From: Ustilaginoidea virens
Taxonomy: Eukaryota; Ascomycota; Sordariomycetes; Hypocreales; Clavicipitaceae
Direction of reading: 5' to 3'
NCBI RefSeq assembly: GCF_000687475.1
Contig: NC_057316.1
Location: 1-64,000, forward strand
Length of the DNA stretch: 64,000 nt
The translations under genes were made by a program, and so were the position numbers. Below are positions 1 through 64,000 of the stretch, one piece after another (the stretch's first letter is position 1; each line of letters begins with the position of its first letter). Below the pieces are notes generated by a model. The model searched no databases. It saw only the letters and a program-made list of their open reading frames with translations, and was not told the DNA's origin.

Positions 1-58
1 AACCCTAACCCTAACCCTAACCCTAACCCTAACCCTAACCCTAACCCTAACCCTAACC
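1..58 (+). repeat. Terminal telomere repeat (CCCTAA)n
   Basis: Nine or so perfect CCCTAA hexamers on the + strand from base 1. The window therefore begins at, or just inside, a chromosome end with TTAGGG telomeres. The C-rich strand reads inward as expected for a left end. The tract runs without a gap into the degenerate telomere-like start of the retroelement (AACCCGAACACTAACCCTTAACC). Confidence 0.97.
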
Positions 59-412
59 CGAACACTAACCCTTAACCTAGGATTGCGTGCTCGGGTATTC
101 TTCGGATATCCGTGACCACAGTTTGGTATAACTGTGGTGGCAGGCGCGTCGCGGCCCTGCTCACGTAAGCCAAGTGCCGCTTTACGGCGGCTGTGGCATT
201 TGCTACGTACCTAAGGTAGGCCGGCAGTAGCCGGGTTGGAGGCCTCCCTCCTGCCTATTTATTGCCGGTCTTCCCCTCACTATACTCTGCCCTGATGAGC
301 CACAACACAGGCGAAACTGAAAGAACTCTTCCTCAGGTCTTCAGTCGGCAACGTGTTTTTTGCTCATTTTTCTGCAAGTCAAAGCTGCCCTTTCCGCTAT
401 TCCTAACCCTAC
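55..412 (+). repeat. Left pLTR of the Penelope-like element
   Basis: A 358-bp direct repeat whose second copy lies exactly 3719 bases downstream (3774-4131). I saw no mismatch between them. It begins with degenerate telomeric sequence and ends with CCTAACCCTAC, also telomere-like. It holds a perfect 8-bp stem with a 6-base loop (116-137, CCACAGTT/AACTGTGG), a GGAGGCCTCC palindrome (238-247) and a hammerhead ribozyme (288-350). It probably carries the promoter, because the gene starts just past its end, but I see no clear TATA box. Confidence 0.92.
288..350 (+). ncRNA. Hammerhead ribozyme (type I), left pLTR
   Basis: All parts of a type I hammerhead are present in order. Stem I strand TGCC is at 288-291 and core CTGATGA at 292-298. 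Stem II pairs 299-301 (GCC) with 310-312 (GGC) over an 8-base loop. GAAA lies at 313-316. Stem III pairs CTGAA (317-321) with TTCAG (340-344). The cleavage triplet GTC is at 344-346 and stem I closes with GGCA at 347-350. Predicted self-cleavage lies between 346 and 347. Hammerheads in pLTRs are known from Penelope-like elements, where they would process tandem transcripts to unit length. Activity has not been shown here. Confidence 0.9.
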
Positions 413-425
413 TTTTACTTTGACA

Positions 426-3332
426 ATGGCACCTTCCTCAGTTCGGAGTTTGAACGTTGTTGATGCGTCCTCGTCGCTAGGACCCTCCCTTTCCAACGTG
501 TCGGCCATCGGAGAGTTAATCAACATCGTTCCCCATTCTTGGCGCTCGTCCATCGGCAACTATCTCACGACAGTTTATCGGGTTGCCACTAAGCTATGCA
601 ATGTGCAGAACACCATAGCACAATATGACAAGCACCATGCTGAGGGTTCCTTTCCAGCGTCCATCAAGAATGCTGTGAAGGATCCAAAAATCCAGTTCTC
701 GAAAGAATTCCTTGGGTCTGAAATTGGAAGCCTGGCTAACAACCATCTCCAGTCGGTCATCCACTCTGCGCGAAAGAACCTCCTCGAAGAAGCGCAAAAA
801 AGAAAGAAAGAGGAACTCGCCACCCTTCAGGGTTTGACTCATTTTCATGAGATAAACTGGAAGAAACTCGTTCTCGAGGTCGCTGAAAGGGTTGGAACAA
901 CGTTTAATGCGAATCCAATTGTGGATCAGTCGGGCACACAACTTAGCTGGAAAGGAACTGTGCCCGATGACATTAAACAGGATTGCAAGTTTCTTTGGAC
1001 CAAAGGATCAACATTGCACTTCAAAGCAGTGTCCCTTGCCAGAGCAATTGCAGATCGGTCCCTTGTTGAGAAGATCAAAATTCTGAATCTCAAAAAGGAT
1101 ACCGACACAGCCATGCGCGATGCAGACGTCGAGTCCTCCACCAGGGACGTTGTACGCGATGAGATGCAGACACAATTACGTCTCCTCAAAAAAGAGCTTC
1201 TCCAATCAATGGGTACGTCTTCAGACAAATGTCGGACAAGCCCAAATACTGATATCGTCATAAGGAAAAGCAAAAAAGCCCGCCTCTCAGAACAACAACA
1301 AAAAGAAAGGCGGCACGAACCCCTCTCGAGTCAAGAAAGGGCCTGCCAAGAGCAAAGGCAAGAAGAATGCGAAAAATCGTTGACGGTTGCCGCATTTCTT
1401 CAAGAGTGTTCGAAGGATTTTCGTCCGTGGGACCCGGACACATATCCATCTGTATATAGTCGCTTGACAGATCAGAGCAGAATGACGATTAACTTTGCGT
1501 TCGCACGCACTTGGGAGCTTGATTCATTACGAACAGCTTCCCCAGGCATTTTTAAACATACTTCAGTGACACTCCCAGAAGACATTGAATACATGCTTGC
1601 AGTTAATCATAAGTTCATTTTTCATCAAGCACCATTACAAAATGACGTAGAGAAGGCTAAAGAAAGCCTCCGCCGCCGAATCCGAAATGCATATTTCTTT
1701 CGCGGAAAAGATAGCACGGAATATATCCCCAAATTCCACGTGCCCAATCCTGCATGGAACCCACCGCGTGCTTCACAAGCAATTGAACAAGGAATGGAGG
1801 CGGCAATGAAAGTGATTGACACTCAAGTTGCGCAAGCACTCTCGGGCATTGCTCAAAATTCCACTGCCCAACATTTTGGCTCATGGGCAAAAGTTCAAGA
1901 GATACTTGCCAAAAACAATTGGCTCGTAAAACTCACAGATAAAAATCTGGGACTTGCGGTATTTCCTGCGCATTGGTACGACACACAATGTCTCACAATG
2001 TTGGCCGATACTGTTACGTACAAGCCAGTCTTTGTGGATCCGACACAAGCTATCTATGACACATTGATTGATCAAGTGGCCAGTTGGCGGCTACCTCCGG
2101 CTATGGAGAGATACATTCTGAGAAAGACAAAAACGATCAAGCCACAATTCCATGCGATTCCAAAAGTACACAAGGATCCTTGGACACTACGGCCGATTGT
2201 CCCGTCACATTCGTGGGTCACTACGACCACCTCAGAGGTTATTGATTATTTGTGTCAGCCACTTCTCAAGCAATTCCCTTGGATTGTGAACTCGTCAAAA
2301 GAGGTGATCAATCAGATTGAGAAAGTGCGCACCCTTGGAACAGAACCAATTTGGATATTGACCGGTGATGTGACCGCGTTCTACACAAACATCCCTCCCA
2401 AACCTTGCTCCAAAATGCTGGGCAAAATATGGGAAGTGTTCTGCAAGGAGTCGTCTATTTCGTCGCGCGCCATCAAACAAATGGTCCGCTTTGTAATGGA
2501 CAACAATTTTCTAGAGTACAGAGGGCAAACTTTCCATCAGATGAACGGTTTGGCAATTGGCACGGCTTGCGCCCCAGTTGTGGCCAACCTTTATGCTGCA
2601 TGGTACGAAAGGAAAGCCCGGGTATGCCATCAAAATGGAGTTCTAATGTACGTCCGTTACATTGATGACATTCTTTGTCTTTTTCAAGGCACTGCACTCG
2701 ATGCTAAGGCGCTCTGTGAGAACCTGAAGATCGGGCCACTCCGCATTAGCTGGTCGCATTCGTTGGAACGAAATGAGTTTCTTGACATTGAAATGTTAAG
2801 GATGCCCAACATTAGCCCGCGTGTGCTCCACACCAGGCTCTTTCGCAAACCAATGAATCGACATCTCTACATTCCCTGGTCGTCGGCTCACCCTTCACAT
2901 GTGAAGAAAGGCTTTGTCAAAGCCGAGCTCATACGATTTGCCATTATTTGCTCCACTTACGAGTACTTTGCAGATGCTCGAAAAGAATTTTATGGCAATC
3001 TGCGCAGGAGGGGATATCCTGCACAGACACTGGAAGAATGGTTTAAGCAAGTGACTTATGACAATCGGCAAGCGCTTCTCGTCTTCCGCAAAAAAGATGA
3101 AAGCAAAGTGCCTTTAATGTTGTCAGGCCATTACAATCCAGTGTGGGACTATGTAGATGTCAAGAAGGTGATCACGGAAGCAAGAAGGTTCTGGGTCAAG
3201 GAAGAGCTGCCGAACGCCCTGCAAGAACCGCTCATCCGGAGCCTTGGTCGTACTAAGAGTCTCTTTGACTTAATGTCGACATGGAATAAGACAGTGTTGC
3301 TCTCAATTTCGGACATTGCGGAAGAAGGTTAG
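426..3332 (+). CDS. Penelope-like reverse transcriptase without GIY-YIG endonuclease
   Basis: The reverse transcriptase copies element RNA onto DNA ends. It is about 968 aa from the ATG at 426, which has A at -3 and G at +4. The frame is also open upstream through a TTG at 360, but that lies inside the pLTR, so the ATG is preferred. The N-terminal third has no known catalytic motif and includes a basic, coiled-coil-prone stretch with an NLS-like RKSKKAR near residue 279. PLE hallmarks follow: DKNLGLAV (505), PKVHK (579-583), motif A GDVTAFYTNIP (Asp648), motif B GLAIGTACAP (708-717), catalytic YIDD (745-748), FLDIE (785), FRKP (806-809) and SSAHP (819-823). No GIY-YIG nuclease follows. The frame is intact, with balanced codon use and no RIP. 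A telomerase gene is excluded by the PLE-specific motifs and the flanking pLTRs. Confidence 0.93.
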   Translation: MAPSSVRSLNVVDASSSLGPSLSNVSAIGELINIVPHSWRSSIGNYLTTVYRVATKLCNVQNTIAQYDKHHAEGSFPASIKNAVKDPKIQFSKEFLGSEIGSLANNHLQSVIHSARKNLLEEAQKRKKEELATLQGLTHFHEINWKKLVLEVAERVGTTFNANPIVDQSGTQLSWKGTVPDDIKQDCKFLWTKGSTLHFKAVSLARAIADRSLVEKIKILNLKKDTDTAMRDADVESSTRDVVRDEMQTQLRLLKKELLQSMGTSSDKCRTSPNTDIVIRKSKKARLSEQQQKERRHEPLSSQERACQEQRQEECEKSLTVAAFLQECSKDFRPWDPDTYPSVYSRLTDQSRMTINFAFARTWELDSLRTASPGIFKHTSVTLPEDIEYMLAVNHKFIFHQAPLQNDVEKAKESLRRRIRNAYFFRGKDSTEYIPKFHVPNPAWNPPRASQAIEQGMEAAMKVIDTQVAQALSGIAQNSTAQHFGSWAKVQEILAKNNWLVKLTDKNLGLAVFPAHWYDTQCLTMLADTVTYKPVFVDPTQAIYDTLIDQVASWRLPPAMERYILRKTKTIKPQFHAIPKVHKDPWTLRPIVPSHSWVTTTTSEVIDYLCQPLLKQFPWIVNSSKEVINQIEKVRTLGTEPIWILTGDVTAFYTNIPPKPCSKMLGKIWEVFCKESSISSRAIKQMVRFVMDNNFLEYRGQTFHQMNGLAIGTACAPVVANLYAAWYERKARVCHQNGVLMYVRYIDDILCLFQGTALDAKALCENLKIGPLRISWSHSLERNEFLDIEMLRMPNISPRVLHTRLFRKPMNRHLYIPWSSAHPSHVKKGFVKAELIRFAIICSTYEYFADARKEFYGNLRRRGYPAQTLEEWFKQVTYDNRQALLVFRKKDESKVPLMLSGHYNPVWDYVDVKKVITEARRFWVKEELPNALQEPLIRSLGRTKSLFDLMSTWNKTVLLSISDIAEEG

Positions 3333-3773
3333 TAAAGCCGAACGGAAAGGGTGTGTCGGCAAGGTGCCTTTGCTGCAAAGCAAGAGGGCGAGGTTGGCCG
3401 ATTCGCCGAAACACAAGGCCACGTCACACCTCGGCGACCTGGGAGACGCCGGTCAAGGTCCGTTCCCTGGTTTTGAACACCGCTTCCAGTCGTGGCTGCA
3501 TGGGATTTGCGGCATTTTTCCTCGTACACTTGAGACAGCAAACAGAGTCCGTTTGGACTGGTGCCTTTGGGAAGGTACTCGCCGCAGGTGTGCACGCAAG
3601 TGTCGCCTGCGTGGAAGCTGTGTCCCCACGTTGCATAAGTTCTCAGACAGTGACTTTGAAAATGCGCATTGATTGTCGCAGACCGACTCTAGGTAATGCC
3701 CGTCGCAATTGAGTTTTCGACATTCCACTTGACATAAATCCTTGGGAGGTAAGGGAGTTGTGGTGTCGGTTCA
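3333..3773 (+). other. 3' untranslated region of the Penelope-like element
   Basis: About 440 bases between the RT stop and the right pLTR, of normal composition. Overlapping short frames occur on both strands but show no recognisable domain and no shared start context. I read it as 3' UTR. In PLE biology this part may contain the signals recognised by the RT. No GIY-YIG remnant was seen. Confidence 0.7.
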
Positions 3774-4131
3774 AACCCGAACACTAACCCTTAACCTAGG
3801 ATTGCGTGCTCGGGTATTCTTCGGATATCCGTGACCACAGTTTGGTATAACTGTGGTGGCAGGCGCGTCGCGGCCCTGCTCACGTAAGCCAAGTGCCGCT
3901 TTACGGCGGCTGTGGCATTTGCTACGTACCTAAGGTAGGCCGGCAGTAGCCGGGTTGGAGGCCTCCCTCCTGCCTATTTATTGCCGGTCTTCCCCTCACT
4001 ATACTCTGCCCTGATGAGCCACAACACAGGCGAAACTGAAAGAACTCTTCCTCAGGTCTTCAGTCGGCAACGTGTTTTTTGCTCATTTTTCTGCAAGTCA
4101 AAGCTGCCCTTTCCGCTATTCCTAACCCTAC
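3774..4131 (+). repeat. Right pLTR of the Penelope-like element
   Basis: Second copy of the 358-bp repeat, with no mismatch to the left copy noticed by eye. It starts at AACCCGAACACT and ends in CCTAACCCTAC, then merges directly with CCCTAA/CCCTA repeats. The 116-137 stem-loop recurs at 3835-3856 and the hammerhead at 4007-4069. Confidence 0.92.
4007..4069 (+). ncRNA. Hammerhead ribozyme (type I), right pLTR
   Basis: Same fold and sequence as the left copy, shifted by 3719 bases, with predicted cleavage between 4065 and 4066. Cleavage at both ribozymes of a read-through transcript would release a 3719-nt RNA (347-4065) with a 79-nt 5' leader before the RT start codon. Confidence 0.9.
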
Positions 4132-4245
4132 CCTAACCCTAACCCTAACCCTAACCCTAACCCTACCCTAACCCTAACCCTAACCCTACCCTAACCCTAC
4201 CCTAACCCTAACCCTAACCCTAACCCTAACCCTACCCTACCCTAG
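4121..4245 (+). repeat. Interstitial telomeric tract, mixed CCCTAA and CCCTA
   Basis: About 120 bases of telomere repeats directly after the right pLTR. Unlike the terminal tract, it mixes hexamers with many CCCTA pentamers, as in CCCTACCCTACCCTAG at its inner end. It marks the former chromosome end onto which the element was added, or telomeric sequence carried at the element's 3' end. Confidence 0.9.
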
Positions 4246-4859
4246 TTTTTTATAATAATTTTAGCAAAAGGCTTAAGCTTTTCTAATAATAGTACCTCTA
4301 TTATAATTTTAATAAGGGTAAGTATATATATTAAAAAGATAGTAAGTATTTAGTATAGGTATTAAAAAGAGGTAATTAATAGAAAAAAAAAGGAAATAAA
4401 AAATAAAAAAAAAAAAGAAAAAAGTAAAAAAAGAAGTAATAATTAGGCAGAATATTATAAGTATTCTAATTATTTATTTAACTATATATTAGTAAATAGG
4501 TTTTTTACTATTATAAGGCTCTAAATTACTTATATAAAAACCTATATTTATGCCTGCTAATAGTATTATAATAGATTTAGTATTCTATAGTTCCTAGTAT
4601 AACTAAAGGTATTATAATATTTAGCAATTATTACTAACTAATATAATTAATTAGTATAATATTTAGTAATTATTCCTTATAATAGATGAATATAGAAGGT
4701 TAGATATAATTAATTTATCCTTTAGTCTATAATATATAAGCCGTTTTAACTAAATTAAGATAAATTATATTCCTTATTAATATAATCTTTTTAAATTATC
4801 TCTTCTTATTAATCCTAGTTAATCTATAAAGTAAACTTTAACTTTACTAATTAGTATTA
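4246..4859. other. RIP-mutated AT-rich DNA, no gene
   Basis: Composition changes abruptly at 4246 to TA-dominated sequence with homopurine runs at 4380-4440. No start codon with a usable frame and no domain was seen on either strand. Confidence 0.7.
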
Positions 4860-5428
4860 GTTTTACTAAAGGGTACTTAGTTATATATAGGGTAGTGCAT
4901 ATAGTAATATATACCGGGTGATTATTAAGTAAAGGATTTAATTATTTTACTAATAATTATCTAAGAAAGAGGAAAAGAAGTAAAAAAGGGTAATTATATA
5001 ATATAGTTTTTTTATATATATACTATTATTATATATATTGGTATAGTTAGGCTAGGCTGCCTATATATTCTACCGGGCTTAAGGGCATAAGGGCAAAAGT
5101 AGCTATATTATATATAATAGGTATGCGCGGTATATCTATCGTAATATGCCTAATTAGGCACTTTACGATAGCTATTTTAATACCTTTACCCCTTTTGCCC
5201 CTATACCTAATAGGGCATATAGGCAGCCCGGCCTAACTATACTAATATATATAATAATAGTATATATATAAAAAGGCTATATTATATAATTCCTCTTCTG
5301 CTTCCTATCTTCCCTTTTAGTTAGTTAAATTATAATTAAAAAAGTAATTATATCTTTAACTAGTAACCTTACGGTATATAATATTACGCGCGTAACCTTA
5401 TATATAACTAAATACCCCTTAGTAAAAC
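4860..5428. mobile_element. RIP-mutated non-autonomous element with ~150-bp terminal inverted repeats
   Basis: The left end GTTTTACTAAAGGGTACTT is the inverse of the right end AAGTACCCC/TTAGTAAAAC-type sequence, and the match continues inward for about 150 bases. An inner hairpin pairs GCTAGGCTGCC (about 5050) with GGCAGCCCGGCC (about 5225). The same family occurs un-mutated at 60893-61216 and 61655-61865, and as relics near 31040 and 46035. No transposase is encoded. I could not fix a target-site duplication. Confidence 0.7.
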
Positions 5429-5529
5429 CTATAGAAAGAATTATATTAGGGTGCTACTAAATTCTTTAATATTAAAGGCATAGGGAAAGCAGAGTAGCCA
5501 GGCGGGTAAATATTAGTCCGGTTTAGCTA

Positions 5530-6275
5530 CTGCTTATTTGCTGCCTTTTTTTACTACTCTTTTTACTGCTTTTTTTACTACCTTATTTTACCTTTACCGC
5601 CTTTTTACTGTTTTTTTTACTGCCTTTTTTACTGCCTTATTTTACCGCCTTTTACTGCTTTTTTACTGCCTTATTTTACCATCTTTTACTGCTGTATTTT
5701 ACCGCCTTTTTACTATCTTACTTCACCGCTTTTTACTGCCTTTTTTTACCGCCTTTTTTATGCTATTTTTATAATCTTATTTTACTATATTTTTACTGCC
5801 TTATTTTACTGCCTTTTTACTGCCTTATTTTACCATCTTTTACTGCCGTATTTTACCGCTTTTGCCCTGCCTTTTTTACCGCCTTTTTACTATCTTATTT
5901 CACCGCTTTTTACTGCCTTATTTTACTGCCTTTTTACTGCCTCATTTTACCATCTTTTACTGCCGTATTTTACCACTTTTGCCCTGCCTTTTTTACCGCC
6001 TTTTTACTGTCTTACTTCACCGCTTTTTACTACCTTATTTTACTGCCTTTTTACTGCCTTATTTTACTATCTTTTACTGCCGTATTTTACTGCCTTTGCC
6101 CTGCCTTTTTTACTATTTTATTTTACTATCGTTTTTACTACCCTTTTTACCGCCTTTATACTACCTTCTTTCTATATGGTATTTAGCACTATTTTTTAGT
6201 AGAATAAAATATTGCAGTACTTTAATGGCAGAATCAGTCTCTTTACCGCCTTTTATATAGTAGAATCTCACCGCC
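5530..6275. repeat. Pyrimidine-rich degenerate array (TTTTACTGCC/TTTTACCGCC)
   Basis: About 740 bases built from variants of a ~10-12-base unit, TTTTACTGCC or TTATTTTACCGCC, with strong strand asymmetry (C+T on the + strand). Open frames across it (for example 5538-5774 and 5862-6260) are low-complexity Phe/Leu/Tyr strings and not genes. Confidence 0.85.
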
Positions 6276-8639
6276 TTTTTTTATAGATATATATTCTTTA
6301 ATACTAAGGCTAGTAGAAGTAGAATATTATAGTATTTTACCCGCTTTTTTCGTCTAATCCCTAGATGATTTAAAAAAATATCTCTATAGGACGGCTTTAT
6401 TGTATTTTAAAGAGGGAAAGCAGGAAAGAGCTATGCCTTTTTTGCCTTGCCTTCTGATTTCTTTGCAAATCTTAGGCAAAGCTCTGCTTTCCCTGATAAT
6501 ATAGTCTTTTATGTATATACTGTAATTATAGGTAGTAATACGGCTCTACAGGCCGCCTATATGCCTAATTAAGGCGTAAGGAAAAGCAGGTCTACTATAT
6601 ATACGGCGGCAAATATATCATATGCATAGCGTATGCAACGGCATATTAATTGCAATATCTAACTAAAAGGGCAATTGCGATTCCAATATTATATAAATAT
6701 TAAAAAAGGCATATTTATTAGCCATCTAGTTATCACTAGTTTACCTATTAATCCCTATACCATCTCTAATTCTTAAGGTTCTATACTTTAATTCCTAAAA
6801 CTTTATTATTTTCTAAAGAAAATATATAAGCTTATTATTCTAGATAGCTTAGGGCATTCTTAGAGTAGTAGCGGTAAAGCGGCCTCCCTATGGTTTTAAA
6901 TATCGAGATAGGGTTATAGTATTCTTCTTCTTCGAGAAAGGAGTTATAGTAATACTAGTGCTAAAGCCCCTCTTTTGCCTAGGAGAAGTCTAAGTACCGT
7001 AAGTCTATATATTAGCATCTATAGCAGCCTTTTCCGGCTTTTTACTATCCCTTACGGCATATATATTAGATAAAATTTTTGCGACCTTTGCCCTCTTTTG
7101 AATTATAGGGGAAGGCGAGGGGTCGGCAGCATTCCGAAGGTTAATAGTCTCTACCGTAGTAGAGAGAGATAGGCTAGCAGGGAAAGCGCTATCTAACCGG
7201 GCCTAAATGCCCTTAAGAGCCATAATACCGCACTTAAAGAGATTTAAAAACTCGTGGTTAAGAGGGATAGGTGCTAATAGAATAGAGGCGAAAGACCCTA
7301 ATAAGGTAGCGGTAGTAGTAAAATGCGTAGGAGAATCCGTTAGCTTTATAGCGCGGCAAGCCGCCTCCTAGGCGTTTGACCACTCCTTTGGACCGACCTA
7401 CTAAGGTTAGTAAGGCTAATAAAATAGAACCAAACCACTTACTTCTTCCCTAGATATAAAAGCCGTCTATAAAGCTATATACCGCTCGATAGCCTTACAG
7501 TTCTAGGGGATTCGCTCTAGCTAATAAAATATTAATAGGAAAACGCATTATAATAAATAGGATACCTACCGGCATGCAAAGACGATATAGCGAGGCATAA
7601 TTAAAATACACTCTGCTAGGACCTATTGAGGTTAGTATGCTACTGTAATACTGATTAAAGGCACCTTACCTTATTGATCACAATACTGCACTATAGGGTT
7701 ACCGCACTATATATAACCGTAATACGGCTAAGAGCGCGCAGCCCCTGGACCTAACTTAAGTATAGTCGGCAGCATATAAGGCATTGCGATAAGAAAAAGG
7801 TAAGTCAAAAGATAGGATATAAGCGGTAGTATACCGGGTTAAGGAACTATTGTATGATTTTATAAGAGAAAAAGGAAGGTCAATTTAAGGGAAGAAGAGA
7901 AGAAGGAAAAGAAAATAAAGGCAGGTAGGAAAGAGAAGAAGTTTTTATACCCTATAAGAGGCACCCCGATTTATACACGCATACGGTATTATATAGTCGG
8001 CTTTAACCCACCCTTTTCGGAAATAATAATACGCACGCGCCCGACTATGGCACTGCGATTGCCCTAAAGCCCCACCAAAATAATAACCGTACTTCTGAGC
8101 CCTAATAATTGAATGAATTAGGGCAATAAGCCTTATCCTTACGGCATCCGCGTCACCACCTATATACTCCTAGCCTAGCAGCCTGACGATATTAGCAGTA
8201 GGGCAATAAATTTCTATATAATAACACCAAGCCCTTACAGACCAGTAGGGGCATATTATATGACCTTACCTATATAGGCACTCCACCATTATATATCCTA
8301 GTTTAGCTTAATCAAGCCTCCTTTATATCATATTATACCCCTTATAGGGCACTAATAGCTATACGACCGTATATAGGTTTTTCCCCCGGTCCTTAGGTTT
8401 CCCACGTATATTAGTATAGAGGTACTAGACACTAGTATAGTTAGGGCTGCCTAAGTATGCCAGCTATAGTAGTATATATATATAAGCTTACTTTCATTTA
8501 GTTAACTTGACTATATATTCAGAGGGAATCTTTATGCAGTATATATATAAATTCATCTCTATCTATCTAGACTTGCCTATACACAATAACTGTCTGGTAT
8601 AAAGCAAAATGTAGTAAAAGAAAAAATAATAAGCTGTTA
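6276..8639. other. RIP-mutated DNA with remnant reading frames
   Basis: No intact gene. At 6535-6695 a segment (CGGCTCTA... AAAAGCAGG... TCTACTATATATA... GCAATTGCGATTCCAAT) resembles 25105-25230, so a dispersed repeat is present. Around 7480-7960 the + strand reads as a protein interrupted mainly by TAG, typical of a RIP'd gene, but I recognise no domain. The part at 7970-8440 shows nothing further. Confidence 0.5.
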
Positions 8640-11489
8640 ATTACTCGTCTAGGTCTTTATCCTCTCCTTCCCTACTATTAATCGGTATATCTTAATACTC
8701 ACTCTCTACCTTATCTACCTGCCCCGCCGATAGTTCCTTACTATACTTACGTAACCTATATAGGATTTACGTTTATTCTTCGCTTTTGCTATAAGATTTA
8801 GCCGCACGCTAGGCTTTCTTTGCCTCCTCCTATATAATAGGCGATATCTCCTTTATAGATATTATATACTACCTTCGGACGGTAGGTAGGTTGTACGTAT
8901 TTAACCGATAGATAGCATATATAGATATTAAAATATTATATATATTGTCATTGAAAAATGTCGTCTTTTTAGTATCTTTAGGAGGGATGGTATAAATAAG
9001 CTTCATAAGGCACGAAAGTATGTAACCTAACTTACGTATAGATTTGGCATTCGGCTTAAACTCTTTCTGCGAAGTATCCTTAATAATCTGCTATACTATT
9101 CTATTGAAGGAATAACCGAAATACTGCCTCTGCAGTTTATATACTAAGGTTTCCTTAATAATACTATCTGCCTAAAATAGTACTTTCATATCAGCCTAGA
9201 GCTATATGGTCTATCGTTTAAGCATGCTATACTCTATATAGTCTTAGTACGAGTCTACGACCTTAATAATATACTAAATAATATGCCGAAGCTATCCTAT
9301 TTGATACAGCCTGGCTTACGCCTGCCGGATGATCTATACATTCGAATAGAAATTGATAAAGATGCCCTTATAGTATTATTGCTATAGGTTGATACCGGTG
9401 CCTATAATCGATATATTAGCAATAAAAATGTATAGGCCTGTCTTCGGGTTAAAGAAGGCATCTAATGCTGCTTGCTTTTTAGAGCCCTTATTAGTGCTGC
9501 GCGCTATAAAGGCCTAAACCCCGCAAAGTAGGACAGTGCCGTAGAGGTACCTAGGTAGTTATATAGTTGGTTAGTTATAGTTACCGGTTTAGACCTATAG
9601 GTCCGAAGTGAGGACCTTTTCGGACCTATAGGTCTTAAGGGGCTGTAGCTGGCTTAGAGCTTATATTTGCAGAACCGGTAAATCATAGAATATTAGTAGC
9701 CTCTCCTTGCCTTAGATGATATAGAGGTAGATAAGCTAGATTACGCGGTTGATAATTGGGCTACTGTACGCCAGGTACTATAGCTAGTCTAACGATATAG
9801 ATGGTCCGTACTATCCCGGCTTTAGGTTCGTCATTAAGAAGAAGGTGCTAAGATCGTAGTAGAGGTCAGACCTCGTAAGGTCCCGATAGCTATTAGTGCC
9901 AAAGGTGATAACCTTACTTTTATTAATCTTTTTCTAAATCCGCTTGATTTTAGTATTAGTAAGTTTAATGCCTTTATAGGAAATCTTATATAATACCTAG
10001 GCGACGGCCTTTTTGCGCTTTACCATCTTCTTATATAGATTGTATTCTAAAACTCTTTTGAATTTAGCGTCGAAAGTAATTATATTACCGGCGCGCTGCG
10101 AGCTAAAGTTCCTATTAAGCGGTTTCTCGATATTACCGGTTGCCTGCAGCCTATTACTAGCTACGGCCGTTATAATGATATTATCTATACCTTAGGATGG
10201 GGGGGTAAAGGACGATAAGGCCGACTCCTTACTATGCGTTTTAACCAACTTTTTATGCAAAATGCTATAGTTCACTTCTTTATAGTGTACTATTTGCAGC
10301 AGGAGGTCGATTCTAGGAAATATAACGCCGTGTCTATCGGGGCTATTAATAATAGCCCTTACCGAGCGAAATATACAAAAATTGTTTTTTAGTGCAGATA
10401 TTATACTATTACTAAATGTAAACTCCTACCCAATTATCCTTCCTATAGCTAGTATAAGATGCAGGCAGACCTACTATAGATGTATGCTATTGTCGTAGTA
10501 CTGCTATAGTACCGTCTTAATGTTATCGTTAAGCGCGAAATCGTTATACAGAATACTAATGATGCGGCTTTTTTCTTTGGCTGCGATCCTATCCCTAGTA
10601 TCGATATTGCTAGGCAATCGCCTAGAGTAGGGATCATACTCACTACTCTAAAGCGCGGTAAGGCTCTAGCGGTCGATAGTAGCAAAGAGAGAGTCAGCAA
10701 GCTATACTCTATCGATAGGTATATACTTAAAGAGAAAGTATATGAATCCAATAATATCCCTATTGCCGGATATAATTAATGTGCCGGTAATCTAGACGCT
10801 ATACTCGCGCTTAATAAGACTAAAATAGCGATTATAACTCTTCTAAAAGTTATAGGCAATATACGCCTTATTAAGTATAAGAAGTTTAAACGAGTATAAA
10901 GCGGAACTTTCGTCCCACTACTTATAATTAATCAGGTTGCCATCTAGATCCTTACTACTTTCCTTACTAATAGTACGAATCTCACAATAGCCGAGTTTTA
11001 TCTTTATATAATAGGTAATATACTTCTAGTTTATATCCTTCTTCTTCTTCTTCTTTATCTCCTTACTAATATCCTATATCCTCTATTATAATTTATTCTC
11101 TATTAAGGTGCGGCGAATACCATAGCGCCGTTTCTTTAGTATTAATATAAACGCATTGTCGTTATAACGCTTACGTTTATAGGGGGTATAGGGGGCATAG
11201 GGGGTGCTTATATACGCCCGGTCTTCTATATTATCTTCCTTTTTATTTTCCTCCTACTCCTCTTCCTCTTTATCTTTATCCTCTTTATTCTCCTTATGAT
11301 CTAGAAGCTTACTATCTAAATTATTATTATTATCTGCCTCTAGTATCTTTTGGTCGTCTTTAATATCTATATCTTTTTTAATAAATATAAACCTCGTTTA
11401 GGTTATTCTAACTATCCAGACCCGCTATATATCGTACGAAGTAAAAATCACTATCCTGCTTATCTAGCTTATATATTAGCAATATTAAT

Positions 11490-11970
11490 ATATTTCTATA
11501 GGACTGGTTAGGACTTACAGGTCCTAAGCTCCCTAGCCAGGTTAGGACCTATAAGTCCTACATCCTCTAGAGTGGCGCTATGGCCCGGTAGCGCTAATAG
11601 CTGCTTCCTCTTTCCATAGGACTGGTTAGGACCTACAGGTCCCAAGCTCCCTAGCCAGGTTAGGACCTATAAGTCCTATATCCTCTAGAGTAGCGCTATA
11701 GTCCGGCAGCGCCGATAGCTACTTCCTCTTTCTATAGGACTGGTTAGGACCTATAGGTCTTAAGCTCCCTAGCCAGGTTGGGACCTATAAGTCCCATATC
11801 CTCTAGAGTGGCGCTATAGCCCGGTAGTGCTAATAGCTGCTTCCTCTTTCTATAGGACTGGTTAGGAACTATAGGTCCCGAGCTCCCTGGCCAGGTTCGG
11901 ACTTGCAGGTCCTATGCCCTCCAGAGTAGCGCTATAGCGTGCTAGAGCCGATAGCAGCATCTGCTTACTT
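11490..11970. repeat. Four ~117-bp tandem repeats with the GGACCT/AGGTCC palindrome
   Basis: Four units starting near 11500, 11618, 11736 and 11852. Each reads GGACTGGTTAGGACCTA... CCTCTAGAGTGGCGCTATAGCCCGG... CTGCTTCCTC. Each unit holds two copies of the palindromic GGACCT(A/G)(T/C)AGGTCC core or half of it. The length is a multiple of three and the array lies within the SNF2 reading frame, so it may have encoded 39-residue repeats. Confidence 0.85.
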
Positions 11971-13978
11971 AGGGGAGATAAGTGGCATCTATAAGCTGCT
12001 TTATTACTTTATAAAACCGCCCTACCTCTAATAGCTCTATGCTAGTATTACTAATACTTTTCTTATTAGAACCGTAGAAGACGATAAGGCGGAAGCCTAG
12101 GTTGTAGGCATTTACTTCCTTAATAGTCTGCTTCAGGATATTAACTAAGAGGATAAATAGCGTAAGTGCATACGGTTACGGCTTATCGCCAGACTTAATA
12201 GATTTATTATATAACTCGGTCCGGCGAGCTATTACCTTAATGGTAGCTAGCACGATCTTTATCTTCCCTAGCCCTATATCGAGATTAAGGCTAATAGAAA
12301 CCCCCCTCTTTAACTTTTTAATAACGCGGCCGAGGTCTGCCACCTAATATAGCAATAACGGCTCTACGCTAACTATATCGTATAGTTTATAATCAGCGGT
12401 AAGGGCTATCTATTAATATAATCTTTTAAAATCTACCGTTTCTAATGGCTGGAACGACTGGATATATATATCTAGGAGGAATAACGTGCGGTATATCTTG
12501 TTGACCGAAAAATTTTAGGTAAATACCTATCCTTACAAATTATACTACGCCTAGAGCTCGTCCGCTAATACGCCTTATAATTAAAGGGCCTATAGTCTGC
12601 TATTCATCTTGTCCAGGGCCTTACTAGTCTCGGTAGCATAGGCCTACGATTTGCGCATCGCTACAATATAATATAGACGTATAGAAACCTCCCGCATATA
12701 AGACTCGAGGTGCTTACTATAAAGGACCGCGGTAAAGCTCTGCCTCTTTCGCTGCATTATAGATATACGCTGCATAATGATAATGCCAAGGTCCACGGCC
12801 TCGTGCTACAGTATGCGGAGTGTGGATACCCACTCGGCCTCTATTGGACCATTATAGGCCTTAGGGAGGCCTTTTCCGTTCGCCCTTATAAGATAATCAG
12901 TTAGGGTAGAGGAACTAGAGAAAAGTATACTAAGGGGGTCGAAATCGCTAGTAGTGCCTTTTAGCCTTTCGTCGGGCCTATTACCACCATCGGTATTATT
13001 TCCGTTATCCTTACTAATATTATTATTATTATTATTATCCTCGTTATTATTTTTATTGTTGTTATTGTTATCGTTATCGTTATTATTATCGCCTATTGGA
13101 TACTTAGCTATCTTATCCTACTTCTCGCCTAGCGCTAAAACTATAGACCGATAAATAAAGCTTAAAGAAGCATTTCTATTGAGAAAAGGCTCTTACTCCT
13201 CCCTATCCTTACTACTCGTTATAGGCTTATTATCGGGGTTATAATAGCTAGGGAATTTCATAGGTGGTACTAATGCAGCGGCCTTATAGTGCTTAATCTA
13301 ATGCACCTTTCGGCCACTTATCGACTTTCGCTATATATTAATATATCTAATAATCGTAAGAGCTTGTACGATATCTTCTACTAAGTATATGCCTATAAAT
13401 AGGGGTTCCTTCCGAATAGGGACGTTAAGTTCTCCTACTCTGACGGTAGGTATGGGTATTAGATAGCGGTATTAGTAGGGAGCATCGCTCTCCCCACCTA
13501 AAATACAACCAGCCTTTATCCACTCTTTAATATTAGCAAGGGCAAACTTAAGAAGCTATATCGCGTACCTTATTACCATTAGGTTGAAGTCGAATACTAG
13601 CAACAATAGGTCGCGCCTAATCGCTAGCTTATTAGTAATCGGCAGGAAAAGTAGCGCTCTTAGGTCTTTTACAATAGCCTCTATCAGCCGGCGCACCCCC
13701 GCGTTTTCCAGGCGGCGAATTATAGCACTAGGTGCCTTAAAAAGTTTATTATTAGCAGCCTTACCCTTTATATCCTTGATTTAATATATCGATGTAAATA
13801 GCTTCCTTACTATTTTATCCAAAAATCCCTCTTAGCCACTAGAAGCATACTATACCTCTTACGCCTCCGACGTCAATTTGATAAGCTCCACATGGTCTAA
13901 GCCAGACCTAGCTAGCTGCATTAATAGTTGTATAATACGCGGAACTAGGGATATAGGCGTTAGTTAGTAGTTTGGGGA

Positions 13979-13996
13979 GGGGGGGGGGGGGGGGGG
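13979..13996 (+). repeat. Poly-G run of 18
   Basis: An uninterrupted run of G preceded by GGGGA, inside the SNF2 pseudogene and just before a GGACCTACAGGTCC palindrome at about 14017. It may mark an intron or inserted repeat, since the protein frame becomes unclear here. Run length could be a sequencing artefact. Confidence 0.8.
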
Positions 13997-15000
13997 CAAC
14001 CTTAGGAAGGCGGGTAGGACCTACAGGTCCTAGCCAGGGTCATCACGTATTAATCTTATCTGCAAATAACTTAAGGTTAAGCATCGTCTTAAAATGGTTA
14101 TACTATATAATATTATAATTTCTTATTTGTAAACTAGGCTTATTCTCCAGAAAATACGGGCCCTTTATATACCTAAACGCCTATTATATACTCTCCCTCT
14201 GATACCACTCTTCTTAATCTACTAATAGCAGGAAGGGCGTTATATTATACTCTATAAATTGCTTAAAATGAGCCGCCGGGAGTCGCTTAAGCTTTTCGGC
14301 CTTACCCTCCTTCTCTTCAGGTTTATTCATAGTGATTATAAAAATAAGAGCCTATATATTGCTAATAAGAGTAGTTATAGGCTAGTATATATCGCGCTGA
14401 TTTACCTCATCGTCTACTACTATAGGGGAACATTCTACTCTATCATTTTATTACTTTTTTCCTTTCTTACCTCTATATATTGGCACTTATTATATAGGGG
14501 TCCTTTCCGATAGGTCTTCTTTTTAGTCTTTTTCCTACGCTTCGTCTTCCTACTCTAGTATTACGGCTAATAGCTTGGGAACTCTACGCCTTATTCGAGG
14601 TCGAGGGGTTAGTATATCGGGTTGCAAGCTATTATTAAATATATTACCTTCGTATTATAGCGTATTAATAGCATGCGATAGCCTATCACTAGGAGTTTCC
14701 TAACTATTTAGTACCTTTATCTCCTTCGTCGCTTAAGCTAGGAGCTATATATGCTAAGATAGCGCACTATCGTAATTATCTGCCTCCGAGACTAGCATAA
14801 TATATATATCGATCTGCCTACTTAGTAGTATTTATGCGACGTATTGCCTTAAAGGCTATTGCTAGTCCTATTGGCTTGGCGACTCTTAAGCGCATCTTAT
14901 AAGTCGAATTATAGTCCTCTTAGTGCTTTAGTAGATTTTGTATACTATCTTATCGTAGTCTATCTAGCTCGCTAGTTAGTAGGTTAGTCGCATAAAGGGC

Positions 15001-16599
15001 GGTTTAGACCTATAAGTCTAAACTTAAGCCCTCCTCTTTTGCATAAAGTTTTACCTCTTTTTCGTTTTTTTATTTTATACGGCAAATCAATAGTATATAA
15101 AAAAACTAGTAAATTAAAAAATATAAGAGATAACTAAGTCGATTAATCGGCTATTATAATATAGATAAATGCTTTTAAGATAGTGCAAAAAGACTAGGCG
15201 TAATCTAGGAAAGGCGGCTCGGACCTATAGGTCTTAAAAAAGGTTGATTTATAGGATATAAAAAAGAAAAAGGAAAAGGAAGAGGTTAGCATAAGAGAAG
15301 AAGTTTTATAGACCTATAGGCGGTAAGGCAATAGAGCGGCAGAACGGATTTATATAATAATTGATTTTCAGACTTATAGGTCCTAATAGCGTAATATGCG
15401 CGTCCCTATTCTCCTTCTAGGAGCTATTGGGTATATAGTTATAATAGATATTGCCTATTTAAGCAGTATTAATAGTAGTATAGGCGGCGGGTGACGGTAT
15501 TAGTGAGTAGAACCCGCGCTTACCTACCTATGCTATAACACCTTTTTTCTACCTTACTGGCTGGCCAGGACCTACTGTACTAGATATATAGCCTCCGGCT
15601 CTCTATATTATAGGCCTGGCCTAGCGTAGTCTCTACCGTGTGTTGCTGTATTTATATTATCTAGCGCCTTACTGCTAGGTCCCTTAGGGGCAAAGGTAAA
15701 AGAGGGTTTAACGGTTCGCCTCGATATGCCGGGTATTAACTCGCAATAGGGTAGGTAGGTGGCAAATGCTCTGCATAAGCCTACTCTCCTATAGGAAGAT
15801 ATACTAAGGTATAGCCTAGCTCGACCTACTTTTTGCATCGTAATGCGTTCGTACCGTCTTAGCCTAATGGGGGGGGGGTTTTACACGTTATATATATGAT
15901 AATATATATAACCGTCACCTGATAGTTACCTTCCACCTTCTATTAAGAAGGTAGGCATATATAGGGTTTCTATAGGCTAGTTAGGACCTATAGGTCTTAG
16001 CGGCCCTTATTGCGAGCCAAGCTGCCCCCCCTATACGATAAGCATAAGGTTATAGCTATAGCTGTATATATACTATGTATAAATATAAGTGGCCTTTATC
16101 TTACTATCTACCTTATATAACTAGAGTCTAGCGCTATATTCTACTACCCGATATTTTATCCTCCCTAGCTTACCCCTTTCCCTCCTTTCTATTATTAGGC
16201 TTAGCGCTCCTATTATATAGGGTTAGGACCTATAGGTCTAAAGGGCCCTCGGCAGGCCGTCTGCCTCTACTAGTAGGAGGGTTATTACTACTTATAATAG
16301 GGTCGATAGGCGTTCCTAGCGGGGGGAAATAGTAGATTAGCTACTATAGTCCTTACCCTTACGTAAGTAGGGTATCCCTATATAAGAAAGCGGGGGAGGG
16401 GCCGGAAGCCGCAATACTATTAGTAGAGAGGGCAGTAGCTAGCGGCAAAAGAGGAAACACCTACGTATTAATGCCTAGTAGGGGGGCAATATAATAGCGA
16501 TACTATCGGTATAGAAGCTATTATCTTAGTCCTACTTTAAGGTGCCTATGCCTTTAGGTTTCGACTTATAGGGCTTATAATAGATAGCGTTAAAATATA
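15001..16599. other. RIP-mutated spacer between two large pseudogenes
   Basis: Contains at least five copies of the GACCTATAGGTC palindrome (near 15005, 15220, 15308, 15985 and 16228) and a short C-run. A minus-strand frame at 15608-15838 has no recognisable domain. Probably the 5' region of the SNF2 gene and the 3' region of the AT-hook gene. Confidence 0.5.
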
Positions 16600-19500
16600 G
16601 ATAGGTAAGCGTATCGAATATAGCCTACTAGGAGTAGGTTTTTTATAGGTAGTATAGGCTTGCGTCTCCTGGGCTTTAGAGGGCTACCTTTACCTTATGG
16701 ATCCGGTCGGCTATCTCGAATATTTCTACCTCTTCGGTCGCTTTTTGCTTATATAAGCCGGTAAGGGTCTTAAAGGGCCTATAGGTAAAGAGTCGATATT
16801 GGTTAGTGTGGTCTATATAGCGGCAGCAGAATATAGTGGCGATAGCCTCTACTATGCTTGCCTTGTCCTAGCTGGGCTAAAGGGGGAGCAGCTTAAGGAG
16901 GCGAGATGTATATATAAGTAGCATTAGTTGCCAAAACTGCATTAGGTCTGGGTCTTATAGGTCGATAAAGTGCTATAGAAAGGCCGCGTCTAATTAGTTA
17001 AGTAAGGTAGGGTCGGGGTTAGGACCCGGCCTATAGTATAGTATAGCGAGTAGTAGGTTAGCTTATATTAAGGTCTGCTTATCTAGACGGGCATCTTCTT
17101 ATATGCGTTTGCCCTCCTGCTAGAGCTATGCGAGGCTGATAAATAGTAGGGGGGCATCGGCAGTATTAATCGGCGCCCTTAACCGGCGTATAGTATACGC
17201 GAGGCTGCTTAGGTGGTTATAGGTTAAGTCTAGCATTAGCGCGGCCACTAGCTCCTTATTGCGGCTGTGGTAGATAAACTACCTTTCGATGGCATAGGTG
17301 GCTTCTAAGAGCTGCCGCATTAAGCTTAGCGTTTATATATAGTCTTTAGCCAGGTCCGGCGGGCTCGCTGGAGTATATGCATCCTAAGCCTCTAGCTAGC
17401 TGTCTGCCTCTATGGCGGTCGGTTGGCTTTATATTATAGCCCTAAAGGGGGTAAGGGTTGCATTATCGGAGGCGGTATTAAGGGGGGAGTTAGCGGGTAA
17501 TAGGTAGGCTAATATAGTAGCGTGGCATAGGGCAGGGTGAGGCAGCTTAGTTAAGTATTTACGTTTGCATTTACATTTGCGTTTGTATTCTAAAGGAGGG
17601 TCTGTAGGTTTTAGGCTGCCGTCCTGGCGGCTCCTTTTAGGGCGGGGTATAGTAAGGCATAAGGGGGGGAAGGGGGGGGGGAGAGGGGGAAGAGATAGCT
17701 ATGCTTCTGCCTTACCGGGGAAGATAGAGGAAAGAGATAGATAAGGCTAGCTAGCTAGTGGTATGGTTTATAGCTAGGGTCGGACGAGAGGGCGGTAGAT
17801 ATAAAAGATAACCTAGCGTATCGCGTGATACAGCGCGTATATAGATACCTGGCCTTTTCGCACTAGTATCTAATGCTACATTTACCTACTTATAGCCTCG
17901 GATGGCCCCCTAAGGCATTAATAGTGGTTACCTATTAGACCCCCTATCTGCACCTTAGATCGAATATAGTTGGGATATATAGGTCCTAAGGGGGGCTTTT
18001 AGCCCTCCTCGCTGCCTAATTATGCATTAGATTAGGCGTCGCTTTCGCTTATAGTCCTATCGGTTAATTCGGCTTCCGATTTATCTAACCCGGTTAGCGC
18101 GCTAATTTCTTCCTATAGTAGCTCCCTCTATTTTAGGAAGGCTATTATATCCCTAATGCTATCGCTTTAGCTATGCTTTTTATTGAATCTATTCCTAAGG
18201 GTCTTAGCGGCATCTAGCTTAGCAGGGGGGTATTATACGGGCTAGAAGGCGGGTTGCGATAGGCTATCTATAAAGATATTATCGTTGCCTTCCTTAGGCC
18301 TAAGGTCGGAAGATAGGCAGAGGTATAGGGTATATAAGTAGCAGAGTAGCGCTTTTACGGCATACTCGTCGGCTAGGCGATGCAAGGCGATTATATGCCC
18401 GATATACTCTATGGTAAGGAACTGGGCTACTACGGCTAAGTGCCGCCGAATCGACCGCACTAACTCCCTATAGGGTATGAATATAGCTGGCCAGCTGTTA
18501 TAGACCTTGCTATACTTAGCGATAATGGCTCGCGGAACCTTGCGTATTATATTAAAGTTGCCGGCGGTATATAGGGACTAGGCCTTATGTCTTCGGTCGA
18601 ACCTTTGCCTATAGGGCAAAGGGGCTGGCGTATCTATGCCGAGCTATAGATTAATACCGTTTAGGTCTTAGATATTAGTGAGTATATCGTATAGGCGTTA
18701 CGTATAGTAGGTAAGCGCTATAACGGCTTGAATTATTGTGGGTCGCTCTATATCGCGGGGCTAGGCGGCGCGTAGGATAGGCAGTATTTAACGCTACTAC
18801 TGCAGCCGTATAAGCGTTATAAAGTGCTGGTAGTTGTTGCGGTAGTGCTATTGCTGCCTATTATTATAGCCGGACTCGGGGCCGCAGCCGTCGGTATATA
18901 TGTATACTATAGGGGCCTAGAGCTAGATAAGGAAGAAGGATGGGATAATACTAGCCCGCCTAGCGCGGGGGGTGGCGGCGCGCTGCGCTAGTAGGTTATT
19001 ATGGCTTGCTGGTTCCGGCATATATTATAGGGTGCCGACCTTTTTAGAGCGGTCTGAGTTAAATATAATGAGTATATAGTTGCCGATCTACTTTTAGAAA
19101 ATATTATCGAACGGGAGGGCGCCTGGGTAAGCGTTCCTATAGTAGGTATTATATAGCGTCTAGAAGAGGCTATAGAATGCGTTTATCTTTTACGTCTTTT
19201 TCTTTTAATCGTAGAAGAGGGTATAATAGACGAGCTGGGACCACCTATTACCGGCCCTACGCTTAGATAGCTACCTTAGGTATATGCCGTATAGCCCAAT
19301 CTCAGCCTTAGGACTATTGCCATTGCCGTCGCTATCGCTATCGCTACCGCCGCGGCTATTATAGCCATCATTATAATAGCAGTTAAGTTTGGCTATAGTA
19401 TAGTAAAATAGGTTCGCGTGTTTATTGCGGAAATGTTAGGCCTTAGCGTCGCAGGAAGGGTCGGGGCGGGGCCTACTGCCTGGCCGCCGAAAGAGAGATA

Positions 19501-22500
19501 CTATAGCCGTTTTGCTATCGCTAAAGACGGGCGGTTAATTATCCTCGAAGTAGATAGAGTATGCCTTATAGTATATGGCAGCGATATCTATAGGGAGGAG
19601 GATAGCTGGCTTGGGGTTATTGCGGTAGCGCTTAAGTAGGAGGCGGAGGGTAGGCAGACCGCTGCGGATATACTAGGCCTATGGGGTATATACTGCTGAC
19701 GTCCTAGGGAGGGCGTTACCAATAGCATCGGCTATTAATACCGCCGGGACTTTAGGGGCGATAGCAGGCTCCTCCGTATCTTTATCGGGGAGGGGCTATA
19801 GCCCTTAGGCGGCCGTGGTCTAATACTTATGCAGCTTTTCTAAAAGGTAAAGGCTATATAAGCGCGCTACCTTGCTAATAATAAGAGCGATAACTTTACT
19901 CTCAAGCTTCTAGGCCCTCCGATTCGCCCGCCTAGCCGCGGGCATAGGGGGGTCTAATATAGAGACCTGCTAGCATAGGCAGGCGGTAGCATATATATAG
20001 TACTCTACTAGGAAGCCAATACGGATAGGTCCTACAGTAAAGCTTTGCATAATACTTTACGATAGCTATACGTTTATAAGCGGGTTGCAGGGGATATAGT
20101 AGGTGGCCAGTATAGCGAAAGAGAGGTGTAGGTTTATTGGGTCGATCTGCCCCTTATCGAGCTAGAGGCAGCCATCGTAAAGTAGCTAGCTGAGTAGGCC
20201 GAGCCTGCGGCAGTATATAACGACAGCCCTGCCGCTATCGCCGCAGATGCGGGTCTACTATATATCGCGCTATATCCAGTCGTCGTAGGGTATATCGACC
20301 TCGCTAGTTAGGCCTAGCTGTAGCAGCCGCAGGAATAGCAACGCCGTATAGTACCGCGCGATAGAGTAGCCGACCTAGGACTCAGGTAGGTCTGGTTAGG
20401 CTCCGATAAGGAAGATATCATTAAGCGCAGCAATAAGGCGGCTAGCGTTAGTAAAAACGATAGTATTAAGGTCGCGTATTGGGAGGATCTAATAAAGGTA
20501 ATAGTAATAATAATAAGGGTCGCCCGGCGGGGTTATATCCCGGATGCCGCTACCTATGCATATGTATAGCCGCATCTTTCCGCCTAAGGCGCCGCTAATA
20601 CGGCTAGCAGAGAAGCTGCCCTACGCGTAGAGTGTGGCTATAATATTAAGGCGAAAGGTGATCTCCTTTCTAGCTATATAGCCCTAGGCGTCGACCCTGC
20701 CGTTATATAGGGTCCGCAGATAGGCCCGGTTAGCCGCCTAGGCCGCCTTAACTTTAGACCGCGGCGGCATACTGGCCCTAATCGCCCTGCCCTAATTATA
20801 GCCCGCGATGTATATCTTATCTACTACGGCCTTGGGTAGGGCAAGTATCGCTATCTTAATATTAGCGTAGAGCTTATAATCACTAAATATACTGCCGAAG
20901 AGCTCCTTATACGAGTAGTAGCCTTTAGCCTATATAATGCCTATCTTATGGTAGAGCGGGTAGCCGGGGTGCAGGTAGGCGGCGCCCTACCTAATAACGC
21001 CGCGGGCCTTGCCTATATAGGTAGCCGCCTCGCGCGTGCTATAGGAGTAGAAGAGGCTCCTACTTAACTTAATGTCGAGGGAGGGCTCGCATAGCGTCTA
21101 GTGATACTACTCTATATATGCATGCTTCTATAGTAGCGTTACGCCGCTAAGGGTATTACTATCCTCGTTATTATTATTATTAATATCGCTGCTATCTTTA
21201 TAGTTGCAGTCGATCTCTATAGCGTTATTGTAAGCCTCGGCCCGCCTAGCCTGCCCGGCCTGCCTAGCCCTCTTAGCCGTATCGCAGAAGCTAATATCGA
21301 CTTAGGTAGACTAGGGATCGATATAGCCTAACTCGAGGGAGCCTAGGATAGCGGCGCTAAAACTCTCTAGCGCTAACTCTACCGTCTCGCTAATTATAAT
21401 ATTTTTTGTATTATGCGCTTAGAAGAGGAGCTTAGAGTGCTTAAAGTAGCGGACTATCCTGCCTAATGCTAGTGCGACCTTGATAGAGCTATAGCACCGG
21501 TAGAGGTTGTGCTATATATCGTCTAGGTGCTCGCCGGGAATAGTATAGTATAAGTAGTATTAGCCGGGCCTTTCGCCCCTCTATAGCGCGGCTATATCTG
21601 CCGGCCCTATATATATAGCCTTATACCGCTCCTGGTTGGACTGCGATTTAGCCTTTACTATAGCGAATAATATAGGTATCTCCTGCGTATAGTGCTGCGG
21701 TATGTAGCTGCGGATGGCCGGCAGTAGGGCGCCGTCTATAAACTTAGCCTGCCTTTAGTAGCTTAGGGTAAACGGTTAGCTGCCCTACTTACTGCTAGGC
21801 ATGATATAAGCGTTTGGGAAGAGGATAAAGATAGAGAAGGTAATACCGCGAAACGCTATAGTATAGGAGCCCAGGTAGGTATAATGTGTCCTCCCCAGCT
21901 GGACGCTATAGGGCTAGATCACCTAATCACCTTAGATAGATAGCATAAAGGGCGGTATAAGGGAGATATGCATATATATCGACGGCGGGACTACGGCGAG
22001 CGATATAGCCCCTATTTAGCTACTATCGATATCTTATATATAGTGGATCTCTATATTATATAGGTATGCGAGGGCCTTCTGTATGGCCTTTAGCGAGATA
22101 GGCAGTTTCGACGTCGGCCTGAAGCGTATAGGCTATAGCCGCTCTTAGTCGGCCTTAGCACTAGCCCCTATAGCTACCTAATAAGTGGAAAACTAATAAG
22201 CGGACGATTAGAGAGGGTTGACTATAAGCAGCCGTGTGATAGTATTGCGGCTAAGACTAAGGGAGTCTGCTATATCCTAGAAGTTGCTGGGGCTTGGCCT
22301 GGCGGCCCTATTGCCCTTAGGATCGTTGCTACTATCGCCGCTACTATTGCTATTGTTATTCTCTTGTGCGCTATAAGAGCATAAGGGTTAGAACGCCTTT
22401 TGGAAGATAGTCTTATATGCCGAGGCCTACTACTATAGGAACTCGTCGCCCTTATTATTGCTATTAGTATCGCTATATTCGATCCTGCTATTACCGAGGC

Positions 22501-22769
22501 GCTATCTAGCTTGGTCTGCAATTATAAGAAGCGGGTCACCCCTACTAGATAGGGGCCTAGCTAATAGATTAGGCGATAATGGCGGTATTATAGAAGGATA
22601 ATATAGCGGCTCGCTATCGGTCTCCTTAAGGCTGCTATAGTATTCTAGCTGTAGTAGGCTATCGTTGAAGCCCTATCTGCCGATACTATTACTGGGGCTA
22701 TAATTAGTCTAGCTTTTCTTATAGTATTCTATTAGATAGAGAAGATAGGGGTATTACCTAATATTGCCG

Positions 22770-23515
22770 CCGGCATCTAGTATAAAATCATTATCCGCTC
22801 TAATGCTATCGCGGCCGGTATCTATTATAGCGTTATTATCCGCTCTAGTGCTATTATGGCTAATATCCGTTATAGTTTCGTTATCTACTTTAGTGCTATT
22901 GCGGCCGGTATCCGTTATTGTATCGTTATCCGCTTTATTATCGCGGCCGGTATCTATAGCGTTATCATCCGCTCTAGTGCTATTATGGCTGATATCTATT
23001 ATTATGTCGTTATCCGCTCTACTATTGCGGCTGGTATCTATAGCGTCGTTATCCGCTTTAGTGCTATTATAGCTGATATCTATTATTATGTTATTATCCG
23101 CTCTAGTGCTATCGCGGCCGGTATCTATTATAGTATTGTTATCTGCTTTACTATTGCGGCCGGTATCCGTTATAGTATCGTCATCCGCTCTACTATTGCG
23201 GCTGGTATCTGTTATAGTATTGTTATCCGCTCTAGTGCTATTATGCCCGGTATTTATTATAGTATCGTTATCCGCTCTACTATCGCGGCCGGTATCCGTT
23301 ATAGTATTGTCATCCGCTCTACTATTACGGCCGGTATCTATTATAGTATCGTTATCTGCTCTAGTGCTATCGCGCTTGGTATCCGTTATAGTATCGTTAT
23401 CCGCTCTACTATTACGGCCGGTATCTATTATAGTATCGTTATCCGCTCTAGTGCTATCGCGCCCGGTATCCATTATAGTATTATTATCCGCTCTAGTATT
23501 ATTAGCTATTAGTAT
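22770..23515 (-). repeat. Coding minisatellite, 16-residue Asp/Thr/Arg-rich repeats
   Basis: About 16 repeats of a ~45-48-base unit (CGTTATCCGCTCTAGTGCTATTGCGGCCGGTATC type). On the minus strand they encode variants of DTGRDSTRADNDTIID. All six frames are open because the unit length is a multiple of three and few CA/TG sites occur. The minus frame matches the flanking AT-hook pseudogene, so it is probably an internal low-complexity region of that protein. Confidence 0.8.
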
Positions 23516-24019
23516 ATGCTCTTATTCTTCGGCATTGCTTTCGCTATCTGAGTTTGGTATAACCCTAGTATTATTATATAATATAGTAGGGTCGCTAGCT
23601 GCTAGGGTATACCTGCGCTCTTTAGTATCGCTCTTACTATCCGAGTTTGGTATAACCCTACTATTATTATCTATTTGAGCCGAATTACTAGCTATTAGGG
23701 TGTTCTAGTGCTCCTCGGTCTCGCTCTCGCTATATAAATCTAGTATAACTATAGTATTGCCTTGCGGTCCAGGTAGGGCATTAGTAGCTGCCGAGCCTGC
23801 ATTTTATAGGATATATAGCCCTTCTATTGATGTAGTAAGTAACTGTATATTGCCCTGGTACTGCATATGGGCCTCTTCGCGCCTAATATAATACTTTAGG
23901 GCGCCTGATGCCGAGCTTCCGGCGACCGCTATATAAGGCTCTAGTATAGGGGTGAGATAGTTAGCAATAGGGGATAGCCGGTAGAAAGGCAGGGCTATAG
24001 ATGCGGCTGGGGATATAGT

Positions 24020-24475
24020 GCTGTGGCTACTCGAGGCCGGTCTAGCGGATAGCCTCGGTGATATCTTTTATAGGCTAGCATATGGAGAGGCTATAGATAA
24101 GGCCGGCGATATACTACCGCGTTGGCTCGAGGCTAGTCTAGCGGATAGCCTCGGTGATATCTTTCGCGGGTTAGCATATAGAGAGGCTATAGATAGGGCT
24201 GGCGATGCGCTACCGCGTTGGCTTGAGGCTGGTCTGGCGGATAGCCTTAGTGATATCTTTCGCGGGCTGGTACGTGGAGAGGCTGTAGATAGGGCCGGTA
24301 ATGCGCTGCCGTATTAGCTTGAGGCTGGTCTGGCGGATAGCCTCGGTGATATCCTTCGCGGGCCGGCACGTAGAGAGGCTATAGATAGGGCCGGCGATAT
24401 GCTGCCGCGTTGGCTCGAGGCTGGTCTGGCGGATAGCCTTAGTAATATCCTTTGCGGTATGGCCCGTACTAGCTG
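24020..24475 (-). repeat. ~96-99-bp tandem repeats, about 4.7 copies
   Basis: Repeats of GAGGCTGGTCTGGCGGATAG... GGTGATATC... AGAGAGGCTATAGATA... GCCGGCGAT. Minus-strand translation gives RLSARPASSQRGSISPALS repeats in the N-terminal part of the AT-hook pseudogene. A + frame (24018-24317) is an alternative reading with no support from the neighbourhood. Confidence 0.82.
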
Positions 24476-24660
24476 CTCTTGCTATAAAGGCTGGTTATCC
24501 TAAATAGCTTCGTTTAAAGCATTTACTGCCTTTTACGCGCGCTACTGCTACTGCTTAGTATTCCTATGCTGTTGTTATATTATAGGATTAACCCGGGGGC
24601 GGCCACGAGGACGCTTAGGGGAGGTTATTTTTATAGGGCTCGTGGCAAGCGCGCGGGATG

Positions 24661-25538
24661 ATATGCTTTTTAGTATAGGGTGGTAAGTGTGTATATCCTT
24701 TTTATTTAATAAATATAAGAGGCTGGCGCTACTGCTTTCTAGAGTACTAAAGGTAAGTAAGAATATATAGTAAGGTTAGTAGTTGTATAGAAAGAGGGTA
24801 AAGAAAAGAAAAGTTCTATATTATTGCTATATTAACCCTTACTATTACTGTATGAATATGCTAGAGAAGAGCCGGCTGCTTCCCCTACCCTATCTATTGG
24901 CGTAGACTGGCGCATAATTTAGTATAGAAAAGCTAGCTGCTGCCCCTACCCTATTATTGGCGTGGACTAGCGTATGACTAGCGTATGCTCTACATTTATT
25001 CTAGTAGCCAGCCAATAGGGGTGCGGTTCGTATGCCAGATTTAAATCGTATAAAGGATATAAGTTATATATACAGTCGCGCGCGAGGTAGTATATAATAA
25101 GTAGTGGTGCGGCTCTATAGGGCTGCCTATATACCCTATAAAAGAGTATAGGGAAAAGCGGGTTTACTATATATATAATAGTCGCGGTGATTGGGCGATT
25201 GCGATATTAATTCCATTTGGTAATATAAGGGATATATGGCAAAGAAGGCGCTATAAGGCTACGAAGGAAAGCATAGCGTATTGCCTATACCTCACCCCTC
25301 ACCTTATTAATATAGGCCTGCTATGGTAAATAAAGTAAGGGTTATAGTATAAAAAGGAGCGTTTCACCTGACTATAATAGTATAGTAAACAATTTATAGC
25401 ATGCTAACCTGGCCACCTTCTTTTTACCACGTAGTATCTACTATAGTAAGTGGTTAGACGGCCTAAAGCGACGCATTTCGGTATAGTATTGACTTATCTC
25501 TCTATTATATTTGCTATTTTATAGTATGCTTTGCCAGC
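24661..25538. other. RIP-mutated spacer with a ~70-bp direct repeat
   Basis: Two similar stretches, CTGCTTCCCCTACCCTAT... TTGGCGTAGACTGGCG near 24868 and CTGCTGCCCCTACCCTAT... TTGGCGTGGACTAGCG near 24930, are followed at about 25010 by part of the inverse (AGCCAGCCAATAGGGGTGCG). The part at 25105-25230 is related to 6535-6695. No gene seen. Confidence 0.55.
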
Positions 25539-25619
25539 ATATTATTAAAATCCAACTGCTTTTTATCTAGGCGGCAGCGTGAGGCATTAGCGTGCCGCCC
25601 CTAGCGCCGCCACTAATAG

Positions 25620-26180
25620 TCTTTATATAATACTAACCTCTTTATTAGGCTTATCCGGACTAAGAATGCTTACTGGTCTAAAATTGAGGAGAAATATAGG
25701 GATATATTCGATATATTATATAACCAATAGGGCTTACGGGATAAAGCGCGTAATCTAAAGGTAGACTTCCTATTAGGGGATTATTTACTACCCCGGTCGT
25801 TTGACTAAGTAGCTTTAGGAAAGAAAGAGATTATAAAGTTAGTTAATTATAGCAAGAATCCTAATAGGTCGGAAAACGATATTGATTTAGATGGGAAACC
25901 TACTAATACCTTATACTAGTCGCCTTTAGCTCTATATATAATTAATTATCTATGCCTTGTAATACATATTGCCCCGGAAAGTAAGAAGCATCTATATGCT
26001 AAGCCGCCCTAGTACCTGACTTCTATACGATATTATATATAGTAAGATATACCGAAAGAAATACCTTATGCCCCTTTTATGAGTGCGCTGCTATGACTAT
26101 ATACGGCCTAGCTATTATTAGTTAGAGGGGAAAAAACAGAAAAGGAAAAAGGCCGCCTTACTATTCTGGTAACTAGTAGT
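25620..26180 (+). pseudogene. RIP-destroyed telobox-Myb-like gene (copy A)
   Basis: One + frame reads RLIRTKNAYWSKIEEKY... followed by GLRDKARNLKVDFL and LPRSFD, broken by TAG and TAA. The YWSKIE and L(R/K)DKARNLK pieces with this spacing resemble the third helix (telobox, VDLKDKWR-like) of Myb domains in TRF/Tbf1-type proteins that bind TTAGGG repeats. The segment after it (SKNPNRSENDIDLDGKP) resembles what follows the Myb domain in fungal proteins of this kind, as I recall them. It could instead be a generic Myb/SANT domain. The true 5' end is not visible. It opens the 15-kb unit. Confidence 0.5.
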
Positions 26181-26199
26181 AAAAAAAGGCATATACAAG

Positions 26200-26742
26200 G
26201 AACTCGGCAGCATCCTATATATACAGGAGGCGCTACTCGTCAATTAGTCTGCCTTATATAAAGTCTATCGCCGCATCTATATAGATAGATTATTCTTTAG
26301 GGGTTGCCTATCTAATTATATTATACAGCTGATTATCGTAATATCTAATAAAGCTAAGGAAAAATGTCGATTCCAACTTAAAATCGTCCGTAAGTAGTAT
26401 ATAGTTAGGGTTATTTATATCCCTGCTAATAGTGCTCTCTTTATTGCAGACTATATACACGATTCTTTAGTATGTCTCGCGTATATAAGGGTGACGATTG
26501 ATTAGTTCTATCCTAATTCGGCACTTTGCGTGAGGCCTATGGCGATAGTAAATATAGTAGATGGTGGATCCTTCCTCTATAAAGCAGACGTTAAGGCTAT
26601 AGTGGCACATAATTATAAAGTAGGGGAAGTAGGGATCCCTCTTATTAGTTATAGCACTTTAGGCTATAGTCGTAAGCGGGATAAAGTGTGGCGGTATACG
26701 ATATGTGAAATACTGGTTGTTAGCGGGGAAATAGTATTATAA
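26200..26742 (+). pseudogene. Broken gene of unknown function, C-terminal part open (copy A)
   Basis: A + frame coherent for about 180 residues with two TAG stops, ending at TAA 26740-26742. The last 70 residues are open from ATG 26530 and read MRPMAIVNIVDGGSFLYKAD... KVWRYTICEILVVSGEIVL. Upstream, in the same frame, KELGSILYIQEALL and RRIYIDRLFFRGCLSNYI can be read. The frame differs from that of the Myb-like gene just upstream, so it is a separate gene or a further exon. I do not recognise the family. Confidence 0.5.
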
Positions 26743-28496
26743 AGAGGATAAAAAGGAAGAAGGGCGGGATATGCTAAGGCTTACTTATATAAAAGAGGAA
26801 AAGAGAGAAAAAGGCAGGGTAAATAGTAGGATAAGAAAAAAAGAGTATAAGTTATAATAAAGGGGAAAGAAAGGAAAAAGGGAGGGAGAAGTTAAGGCTT
26901 TATATAGGAGAAAGAAATTAAGGGAACGGGAGTAAAGGTAAAGGGAAAGTGAAGGCAGGAAGGCAAAAGGAAGGTAAAGGGAAAGTAAAGGTAGGAAATA
27001 TATTAATTCTCTACTTCAATAGGCCTTACTTCTGCTGCTAAATAGGCGAGCACATGCAATAAGGTTAGGTGTATGGCTATAAATTACGGGTGGTTTTGGT
27101 TCGGACCTATAAGTCTAAGCCGGTTCTCCTACTCGCTTACTTCATTACTATTCTATCGTGCTTTATTATCTACGATATATAGATCCTATAAAATGGTAAT
27201 AATACCTTCTCTATAGACTGTAGTGATAAGTAATACTCTAACGGTGTCTCTATACTACTAACTAACTAAAAGGGATAAGAAGGGTAAGAGTAGACGTAAA
27301 GGCGAGATATAGGGCTATAGCGCTATAGGTTTTATAGAAAGTATTTATAATACTATACGCTATATACTATTATAAGGTGCTATCTACTGCAATGCCCCCC
27401 TCTGTATTCTAGCAGCTTAGAATAAAGCTAGTAAGCTTTACCGTTAGGGAGGTTGGTATATAGGTCTTTATAGAGTAGGTAGTCGTAGAGACTATATATA
27501 TCGGTAGGTATTCTCTATATTACTAGAAGACTCTGACTATTATGCCCCCCCGGTTAAGTCGTAATGATTAATATATCTTATTCTTATATATAATGATAAA
27601 CTACTATATAGAGCCTACTAGGGAAGAGGGAGAAGAGGATTATTAGGTCGGAATCATATTAGACTAAGGTTTTAGATTAACCTAGGTTTCTAATATCTAA
27701 TACCCCCCTCCCCATTAGAATATGGTTAGGCATATAGGCTAGGCCGCGCTACTTATATAGTAGTCACTATAGCATATATATGCAACCTTAGTAGGTTGGG
27801 GGGCGATGCTATAATGCGACTATACGGCCTGGTTGGGACCTATAGGTCTAAACCACCCTACTGCCCGTATAGCTTATCGTATTACGGCGCATATATATAG
27901 TGATACACTCTCAATTCGTGGTTAGCTATATAGGTATGCATCTATCTATACTATATATTTATATCCAATATAATGCTATGCCAAGTAAAAATATGTCCCC
28001 CTATAGTCATTCAATAAAACGTAAAGCAAAATGCCTGCGAATACACCTAAGTTATATGCCGAGTAATATAGCCCCCCCCCCTAGTATTAGCTAAAAACGA
28101 AAAAAACAAAACAAAACGCTATTTTATATTTCCTATTAGTAGTTAATAAAAATAAAAAAAGTAAATCACCTCCTACTGCCGCGCGCCTAGCGGCGTATAT
28201 TCGTGTTATTAATACTTATAAGTTAAATCATACTCCTATAATATAATATTATTTTCGAAGTAGAATCCATCTTTAAAATAGCTACTGCTATAGTTATCGT
28301 ATGCAGTATCTTTTATATCGCTATTGTTATAAGCGCTAGAATAGGTGCTAGTGCCTATTTTTATGAATTCTTAATCCTTATCTATATCGTAGAGTATACT
28401 ATTGGTGGGTAAGGGGGGGGGGATGCGATACTGCCGGTGCGGGAAGAAGCGATACTACCGGGGGGGGGAGGGATATAGCGGAGTGATTATATAGGG
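26743..28496. other. RIP-mutated unit DNA without a recognised gene (copy A; copy B 41738-43491)
   Basis: 26750-27000 is a purine-rich run (AAAGGAAGGTAAAGGGAAAG type). One palindrome copy lies near 27103 and another near 27838. 28075-28140 has C and A runs, and 28405-28465 two poly-G runs. A + frame at 27900-28094 has no support from copy B, where it is broken. Nothing else seen. Confidence 0.5.
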
Positions 28497-29257
28497 TATG
28501 GTCGGCTAAAGCACTCCTAATGCTACTAATAAAGAGACTTAGCGATATCCCTTTTAAAGTCTTAATAGGCTAGATAGGGATAGTGTATAGAAGGGTTTAT
28601 AATATATAAAAAATGCTTTTAGTATATAGCCTTTTTGAACTCTATCGCCTTGATATATAGCGTTTGTAGGCGTCTTTTAGCTATTGCGAAGTATCGGAGG
28701 AATATAGCCACTATAGATTAGAACGCCGGCGTTATTATTATTATTAATATTTTGTTGGCGCTAGGTGGGCGGGCGGCGGTACTATCGACTAGCTTCTAAA
28801 GGCTGGTTCTATTATGTATTATATCGAGGAGTATAAGGTATTTGCCGGCTAATATCTCCTAGCGTATGATTAACTTACTCTTTTTGAGGCAGTAGCGGCT
28901 ATAGAGTAAATACTAATCGCAGGAGCTACCGTCTTATATACTAGTATAGTATAGGAACCTAGAGATGAATCTATTGTATACGTAGTTATAGTATAGCTGT
29001 ACGGGCGATACTTATATAAGAGCGTTTTAGTCTTTTATTTGGATGGTTTTATTAGTAAGCCTATTGGGCAGATGGGTTTGAGCGTCTGGTCTACTAGTGA
29101 TCCTCTTATAGGTTAATATATAAAGGTTTGTAAATAGCTCGTTGAATGCGCTAAATAATGCTATAGGGATAATCAACTCTTTCTCTATGCCGTATTTTGT
29201 GGCATCTATAGCCGAGGTAGGTTGAGCTATTATATCTATTTTAGTTGTTAGTATAAA
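28497..29257 (-). pseudogene. RIP-destroyed gene of unknown function (copy A)
   Basis: The minus strand gives a coherent frame of about 250 residues broken by TAG/TAA at former Gln/Trp codons. Readable parts include TSAIDATKYGIEKELIIPIA, LFSAFNELFTNLYILTYKRI, CLKKSKLIIR and FLRYFAIAKRRLQTLYIKAI. The protein is mixed alpha-helical with an Arg/Lys-rich C-terminal half. No family recognised. Confidence 0.55.
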
Positions 29258-29679
29258 AAAGAAGAAAGGAGAGATAAAGGGGGAAAAAAAAAAAAAGGAA
29301 GGAAGAGAGAGGAAGAACGAATTTATAGGAAAAAAAAAAAAAAAAAAGTAGGTATTAGGATGAAATATAGTCAGATCGTGTATATATGATTCTCTATTAT
29401 CTATAATAAGAGTAAATAAGCTATAATAGCAGTTCCTATATGATTCCGTAGTAACTTAAGAGTATTAGGTAAGTCGGCGCACTAAATTACAAGGCATACC
29501 CCGCTTTTCCCCGCATTAGGAGTTGCTAGCCCTACTGTAGGACCTATAGTAGTAGAGCCGCACTAGCAGAGCCGCACTACTATACCTATTAGTATATAGG
29601 CTATCTCATTAGGGCTCGCGCGTCATCCTCTGCCTATTACTTATGCACTTTAGTGCTTATGACTTCTATATGTATGGTA

Positions 29680-30200
29680 GTCTGAGGGGCTGGTTGGGAC
29701 CTATAGGTCCGAATAGGTCTACACTAGTATATGCTAGCCTATGCCGAAGGTTACCGCAGTCGTGGGCCGATATAAGCCATATATTATGGTGCGTCTATAG
29801 TAGATTCTATAATATAGGTTATATTGGGATCTGGTGGCCTGCGTGGCCGGTTGGGACCTATAGGTCCGAATAGGTTTGCGCTAGTATATGCTGGCCTATG
29901 CCGAAGGTTACCGCAGTCGTGGGCCGATATAAGCTATATATTATAGTGCGTCTATAGTAGATTCCATAATATAGGTTGTATTAGGATCTGGTGGCCTGCG
30001 TGGCCGGTTAGGACCTATAGGTCTGAATAGGTCTGTGCTAGCATATGCTAGCCTATGCCGAAGGTTACCGCGGTTGTAGGCCGACATAAGCCATATATTA
30101 TAGTGCGTCTATAGTAGATTCTATAATATGGGCTATATTGGGACCCGGTGGTATGCGTAGCCGGTTAGGACCTGTAGGTCCGAATAGGCCTAAGCGAGCC
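29680..30200. repeat. ~160-bp tandem repeats, about 3.5 copies (copy A)
   Basis: Units begin GGCCGGTTGGGACCTATAGGTCCGAATAGG and run through GCCGAAGGTTACCGCAGTCGTGGGCC to GGATCTGGTGGCCTGCGTGGCC. Each unit carries one copy of the GGACCTATAGGTCC palindrome. The open frame at 29643-29873 is a by-product of the repeat. Further single palindromes follow at about 30320 and 30640. Confidence 0.88.
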
Positions 30201-31039
30201 TATACATAAGGAGCATACAATCATTCGCGAATATAGGAACCCTATACGGTAGTATAGTGTCTCTATAGTGTATTGCTTGCTTTAGGCTGTATTAGCATAC
30301 GCGATGCTGGGAGGCTGGTTTAGACGTGTAGGTCTAGATAGGCCTATACTGGCCTATATACTAGGCAACCTTCGCTCGGTTAGTCTGTAGAAGCAGCTAT
30401 AAGGGAGGAGTAGTTAGTCGGGGATAGGCGGCAGGCTTTATCCCCTCCTACGATAACTCTAAGGCCAAGTCTACTAGCCCCTACTAAAACCCACTTTAGG
30501 CTTTATAGGTGAGCTGCTATTACTAGGGTGGTATATTAAAAGGTCGGCTAGGATAAGACCGGCTAGGCTAAGACTGGTTATATAGCCGATGGGACGGGCG
30601 CTACTAACGGGGGCAGCACTAGGTGGCTAGTTTAAACCTGCAGGTCCGAAGCTTTACCTGGTCTATGCATATAGGAGGGTTACCTATATGGCTACGCTAC
30701 CCTACGCACGTAGGTAGGTGCCTTATCCAAGGGAAAGAGGCCGGTAAGAGGTTAAAGGCCGCGATCGGGCATTACCATATATCTTAGCAATATAGTATAT
30801 ATGAGTGCCCTAGCTACCTAACCTATATATATGCTTCGAAGAGGGAGAGCAGTAGGAATAAGCGAGCTATCTACTACACGATAAAGATGCGGATATAGCG
30901 GCGGTACTCGGCGTAGCGCGGCGATATATAGCGCACTATATATAAAGGCCTGATATAATTAGGTATACTAAACGATATCTACCTTACTGGAAACAGAATA
31001 TTAGAATCGGTAGTTGCATTAGCCTAGCTATAATAACTA
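30201..31039. other. RIP-mutated unit DNA without a recognised gene (copy A; copy B 45191-46034)
   Basis: Contains two single palindrome copies (about 30323 and 30640) and a CG-rich stretch near 30880-30950. No coherent reading frame found. Confidence 0.45.
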
Positions 31040-31385
31040 TGCCTGTTGGAATCGCTATCGTAAGGTGCCTAATTGGGCATATACTGCGATAGATATGCCG
31101 CGCGCCGCTACGCACGATATGGCTACTTTTGCCTATTTACCCCTTATGCCTAATAGGGCATGCGGGCAGCCCGGCCCGACCGCGCCGAGGCACGTGACTA
31201 TAGCACGCGCATAACCGAGGCTATATTATATAATTCCTCTCTTTTGCCTCTTTCCTACTTTCTTAGATAGTTATTAGCAAAATAATAGAATACCTTTACT
31301 TCGTGATCAATGGGTACATTATACTACACGCGCGACCCTATATATAAATAGGTACTCCTTGATATGGCACCAATAGTGCTAATAT
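31040..31385. mobile_element. Relic of the long-TIR element family (copy A)
   Basis: 31045-31200 matches the reverse complement of un-mutated 61700-61865: TGGAATCGCTATCGTAAGGTGCC, CACGATATGGCTACTTTTGCC, GGGCAGCCCGGCCCGACC. 31250-31370 matches the right arm of 60893-61216, including TTTGCCTCTTTCCT, TTTACTTCGTGATCA and ACGCGCGACCCTA. The left arm was not found, so the relic is truncated. Confidence 0.7.
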
Positions 31386-31799
31386 AGAATAGTTCCTACG
31401 TGCGAGGATGCACCAATATATAATGGCGGAATCGACTCGCTATACGTGCTTAGGTTAGGTGGCCGCCTATCACCTGACTTACAGCAGCCCGCGGTATGTA
31501 TGTGTTACTAATAGGTGCCCCACTAAGGCTTATAGTCCCACCATATAAAATACACACATCATCGGCTTTATATACATCCCGAATTTAAATATATGCACTA
31601 AACCTATGCTTATTAATGCCGATTAGGAGCTAATGCCGCTAACTATAAGCTAATGCCTAGTAGGAGTATTATACATTTATAACCTTATCTCCCTTCTTTT
31701 ATCGCTTATTATCTTATTAATTATACTTATATAAATCCTTATTATTAAATGCCTCTGCTTTTATATCCTCTGCCTCTGCTATATTTCCTATTTCTATTT

Positions 31800-32610
31800 T
31801 AGTTGCAACGGACCCTAGAGTGGCTTATATAAAGCCCTCTTCCCGGAAAGCCTATTAATCAGGCCCGAAATAGCCTTATTGTAACAGTTAGTACGTTAGA
31901 ATAGCTTATATAAAGCCCTCTTTCCGGACCGATGCCGTATATTTTCAGGTACAGGTCCTTCGACAACTTTAAGTCCGCAATATTATTTTTAATATCTGCT
32001 TATCGTTATTGCGGATTGACTAGGCCCGAAATAGCCTTATTGCGATGGTCAGTATATTAGAATGGCTTATATAAAGCCCTCTTTCCGGAAAGATGCTATA
32101 CATTTTTAGGTATAGGTCCTCCAATAACTTTAAGTCCGCAATATTATTTTCAATATCTGCTTATCGTTATTGCGGATTAATTAGGCCCGAAATAGCCTTA
32201 TTGCGATAGTCAGTATATTAGAATGGCTTATATAAAGCCCTTTTTCCGGAACAACGCCATACATTTTCAGGTATAGGTCCTCCAATAACTTTAAGTCCGC
32301 AATATTATTTTTAATATCTACTCGTCGTTATTATAGATTAACCAGGCCCGATATAGCCTTATTGCGATAGTTAGTATGTTAGAATGGCTTATATAAAGCC
32401 CTCTTTCCGGAATGATGCTATATATTTTCAGGTATAGGTCCTCCGATAACTTTAAGTCCGCAAAATTTTTTTTAATATCTGCTCGTCATTATTGCGGATT
32501 AACTAGGCCTAAAATAGCCTTATTGCAATGGTTAAGCTATCTTTCCGGAAAGACGATTAACCAGGCCTAAAATAGCCTTATTGCGATAGTTAAGCTATAT
32601 TTCCGGAAAG
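31800..32610. repeat. ~157-bp tandem repeats, about 5 copies (copy A)
   Basis: Units read AGGCCCGAAATAGCCTTATTGCG... TTAGAATGGCTTATATAAAGCCCTC... TTTCCGGAA... CATTTTCAGGTATAGGTCC... ACTTTAAGTCCGCAATATT. The last two units are shortened. TTATATAAAGC is TATA-box-like, and GGCTTATATAAAGCC is a perfect palindrome repeated in every unit. The array ends three bases from the stop codon of the BRCT-like pseudogene. Confidence 0.88.
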
Positions 32611-32612
32611 CC

Positions 32613-33167
32613 TTATAGGTTAATACTTTTATAAGAAAGAGTCTTTCGGCTAAAGTTTTTAATTAGAAACTTGTCTTTAAATCGCATTTGCTGCGCTATG
32701 GCTACGTCTGTAAGCCAGTCTGCCGCTACGATAGGCGGCTCTATATTCCCCTTCTTAGCTATATCCCTAAAGTGCTACTATATCTACTGCTCGTCTAGGC
32801 TACTGCTGGTAAGCAGGTAGACAGGCTTAGGCTTAGCGAAACCTTCCTCCTCGGCCGTTATAGGCTTAATTATCGTACCGCTATACGTACAGTATAACTT
32901 AAATATGGCTCCGTTGGCCTTAGCAATTAAGCGGTAGCTTTTAGGTCCGTTGCGGATCTTCTCTATATAGTAGGAGTCCTTTATTTAGGGGTAAGTAGAT
33001 AAGGCGGGTATAATTACTATATTAAATACCGCTATAATATTTAGTTAAAGGAGCGAGTCTATATATATACTATAGTGGCCGTTCGCTTTAGCCTTTTGTA
33101 TCCTAAGGAGCGGATTCCTTATCGCCTAGCGCTATATTATAGCCCCTAGAATGCTCTCTTTATCCAT
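32613..33167 (-). pseudogene. Small BRCT-like gene with RIP stops (copy A)
   Basis: A 555-base minus-strand frame from ATG (33167) to TAA (32613), 184 codons, broken by seven in-frame TAG/TAA. Readable: MDKESILGAII at the start, KDSYYIEKIRNGPKSYRLIA, KPVYLLTSSSLDEQ, and IEPPIVAADWLTDVAIA followed by KDKFLI near the end. PPIVAADWLTD with the hydrophobic segment before it resembles the C-terminal WxxD/S core of a BRCT domain (DNA-damage and chromatin phosphopeptide binding), about residues 95-175. The N-terminal half is unrecognised. BRCT is a tentative call by eye. The sharp ATG-to-stop length is preserved in copy B. Confidence 0.55.
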
Positions 33168-33339
33168 TTACAGTAAATTAGTAAAGGTATATTAAGTAAG
33201 GCCTGCAGCCTATATAGAATTAGCGCTCTTGCTTGCTATTTGGTAAGGTAGGCGTAGTAAATAGCTAGATATAGCGATATAGGCGTAGTCGATCTCGCAT
33301 ACGAGTAATATTGCTAGTATATTATCTTAAGAGTGGCTA

Positions 33340-33650
33340 ATATACACTTTAGTTATGGCTCATAGCGTGATAAGAAAGCGTGCTAAATCTCGTACTAGAG
33401 CACTAGTTAGCTGCCTATTTTCATCGAGGTTTATAGAGAACTATAGTTCTCCTTTATACCTATACTAATTAGTGGTAGTTAGGCATTAGGAAGATTGTAA
33501 GGTAAGAGTGGCTAATATGCACTTTAGTTATAGCTTGCAGTATGACGAGAAAGCGTGCTGAATCTTATATTAGAGCACCGGCTGGCTGCCTATTTTCATC
33601 GAGGTTTATAGAGAACTATAGTTCTCCTTTATACCTATACTAATATGGAA
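33340..33650. repeat. Two ~185-bp direct repeats (copy A; copy B 48330-48650)
   Basis: AGAGTGGCTAATATACACTTTAG... GAGCACTAG... CATCGAGGTTTATAGAGAAC... ATAGTTCTCCTTTATACC occurs twice in a row. GAGAACTATAGTTCTC is a perfect 16-bp palindrome found in each repeat. The rest of 33651-34220 shows CTTCTTTAG microrepeats near 33900-34020 and no gene. Confidence 0.75.
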
Positions 33651-34229
33651 TGACTATTAATTAGTTAGTATTTTACTACTAACTAAGGTGGATAAGAGGT
33701 AGAAAGGGGAAGTTAGAGCAGCTAGGTAAAGCTATACTATATGCTAAGACTAAAGCACGCCTAGCTATATAGTGCATATATAGTGCATAGTCTAGGTAAG
33801 CGGGGCAGATAGCTGCTATTAGCTAGCAAGTGATATTGCCCTATACTACGCGGTTACGCTACTATAGAAAATTATTAATACTTAGGGGCTGTGATATTTA
33901 TCTTCTTTAGTTATTATTTTCTTCTGCCGTTAATAAGCTAGATAGAATGCCTATAGCCTAAAGGCCGTAATAATTATCTTCTTTAGCTATTATTTTCTTC
34001 AGCCGTTATCTTCTTTAGCCGTTAATAAGCTAGACGGAATGCCTATAGCCTAAGGATACCTCTATATTGAGTTAGGTAGTGAAAAAAAGAGCTAATACCG
34101 CCAAAGGACCTAAACTTAAGGGCCTAAGTCTTATTAGCGCTAGGTAAAGCTATTCCCCTCGCTAATTAGTTAACTCTAAGGTCTTTCTCTCTATAACCGT
34201 AAATAAAGTTAATATATTATAACTAAAAG

Positions 34230-36250
34230 TTAGGTGGCATTTTGCCGCTAAGTTGGAATTTTTTACTAGTTGCGATATTCTTATGCGCTTTTGCTTACTA
34301 TTTAGCAAGGTATGTATAAAAAACAGGCGGGTGTAGCGATAGAGGAGTGGCCGATCTAGCGTATAAGTAATAGTGCTGATATATAATTATTAAGAGTTGG
34401 CATTTTGCCGCTAATATGGAATCTTTCGCTAGTTGCGATATTCTTAGGTCTTTCTCTCCGCAACCGTAAATAAAATTAATGCATCTAGTTCTTATAGTAT
34501 CGCTTATAGGAATAATATCCTAATAACCTAGAAAAGAGAGCCTAATAACGATAGCTTATATTCGTATAAATATATAAGAAATCTACTAGATTAATCCTTA
34601 GTCTTTACTTATTATACTAAGTCCCTCCCGATAAGGCTGAGGATTATATAGATAATCCCGCTAGTTAGCTCTAAATGCAGCCGAATAGGTATTGCTAACT
34701 CTACTTAGCCTGATCTATTATCGCTATCCGGGACTAGTTTATTATTATCTTCGTTAATTTATTCAGCAATAGATATTTCCCTATATACATCCTTTACCTT
34801 ATTAAAGAATACCTGCGCTCTTATTCGCTATACTATAAGGTACGTATAGTAAAAGGCCGGGTATAGCCATATAGGCGATATCGATCTTGCATATAAATAA
34901 GATTGCTGATATATTATTTTCTATAGGTTATTAAAAGGCACCCTAATCTCGTCTAAGATAATATAGTAGTATATAGGCCGATATGTTCCTTATATAGCGA
35001 TATGCAAACTAGTCTTCTCTAGTTTATTAGTCGACTTTTGCGTATAGTATAGGAAAAAAACAGTCTAATGGTCTATATCGGATAAGTCTAGCGTGGGCGA
35101 GTCTAAATTAGGGTCCTAGCTAATATAAGAACCGCCCTCAATAAAAAGAAGAATTAAGATTTAGATATATATATTCAGCTATAAAACTATAGGGTTAGCT
35201 AAGCTGCCCTTCCAGACTTTATATTTTCTATTTAGTCCCTCGATAGTTTCGTAAAGAGTGCCAAAAGGTATCTAATTATCGCTAAGTTATTAAGTGCTAT
35301 TTTTAAAGTCGGAACCTTTTATAAAGGCAACTAGACCCAGTTAGTATATACTATATAGCAAAGACGGGGGCAGCCTACTTTTAAGCAGATAGTTTCCCTC
35401 TTAAAGCAGAGCATTAATATCTATAGGCTCGTTAACGCCAATCAGCAGTTTTAACTTCTTACTATAGATAGTTTCTATATATAGTCTTATATCATTTGCT
35501 CGGTATTGCAATATAATCCTTAAGTCTTTATAACTAAATATCTTTTCGTCATCGCCGAAAATAGTATATATATTTTGCCGCTAATCTATACTCCTTCGCT
35601 AGTCGCGATATTTTCGTGCGCTTTTACTTGCTATCTGGTAAGGTAGGCGTAGTAGACGGCCGGATATAGCGATATAGGCGTAGTTAATCTTGCGTACGAG
35701 TAATATTACTAGTATATCATCTTTTATAGCTTAATTATAGGCACCCCCATCTCGTCCAAAATAACGCCTATATAGCTGCACCCGGCTGTATTCTACTACT
35801 ATTAGCAATATTACTTATACGTAAGATCAACTATATAGTAGTGGATAGGCGTTAGCGGTTTCCCGCTAATATAAAATCTTTCGCTAGTAGCGATATTCTT
35901 ATGCGCTTTTACTTACTATCGTATAAGGTAGGTATAGTAGATAGCCGGATATAGCAATATAGGCGTGGTTAATCTCGCGTATAAGTAATACTGCTTATGT
36001 ATAATGACTAATAATTGGCATTTTGCCGCTAATATAGAATCCTTTGCTAGTAGTGATGTTCTCGTGCGCTCTTACTGCCTATCCTATAAGGTAAGTATAG
36101 TAAAAGCCTAGATATAGCGATATAGGCGTAGTCGATCTTACGTATAAGTAATATTACTAATAAATCATTTTCTGCAGCTTATTAATAGGTACCCCCATCT
36201 CGTTAAGGATGATATAGTAGTAGATAGGCCGAGCTAATCCTTATATAGGG
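34230..36250 (-). repeat. Dispersed ~150-190-bp coding module, five or more copies (copy A; copy B 49220-51270)
   Basis: The + strand string GCATTTTGCCGCTAATAT... TTCGCTAGT(T/A)GCGATATTCTTATGCGCTTTT... GGTA... ATATAGCGATATAGGCGTAGT... CTCGCGTA... AAGTAATA recurs near 34225, 34395, 35575, 35860, 36020 and, in part, 33235. Minus translation gives variants of YLYxRSxxPIxLYxxFYYTYLI followed by RAHENIATS, in places preceded by RPIYYYIILDEIxVP. These look like tandem or dispersed repeats of one protein module, one of which follows the HAT1-like domain. 35580-36250 carries no other gene. Confidence 0.6.
34480..35565 (-). pseudogene. RIP-destroyed HAT1-like gene, N-terminal domain readable (copy A)
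   Basis: The minus frame starting near 35565 reads TIFGDDEKIFSYKDLRI, then IPFGTLYETI, KYKVWKGSLANPIVL, ILILLFIEGGSYI and a TVFFLYYT segment, with TAG/TAA at former Gln/Trp codons. FGDDE..F.YK.L.I, PFGTL and FIEGGSYI with a following Trp-site and FFLY match, in order and spacing, the N-terminal half of HAT1, the type B histone acetyltransferase that acetylates new histone H4. Beyond about 34990 the frame stays readable (RPIYYYIILDEI, RAQVFFNKVKDV, LAIPIRLHLELTSGIIYI) but does not show the acetyl-CoA motif (Q/R-x-x-G-x-G/A) of HAT1. So either a fusion protein or a diverged C-terminal half is present. Confidence 0.62.
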
Positions 36251-36479
36251 ATATACGAACTAGCATTTTGCTAAGATAATATAATATTAGACCGGGCGAG
36301 CCATTGCTTATATAGCGATATATAAACTGGCATTTTGCTAGGATAACGATCCTATAGCTCTATATTAGCTAAGTTATTTTTAAGGAATTCTTTATACCCA
36401 CTTATAATATTACTAACCTTATGAAAATATTTATAGGGCCGAGGCATTAATATGATAATATAGGTATTATAATCCGGCG

Positions 36480-36720
36480 ATAGAGTAGGGAAATTATATC
36501 CTAGAGGGAAGAAAGTAGAGGGTAAGAAAGAAGGATAAGAGTAAAAGAAAAGAAGATAGAAAAGAGTAAAAGAAAAGAAGAAGGATAAGAGTAAAAATAA
36601 AAGAAAAGAGTAAAGGTAAGGAAGAAGGAAGGGAGTATAGGTATAGCGGATAGTAGATAAAGAGGCTATAAATTAAGCTGGTAAAGAAGAAGGTCGTAAG
36701 GTAGCAGTGAATTATAGGAA
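36480..36720. repeat. Purine-rich AAGAAAAGAAG microrepeats (copy A; copy B 51490-51715)
   Basis: Degenerate repeats of GGATAAGAGTAAAAGAAAAGAAG. No gene. Confidence 0.75.
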
Positions 36721-36929
36721 GTAATAAGCGTACCTAATAGGTATATAGGTATATGGCATATATGGCCGCGTTATAGTAGCGGCTGCTTACGTGACCCCAG
36801 TATGCACTTATATCTGCGGCATGCATATATAACTGCCGCATATATATATATAAAGGCCATATCGTTAGATATAGCGCTATCTGCCTTTTTCCTCCTTTTT
36901 CCCGCTTCGCCTAGTATAGATAGAAGCCT

Positions 36930-37165
36930 ATTAGGACCTATAGGTCTGAATAAATAAGTATGCAAGCCCTATAGGACCTGCAGGTCTAAATAAATAAGCA
37001 TATAAGCCCTATGGGTCCTGTAGGTCTAAATAAATAAGCATGCAAGGCCTGTTGGGACCTGTAGGTCTGAATGAATAAGTATGCAAGCCCTATTGGGACC
37101 TGTAGGTCTGAATAAATAAGTATGCAAGCCCTATTGGGACCTATAGGTCTGAATAATATGCATAT
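36930..37165. repeat. ~60-bp repeats with one palindrome each, about 5 copies (copy A; copy B 51940-52175)
   Basis: Each unit reads AAGCCCTATTGGGACCTGTAGGTCTG followed by AATAAATAAGTATGC. The centre appears as CTATAGG, CTGTAGG or CTGCAGG in different units, which shows the successive RIP states of one original GGACCTGCAGGTCC. Confidence 0.9.
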
Positions 37166-37179
37166 AAGCCTAAATTATA

Positions 37180-37440
37180 TCCTATAAGGAGGAGAGTAAA
37201 GTATAAGAAAGAAGGAAGAAAGTAAAGTATAAAAAAGAAAGAAGAGAGTAAAATATAAGAAAGAAGGAAGAGAGTAATATATAAGAAAGAAGGAAGAGAG
37301 TAAAATATAAAAAAGAAGGAAGAGAGTAATATATAAAAAAGAAGGAAAAAAGTAAAAATAAAGAAGAAAGAGGAGAATAAAAATAAGAAAGAAAAAAGAG
37401 AGTAAAGGTAAAGAAGAAGAAGGAGAGTATTAGTATAAAG
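37180..37440. repeat. Purine-rich ~30-bp repeats (copy A; copy B 52195-52440)
   Basis: About eight units of GAAAGAAGGAAGAGAGTAAAATATAA. No CA/TG sites remain. No gene. Confidence 0.85.
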
Positions 37441-37739
37441 GGTAATATGTAAAGAGATTAGGAATAAAGCTAATAAGGAAGAAGGTTATAAGGTAGTAAA
37501 TAGTAAGAAGTAAGGTAATAACGCTATTAGAATTATTAGTCAGTCGGTTAGTCAGCTAATTATTTAGCGCATCTAACTAGGTATATGGCATATGAGGCCG
37601 CGGTACGGCTACGGCTGCCTATATAACCGTAATACGCATATATAACTGCGGCACGTATATATAAAAAGGCTATATCGTTAGATATAGCGCTATCTGCCCT
37701 TTTCCTCTTTATTACCGCTTCGCCTAGTATAGATAGAAG

Positions 37740-37900
37740 CCTATTGGGACCTGTAGGTCCGAATAAATAAGCATGCAAGCCTTACTAGGACCTATAGGTC
37801 CGAAGAGGTAGGTATATAAGCCTTACTAGGACCTATAGGTCCGAAGAGGTAGGTATATAAGCCTTACTAGGACCTGCAGGTCCGAAGAGATAAGTAATAT
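37740..37900. repeat. ~48-bp repeats with one palindrome each, 4 copies (copy A; copy B 52750-52910)
   Basis: Units GCCTTACTAGGACCTATAGGTCCGAAGAGGTAGG, each centred on the palindrome. They lie ~570 bases from the 36930 array and share its flanking sequence (the TTCGCCTAGTATAGATAGAAGCC leader occurs before both). Confidence 0.88.
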
Positions 37901-37995
37901 AAAGGGAAATAATAAACGAATAAAGAAGATATATCTTACTTCTACTAAATCAATAGTATAGTTGGGACCTGCAGGTCTAAAGTGGTTTATTTGAT

Positions 37996-38430
37996 ATGCA
38001 CGCCTTTAGGGTAATATTATATATACTAATAGTGCGTCTGCCTGTGTTTAGAGTAAGGTCATGTGTATTACTTGCGCGCCTTTTGCTATATGCCCTATAT
38101 GCCTTTAGAGTGAGGTTATGTGTATTGCTTGCGCGCCTTTTGCTATATGCACTGCATGCCTTTAGAGTGAGGTCACGTGTATTGCTTGCGCGCCTTTTGC
38201 TGTATGCACTGCATGCCTTTAGAGTGAGGTCATGTATATTGCTTGCACGCCTTTTGCTATATGCCCTGTATGCCTTTAGAGTGAGGTCACGTGTATTGCT
38301 TGCGCGCCTTTTGCTATATGCACTATATGCCTTTAGAGTGAGGTCATGTGTATTGCTTGCGCGCCTTTTGCCGAATCCCCTGCCAGCCTTTATAGTAAGG
38401 TAATCACGTATATTGCTTGCGCGCCTTTAG
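37996..38430 (+). repeat. 57-bp minisatellite, about 7 copies (copy A)
   Basis: Units GCCTTTAGAGTGAGGTCACG... TGTATTGCTTGCGCGCC... TTTTGCTATATGC. The 57-base period keeps a + frame open for 135 residues (a 19-residue AFRVRSCVLLARLLLYALY repeat). Copy B keeps the same frame open, but the protein is pure repeat with no outside support, so I do not call a gene. Confidence 0.9.
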
Positions 38431-38439
38431 GATACTTTA

Positions 38440-39900
38440 TATGCACGCGAATTTTATAGTGCATAATATATAGTGATACTTTAGTTAAATGTTTGCCCCT
38501 TACTTATAGAGCGGTACTTTATGTGCACGCGAAATTTAGCGTATACGAGTATATACTGAGTCGATTTAATATTTAGTAGGTACGTAGGTATAATACCCCT
38601 ATCGCCAGAGGATTTTCCAGATTTAGCTTAAAAAAACAACGATAGTCGGATATTTTACGTGCATGCGAGTTTAATAATGTATAGTATATAGTGATACTTT
38701 ACTTAACTGGTTGCCCTAGGGAGCAAATAGTTGCCCCTTATTGTAGAGCGGTACTTTATATGCACGCGAAATTTAGCGCATATAAGTATATACTAAGTCG
38801 ATTTAATATTTAGTAGGTACGTAGGTATAATACCCCTGTCGCTAGAGGATTTTCTAGATTTAGCTTAAAAAAATAATAATAGTCGGATACTTTACGTATA
38901 CGCGAGTTTAATAGTGTATAATATATAGTGATACTTTATTCAACTGGTTGCCCTAGGGAGCAAATAGTTGCCCCTTATTGTAGAGCGGTACTTTATATAT
39001 ACGCAAAATTTAGCGCATATAAGTATATACTAAGTCGATTTAATATTTGGTAGGTATATAGGTATAATACCCCTATCGCCAGAGGATTTTCCAGATTTAG
39101 CTTAAAAAAACAATGATAGTCGGATACTTTACGTGCATACGAGTTTAATAGTGTATAGTATATAGTGATACTTTACTTAATTGGTTGCCTTAGGGAGCAA
39201 ATAGTTGCCCCTTATTATAGAGCGGTACTTTATATACACGCGAAATTTAGCGCATATAAGTATATACTAAGTCGATTTAATATTTGGTAGGTATGTAGGT
39301 ACAACACCCCTATCGCCAGATGATTTTCCAGATTTAGCTTAAAAAAATAACGATAGTTAGATACTTTACGTATATACGAGTTTAATAGTATATAGTATAT
39401 AGTAATACTTTACTCAATTGGTTGCCCTAGGGAGCAAATGGTTGCCCCTTATTATAGAGCGGTACTTTATATACATGCGAAATTTAGCGTATATGAGTAT
39501 ATACTGAGTCGATTTAATATTTGGTAGGTATATAGGTATAACACCCCTATCGCCAGATGATTTTCCAGATTTAGCTTAAAAAAACAACGACAGTCGGATA
39601 CTTTACGTATACGCGAGTTTAATAGTATATAGTATATAGTGATACTTTACTCAATTGGTTGCCCTAGGGAGCAAATAGTTGCCCCTTATTATAGAGCGGT
39701 ACTTTATATGCATGCGAAATTTAGCGCATATGAGTATATACTGAATCGATTTAATATTTAGTAGGTATATAGGTATAACACCCCTATCGCTAGATGATTT
39801 TCCAGATTTGGCTTAAAAAAACAACGATAGTCGGATACTTTACGTGTACGCGAGTTTAATAGTGCATAGTATATAGTGATACTTTAGTTAAATAGTCACT
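38440..39900. repeat. ~238-bp tandem array, six copies (copy A)
   Basis: GTCGGATACTTTACGT begins units near 38646, 38882, 39119, 39356, 39593 and 39829. Each unit contains GTTGCCCTAGGGAGCAAATAG, AGAGCGGTACTTTATATGC, CGCGAAATTTAGCGC, AAGTCGATTTAATATTT and CCAGATTTAGCTTAAAAAAA. Satellite-like and non-coding. Confidence 0.92.
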
Positions 39901-40451
39901 TAAAGAGCGGTACTTTATATGCATATAGATTTTGCGTGCCTCTATAAGTATTTGCCTAGGGAAATAGTTGCCCTTTAATTATAGAGCGGTATTTTATATG
40001 CACGCGAAAATTTGCGTGCCTCTATATATACTAATAGTTGCCTAGGCAAATAGTTACCTAGTAAAATGGTTGCCTAGGTAAATAGTTTTTTAGGTAAATA
40101 GTTGCCTAGGCAAATAGTTGCCCCTCATTTGCAGAGTAGTACTTTATATGCATGCGAATTTTGTATGGCTCTATATGTATTAGTACCTTATACGAACGGT
40201 TGCCCTTTATTTATAGAGTGGTACTTTATGTGCACGCGAATTTTGCGTGGCTCTCTATGTATAAGTACTTTATGCGAATAGTTGCTACTTAAAGTAGAGT
40301 AACTAATTGCCCCTCAATTGTAGAGTAGTACTTTGCATGCACGCAAAAATTTACGCGCCTCTTAATGTACTGGTACTCTATGCGACTAGTTGCCCCTTAC
40401 TTGTCTGAATTAAGCCAGGAAATTTTTTTTTTAGTGGAGCGGTACTTTACG
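39901..40451. repeat. Array tail with repeated GCACGCGAAAATTTGCGTGC palindrome (copy A; copy B 54776-55329)
   Basis: Diverged repeats of GGTACTTTATATGCACGCGAAAATTTGCGTGCC and of TAGTTGCCTAGGCAAATAG (containing the palindrome TTGCCTAGGCAA). The 20-bp palindrome GCACGCGAAAATTTGCGTGC, or half of it, recurs about every 100 bases. No coding potential. Confidence 0.8.
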
Positions 40452-40530
40452 TGTACGCGAAAATTTGCGCGTATCTGCATGTACCGAACTTGCGACCCAC
40501 TGGCCTGACCCTGCCCCTAGAAGGGACTCT
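40452..40530. other. RIP-spared ~80-bp end of the unit (copy A; copy B 55335-55412)
   Basis: TGCATGTACCGAACTTGCG followed by CCACTGGCCTGACCCTGCCC and AGAAGGGACTCT. CA and TG dinucleotides are abundant here, unlike the surrounding kilobases, and both copies agree at all but a few bases. Its reverse complement contains GTCGCAGGTTCGGTACATGC, which resembles a tRNA T-arm/B-box, but no full tRNA fold is present. Confidence 0.65.
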
Positions 40531-40614
40531 AATATATTATTAAAATCCGACCGCTTTCTATCTAGGCGGCAGTATAAGGCATTAGCGCGCCGCCCCTAGC
40601 GCCGCTACTAATAG

Positions 40615-41175
40615 TCTTTATATAATATTAACCTCCTTATTAGGCTTATCCGGACCGAGAATGCTTACTAGTCTAAAATTAAGGAGAAATATAGGGATAT
40701 ATTCGATATACCATATAACCAATAGGGCTTATAGGATAAAGCGTGCAATCTAAAGGTAGACTTCCTATTAGGGGATTATTTACTACCCCAATCGTTTGAC
40801 TAAATAGCTCTAGGAAAGAAAGAGATTATAAGGTTAGTTGACTATAGTAAGAATCCTAATAAGTCGGAAAACGATATCGATTTAGATAGGAAACCTACTA
40901 ATACCTCATACTAGTCGCCTTTAGCTCTATATACAATTAATTATCTATGCCTTGCAATATACGTTACCCCGGAAAGTAAGAAGTATCTATATGCTAAGCC
41001 GCCCTAGTACCTAACTTCTATACGATATTACATATAGCAAGATATACCGAAAGAAATACCCTATGCCCCTTTTATAAGTACGCCGCTATGACTATATATA
41101 GCCTAGCTATTATCAGTTAGAGGGGAAAAAATAGAAAAGGAAAAAGGCCGCCTTACTATTCTAGTAACTAGTAAT
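40615..41175 (+). pseudogene. RIP-destroyed telobox-Myb-like gene (copy B)
   Basis: Counterpart of 25620-26180 at offset 14995, with its own set of C-to-T and G-to-A changes. In copy A the Trp codon of YWSK survives (TGG); here it reads TAG (cttactagtctaaa), which is a direct RIP difference. The rest of the frame, including the DKA/CNLKVDFL part, agrees. Confidence 0.5.
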
Positions 41176-41194
41176 AAGAAAAGGCATATGCGAG

Positions 41195-41737
41195 GAACTC
41201 GGCAGCATCCTATATATACAAGAGGCGCTACTCGTTAATTAGTCTGCCTTATATAAAGTCTATCGCCGCATCTATATAGATAGATTATTCTTTAGGGGTT
41301 GCCTATCTAATTATATTACGCAGCTAATTATCGTAATATCTAATAAAGCTAAGGAAAAATGTCGATTCTAACTTAAAATCGTCCGTGAGTAGTATATAGT
41401 CGGGGTTATTTACATTACTACTAATAGTGCTCTCTTCGTCGCGGACTATATGCACGATTCTCTAGTATATCTCGCGTATATAAAGGTAACGATTAATTAA
41501 TTCCATCCTAGTTCGGCACTTTGCATAAAGCCTATAGCAATAGCAAATATAGCAGACGGTAGATCCTTCCTCTATAAGGCAGATATTAAGGCTATAGTAG
41601 CATATAATTATAAAGCAGGGGAAGTAGGGATCCCTCTCGTTAGTCATAGCACTTTAGGCCGTAGTCGTAGGCGGGATAAAGTATAGCAGTATATAATATA
41701 TGAAATACTAATCGCTAGCGGGGAAATAGTATTATAA
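41195..41737 (+). pseudogene. Broken gene of unknown function (copy B)
   Basis: Counterpart of 26200-26742, ending at TAA 41735-41737. The open C-terminal frame of copy A is lost here: the ATG corresponding to 26530 reads ATA and further stops appear, all at CA/TG sites. Confidence 0.5.
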
Positions 41738-43491
41738 AGAGGACAAAAAGGAAGAAAGGTGGGATACGCCAAGGCTTATTTATATAAAAGAGGAAAAAAG
41801 AGAAAAAGGTAGGGCAAGCAGTAGGATAAGAAAAAAAGAGTATAAGTTATAATAAGGGGGAAAGAAAGGAAGAAGGGAGGGAGAAATCAAGGCTTTATAT
41901 AGAAGAAAGAAATTAAGGGAATAGAAGTAAAGGTAAAAGGAAAGTAAAGGCAAAAAGGCAAAAGGAAGGTAAAGGGAAAGTAAAGGTAGAAAATACATCA
42001 ATTCTCTACTTTAATAGGCCTCACTTCCGCTACTAAATAGGCAAGCATATGCGATAAGGTTAGGTGCATGGCTATAAATCGCAGGTAGTTTTAGTTCGGA
42101 CCTGTAAATCTAAGCCGGTTCTCTTGCTCGCCTACTTTATCGCTATTCTATCGTGCTTTATTATCTATAATATATAGATCCTATAAAATAGTAATAATAC
42201 CTTCTCTATAGACTATAGTAATAAGCAATACTCTAATAGTGTCTTTATACTACTAACTAACTAGAAGGGATAAGAAGGGTAAGAGCAGACGTAAAGGCGA
42301 GATATAGGGCTATAGCGCTATAGGTTCTATAGAAAGTATTTATAATGCTATGCGCTATATACTATTATAAGGTGCTATCTGCTGCGATGCCCCCCTCTAT
42401 ATTCTAGCAGCTTAGAATAAAGCTGGCAAGCTTCACCGTTAGGGAGGTTAGTATATAGGTCTTTATAGAGTAGGTAGTCGTAGAGACTATATATATTAGT
42501 AGGCGTTCTCTATATTACTAGAAGACTCTAACTACTATGCCCCCCCGGTTAAGTCGTAATAATTAATATATCTTATTCTTATGTACGATAATAAACTACT
42601 ATATAAAGCCTACTAGGGAAAAGGAAGAAGAGGATTATCGGGTCGGAATTATATTAGACTAAGGTCTCGGATCAACCTAGGTTTCCAATATCTAATACCC
42701 CCCTCCCTATTAAAACGTGGTTAAGCACGTGGGCTGGGCCGCGCTGCTTATATAGTAGTTACTATAGCATGTATATACAACCTTAGTAGGTTGGGGGGCG
42801 ATGCTATAGTGCGATTATACGGCCCGGTTGGGACCTATAGGTCTAAACCACCCTACCGCCCGTATAGCTTATCGTATTATAGCGCATATATATAGTAATA
42901 TACTCTCAATTCGTAGTTAGCTATATAGGTATGCATCTATCTATACTGTATATTTGCGTCTAACGTAATGCTATACTAAGTAAAAATATATCCCCCTATA
43001 GTCGTTCGATAAAACATAAAGCAAAATGCCTGCAAATACACTTAAGTTATATGCCGAGCAATATAGCCCCCCCCCCTAGTATTAGCTAAAAACGAAAAAA
43101 ATAAAATAAAATGCCACCTTATATTTCCCATTAGTGGTTAATAAAAATAAAAAAAGCAAATCACCTCTTACTGCCGCGTGCCTAGCGGCATATATTCGTA
43201 TTATTAATACTTATAAGTTAAATTATACTCCTATAATATAATATCATCTTCGAAGTAGAATCTATCTTCAAAATAGCCACTACTATAGTTATTATATGCA
43301 GTATCTTTTGCATCGCCGTTATTATAGGCGCTAGAATAGGTGCTAGTGCCTATTTTTATAAATTCCTAATCCTTATCTATATCGTAGAGTATACTATTAG
43401 TAGGTAAGGGGGGGGGGGATGCGATACTGCTGGTACGGGAAGAAATAATATTGCCGGGGGGGGGAGGGATATAGCGGAGTAATTATATAGG

Positions 43492-44253
43492 GTATAGTCG
43501 GCTAAAGCACTCCTAATGCTACTAATAAAGAGATTTGGCGATATCCCTTTCAAAGTCCTAATAGGCTAGATAAAGACAGTATATAAAAGGGTTTATAATA
43601 TGCAAAAAATGCTTCTAGTATATAGCCTTTTTGAACTCTATCGCCTCGATATATAGTATTTATAGGCGTCTTTCGGCTATCGCGAAATATCAGAGGAATA
43701 TAGCTACTATAAACTAGAACGCTAGTATTATTATTATTATTAATATTTCGTTAGCGCTAGGCAGGCAGGCGGCGGCACTATCGACTAGCTTCTAAAGGCT
43801 GGTTCTATTATATATTATATTGAGGAGCGTAAGGTATTTGCCGGCTAATATCTCCTAATATATAATCAACTCACTCTTTCTGAGGCAATAGCGGCCGTAG
43901 AGTAAATACTAATCGTAGGAGCTATTATCTTATATACTAGTATAGTATAGGAACCCGGAGATAAATCTATTGTATACGCAATTATAGTATAGCTACGCAG
44001 GCGATACTTATATAAGAGCGTCCTAATCTTCTATTTAGATGGTTTTATCGGTAAGCCTATCGGGCAAATAGGTTTAAATATCTAGTCCACCAATAATCCT
44101 CCTATAAGTTAACATATAAAGGTTTATAAATAGCTCGTCGAATGCACTAAATAATGCCATAGGGATAATCAACTCTTTCTTTATACTGTATTTTATAGTA
44201 TCTACAGCCGAAATAGGTTAAGCTATTATATCTATTTTAATTATTAGCATAAA
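43492..44253 (-). pseudogene. RIP-destroyed gene of unknown function (copy B)
   Basis: Counterpart of 28497-29257 at offset about 14996, with the same frame and a different but overlapping set of stops. Agreement of the frame in both copies supports that a real gene once stood here. Confidence 0.55.
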
Positions 44254-44689
44254 AAAGAAGAAAGGAGAGATAAAAGGGGAAGAAAAAAGAAAGGAAGAAA
44301 AAAAGAGGAAGAACAAATTTATAAGAAAAAAAAAAAAAAAAATAGGTACTAAGATGAAATATAGTCAGATCGTATATATATAATTCTCTATTATCTATAA
44401 TAAGAGTAAACAAGCTACAATAGCAGTTCCTATATAATTCCGTAGTAACTCAAGAGTATTAAGTAAGTCGGCGTACTAAATTATAAGGTATACCCCGCTT
44501 TTCCCCGCACTAGGAGTTGCTAGCCTTACTGCAGGACCTATAGTAGTAGAGCCGCACTAGTAGAGCTGCACTACTATACCTATTAGTATATAGGCTATCT
44601 CATTAGGGCTCGCGCATCATCCTTTGCCTATTACTTATATACTCTAGTGCTTATAACTTCTATATATATAGTAGTCTAAGGGGCCGGTT

Positions 44690-45190
44690 GGGACCTATAG
44701 GTCCGAACAGGTCTACGCTAGTATATACTAGCCTATACCAAAGGTTACCGCAATTATAAGCCGACACAAGCCATATATTATAGTGCGTCTATAGTAGATT
44801 CCATAATATAGGTTATATTAGGATCTAGTGGCCTGCGTAGCCGGTTGGGACCTACAGGTCCAAACAGGTCTGCGCTAGCATATACTAGCCTATACCGAAG
44901 GTTACTGCAGTCATAGGCCGATATAAGCCATATATTATAGTGCGTCTATAGTAGATTCTATAATATAGGTTATATTAGGATCTAATGGCCTGCGTGGCTA
45001 ATTGGGACCTATAGGTCCGAATAGGTCTATACTAGCATATACTAGCCTATGCCAAAGGTTACCGCGGTCGTAGGCCGATACAAGCTATATATTATAGTGC
45101 ATCTATAGTAGATTCTATAATATAGGCTGTATTAGGACCCGGTAGTATGTATAGCCGGTTGGGACCTATAGGTCTGAATAGGCCTAGGCG
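44690..45190. repeat. ~160-bp tandem repeats (copy B)
   Basis: Counterpart of 29680-30200. Same order and number of units, each with the palindrome. Some palindromes keep CTACAGG, showing the centre before full mutation. Confidence 0.88.
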
Positions 45191-46034
45191 AGCCTATATA
45201 TAAGGAGCATACAATTATTCGTGAATATAAGAACCCTATACGGTAGTATAGTATCTCTATAGTGTATTACTTGCTTTAGGCTGCATTAGCATATGCGACG
45301 CTAGGAGTCTGGTTTGGATGTGTAGGTCTAGATAGGCCTATACTGGCCTATATACTAGGCAACCTTCGCTTGGTTAGTCTGTAGAGGCAGCTATAAAGGA
45401 GGAGTAGTTAGTCGGGGATAGGCGGCAGGCTTTATCCCCTCTTACGATAACTCTAAGGCTAAGTCTACCAGCCCCTACTAAAACCCACTTTAGGCTTTAT
45501 AGGTGAGCTGCTATTACTAAGGTGGTATATTAAAAGGTCGGCTAGGATAAGACCGGCTAGGCTAAGACTAGTTATATAGCCGATAGGACGGGCGCTACTA
45601 ATAGGGGCGGCACTAGGTGGCTAGTTTAAACCTATAGGTCTGAAGCTTCACCTAGTCTATATATATAGGAGGGTTACCTATATAGCTACGCTACCCTACG
45701 CACGTAGGTAGATGCCTTATCTAAAGGAAAGAGGCCGGTAAGAGGTTAAGGGCCGCGATCGGGCATTACTATATATCTCAGCAATATAGTATATGCGAGT
45801 GCCTTAGCTACCTAACCTATATATATGCTTCGAAGAGGGAAAGCAATAGGAATAAGCGAGCTATCTACTACACAATAAGGATGCGGATATAGCGGCAGTG
45901 CTTGGCGTGGCGCGGCGATATATAGCGCGCTATATATAAAGGCCTAATATAATTAGGTATACTAAACGATATCTACCTTGCTGGAAATAGAATATTAGAA
46001 TTGGTAGTTATATTAGCCTAGCTATAATAACTGT

Positions 46035-46380
46035 GCCTATTGGAATCGCTATCGTAAGGTGCCTAATTGGGCATATACTGCGATAGATATGCCGCGCGCC
46101 GCTATGCACGATATGGCCACTTTTGCCTGTTTACCCCCTATACCTAATAGGGCACGCGGGCAGCCCGGCCCGACCGCGCTAAGGCACGTAACTATAGCAT
46201 ACGCATAACCGAGGCTATATTATATAATTCCTCTCTTTTGCCTCTTTCCTACTTTCTTAAATAGTTATTAGCAAAATAATAAAATACCTTTACTTTGTGA
46301 TTAATAGGTATATTATACTATACGCGCGACCCTATATATAAATAGGTACCCTTTAATATGGCACTAATAGTGCTAGTATA
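46035..46380. mobile_element. Relic of the long-TIR element family (copy B)
   Basis: Counterpart of 31040-31385 with additional RIP changes. It is present at the same place in both units, so the insertion predates the 15-kb duplication. Confidence 0.7.
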
Positions 46381-46794
46381 GAATGGTTCCTACGTGCGAA
46401 GATGCACCGATATATAATGGCGGAATCGACTTGCTATACGTACTTAAATTAGGTAGCCGCCTATTACCTGACTTACAGCAGCCCGCGGTATATATATATC
46501 ACCAATAGGTGCCCCACTAAGGCTTATAGTCCCACTATATAAAACACATATATCATCGGCTTCATATATATCCCGAATTTAAATATATACACTAAACCTA
46601 TACTTATTAATGCCGATTAGGAGCTAATACCGCTAACTATAAGCTAATGCCTAGTAGGAGTATTATATATTTATAACCTTATCTCCCTTCTTTTATCACT
46701 TATTATCTTATTAATTATGCTTATATAAATCCTTATTATTAAATGCCTCTACTTTTATATCCTCTGCCTCTGCTATATTTCCTATTTCTATTTT

Positions 46795-47605
46795 AATTGC
46801 AATAGACCCTAGAGTGGCTTATATAAAGCCCTCTTCCCGGAAAGCCTATTGACTAGGCCCGAAATAGCCTTATTGCAATAGTTAGTATGTTAGAATAGTT
46901 TATATAAAGCCCTCTTTCCGGACCAATACCGTATATTTTTAGGTACGGGTCCTTCGACAACTTTAAGTCCGCAATATTATTTTCAATATCTGCTCGTCGT
47001 TATTGCGGATTAACTAGGCCCGAAATAGCCTTATTGTAATGGTTAGTATATTAGAATGGCTTATATAAAGCCCTCTTTCCGGAAAGACGCTATACATTTT
47101 CAGGTATAGGTCCTCCGACAACTTCAAGTCCGCAATATTATTTTCAATATCTGCTCATCGTTATTGCGGATTAACCAGGCCCGAAATAGCCTTATTGCAA
47201 TAGTCAGTATATTAGAATGGCTTATATAAAGCCCTCTTTCCGGAATAACGCTATATATTTTCAGGTATAGGTCCTCCGACAACTTTAAATCCGCAATATT
47301 ATTTTCAATATCTACTCGTCGTTATTGCAGATTAACCAGGCCCAATATAGCCTTATTGCGATAGTCAGTATGTTAGAATAGCTTATATAAAGCCCTCTTT
47401 CCGGAACGACGCCATATATTTTCAGGTATAGATCCTCCGATAACTTTAAGTCTGCAAAATTTTTTTTAATATCTACTCGTTATTATTACAGATTAATTAG
47501 GCCCGAAATAGCCTTATTGCGATAGTTAAGCTATCTTTCCGGAAAGACGATTGACTAGGCCTAAAATAGCCTTATTGCGATAGTCAAGCTATATTTCCGG
47601 AAAGC
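46795..47605. repeat. ~157-bp tandem repeats (copy B)
   Basis: Counterpart of 31800-32610, with the same unit number and the same shortened last units, again abutting the BRCT-like pseudogene. Confidence 0.88.
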
Positions 47606-47606
47606 C

Positions 47607-48161
47607 TTATAGGTTAATACTTTTATAAGAAAGAGTCTTTCGGCTAAAGTTTTTAATTAGAAACTTATCTTTAAATCGCACTTACTGCGCTATAGCTATA
47701 TCTATAAGCCAGTCTGCCGCTATAATAGGCGGCTCTATATTCCCCTTCTTAGCTATATCCCTAAAGCGCTATTATATCTGCTGCTTGTCTGGGCTACTAC
47801 TGGTAAGCAGGTAGACAGGCTTAGGCTTAGCGAAACCTTCCTCCTCGGCCGTTATAGGCTTAATTATCGTGCCACTATGCGTATAGTATAACTTAAATAT
47901 AGCTCTATTAGCCTTAGCAATTAAGCGGTAGCTCTTAGGTCCGTTATAGATCTTCTCTATATAGTAGGAGTCCTTTATTTAGGGGTAAGTAGATAAGGCG
48001 GGTATAATCACTATATTAAATGCCGTTATAATATTTAGTTAAAGGAGCGAGTCTATATATATGCTATAGTGGCCGTTCGCTTTAGCCTTTTATATCCTAA
48101 AGAGCGGATTCCTTATCGCCTAGCGCTATATTGTAGCCCCTAGAATGCTCTCTTTATCTAT
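47607..48161 (-). pseudogene. Small BRCT-like gene with RIP stops (copy B)
   Basis: Exactly the same 555-base length as copy A. The start codon has become ATA (CAT to TAT on the + strand at 48159-48161), a single RIP transition, and several further codons differ by C/T or G/A. Confidence 0.55.
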
Positions 48162-49473
48162 TTATGGTAAATTAGTAAAGGTATACTAAATAAGGCCTAC
48201 AGCCTATATAGAATTAGCGCTCTTACTTACTATCTAGCAAGGTGGGCGTAGTAGACGGCTAAATGCAGCGATACAGGCGTAGTCGATCTCGCATACAAGT
48301 AATATTACTGGTATATTATCTTAAGAGTGGCTAATGTATACTTTAGTTATGGCTCGCAGCGTGATAAGAAAGCATACTAAATCTCGTACTAGAGCACTAG
48401 CTAGCTGCTTGTTTTTATCGAGGTTTATAGAGAACTATAGTTCTCCTTTATACCTATACTGATTAATAGTAGTTAGGCATTAGGAAGATTATAAGGTAAG
48501 AGTGGCTAATATATACTTTAGTTGTAGCTCGCAGCGTGACAAGAAAGCGTACTAAATTTCGTACTAGAGCATTAGCTAACTATCTATTTTCATCAAAGTT
48601 TATAGAGAACCGTAGTTCTCCTTTATGCCTATACTAATATAGAATGACTATTAGTTAGTTGGTATTTTACTGCTAACTAAGGCGGATAAGAGGTAGAAGG
48701 GGGAAATTAGAGCAGCTAGGTAAAGCTATACTATATGCTAAGACTGAAGCACGCCTAGCTATATAGTGTATATATAGTATATAGTCTAGGTGAGCGGGGC
48801 AGACGGCTGCTATCAGCTGGCAAATAATATTGCCCCGCATTATATAGTTACGCTACTATAGAAAATTATTAATGCTTAAGGGCTATAATATTTATCTTCT
48901 TTAGTTATTATTTTCTTCCGCCGTTAATAAGCTAGATAGAATGCCTATAGCCTAAAGGCTGTAATAATTATCTTCTTTAGCTATTATCTTCTTTAGCTAT
49001 TATCTTCTTTAGCCGTTAATAAGTTAGACGGAATGCCTACAGCTTAAAGACACCTTTATATCGAGTTAGATAGTGAAAAAAAAAGCCGATACCGCTAAAG
49101 GACCTAAACTTAAGGGCTTAAGTCTTATTAGTGCTAGGTAGAGCTATTCCCCTCGCCAATTAGTTAACTCTAAGGTCTTTCTCTCTATAACTATAAATAA
49201 AGTTAATATATTATAATTAAAAGTCGGGTAGCATTTTGCCGCTAAGCTAAAATCCTTTACTAGTTGCGATATTCTTATGCGCTTTTGCTTACTATTTGGT
49301 AAGGTATATATAGAAAACGGGCGGGTATAGCGATAGAGGAGTGGCCGATCTAGCGTATAAGTAATAATACTAATATATAATTATCAAGAGTTGGCATTTT
49401 GCTACCAATATAGAATCTTTCGCTAGTTGCAATATTCTTAGGTCTTTCTCTCTGCAACTGTAAATAAAGTCAA

Positions 49474-50559
49474 TATATCTAGTTCTTATAGTATCGCTTA
49501 TAGGAATAATATCCTAATGACCTAGAAAAGAGAGCCTAATAACGATGGCTTATATTCGTATAAACGTGCGAGAAATCCACTAGATTAATCCCCAGTCTTT
49601 GCTTATTATGCCAAATCCCTCCCGATAAGGCTAAGGATTATATAGATAGTCCCGCTAATTAGCTCTAAACGCAGCCGAGCAGGCATTACTAACTCTACTT
49701 AGCCTTATCTATTATCGCTATCCGGGACTAATTTATTATTATCTTCGTTAATTTATTTAGCAATAGATATTTCCCTATATATATCCTTTACCTCGTTAAA
49801 GAATACCTATGCTTTTATTCGCTATACTATAAGGTACGTATAGTAAAAGGCCGGGTATAGCTATATAGGCGATATTAATCTTATATATAAATAAGATTAC
49901 TAATATATTATTTTCTATAGGTTATTAAAAGGCACCCTAATCTCGTCTAGGATAACATAATAGTGCATAGGCCGATATATTCCTTATATAGCAATATACG
50001 AACTAGTTTTCTCTGGTTTATTAATCGACTTTTATGTATAATATAGGAAAAAAACAATCTAATAGTCTATATCGGATAAGTCTAGTATAGGCAAGTCTAA
50101 ATTAGGGTCTTAGCTAATATAAGAACCGCCCTCGATAAAAAGAGGAATTAAAATTTAGATATATATATTTAGCTATGAAACTGCAGGGTTAGCCAAGCTG
50201 CCCTTCCAGACTTTATATTTTCTATTTAGTCTTTCGATAGTTTCATAAAGAGTACTAAAAGGTATCTAATTATCGCTAAGTTATTAAACGCTATTTTTAA
50301 AGTCGGAACCTTTTATAAAGGCAATTAGACCTAGTCAGCGTATACTACATAGTAAAGATAGAGGCAGCCTACTTTTAGGCAGATAGTTTCCCTCTTAAAG
50401 CAGAGTATTAATATCTATAGGCTTATTAATGCCAATCGGCGGTTTTAACTTCTTACTATAGATAGTTTCTATATATAGTCTTATATCATTTGCTCGGTAT
50501 TGTAATATAATCCTTAAGTCTTTATAACTAAATATCTTTTCGTTATCGCCGAAAATAGC
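49474..50559 (-). pseudogene. RIP-destroyed HAT1-like gene (copy B)
   Basis: Counterpart of 34480-35565 at offset 14994. FGDDEKIFSYKDLRI and the PFxTL/FIEGGS-type stretch can be read in the same frame, with partly different stops. Confidence 0.6.
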
Positions 50560-53116
50560 ATATATATTTTGCCGCTAATTTATACTCTTTTGCTAGTTGC
50601 GATATTTTCGTGCGCTTTTGCTTGCTATCTAGTAAAGTAGGCATAATAGACGGCCGGATATAGCAATATAAGCGTAATCGATTTCGCATACGAATAATAT
50701 TACTAGTATATTATCTTTTACAGCTTAATCATAGGCACCCCTATCTCGTCTAGGATAACGCCTATATAGCTGCACCCGGCCGTATTCTACTATTATTAGC
50801 AATATTACTCGTACGTAAGATCAACTATATGGTAGTAGATAGGCGTTAGCGGTTTCCCGCTAATATAAAATCTTTCGCTAGTAGCGATATTCTTATGCGC
50901 TCTTACTTACTATTATATAAGGTGGGTATAGTAGACGGCCGGATGTAGCAATATAGGCGTGGTTAATCTTACGTACGAGTAATACTACTTATATATAATG
51001 ACTAATAATTAGCATTTTGCCGCTAATATAGAATCCTTCGCTAGTAGCGATATTCTCATGCGCTTTTACTACCTATCCTATAAGGTAAATATAGTAAAAG
51101 CCTAGGTGCAGCGATATAGGCGTAGTCGATCTTACATACAAGTAATATTGCTAATAAATCATTTTCTACAGCTTATTAATAGGTACCCCTATCTCATTAA
51201 GGATAATATAGTAGTAGATAGGCCGAGCTAATCCTTATATAGGGATATGCGAACTGGCATTTTGCCAGGATAATATAATATTAGACCGGGCGAACCGTTA
51301 CTTATATAGCAATATATAAACTGGCATTTTACTAGGATAACAATCCTATAGCTCTATATTAGCCAAGTTATTTTTAAGGAATTCTTTATACCCACTTATG
51401 ATATTACTAACCTTATGAAAATATTTATAGGGCCGAGGCATTAATATAATAATATAGGTATTATAATCCGGCGATAGAGTAGGGAAATTATATCCTAAAG
51501 GGAAGAAAGTAAAGGGTAAGAAAGAAGGATAAGAGTAAAGGAAAAAAAGATGGAAAAAAGTAAAAGAAAAGAAAAAGGATAAGAGTAAAAGTAAAAAAAA
51601 AGAATAAAAGTAAGGAAGAAGGAAGGGAATATAGGTATAATAGGTAGTAGATAAAGAGGCTATAAATTAAGCTAGTAAAAAAGAAGGTCGTAAGGTAGCA
51701 GTAAATTATAGGAAGTAATAAGCGTACCTAATAGGTACATAGGTATATGGCATATATAGCCGCGTTATAGCAGCAGCTGCTTATATGACCCCAGTACGCA
51801 CTTATATCTGCGGCATGCATATATAACTGCGGCACGCATATATAACTGCTATATATATATATATAAAAGCCATATCGTTAGATATAGTGCTATCTGCCCT
51901 TTTCCTCTTTTTTCCTGCTTCGCCTAGTATAGATAGAAGCCTATTAGGACCTATAGGTCTAAATAAATAAGCATGCAAGCCCTATAGGACCTATAGGTCT
52001 AAATAAATAAGCATGCAAGCCCTATAGGTCTTACAGGTCTAAATAAATAAGTATATAAAGCCTATTAGGACCTATAGGTCTAAATAAATAAGTATATAAG
52101 CCCTATTAGGACCTACAGGTCTAAATAAATAAGTATGCAAGCCCTATTGGGACCTATAGGTCTAAATAATATGCATATAAGCCTAAATTATATCTTATAA
52201 AGAGGAGAGTAAAATATAAGAAAGAAAGAAGAGAGTAAAATATAAAAAAGAAGGAAAAGAGTAAAGTATAAGAAAAAAGGAAGAGAGTAATATATAAAAA
52301 AGAAGGAAGAGAGTAAAGTATAAAAAAGAAGGAAGAGAGTAATATATAAGAAAGAAGGAAAAAAATAAAAATAAAAAAGAAAAAAGAGAATAAAAATAAG
52401 AAAGAAAAAAAAGAGTAAGGATAAAAAAAAAGAAAGAGAGTATTAGTATAAAGGGTAATATATAAAAAGATTAGGAATAAAGCTAGTAAGGAAGAAGGTT
52501 ATAAGGTAATAAATAGTAAGAAGTAAGGTAATAACGCTATTAGAATTATTAGTCAGTCGGTTAATCAGCTAGTTATTTAGCGCATCTAACTAGGTATATA
52601 GTATATAAGGCCGTAGTACGGCCACAGCTGCCTATATAACCGCAGCACGCATATATAACTGCGGCACGCATATATAAAAAGGCTATATCGTTAGATGTAG
52701 TGCTATCTGCCTTTTTCCTCCTTATTACCGCTTCGCCTAATATAAATAGAAGCCTATTGGGACCTATAGGTCTGAATAAATAAGTATGCAAGCCTTACTA
52801 GGACCTATAGGTCCGAAGAGGTAGGTATATAAGCCTTACTAGGACCTACAGGTCCAAAAAGGTAGGTATATAAGCCTTACTAGGACCTATAGGTCCGAAG
52901 AGATAAATATACAAGGTAATGTATAGTAGTACGATATATATATAAAGCGCTATATACTATAGAGTGGTAGTATTAGTATTAGGAATTAAAGGGTACCTAT
53001 TATAATATAGGGTGCGTATATAAAGGGAAATAATAAACGAATAAAGAAGATATATCTTACTTCTACTAAATTAATAGTATAATTAGGACCTGCAGGTCTA
53101 AAGTAGTTTATTTGAT

Positions 53117-53550
53117 ATGCACGCCTTTAGGGTAATATTATATATACTAATAGCGCGTCTGCTTATATTTAGAGTAAGGTCATATGTATTACTTACGCGC
53201 CTTTTGCTATATACCCTATATGCCTTTAGAGTGAGGTCATATATATTGCTTGCGCGCCTTTTGCTGTATGCACTGCATGCCTTTAGAGTGAGGTCACATA
53301 TATTGCTTACGCGCCTTTTACTGTATGCACTATATGCCTTTAGAGTGAGGTCACGTGTATTGCTTGCACGCCTTTTGCTATATGCCCTATATGCCTTTAG
53401 AGTAAGGTCATATGTATTGCTTGCGCGCTTTTTGCTGTATGCACTGTATGCCTTTAGAGTAAGGTTATATATATTGCTTGCGCGCCTTTTGCTGAATCCC
53501 CTGCCAGCCTTTACAGTAAGGTAATCACATATATTACTTACGCGCCTTTA
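53117..53550 (+). repeat. 57-bp minisatellite (copy B)
   Basis: Counterpart of 37996-38430, with the same number of units and more TG-to-TA changes. Confidence 0.9.
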
Positions 53551-53559
53551 GGATACTTT

Positions 53560-54775
53560 ATATACACGCGAATTTTATAGTGCATAATATATAGTAATAC
53601 TTTAGTTAAATATTTGCCCCTTACTTATAGAGCGGTACTTTATATATACGCGAAATTTAGCACATATAAGCATATACTAAATCGATTTAATATTTAGTAG
53701 GTATATAGGTATAATACCCCTATCGCTAGAGGATTTTCCAGATTTAGCTTAAAAAAACAACAACAATCGGATACTTTACATATACACGAGTTTAATAGTA
53801 CATAGTATATAGTGATATTTTACTCAACTAGTTGCCCTAGGGAGTAAATAATTGCCCCTTATTATAGAGCGGTACTTTATATGCACGCGAAATTTAGCGC
53901 ATATAAGCATATATTAAGTCGATTTAATATTTGGTAGGTACGTAGGTATAATACCCCTATCGCCAAAGGATTTTCTAGATTTAGCTTAAAAAAATAACGA
54001 TAGTCGGATACTTTACGTATATACGAGTTTAATAGTACATAATATATAGTGATATTTTACTTAACTAGTTACCCTAGGGAGCAAATAGTTGCCCCTTATT
54101 GTAGAGCGGTACTTTATATGTATGCGAAATTTAGTGTATATAAGTATATACTAAGTCGATTTAATATTTAGTAGGTACGTAGGTATAATACCCCTATCGC
54201 TAGAGGATTTTCTAGATTTAGCTTAAAAAAATAATAATAGTCGGATACTTTACATATACGCGAGTTTAATAATGCATAGTATATAGTGATACTTTACTTA
54301 ACTGGTTGCCCTAGGGAGCAAATAGTTGCCCCTTATTATAGAGCAGTACTTTATATATACGCGAAATTTAGCGCATATAAGTATATATTAAGTCGATTTA
54401 ATATTTAGTAGGTACGTAGGTATAATACCCCTATCGCTAAATGATTTTCCAGATTTAGCTTAAAAAAATAATAATAGTCGGATACTTTATATGCACGCAA
54501 GTTTAATAGTGTATAGTATATAATAATACTTTACTCAACTGGTTGCCCTAGGGAGCAAATAGTTGCCCCTTATTATAGAGCGGTACTTTATATGCATGCG
54601 AAATTTAGCGTATATAAGTATGTACTGAGTCGATTTAATATTTAATAGGTACATAGGTATAACACCCCTATCGCCAGATGATTTTCCAGATTTAGCTTAA
54701 AAAAACAATAATAGTCGGATACTTTACATACACGCGAGTTTAATAGTGTATAGTATATAGTGATACTTTAGTCAA
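53560..54775. repeat. ~238-bp tandem array, five copies (copy B)
   Basis: GTCGGATACTTTAC starts near 53766, 54003, 54240, 54477 and 54714. One unit fewer than copy A. Confidence 0.92.
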
Positions 54776-55589
54776 ATAGTCACTTAAAGAGCGGTACTTT
54801 ATATATATATAGATTTTATATACCTCTATAAGTATTTGCCTAGGGAAATAGTTGCCCCTTAATTATAGAGCGGTACTTTATATATACGCGAAAATTTGCA
54901 TGCCTCTATATATACCAATAGTTGCCTAGGCAAATGGTTACCTAGTAAAATAGTTGCCTAGGTAAATAGTTTTTTAGGTAAATAGTTGCCTAGGCAAATA
55001 GTTGCCCCTTATTTGTAGAGTAGTACTTTATATGCATGCGAATTTTATGTGGCTCTATATGTACTAGTACCTTATACGAACGGTTGCCCCTTATTTATAG
55101 AGTGGTACTTTATATGCATGCGAATTTTGTATAGCTCTCTATATATAAGTACTTTATGCGAATGGTTGCCACTTAGAGTAGAGCAACTAATTGCCCCTCA
55201 ATTATAGAGTAGTACTTTATATGCATGCAAAAATTTGTGCGCCTCTTAATGTATTGGTACTCTATGCGATTGGTTGCCCCTTACTTATCTGAATTAAGCC
55301 AGGAAATTTTTTTTTTAGTGGAGCGGTACTTTGCGTGCACGCGAAAATTTGCGCGCATCTGCATGTACCGAACCTGCGACCCACTGGCCTGACCCTGCCC
55401 CCAGAAGGGACTCTGATTAAGAACAGATAAATAACCAGCTAAATAGCTGGCAAAATAGTCGAGTAATTAGCTGGACAGCTAGTAAATATAGTGGCTAGTA
55501 GCCTACTATAAAAGGTAACCGCAGAGTATAGCGGCAGGTCTCAATATAAAAGCATAGATGCCGTAGGCGTTATGCAAGTCTGTATTATA

Positions 55590-55960
55590 GCGTTGGTGTT
55601 TAAGGTGCTTATATGGTGCTGTAATATAAAGGTACCGTAAGTGCTATGGGTGCCGTAAATGCTGTAGAAGCTAGGTGCTGTAGGTGCCGTAGGTGCCGTA
55701 ATATAAAAAAAGGTGCCGTAAGTGCCGTACCAAAAGTGCTATAAATGGGAGAATATAACAGGTGCCGTATAGTGCAGTAAGAGTCGTACACTAGGGGAAA
55801 AGATGTTATATAGTGGTATAATATAAAGAATATTACACTATAAAATCCATAGATGCCGTAGGTTACGCCGAAAATAACGTAAGGTTACGCTAAGAGTGCC
55901 GTAAGGTTACGCCGTAAATTGCCGTAGGGGTACGCCGTTGATTGCCGCAGGGTAATACCG
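55590..55960. repeat. GTGCCGTA(A/G) short repeats
   Basis: About twenty irregular copies of GGTGCCGTAA or TTACGCCGTA over 370 bases. Confidence 0.85.
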
Positions 55961-56534
55961 TAGGTAACAAAGGGTAAGCTAAAGGTGATAATAGGTAAGC
56001 CGAAGTTAATAAGGGTGAGCCGAAGATACCAAAGGATAGCTATATTAGTAGTACTAATAAGCAAGAGAGACTAAGGGGTGAATACAAAAGAGGTAGGGTA
56101 AAAACAAAGAAGTATAAACCCGGGCTCATAACCTATTGTAATTCTTAAGGTCACTATAAAAGCAGAGCCTTACTAGCTAGCTAGATAGCACGAGACTATT
56201 TGCGACCTGTGAACTAATCTTAGTATAAATACTAGATTTTTCACTAAGTCCTAAGACTATACAAGTGCTATAAAGCAGGGTAAGTATAAAGGCAAGGCAA
56301 ATATAAGATAACCAGAAAACGCAGGGAAGGTAAGAAGTTAAGAGGCATATAGTGCATTAACAGACTCGATTGTGCTGCCCTTCTACTATCTAGAAAGAAG
56401 GGGGAAAGCTATCCTATATATACACGAAGGAGGGGTGGGCCCAGGCATCCAGGGAAGCCAGTAAGAGGGCTCCCCGTAATGCTCGCTATGATACGTCAGC
56501 AACCCCGCTATATCCGACCTTTCCAACCACCCTA

Positions 56535-56690
56535 ACCACCGCACTAGTAATTAGTCACCGCACTAGTAACTAGCCACCACGCTAGTAGGCCACCACGCTA
56601 ATTTAGCAATGCCACACCACGCTAGTAGGCCGCCACCACGCTAGTAGGCAACCACGCTAATTTAGCAATGCCACACCTTTTTAACAAGGC
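56535..56690. repeat. CACCACGCTAGTAGGC repeats
   Basis: Eight or so copies of (C)CACCACGCTAGTAGGC or CACCGCACTAGTAAC, alternating with AATTTAGCAATGCCACAC, in a stretch with many intact CA dinucleotides. Confidence 0.85.
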
Positions 56691-56860
56691 CTACCTTACT
56701 TGATATATAGTAAATAATCCACTGAAAATCCTTAAGGTAAAAGGCAAAGGCCTAAGGTAATACTACCATAAGTCCAAGAGGCGGTATAAGGGCCAGAAGG
56801 TTAGTAGGCCAGTAGGGCATAAGGCCAGCAGCCTAGTAGGCTACTATAGGATTTTAACAA

Positions 56861-57465
56861 ATAGTGTATAGTATATAGCGATACTTTACTTAATTAGTTG
56901 CCCTAGGGAGCAAATGGTTGCCCCTTATTATAGAGCGGTACTTTATATATACGCGAAATTTAGCGCATATAAGTATATACTAAGTCGATTTAATATTTAG
57001 TAGGTATATAAGTATAATACCCCTATCGCTAAATGATTTTCTAGATTTAGCTTAAAAAAATAGCAATAGTTAGATACTTTATATACACACGAGTTTAATA
57101 GTATATAGTATATAGTGATACTTTAGTTAAATAGTTACTTAAAGAGCGGTACTTTATATGCATATAGATTTTGCGTGCCTCTATAAATATTTGCCTAGGG
57201 AAATAGTTACCCCTCAATTATAGAGTAGTACTTTATATATACGCGAAAATTTACATGCCTCTATATATACCAATAGTTGCCTAGGCAAATAGTTACCTAG
57301 TAAAATGGTTCCCTAGGTAAATAGTTTATTAGGTAAATAATTGCCTAGGCAAATAGTTGCCCCTTATTTATAAAGTAGTACTTTATATATATACTAATTT
57401 TGCATAGCTCTATATATACTAGTACTTTATATAAACGGTTGCCCCTTATTTATAGAGTAGTATAT
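56861..57465. repeat. Truncated third copy of the 15-kb unit (terminal array only)
   Basis: Matches about 54497-55105 of copy B: last ~238-bp repeat, then the TTGCCTAGGCAA region. It stops at GAGTAGTATATTAAATAC. It lacks the RIP-spared end. RIP ends here: normal composition begins within about 50 bases. Confidence 0.85.
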
Positions 57466-57555
57466 TAAATACAATTTAGGCAGAACTGTAACGAAACTTT
57501 TACTGTCTAGTACCAGCCCTTAGAGAACACCCCCTCCAATAACACCCCCAGGGCT

Positions 57556-58434
57556 TTATTCCCCCCACCATTTATGGCGTATGATTTCCATAGCTAGCTC
57601 ATCAGGAAATTCGTCCAGGAAGTTATGTATAAGACCTTGCCAATCAGTTGTCACCACATTTCCGCAATACGCAGTGGTATACTCCCAGTAATCAGGGAAC
57701 CAGCCTGAAAACTCCCAATCAACGAACCCCACAATTTTTTCCCCACGTACAATGATATTCGTTGGATTTAAGTCCCCATGAGTGAAAACCGGCATCGGCC
57801 GATCTTTGTCTTGCATTGTGATCATTTTTTGCATCTCCTGACGTTCCTCCTCGTTGATACCCTTATGAGCCTCTGACGAGTCAACCATGCCCTCTCTTAG
57901 CCAGAAGTGAAATTCTCGTATGGAGTTGAAAGGCCCAAATCGAGGATAGCCATGGCCGATCCGTAGGTCTCGAAGCGACCCACCAACTGAGCTCTGGACT
58001 TGAGGTCCTGGAGGTTCTATACGTCGTAATTCATCGATGTAATCTCTTATCTGAGTAAAGATAGATTGTCGTGCTGTCTCTGACAGCCTCGACCAAGCAT
58101 TCGATAGTGGTTCACCTTGGATACTCTCCATCACGATGTAAGCTCTATTATTCCAAATAAAAGAGCAGTAGATCTTGGGAACTGGTATGGATGTGTGATT
58201 GGCTACGAACTGCATTGTAGCCGCCTCAGTCAGATGAACCAAGTCTCCTGCCTTAACTATCCGGTGTTTGGAGATTGGAACACATGGTCCGTTGCGAGCA
58301 TAAAAGCGACCTGTGGTGCGAAGGGCAATTCTAGTGAAGAGGCGATTCAAGTAAGTATTCTTGAATGCAAGGTGTTCGTATCCATGGTGTTGAGCTTCGA
58401 GTTCATTTGATTCCCGCGAGTGGCCTGTAGCCAT
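57556..58434 (-). CDS. Aminoglycoside phosphotransferase (APH)-like kinase, fungal family
   Basis: About 292 aa from the ATG at 58434 (context GCCATGGC). The frame is open 39 codons further to 58551, but that extension is Pro/Arg/Ser-rich and unlike the family. The fold is that of APH/choline-kinase-like small-molecule kinases. Visible: a nucleotide-binding N-lobe with PVPKIY and AYIVMESIQGEPL, the Brenner/catalytic motif HGDLNPTN with Asp221, and the Mg-binding VDWEFSG with Asp239. Fungal genomes carry many such paralogues, often subtelomeric or in metabolite clusters, and their substrates are mostly unknown. Antibiotic resistance should not be inferred. The frame is intact, uses normal codons and shows no RIP. 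It is the first intact gene inward of the RIP'd zone. Confidence 0.9.
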   Translation of the reverse strand: MATGHSRESNELEAQHHGYEHLAFKNTYLNRLFTRIALRTTGRFYARNGPCVPISKHRIVKAGDLVHLTEAATMQFVANHTSIPVPKIYCSFIWNNRAYIVMESIQGEPLSNAWSRLSETARQSIFTQIRDYIDELRRIEPPGPQVQSSVGGSLRDLRIGHGYPRFGPFNSIREFHFWLREGMVDSSEAHKGINEEERQEMQKMITMQDKDRPMPVFTHGDLNPTNIIVRGEKIVGFVDWEFSGWFPDYWEYTTAYCGNVVTTDWQGLIHNFLDEFPDELAMEIIRHKWWGE

Positions 58435-59372
58435 GGCGTTTCTGGGCCACTGACGCGAGCTTTGTCTTTCGACTTCTCCTGGGGGATTAGGGGGGAAAAG
58501 GGTGGGGCGCGATGATCTTGATGCATTTAGCACAAGTGTTGTGAGTTGCACGTGATTTGCAGCTAGCTAAATGTCGCCGCTTCATCCCAGGGGTGATCCG
58601 AGAGCTTGGAAATGGATGCACATATAAGTACCTTCTAAAAATGGGGTTTCTATGTACTACCATAAAACGATAAAACTGCGCCCTTTTTTCCTTATTATCG
58701 GGATGGCTCTTTTGCGCCCGGAAATCCGCTTTTCTTAACAGCCCGTTAAGGATCCTCTTGCTAAGCACCAAAAAAACCCTGTGCACTATCGCGATAGGAC
58801 CTGCTAAGGAATTTTAGTCATGAAGACAGGGGGTTATTAATTTTTAACAGCCAACATGTTTGACAGGCTTGACAGATTGATTTAAGAGGCGGCTCCAGTC
58901 AATAGGCTTACTACAGGCCAGTAGTAGTGAGTTTTACAGCCTTCTTAGCCTAAATCCTAAGGCATTAATAGCTTAGTATCCTTCTAATAAATACCTAAAA
59001 GTCTCAAGTTTGCATTGCAGGTAGTTCCCCTAGTTTTTACTAAAACAACAAGATGTAAGTTACTATTGTAGCGGGAGAGCAGCTTTGCAATCTCTGTCGC
59101 TGTTGTGGACTGGTGTGCGAGCAAGGCTGTTAACGCCTAACTCACGCGCGCGCTTGGTGAAACCGGCGGCTAGCATACTCATCGGCCTACTTCAGAGGCC
59201 GTTTAAGCATCGGCAAGCGATATAAGGTGCTTAATGCCCTGGGTTTAGTGATTGGGAATCTAGATTCTCTTTCCGAACAGCTCTCATCGAAGTCAATACA
59301 TTTTATCCCTATCCTATATAATTAACCTACCCTTGGAACATAGTTCTATTCCTATCGAGGGTCATTGGAAGC
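58435..59372. other. Intergenic region between divergent genes
   Basis: The APH-like gene (minus) and the next gene (plus) are divergently arranged, so this ~940 bp should hold both promoters. 58600-58800 has a short open minus frame without a recognisable domain. TATATAATTAACC near 59317 is a TATA-like element 50-60 bases before the + gene's ATG. Confidence 0.6.
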
Positions 59373-59952
59373 ATGGTTGGAAACAAGCCACGCCTGTATA
59401 TTGCCCTCTATCCTAGCGGCAACACGGAGAATGAGGAGAGAAAGTGAGCGGAATCAATATTTACCTTTGATGACTTATATAATTGCTGATTATGCCTATA
59501 GATATCACTGGGGATTTCTAATCGGGCCAAAGGAGGAAATGTCTGAGGCGGTTCGTGGTCGGCGCTGCCATGTGAAAAATCGACCACTCCAAGGCTGGGT
59601 GTATGACGATGTGAAAATAGAGAACGTTCGAAATTCTACTCAGCTTCTGGTCCGCATTGTTATTGCAAAGGTCGAGGACGAGAAACGTCTGAGGAGCCTT
59701 CTACGGGAAGTTCCTATTGTCCAGGACAGCCCAGACTGGAGGTGTCGGACTTGGGTCGCTAATGCGCTTAGGATATTAAAGGCGGACAGCAAAGCGCTAG
59801 GGACATCCATGCTTGACTGGCGCAAGATAGAGATGACTGCACGGGAATACGTAGCGAAAAAAGTCGCCCAAGGACGTTTCGCAACTTCCGAAGACCTGAT
59901 GCAGCCCAAGCCAACTTGGGATCTCATCAATAATGAGGAGGTGGTTTCTTAG
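59373..59952 (+). CDS. Fungal protein of unknown function (DUF6914-like), two exons
   Basis: Join of 59373-59443 and 59502-59952, 173 aa. Exon 1 reads MVGNKPRLYIALYPSGNTEN and ends in a split Lys codon. Exon 2 continues YHWGFLIGPK. Further in: YHVKN-like CHVKN, GWVYDD, VIAKVEDEKRL, WRCRTWVANAL, LDWRKIEMTAREYV and PKPTWDLI at the C-terminus. This string of motifs matches, from memory, a small fungal-specific family catalogued as DUF6914; no function is known and I cannot verify the number. Reading on from the longer upstream ATG (59365) without splicing would destroy the conserved RLYIALYPSGN start, which supports the intron. No signal peptide or membrane segment. Intact, no RIP. Confidence 0.85.
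59444..59501 (+). other. 58-bp intron
   Basis: Donor GTGAGC, acceptor CCTATAG, with a branch-site-like TTGCTGATT 17-25 bases before the acceptor. Removal restores the conserved family sequence across the junction and keeps frame. Confidence 0.87.
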
Positions 59953-60892
59953 ATAATGCTAGGCGTCACTATCAGGAGTTCGATAGCCTGCGGGCAAGGC
60001 GTCTCAGCAATCTAGTGATTTCAGCTAGCAGATCTACTAAACATCTTCTTGTGCGGCTCTATTCGCTGGCTGTGCGTTCAATTTATGTCCTAGGCGTGAT
60101 TGCCAGGCGTTGATTCTTAGTCGAGTTCCCGCATAGAACGGGGAATACTTCCTCTTAAATCTGGAAGTGAAATTGAGGCGAGACTTCAAAGAGAATAGCA
60201 GAGGCGCATGACACTGCTGCTAGCTGATGAAGGCGGGCTGGACTAAGCTCTATATAAGTATAGCTTATCTACATATTTTCTACAGTTGTAGCAATGATTA
60301 ACATTTTATAGAAATGCTTCGAAGAATTGCTATCCGGGCTTTAGAAAAAGCCGATTCCAACTAAGGCCAAGGGTATCTACATGCTTCTCCCAAAGAGAGC
60401 AGCGACGAGCGATAGGAAAGCCATCGTATTGGTGTTCAGGCTCTCCCGAATGACGGCACTCGGTCTCTTTCTGGTGTAATCATTAATCAGTCTCTATTAA
60501 GATTAGAGGGAATGGGTCAATCGGACGCTCGGTGCCGCATCGAGTTCCTAATGTCACTTGTAAACACCGCCCCGAATCCTAAGGAGATCATAACGACTTC
60601 ATCTCGACACCTACTTCAGTCTAGCATTAATTCCAGGCCTTATACCACCTCTAAGCCTCCACGGCCAACTCTGCTAACCAGGCTTTTAAATTTACATTAC
60701 ATATATTTCTTTCACGGAAGGGTATCTACTAAACCTCTAGCTAAAGAGCAGGTGCTGGATTCCAATACGGACTGGCCATAAGCTAACATTTTCTCAGGCG
60801 TACCAAAATACGCACTCGAAACCTTTTTATTGTAAGGTCGGAAATTTTGTCGAACGGTAGACTTCGAATAGACCTTGATGGTTATTGATAGG
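59953..60892. other. Intergenic DNA, no supported gene
   Basis: Normal composition with a few RIP-like stretches (60270-60330). A + frame at 60512-60781 (89 codons) has no recognisable motif and no good start context. I do not call it. Confidence 0.5.
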
Positions 60893-61216
60893 AACTCGGT
60901 ATACCCAGTTGTACGTAGGGTCGCGCGCGTGGTATCATGTACCGTATGGTTACCGGTCAAAGGTATGATATTCTTCTTTGATTTATAACTAACTAAGAAA
61001 GCAGGAAAAAGGAGGCAAAAGAGAGGGAATTACATGATATGGCCTTTTTGTGCGCGTGCCGTAGTCACGTGCATCGGCGCGTAATTCCTTCCTTTTGCCT
61101 CCTTTTTCCTCCTTTAATAGATAGTCATTAGTAAAGTAAATAAATCCTTTACTTAGTGATCACCCGGTACATAATACCACGCGCGCGACCCTACGTACAA
61201 CTGGGTATACCGAGTT
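60893..61216. mobile_element. Un-mutated short inverted-repeat element (MITE-like), 324 bp
   Basis: Left arm AACTCGGTATACCCAGTTG... TACGTAGGGTCGCGCGCGTGGTA is the exact inverse of the right arm ending TACCACGCGCGCGACCC... TGGGTATACCGAGTT, with about 55 bases near-perfect. Lower similarity continues to GGAGGCAAAAG/CTTTTGCCTCC. There is no coding capacity. It is the youngest visible copy of the family at 4860-5428. I could not identify a target-site duplication. Confidence 0.85.
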
Positions 61217-61654
61217 TATATCAACACTGATCAGTAGTGGTAACAGCACCACTCACAGGGTGTAAAGAAATCTTTACTATCCTGCTAAGAAGGTTCACCG
61301 CAGATCAGCAAGATACTGACTTCGAAGAGGCAGTTTAGCTTTTCTAGGCTGCGCTAATAAGGAAGATAGACAGCCCATTCCATTTGAACGGCTGAGTACA
61401 CTATTAACCAGAGGGAGAACGATTTGTAACCTCTCCTCCCCCCCGTCTATCATGAGGAAATAAAACACGCTAAATATCACGATCTTTAAAGATACCCTCA
61501 GCATATAGGAAGAACGATTTGTGACCTCTTCCTCTTCTACCCCCTTCTTTCTTTTACCACTACGGTTAAAAGCCCCCTTACAACAACCCCCCCCCTTCTC
61601 AACACCATGGCCTCATCACAACAACCATAAGAGCTACCTATCCGGATACGACGA
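61217..61654. other. Intergenic DNA, no supported gene
   Basis: A near-duplicate phrase, GGGAGAACGATTTGTAACCTC and GGAAGAACGATTTGTGACCTC, occurs at about 61412 and 61508, each followed by a C-run. No gene. Confidence 0.5.
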
Positions 61655-61865
61655 TTCGCCTCACTCTTTAACGACAATTAGACCAACGCGATAGAGCCTA
61701 TCGACCCGCGTGCCGTAGTCACGTGCATCGGCGAGGTCGGGCCGGGCTGCCCGCGTGCCCTACCGGGCATAGGGGCAAAAGTGGCCATATCGTGCGCAGC
61801 GGTTGCGCGGCACATCCGTCGCAATGTGCCCAATTGGGCACCTTGCGACAGCGATTCCGACACTA
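61655..61865. mobile_element. Internal fragment of the long-TIR element family, un-mutated
   Basis: Shares GCGTGCCGTAGTCACGTGC with the 60893 element (at about 61056) and, in reverse complement, most of its length with the RIP'd relics at 31045-31200 and 46040-46205: GGGCCGGGCTGCCCGCGTGCC, GGGCAAAAGTGGCCATATCG, GTGCCCAATTGGGCACCTTGC. It sits directly upstream of the IML2-like pseudogene, where that gene's N-terminal part should be. Confidence 0.75.
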
Positions 61866-62040
61866 GCGGCGCAGAAATCATCTACCATCACCAAAGCCGT
61901 GACTGATTCGGTGGCGAGTCGAGTCACCGATTCCGAGCGGGCTATAGGTTCATCAGCGGATAGAGTTATACATCATTTCACTAGGCGTTACTTCGGATGA
62001 GGCACCTGCAACCCGATACTCCAACTCGGATATATCTCGA

Positions 62041-63587
62041 CCAGTCTAGCTCCCTAAGCTTGGGCCCTATTTTCAAGAATAAGAATTACATATCACAGAC
62101 CCCGTAGACGTCTTCATCCACTCTGGCGCCAACATATGCTTCGGTCTGATCCTCCTCATATTCAGTCTAGTGCCGCCCGCCTTTTCATGCCTACTATCTG
62201 TCGTAGGATTCTACGGTGACTGCGTCCGCCGCGTCCGCATGCTCTAGCGATTTGCCTCCCATAATAATATCAATGGTGCTCTCGCAGGAATCACGCTTCT
62301 TGCCTACTATAACGGACTTCTCGGCTCAGTCGACATCTTGCCTGCCCAGCACGACTACGATAATGACGCCGAATCTATTAGTCCCCCCCACGACAACATA
62401 AGGAGTCTCCTCCAAGACCTCAGGGCTCGGTATCCCCAATCTCGCATATGGCGGATCGAGGAGTCCCGCCTATGCGCCAACGATAAAGACACTAGCAGGG
62501 CTATTAAGCTGCTCTCCACGTGGCAGGAATCACCCCTCAAGCAAATCACAGCCGTCAAATACTTTGAGCTGGGCATCAACGCTATAGTTACCCAGAAATG
62601 GGACCTTATGCGGGATACGTTTCTCCGCTGCCTCGAGATAAGCAATTGGTCCCCGGTAATGTACTACTTCATAGCGGCTTATGCTTCTTTGGAACTCTAC
62701 CGCGATGCCTACTACACTACCGATACCGCTCAGAACGCTAAAGCCACCTATCTTAAAAACCAAGCAGAGGAATATCTCCGCAAAGAACCCCTAGTATCAG
62801 GAAAGCAACGTCTTATGGCCCGCCAACTGCCCCTCGAGATATTCGCGTAGCGCAAACTCCGAAAGTGGGAGGAAACTACCCAGACGCTGGGCGTTGACCT
62901 TGCGGATGCGGTTGGGCCTAGCCCCGCAATGGAGATTTGCTACATGTGGAATGGGCAGAAGCGCATAAGCGACAAGGAGTTGCAACGAGCAATAAAGAAT
63001 CTCGACTAGGCGAGGTGTATAGCGGGCCATATGACGGATAAGCTAAAGGGGGAAAAGGACAATACAGATATCTAGGCGATTGCCATATCTGCCGTGTTGC
63101 AGCGGTTGGGCAATATGGCTGAGGCGGTTGGCGTGTTGGAGGACCATGTTTTGCTTCACGATCGGCAAGTAGCCTACGCCCCTATAATACTTATATTTTT
63201 TCTTTTTTTCTCTCTTTTTTACTTCATTACGTCAGGCTTACGCTCATCTGAACTGGCAGATCCGTATTTAAAGGCCCTAATAAAGACGACTACATCCGAC
63301 GACTACATCCTGCCAATAGCAAATTACGAACTGGCAGTCATAGCCTGGACACATGTACCACCTCCCTGATGGCCTAGACCCCAAGAAAGCAGAGAAACGG
63401 CGGAGAAAATCAAACGAATGCCAGGAGTACCTGAAGAAAAGTTAAAGGTTGGGAGTCATTTGTGCTTGATGCGCGGGTAGATATACGTATATAAAGCGGG
63501 CTGGAGACGGTGAAATGGTTCAAGAGGAAAATAGGCTGGCTACAGCGGGGCTGCTCCTCGAAAATTCCTAGGGACTATATACAATGA
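62041..63587 (+). pseudogene. Broken IML2-like gene (TPR-like outer-membrane/inclusion-body protein family)
   Basis: One + frame reads DPVDVFIHSGANICFGLILL, FSLVPPAFSCLLSVVGFYGD, YPQSRIWRIEESRL, EISNWSPVMYYFIAAYASLE, RQLPLEIFA, RKLRKWEE and EICYMWNGQKRI. These are landmarks of fungal IML2/DUF3808 proteins, which have TPR-like helices and in yeast help clear inclusion bodies. In-frame stops: TAA 62080, TAG 62245 (at a conserved Trp site), TAG 62848, TAG 63007, TAG 63073. After about 63160 the conserved tail (DYILPIANYELAV, then GWESFVLDARVDIRI and LETVKWFKRKIGW) continues in other frames, so there is an intron (about 63170-63230) and/or frameshifts. The family's first ~200 residues are missing; a mobile-element fragment lies there. 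The stop pattern suggests mild RIP. An intact paralogue is expected elsewhere in the genome. Confidence 0.82.
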
Positions 63588-64000
63588 AATAGATGGACTA
63601 TTATAGGGACGGCCGCCGGTCAAGGTCGAGCGAGCGATCCCAGGGTCCGAGATACAGCCGTAGGTCGTTTGATCAAAGAATTACGGGTGCTAGTATATCA
63701 AGCGTCTGGCGTTTTGTAAATGTTTCTTAGAATAACGGTAAATTAAAGCAGTTTCCATCCGAGAATTACTTATCCGGCATATTCGCGTCAAATATCTTTT
63801 CAGGTTACATTCCGTCAGCGGTTTAACCCTGCTAGTTTTACGCGTATATTTCTGTAAGTAGTAAAAAGAAAGGATAAACATACAGATTGGCACGTTAGAG
63901 GTCGCTTGGTAGTCCAAAATACGGAGGAGCTTGTTATATTCAGGCCACTTAGATACGTGGATTCATTCTTTGTGTAATCTACAATACGGGGTATCTCGTC
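63588..64000. other. No supported feature
   Basis: Normal composition. A minus frame at 63690-63917 has no recognisable motif. The window ends here. Confidence 0.5.

Follow-up and report, generated by a model that had tools for sequence, protein, structure and literature searches.

The window analyzed here is a 64,000-nucleotide stretch of the Ustilaginoidea virens genome. It opens with telomeric repeats and carries a whole element at positions 55-4131, in which an open reading frame (ORF) is flanked by two direct pseudo-LTRs (pLTRs) and the entire unit lies between telomeric repeats. The features are summarized in Table 1. The two pLTRs match at 358 of 358 bases, and the unit from repeat start to repeat start is 3719 bp. 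An upstream TTG would extend the ORF to 990 aa. The AT-rich subtelomere begins past the inner telomere tract, at about 4245. The first-pass annotation had described terminal CCCTAA repeats, two pLTRs, a reverse transcriptase (RT) ORF without GIY-YIG and inner telomeric repeats, all of which are confirmed in the sequence. Our analysis adds a hammerhead motif, two further copies and the place of a telomere word ahead of the ORF.

Table 1. Features of the telomeric element and its surroundings (window positions).
Feature	Position	Strand	Basis
Terminal telomeric repeats (CCCTAA)n, C-strand, outside the element	1-56	+	sequence, pattern search
Left (distal) pLTR, 358 bp	55-412	+	identical to 3774-4131
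Hammerhead motif, predicted cleavage after 346	282-356	+	descriptor scan; coordinates and energy from folding
Hammerhead core CUGAUGA	292-298		
Hammerhead stem I	288-291/347-350, outer 282-285/353-356		
Hammerhead stem II	299-301/310-312		
Hammerhead stem III	316-321/340-345		
Telomere-complementary word CCTAACCCTA, 14 nt ahead of the start codon	402-411	+	word search; homolog codons
ORF, ATG to stop, 968 aa: conserved N-terminal region, telomerase-like RT core (about residues 376-886)	426-3332	+	
3' untranslated spacer	3333-3773	+	
Right (proximal) pLTR; 3' end is the insertion junction	3774-4131	+	identical to 55-412
Second hammerhead motif, predicted cleavage after 4065	4001-4075	+	descriptor; outer stem of the first motif + 3719
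Telomere-complementary word where the element meets the inner telomere tract	4121-4130	+	
Inner telomere tract (CCCTAA/CCCTA), degenerate; read as the old chromosome end	about 4131-4245	+	

The RT belongs with those of Penelope-like elements (PLEs). An RVT_1 domain is found at residues 618-755 (32.6 bits), and RT motifs A, B and C are located at residues 646, 708 and 742, respectively. Among solved structures its fold is nearest to telomerase reverse transcriptase (TERT), as expected of PLE kinship; no TERT domain is matched in the ORF by Pfam at E 1. A profile of 38 family members scores 94.0 bits on P0041, a PLE with GIY-YIG and the one PLE reference. The same profile scores 7.2 and 6.8 bits on pieces of the host TERT and at most 1.9 bits on 20 other host RT loci; these comparators are open pieces of at least 60 aa, and their scores are depressed because the genes they come from are decayed or split by introns. 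Compared by sequence with the PDB, the profile matched group II intron RTs (best E 0.0077) and not TERT. The Penelope-like assignment of the first-pass annotation, which had named clustering with LINE or telomerase RTs as the contrary outcome, is therefore upheld by a profile that sides with the PLE over the host TERT and RTs.

No endonuclease (EN) was detected in the family. GIY-YIG (Pfam, E 0.1) is found in none of 121 family proteins (38 + 48 + 35), some of them truncated, and is detected in the control P0041. The CCHC pattern of the restriction-like endonuclease is found in none of the 121 by a pattern search that had no positive control, and a loose RHD pattern is present in 12. Telomeric LINEs of the MoTeR/FoTeR/SLACS group rely on such an endonuclease to cut telomeric DNA, and it is extremely improbable that the insertion is instead one of these. 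Fusarium FoTeRs and Magnaporthe MoTeR1 share its position and its orientation, 5' end to the tip (PMC12857005, in part). However, this reading is at odds with the missing CCHC pattern, with the difference between the profile scores of the host RT loci and the PLE, and with the pLTRs and hammerhead, which are PLE traits.

Databases list the proteins of an ascomycete clade of these elements under labels such as hypothetical protein or unclassified RT. A first search returned 41 matches, 40 family members and P0041. A second search with the core alignment returned 439, and the best 120 of these were examined. Among the matches listed, homologs are 38-65% identical over the RT part. They are distributed over at least seven other ascomycete genera (Cordyceps, Metarhizium, Pochonia, Pyricularia, Beauveria, Diaporthe and Aspergillus), with Cordyceps javanica, Pyricularia sp., P. 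pennisetigena, Metarhizium humberi, Pochonia chlamydosporia, Aspergillus nomiae, Beauveria bassiana and Diaporthe eres as named hosts. Their records bear names of the 'hypothetical protein', 'uncharacterized protein' and 'reverse transcriptase domain' kinds, and one UniRef entry is named 'Helix-turn-helix domain'. The first-pass annotation expected the element, in what looked like an ascomycete, to extend the group; it is not the first in ascomycetes, in view of these genera and of a Zymoseptoria tritici family proposed in 2014 (PMC4522978, in part). A quick maximum-likelihood tree built from 117 rows joins the U. virens protein to the metagenomic P0001 (77% identical, SH-aLRT 96). Scans of viral contigs with the ORF, the family alignment and P0041 found no relatives. 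In P0024 (Pyricularia sp. CBS 133598) the RT core block is repeated, two alignments overlapping at query residues 612-733; this is either a duplication or an assembly error.

The 38 metagenomic family contigs (P0001-P0040) have size quartiles of 3742/3774/3846, near the 3719 unit. For a control kinase (50 metagenome-only rows, down to P0136) the quartiles are 3113/7318/17448. Circular genomes were considered as a source of the unit-sized contigs and dropped: 33 of the 38 proteins are full length, and randomly cut circles would by calculation leave about 22% of ORFs whole. We therefore base no claim of circularity on the contigs, whose size may reflect unit-length RNA, collapsed telomere flanks or broken pLTRs.

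The genome of U. virens, the rice-infecting mould that causes rice false smut, is 37.16 Mb in 8 contigs. In agreement with this host, the product of a gene at 57556-58551 of the window matches a U. virens protein at 100% identity across the 88% aligned, the second-best match having 57%. CCCTAA-type repeats open all 14 ends of the seven large contigs. A DNA search of the genome located three copies of the element, all at left contig ends (C1:57-4131, C2:25-4085 and C3:39-4113), and a protein search identified the same three places. Neither these searches nor a pLTR search found an internal copy or a solo pLTR. The DNA search scores best candidates only (all three copies and all six pLTRs were scored), so a badly decayed copy could escape detection. 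A pLTR search of contig ends had been suggested in the first-pass annotation, which held that many internal insertions with target-site duplications would speak against its reading; the six pLTRs found genome-wide are confined to the three telomeric copies.

No difference separates the C1 copy from the C3 copy across the 4075 bases searched. The C2 copy differs from C1 by 33 small indel events inside the element and by no substitution; the indels are probably assembly error at an unpolished contig end. The copies are therefore young. The earlier description of the element as intact applies to the C1 and C3 copies and fails for C2, which is frameshifted as assembled. All three copies lie at a chromosome end, have their 3' ends pointing inward and are bordered by telomere repeats on either side. 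They share one inner junction, CCTAACCCTA followed directly by CCCTAA, beyond which the inner telomere tracts differ.

Identical copies bounded by telomere tracts, with one and the same inner junction, could also arise if a single recent insertion had spread to other ends by telomere-repeat recombination and not by retrotransposition. Kilobase blocks with 82-97% identity are common to many chromosome-end subtelomeres, in the window from about 4655 inward. C1L shares them with C1R, C7L and C7R, C2L with C2R and C6L, and C3L with C6R, the longest pieces being 82-93% identical. This sharing among other end pairs indicates that ends exchange or duplicate in U. virens. Among the element-bearing ends, however, inner-flank similarity is limited to two stretches between C1L and C2L, 324 and 248 bp long and about 70% identical, and the C2 outer junction, at an error-rich end, is without 6 nt that C1 and C3 have. 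Recombination would also leave the origin of the first copy unaccounted for, and we consider it rather unlikely as the source of the copies. An assembly artefact, in which reads of one telomere extended several contig ends, is very unlikely. The error-rich C2 end and the location of all three copies at extreme contig ends would fit it, but inner telomere tracts and inner flanks differ among the three ends and the other 11 of the 14 lack the element. Sequence analysis indicates that this is a real, young EN-deficient PLE.

The surroundings of the element are RIP-like in make-up. Flanks up to 48 kb have a TpA/ApT of 1.43-1.53 and a substrate index of 0.59-0.69; the values are 1.33 and 0.85 at 48-64 kb of the window. 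The element ORF is not RIP-like (0.47 and 1.44), and the make-up of the pLTR is mixed (1.75 and 0.98). Among the listed matches from a genome-wide total of 151 to RVT_1, nearly all have TAG/TAA stops, as expected after RIP. Unlike these, the telomeric ORF is untouched at C1 and C3.

Each pLTR contains a predicted hammerhead with all three helices, of which stem III is 6 bp. The prediction rests on a descriptor of the conserved core, three helices and cleavage triplet, written after the motif had been seen. It matches only the six pLTR copies in 406 kb on both strands, and it has no match in 10 Mb of random sequence of element composition. Rfam found no hammerhead when run on the whole element. 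In its short-region scan, two of six matches were to hammerhead families, and neither RAGATH-1-hammerhead (E 1.5) nor HH9 (E 0.6) reached the gathering score. Compared with shuffled sequence, the pLTR as a whole is predicted to fold more stably (z -4.24), and the 94 nt surrounding the motif are not (z -0.12). The hammerhead fold lies 4.6 kcal/mol above the minimum-energy fold, so that its activity is not assured, and the motif is best regarded as a putative ribozyme. Hammerheads of PLEs and Terminons are described in a review as minimal, as a rule without helix III or loop contacts (PMC7761336, in part). The U. virens pLTR motif, with its helix III, is contrary to this rule. The frame of one homolog, P0238 (39% identical over the RT part), is open for 45 codons upstream. 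Its residues 3-10 read LMSLQGEK, and by back-reading, which carries no statistic, its codons allow CUG-AUG-AG...GAA-AA at -129 nt. The U. virens hammerhead core starts at -134 relative to the start codon.

The sole 10-nt telomere word in the element is the one that ends shortly before the ATG (expected 0.01 per unit), and it is at this word that the insertion has its 3' junction. An 8-nt telomere word is located at 65-72, near the other pLTR end. The 10-nt word has counterparts in relatives. In five of five homologs with upstream-open frames, the codons imply a telomere word before the start, at distances of 12, 12, 15, 15 and 24 nt; these words are read from codons, not DNA. Each of the five contains NPN, LTL or TLT, which is what (CCCTAA)n encodes in its open frames, and U. 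virens, with PNP, makes six of six. NPN, LTL or TLT occurs in 2.3% of random 25-aa family stretches. P0018, P0021 and P0039 were found by pattern, and P0238 and P0239 were picked by eye for starts like those of P0236/P0241, with the word already being sought. No further listed protein was seen with an extension of at least 18 residues before a recognisable start, some N-termini being too divergent to judge.

In PAc, a Poseidon element of Anolis, cDNA synthesis begins inside the RNA, 111-118 nt past the ORF start, where the sequence does not match the target (PMC11167929). The minimal RNA of PAc must include the first 172 ORF nucleotides, according to the authors likely a protein-binding part, and its hammerhead cuts only with protein present (PMC11167929). 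Given this internal start and the telomere complement just before the ORF here, we propose annealing of the telomeric G-overhang. In the element RNA, each head-to-tail unit would have CCUAACCCUA at its 3' end, shortly ahead of the next start codon. The exposed overhang, (TTAGGG)n-3', would anneal at CCUAACCCUA and be extended by the telomerase-like RT of the element, and a nicking enzyme would not be needed. The copy would be laid down with its 3' end inward and its 5' end at the tip, and telomerase would then add repeats to the telomere-like cDNA end. Very probably, the element is an EN-deficient PLE that inserts at chromosome ends by G-overhang priming on its RNA. It would thereby probably copy itself onto telomeres in much the way of telomerase.

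Two forms of the template may be considered. There is a good possibility, short of an even chance, that linear RNA reading through from the element into the telomere (pLTR-ORF-pLTR-telomere) serves as the template and pairs with the overhang by the telomere sequence at its 3' end; the word ahead of the ORF would then be no more than a remnant between tandem units. The exact register of the inner junction, off-register CCCTA abutting CCCTAA in all three copies, favours this form, and unprocessed RNA is the main in vitro template of an animal PLE (PMC11167929). The junction, however, fits read-through RNA or recombination equally with internal annealing. Such a transcript would be severed after 346 and 4065 if the two hammerheads are active, and a word-to-start spacing of 12-24 nt in six of six members is unexpected of remnants. 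This narrow spacing instead favours a multimeric or circular template. We tentatively suggest that unit-length RNA of this kind may be produced through the three-helix hammerheads, and that the RT would start internally at the telomere template beside the start codon. The observed 4077-bp insert would correspond to one lap and an additional pLTR. On this reading the element would be a mobile counterpart of telomerase that has its template within its own mRNA.

The first-pass annotation had called the element possibly telomere-adding. A telomere-maintaining role does not follow from that, because the host has a match to the telomerase RNA-binding domain PF12009 (C2:3102439-3102898, about C2:3.10 Mb) and 11 of 14 ends are element-free. 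Judging from this match, U. virens appears to keep its own TERT gene.

Telomerase and Penelope-like RTs have a common ancestry, and the route of EN-free PLEs to chromosome ends has so far been largely inferred. With its intact ORF, its defined junction and a candidate template word found at a nearly constant position among relatives, the family lends itself to a direct in vitro test of overhang priming. The analysis adds the predicted three-helix hammerhead in each pLTR and the telomere-complementary word before the start codon; a telomeric ascomycete PLE itself was already proposed in 2014. No description of the U. virens element or its clade was found among the listed titles and abstract openings of the open-licence PMC literature.

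EN-deficient telomeric PLEs were reportedly described by Gladyshev and Arkhipova in 2007, and those of basidiomycetes are named Coprina. For such elements, priming from the end of the chromosome followed by addition of telomere repeats is already assumed (PMC3846280, in part). Like Athena of rotifers and Coprina, the U. virens element has an RT without GIY-YIG, a telomeric position, a 3' end that points inward with telomere repeats at its junction, and telomeric repeats added at the 5' end (PMC3846280 and PMC4522978, both in part). Its host, unlike theirs, is an ascomycete. The word 12-24 nt before the ORF and the helix III hammerhead may also set it apart from them. Penelope-like elements are also found at chromosome ends in Agaricus bisporus (PMC7473861, in part), and a term search of a fungal telomere review gave no mention of Penelope (PMC8381367).

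The putative Z. tritici family of Dhillon et al. (2014) is likewise of an ascomycete, with telomere repeats at an inward-pointing 3' end. It measures 3.4-3.5 kb, has full-length copies on 26 of 41 ends and was assigned by position and ends, with no RT phylogeny, pLTR or ribozyme given; we liken it to the U. virens element by description (PMC4522978, in part). PAc shares the pLTR-ORF-pLTR arrangement and a hammerhead near the ORF start, and its internal reverse-transcription start on RNA spanning the pLTR-ORF junction is proposed likewise for the U. virens element; unlike the latter, PAc has GIY-YIG and targets AT-rich DNA (PMC11167929). MoTeR1 and the FoTeRs are fungal telomeric retroelements in the same orientation, but they are non-LTR elements with a restriction-like endonuclease and without pLTRs (PMC12857005, in part). 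The resemblance to telomerase lies in the nearest fold, that of TERT, and in the extension of a telomere 3' end on C-rich RNA that we propose for the element. Unlike telomerase, on whose host pieces the family profile scores only 7 bits, the element is mobile and copies its own RNA.
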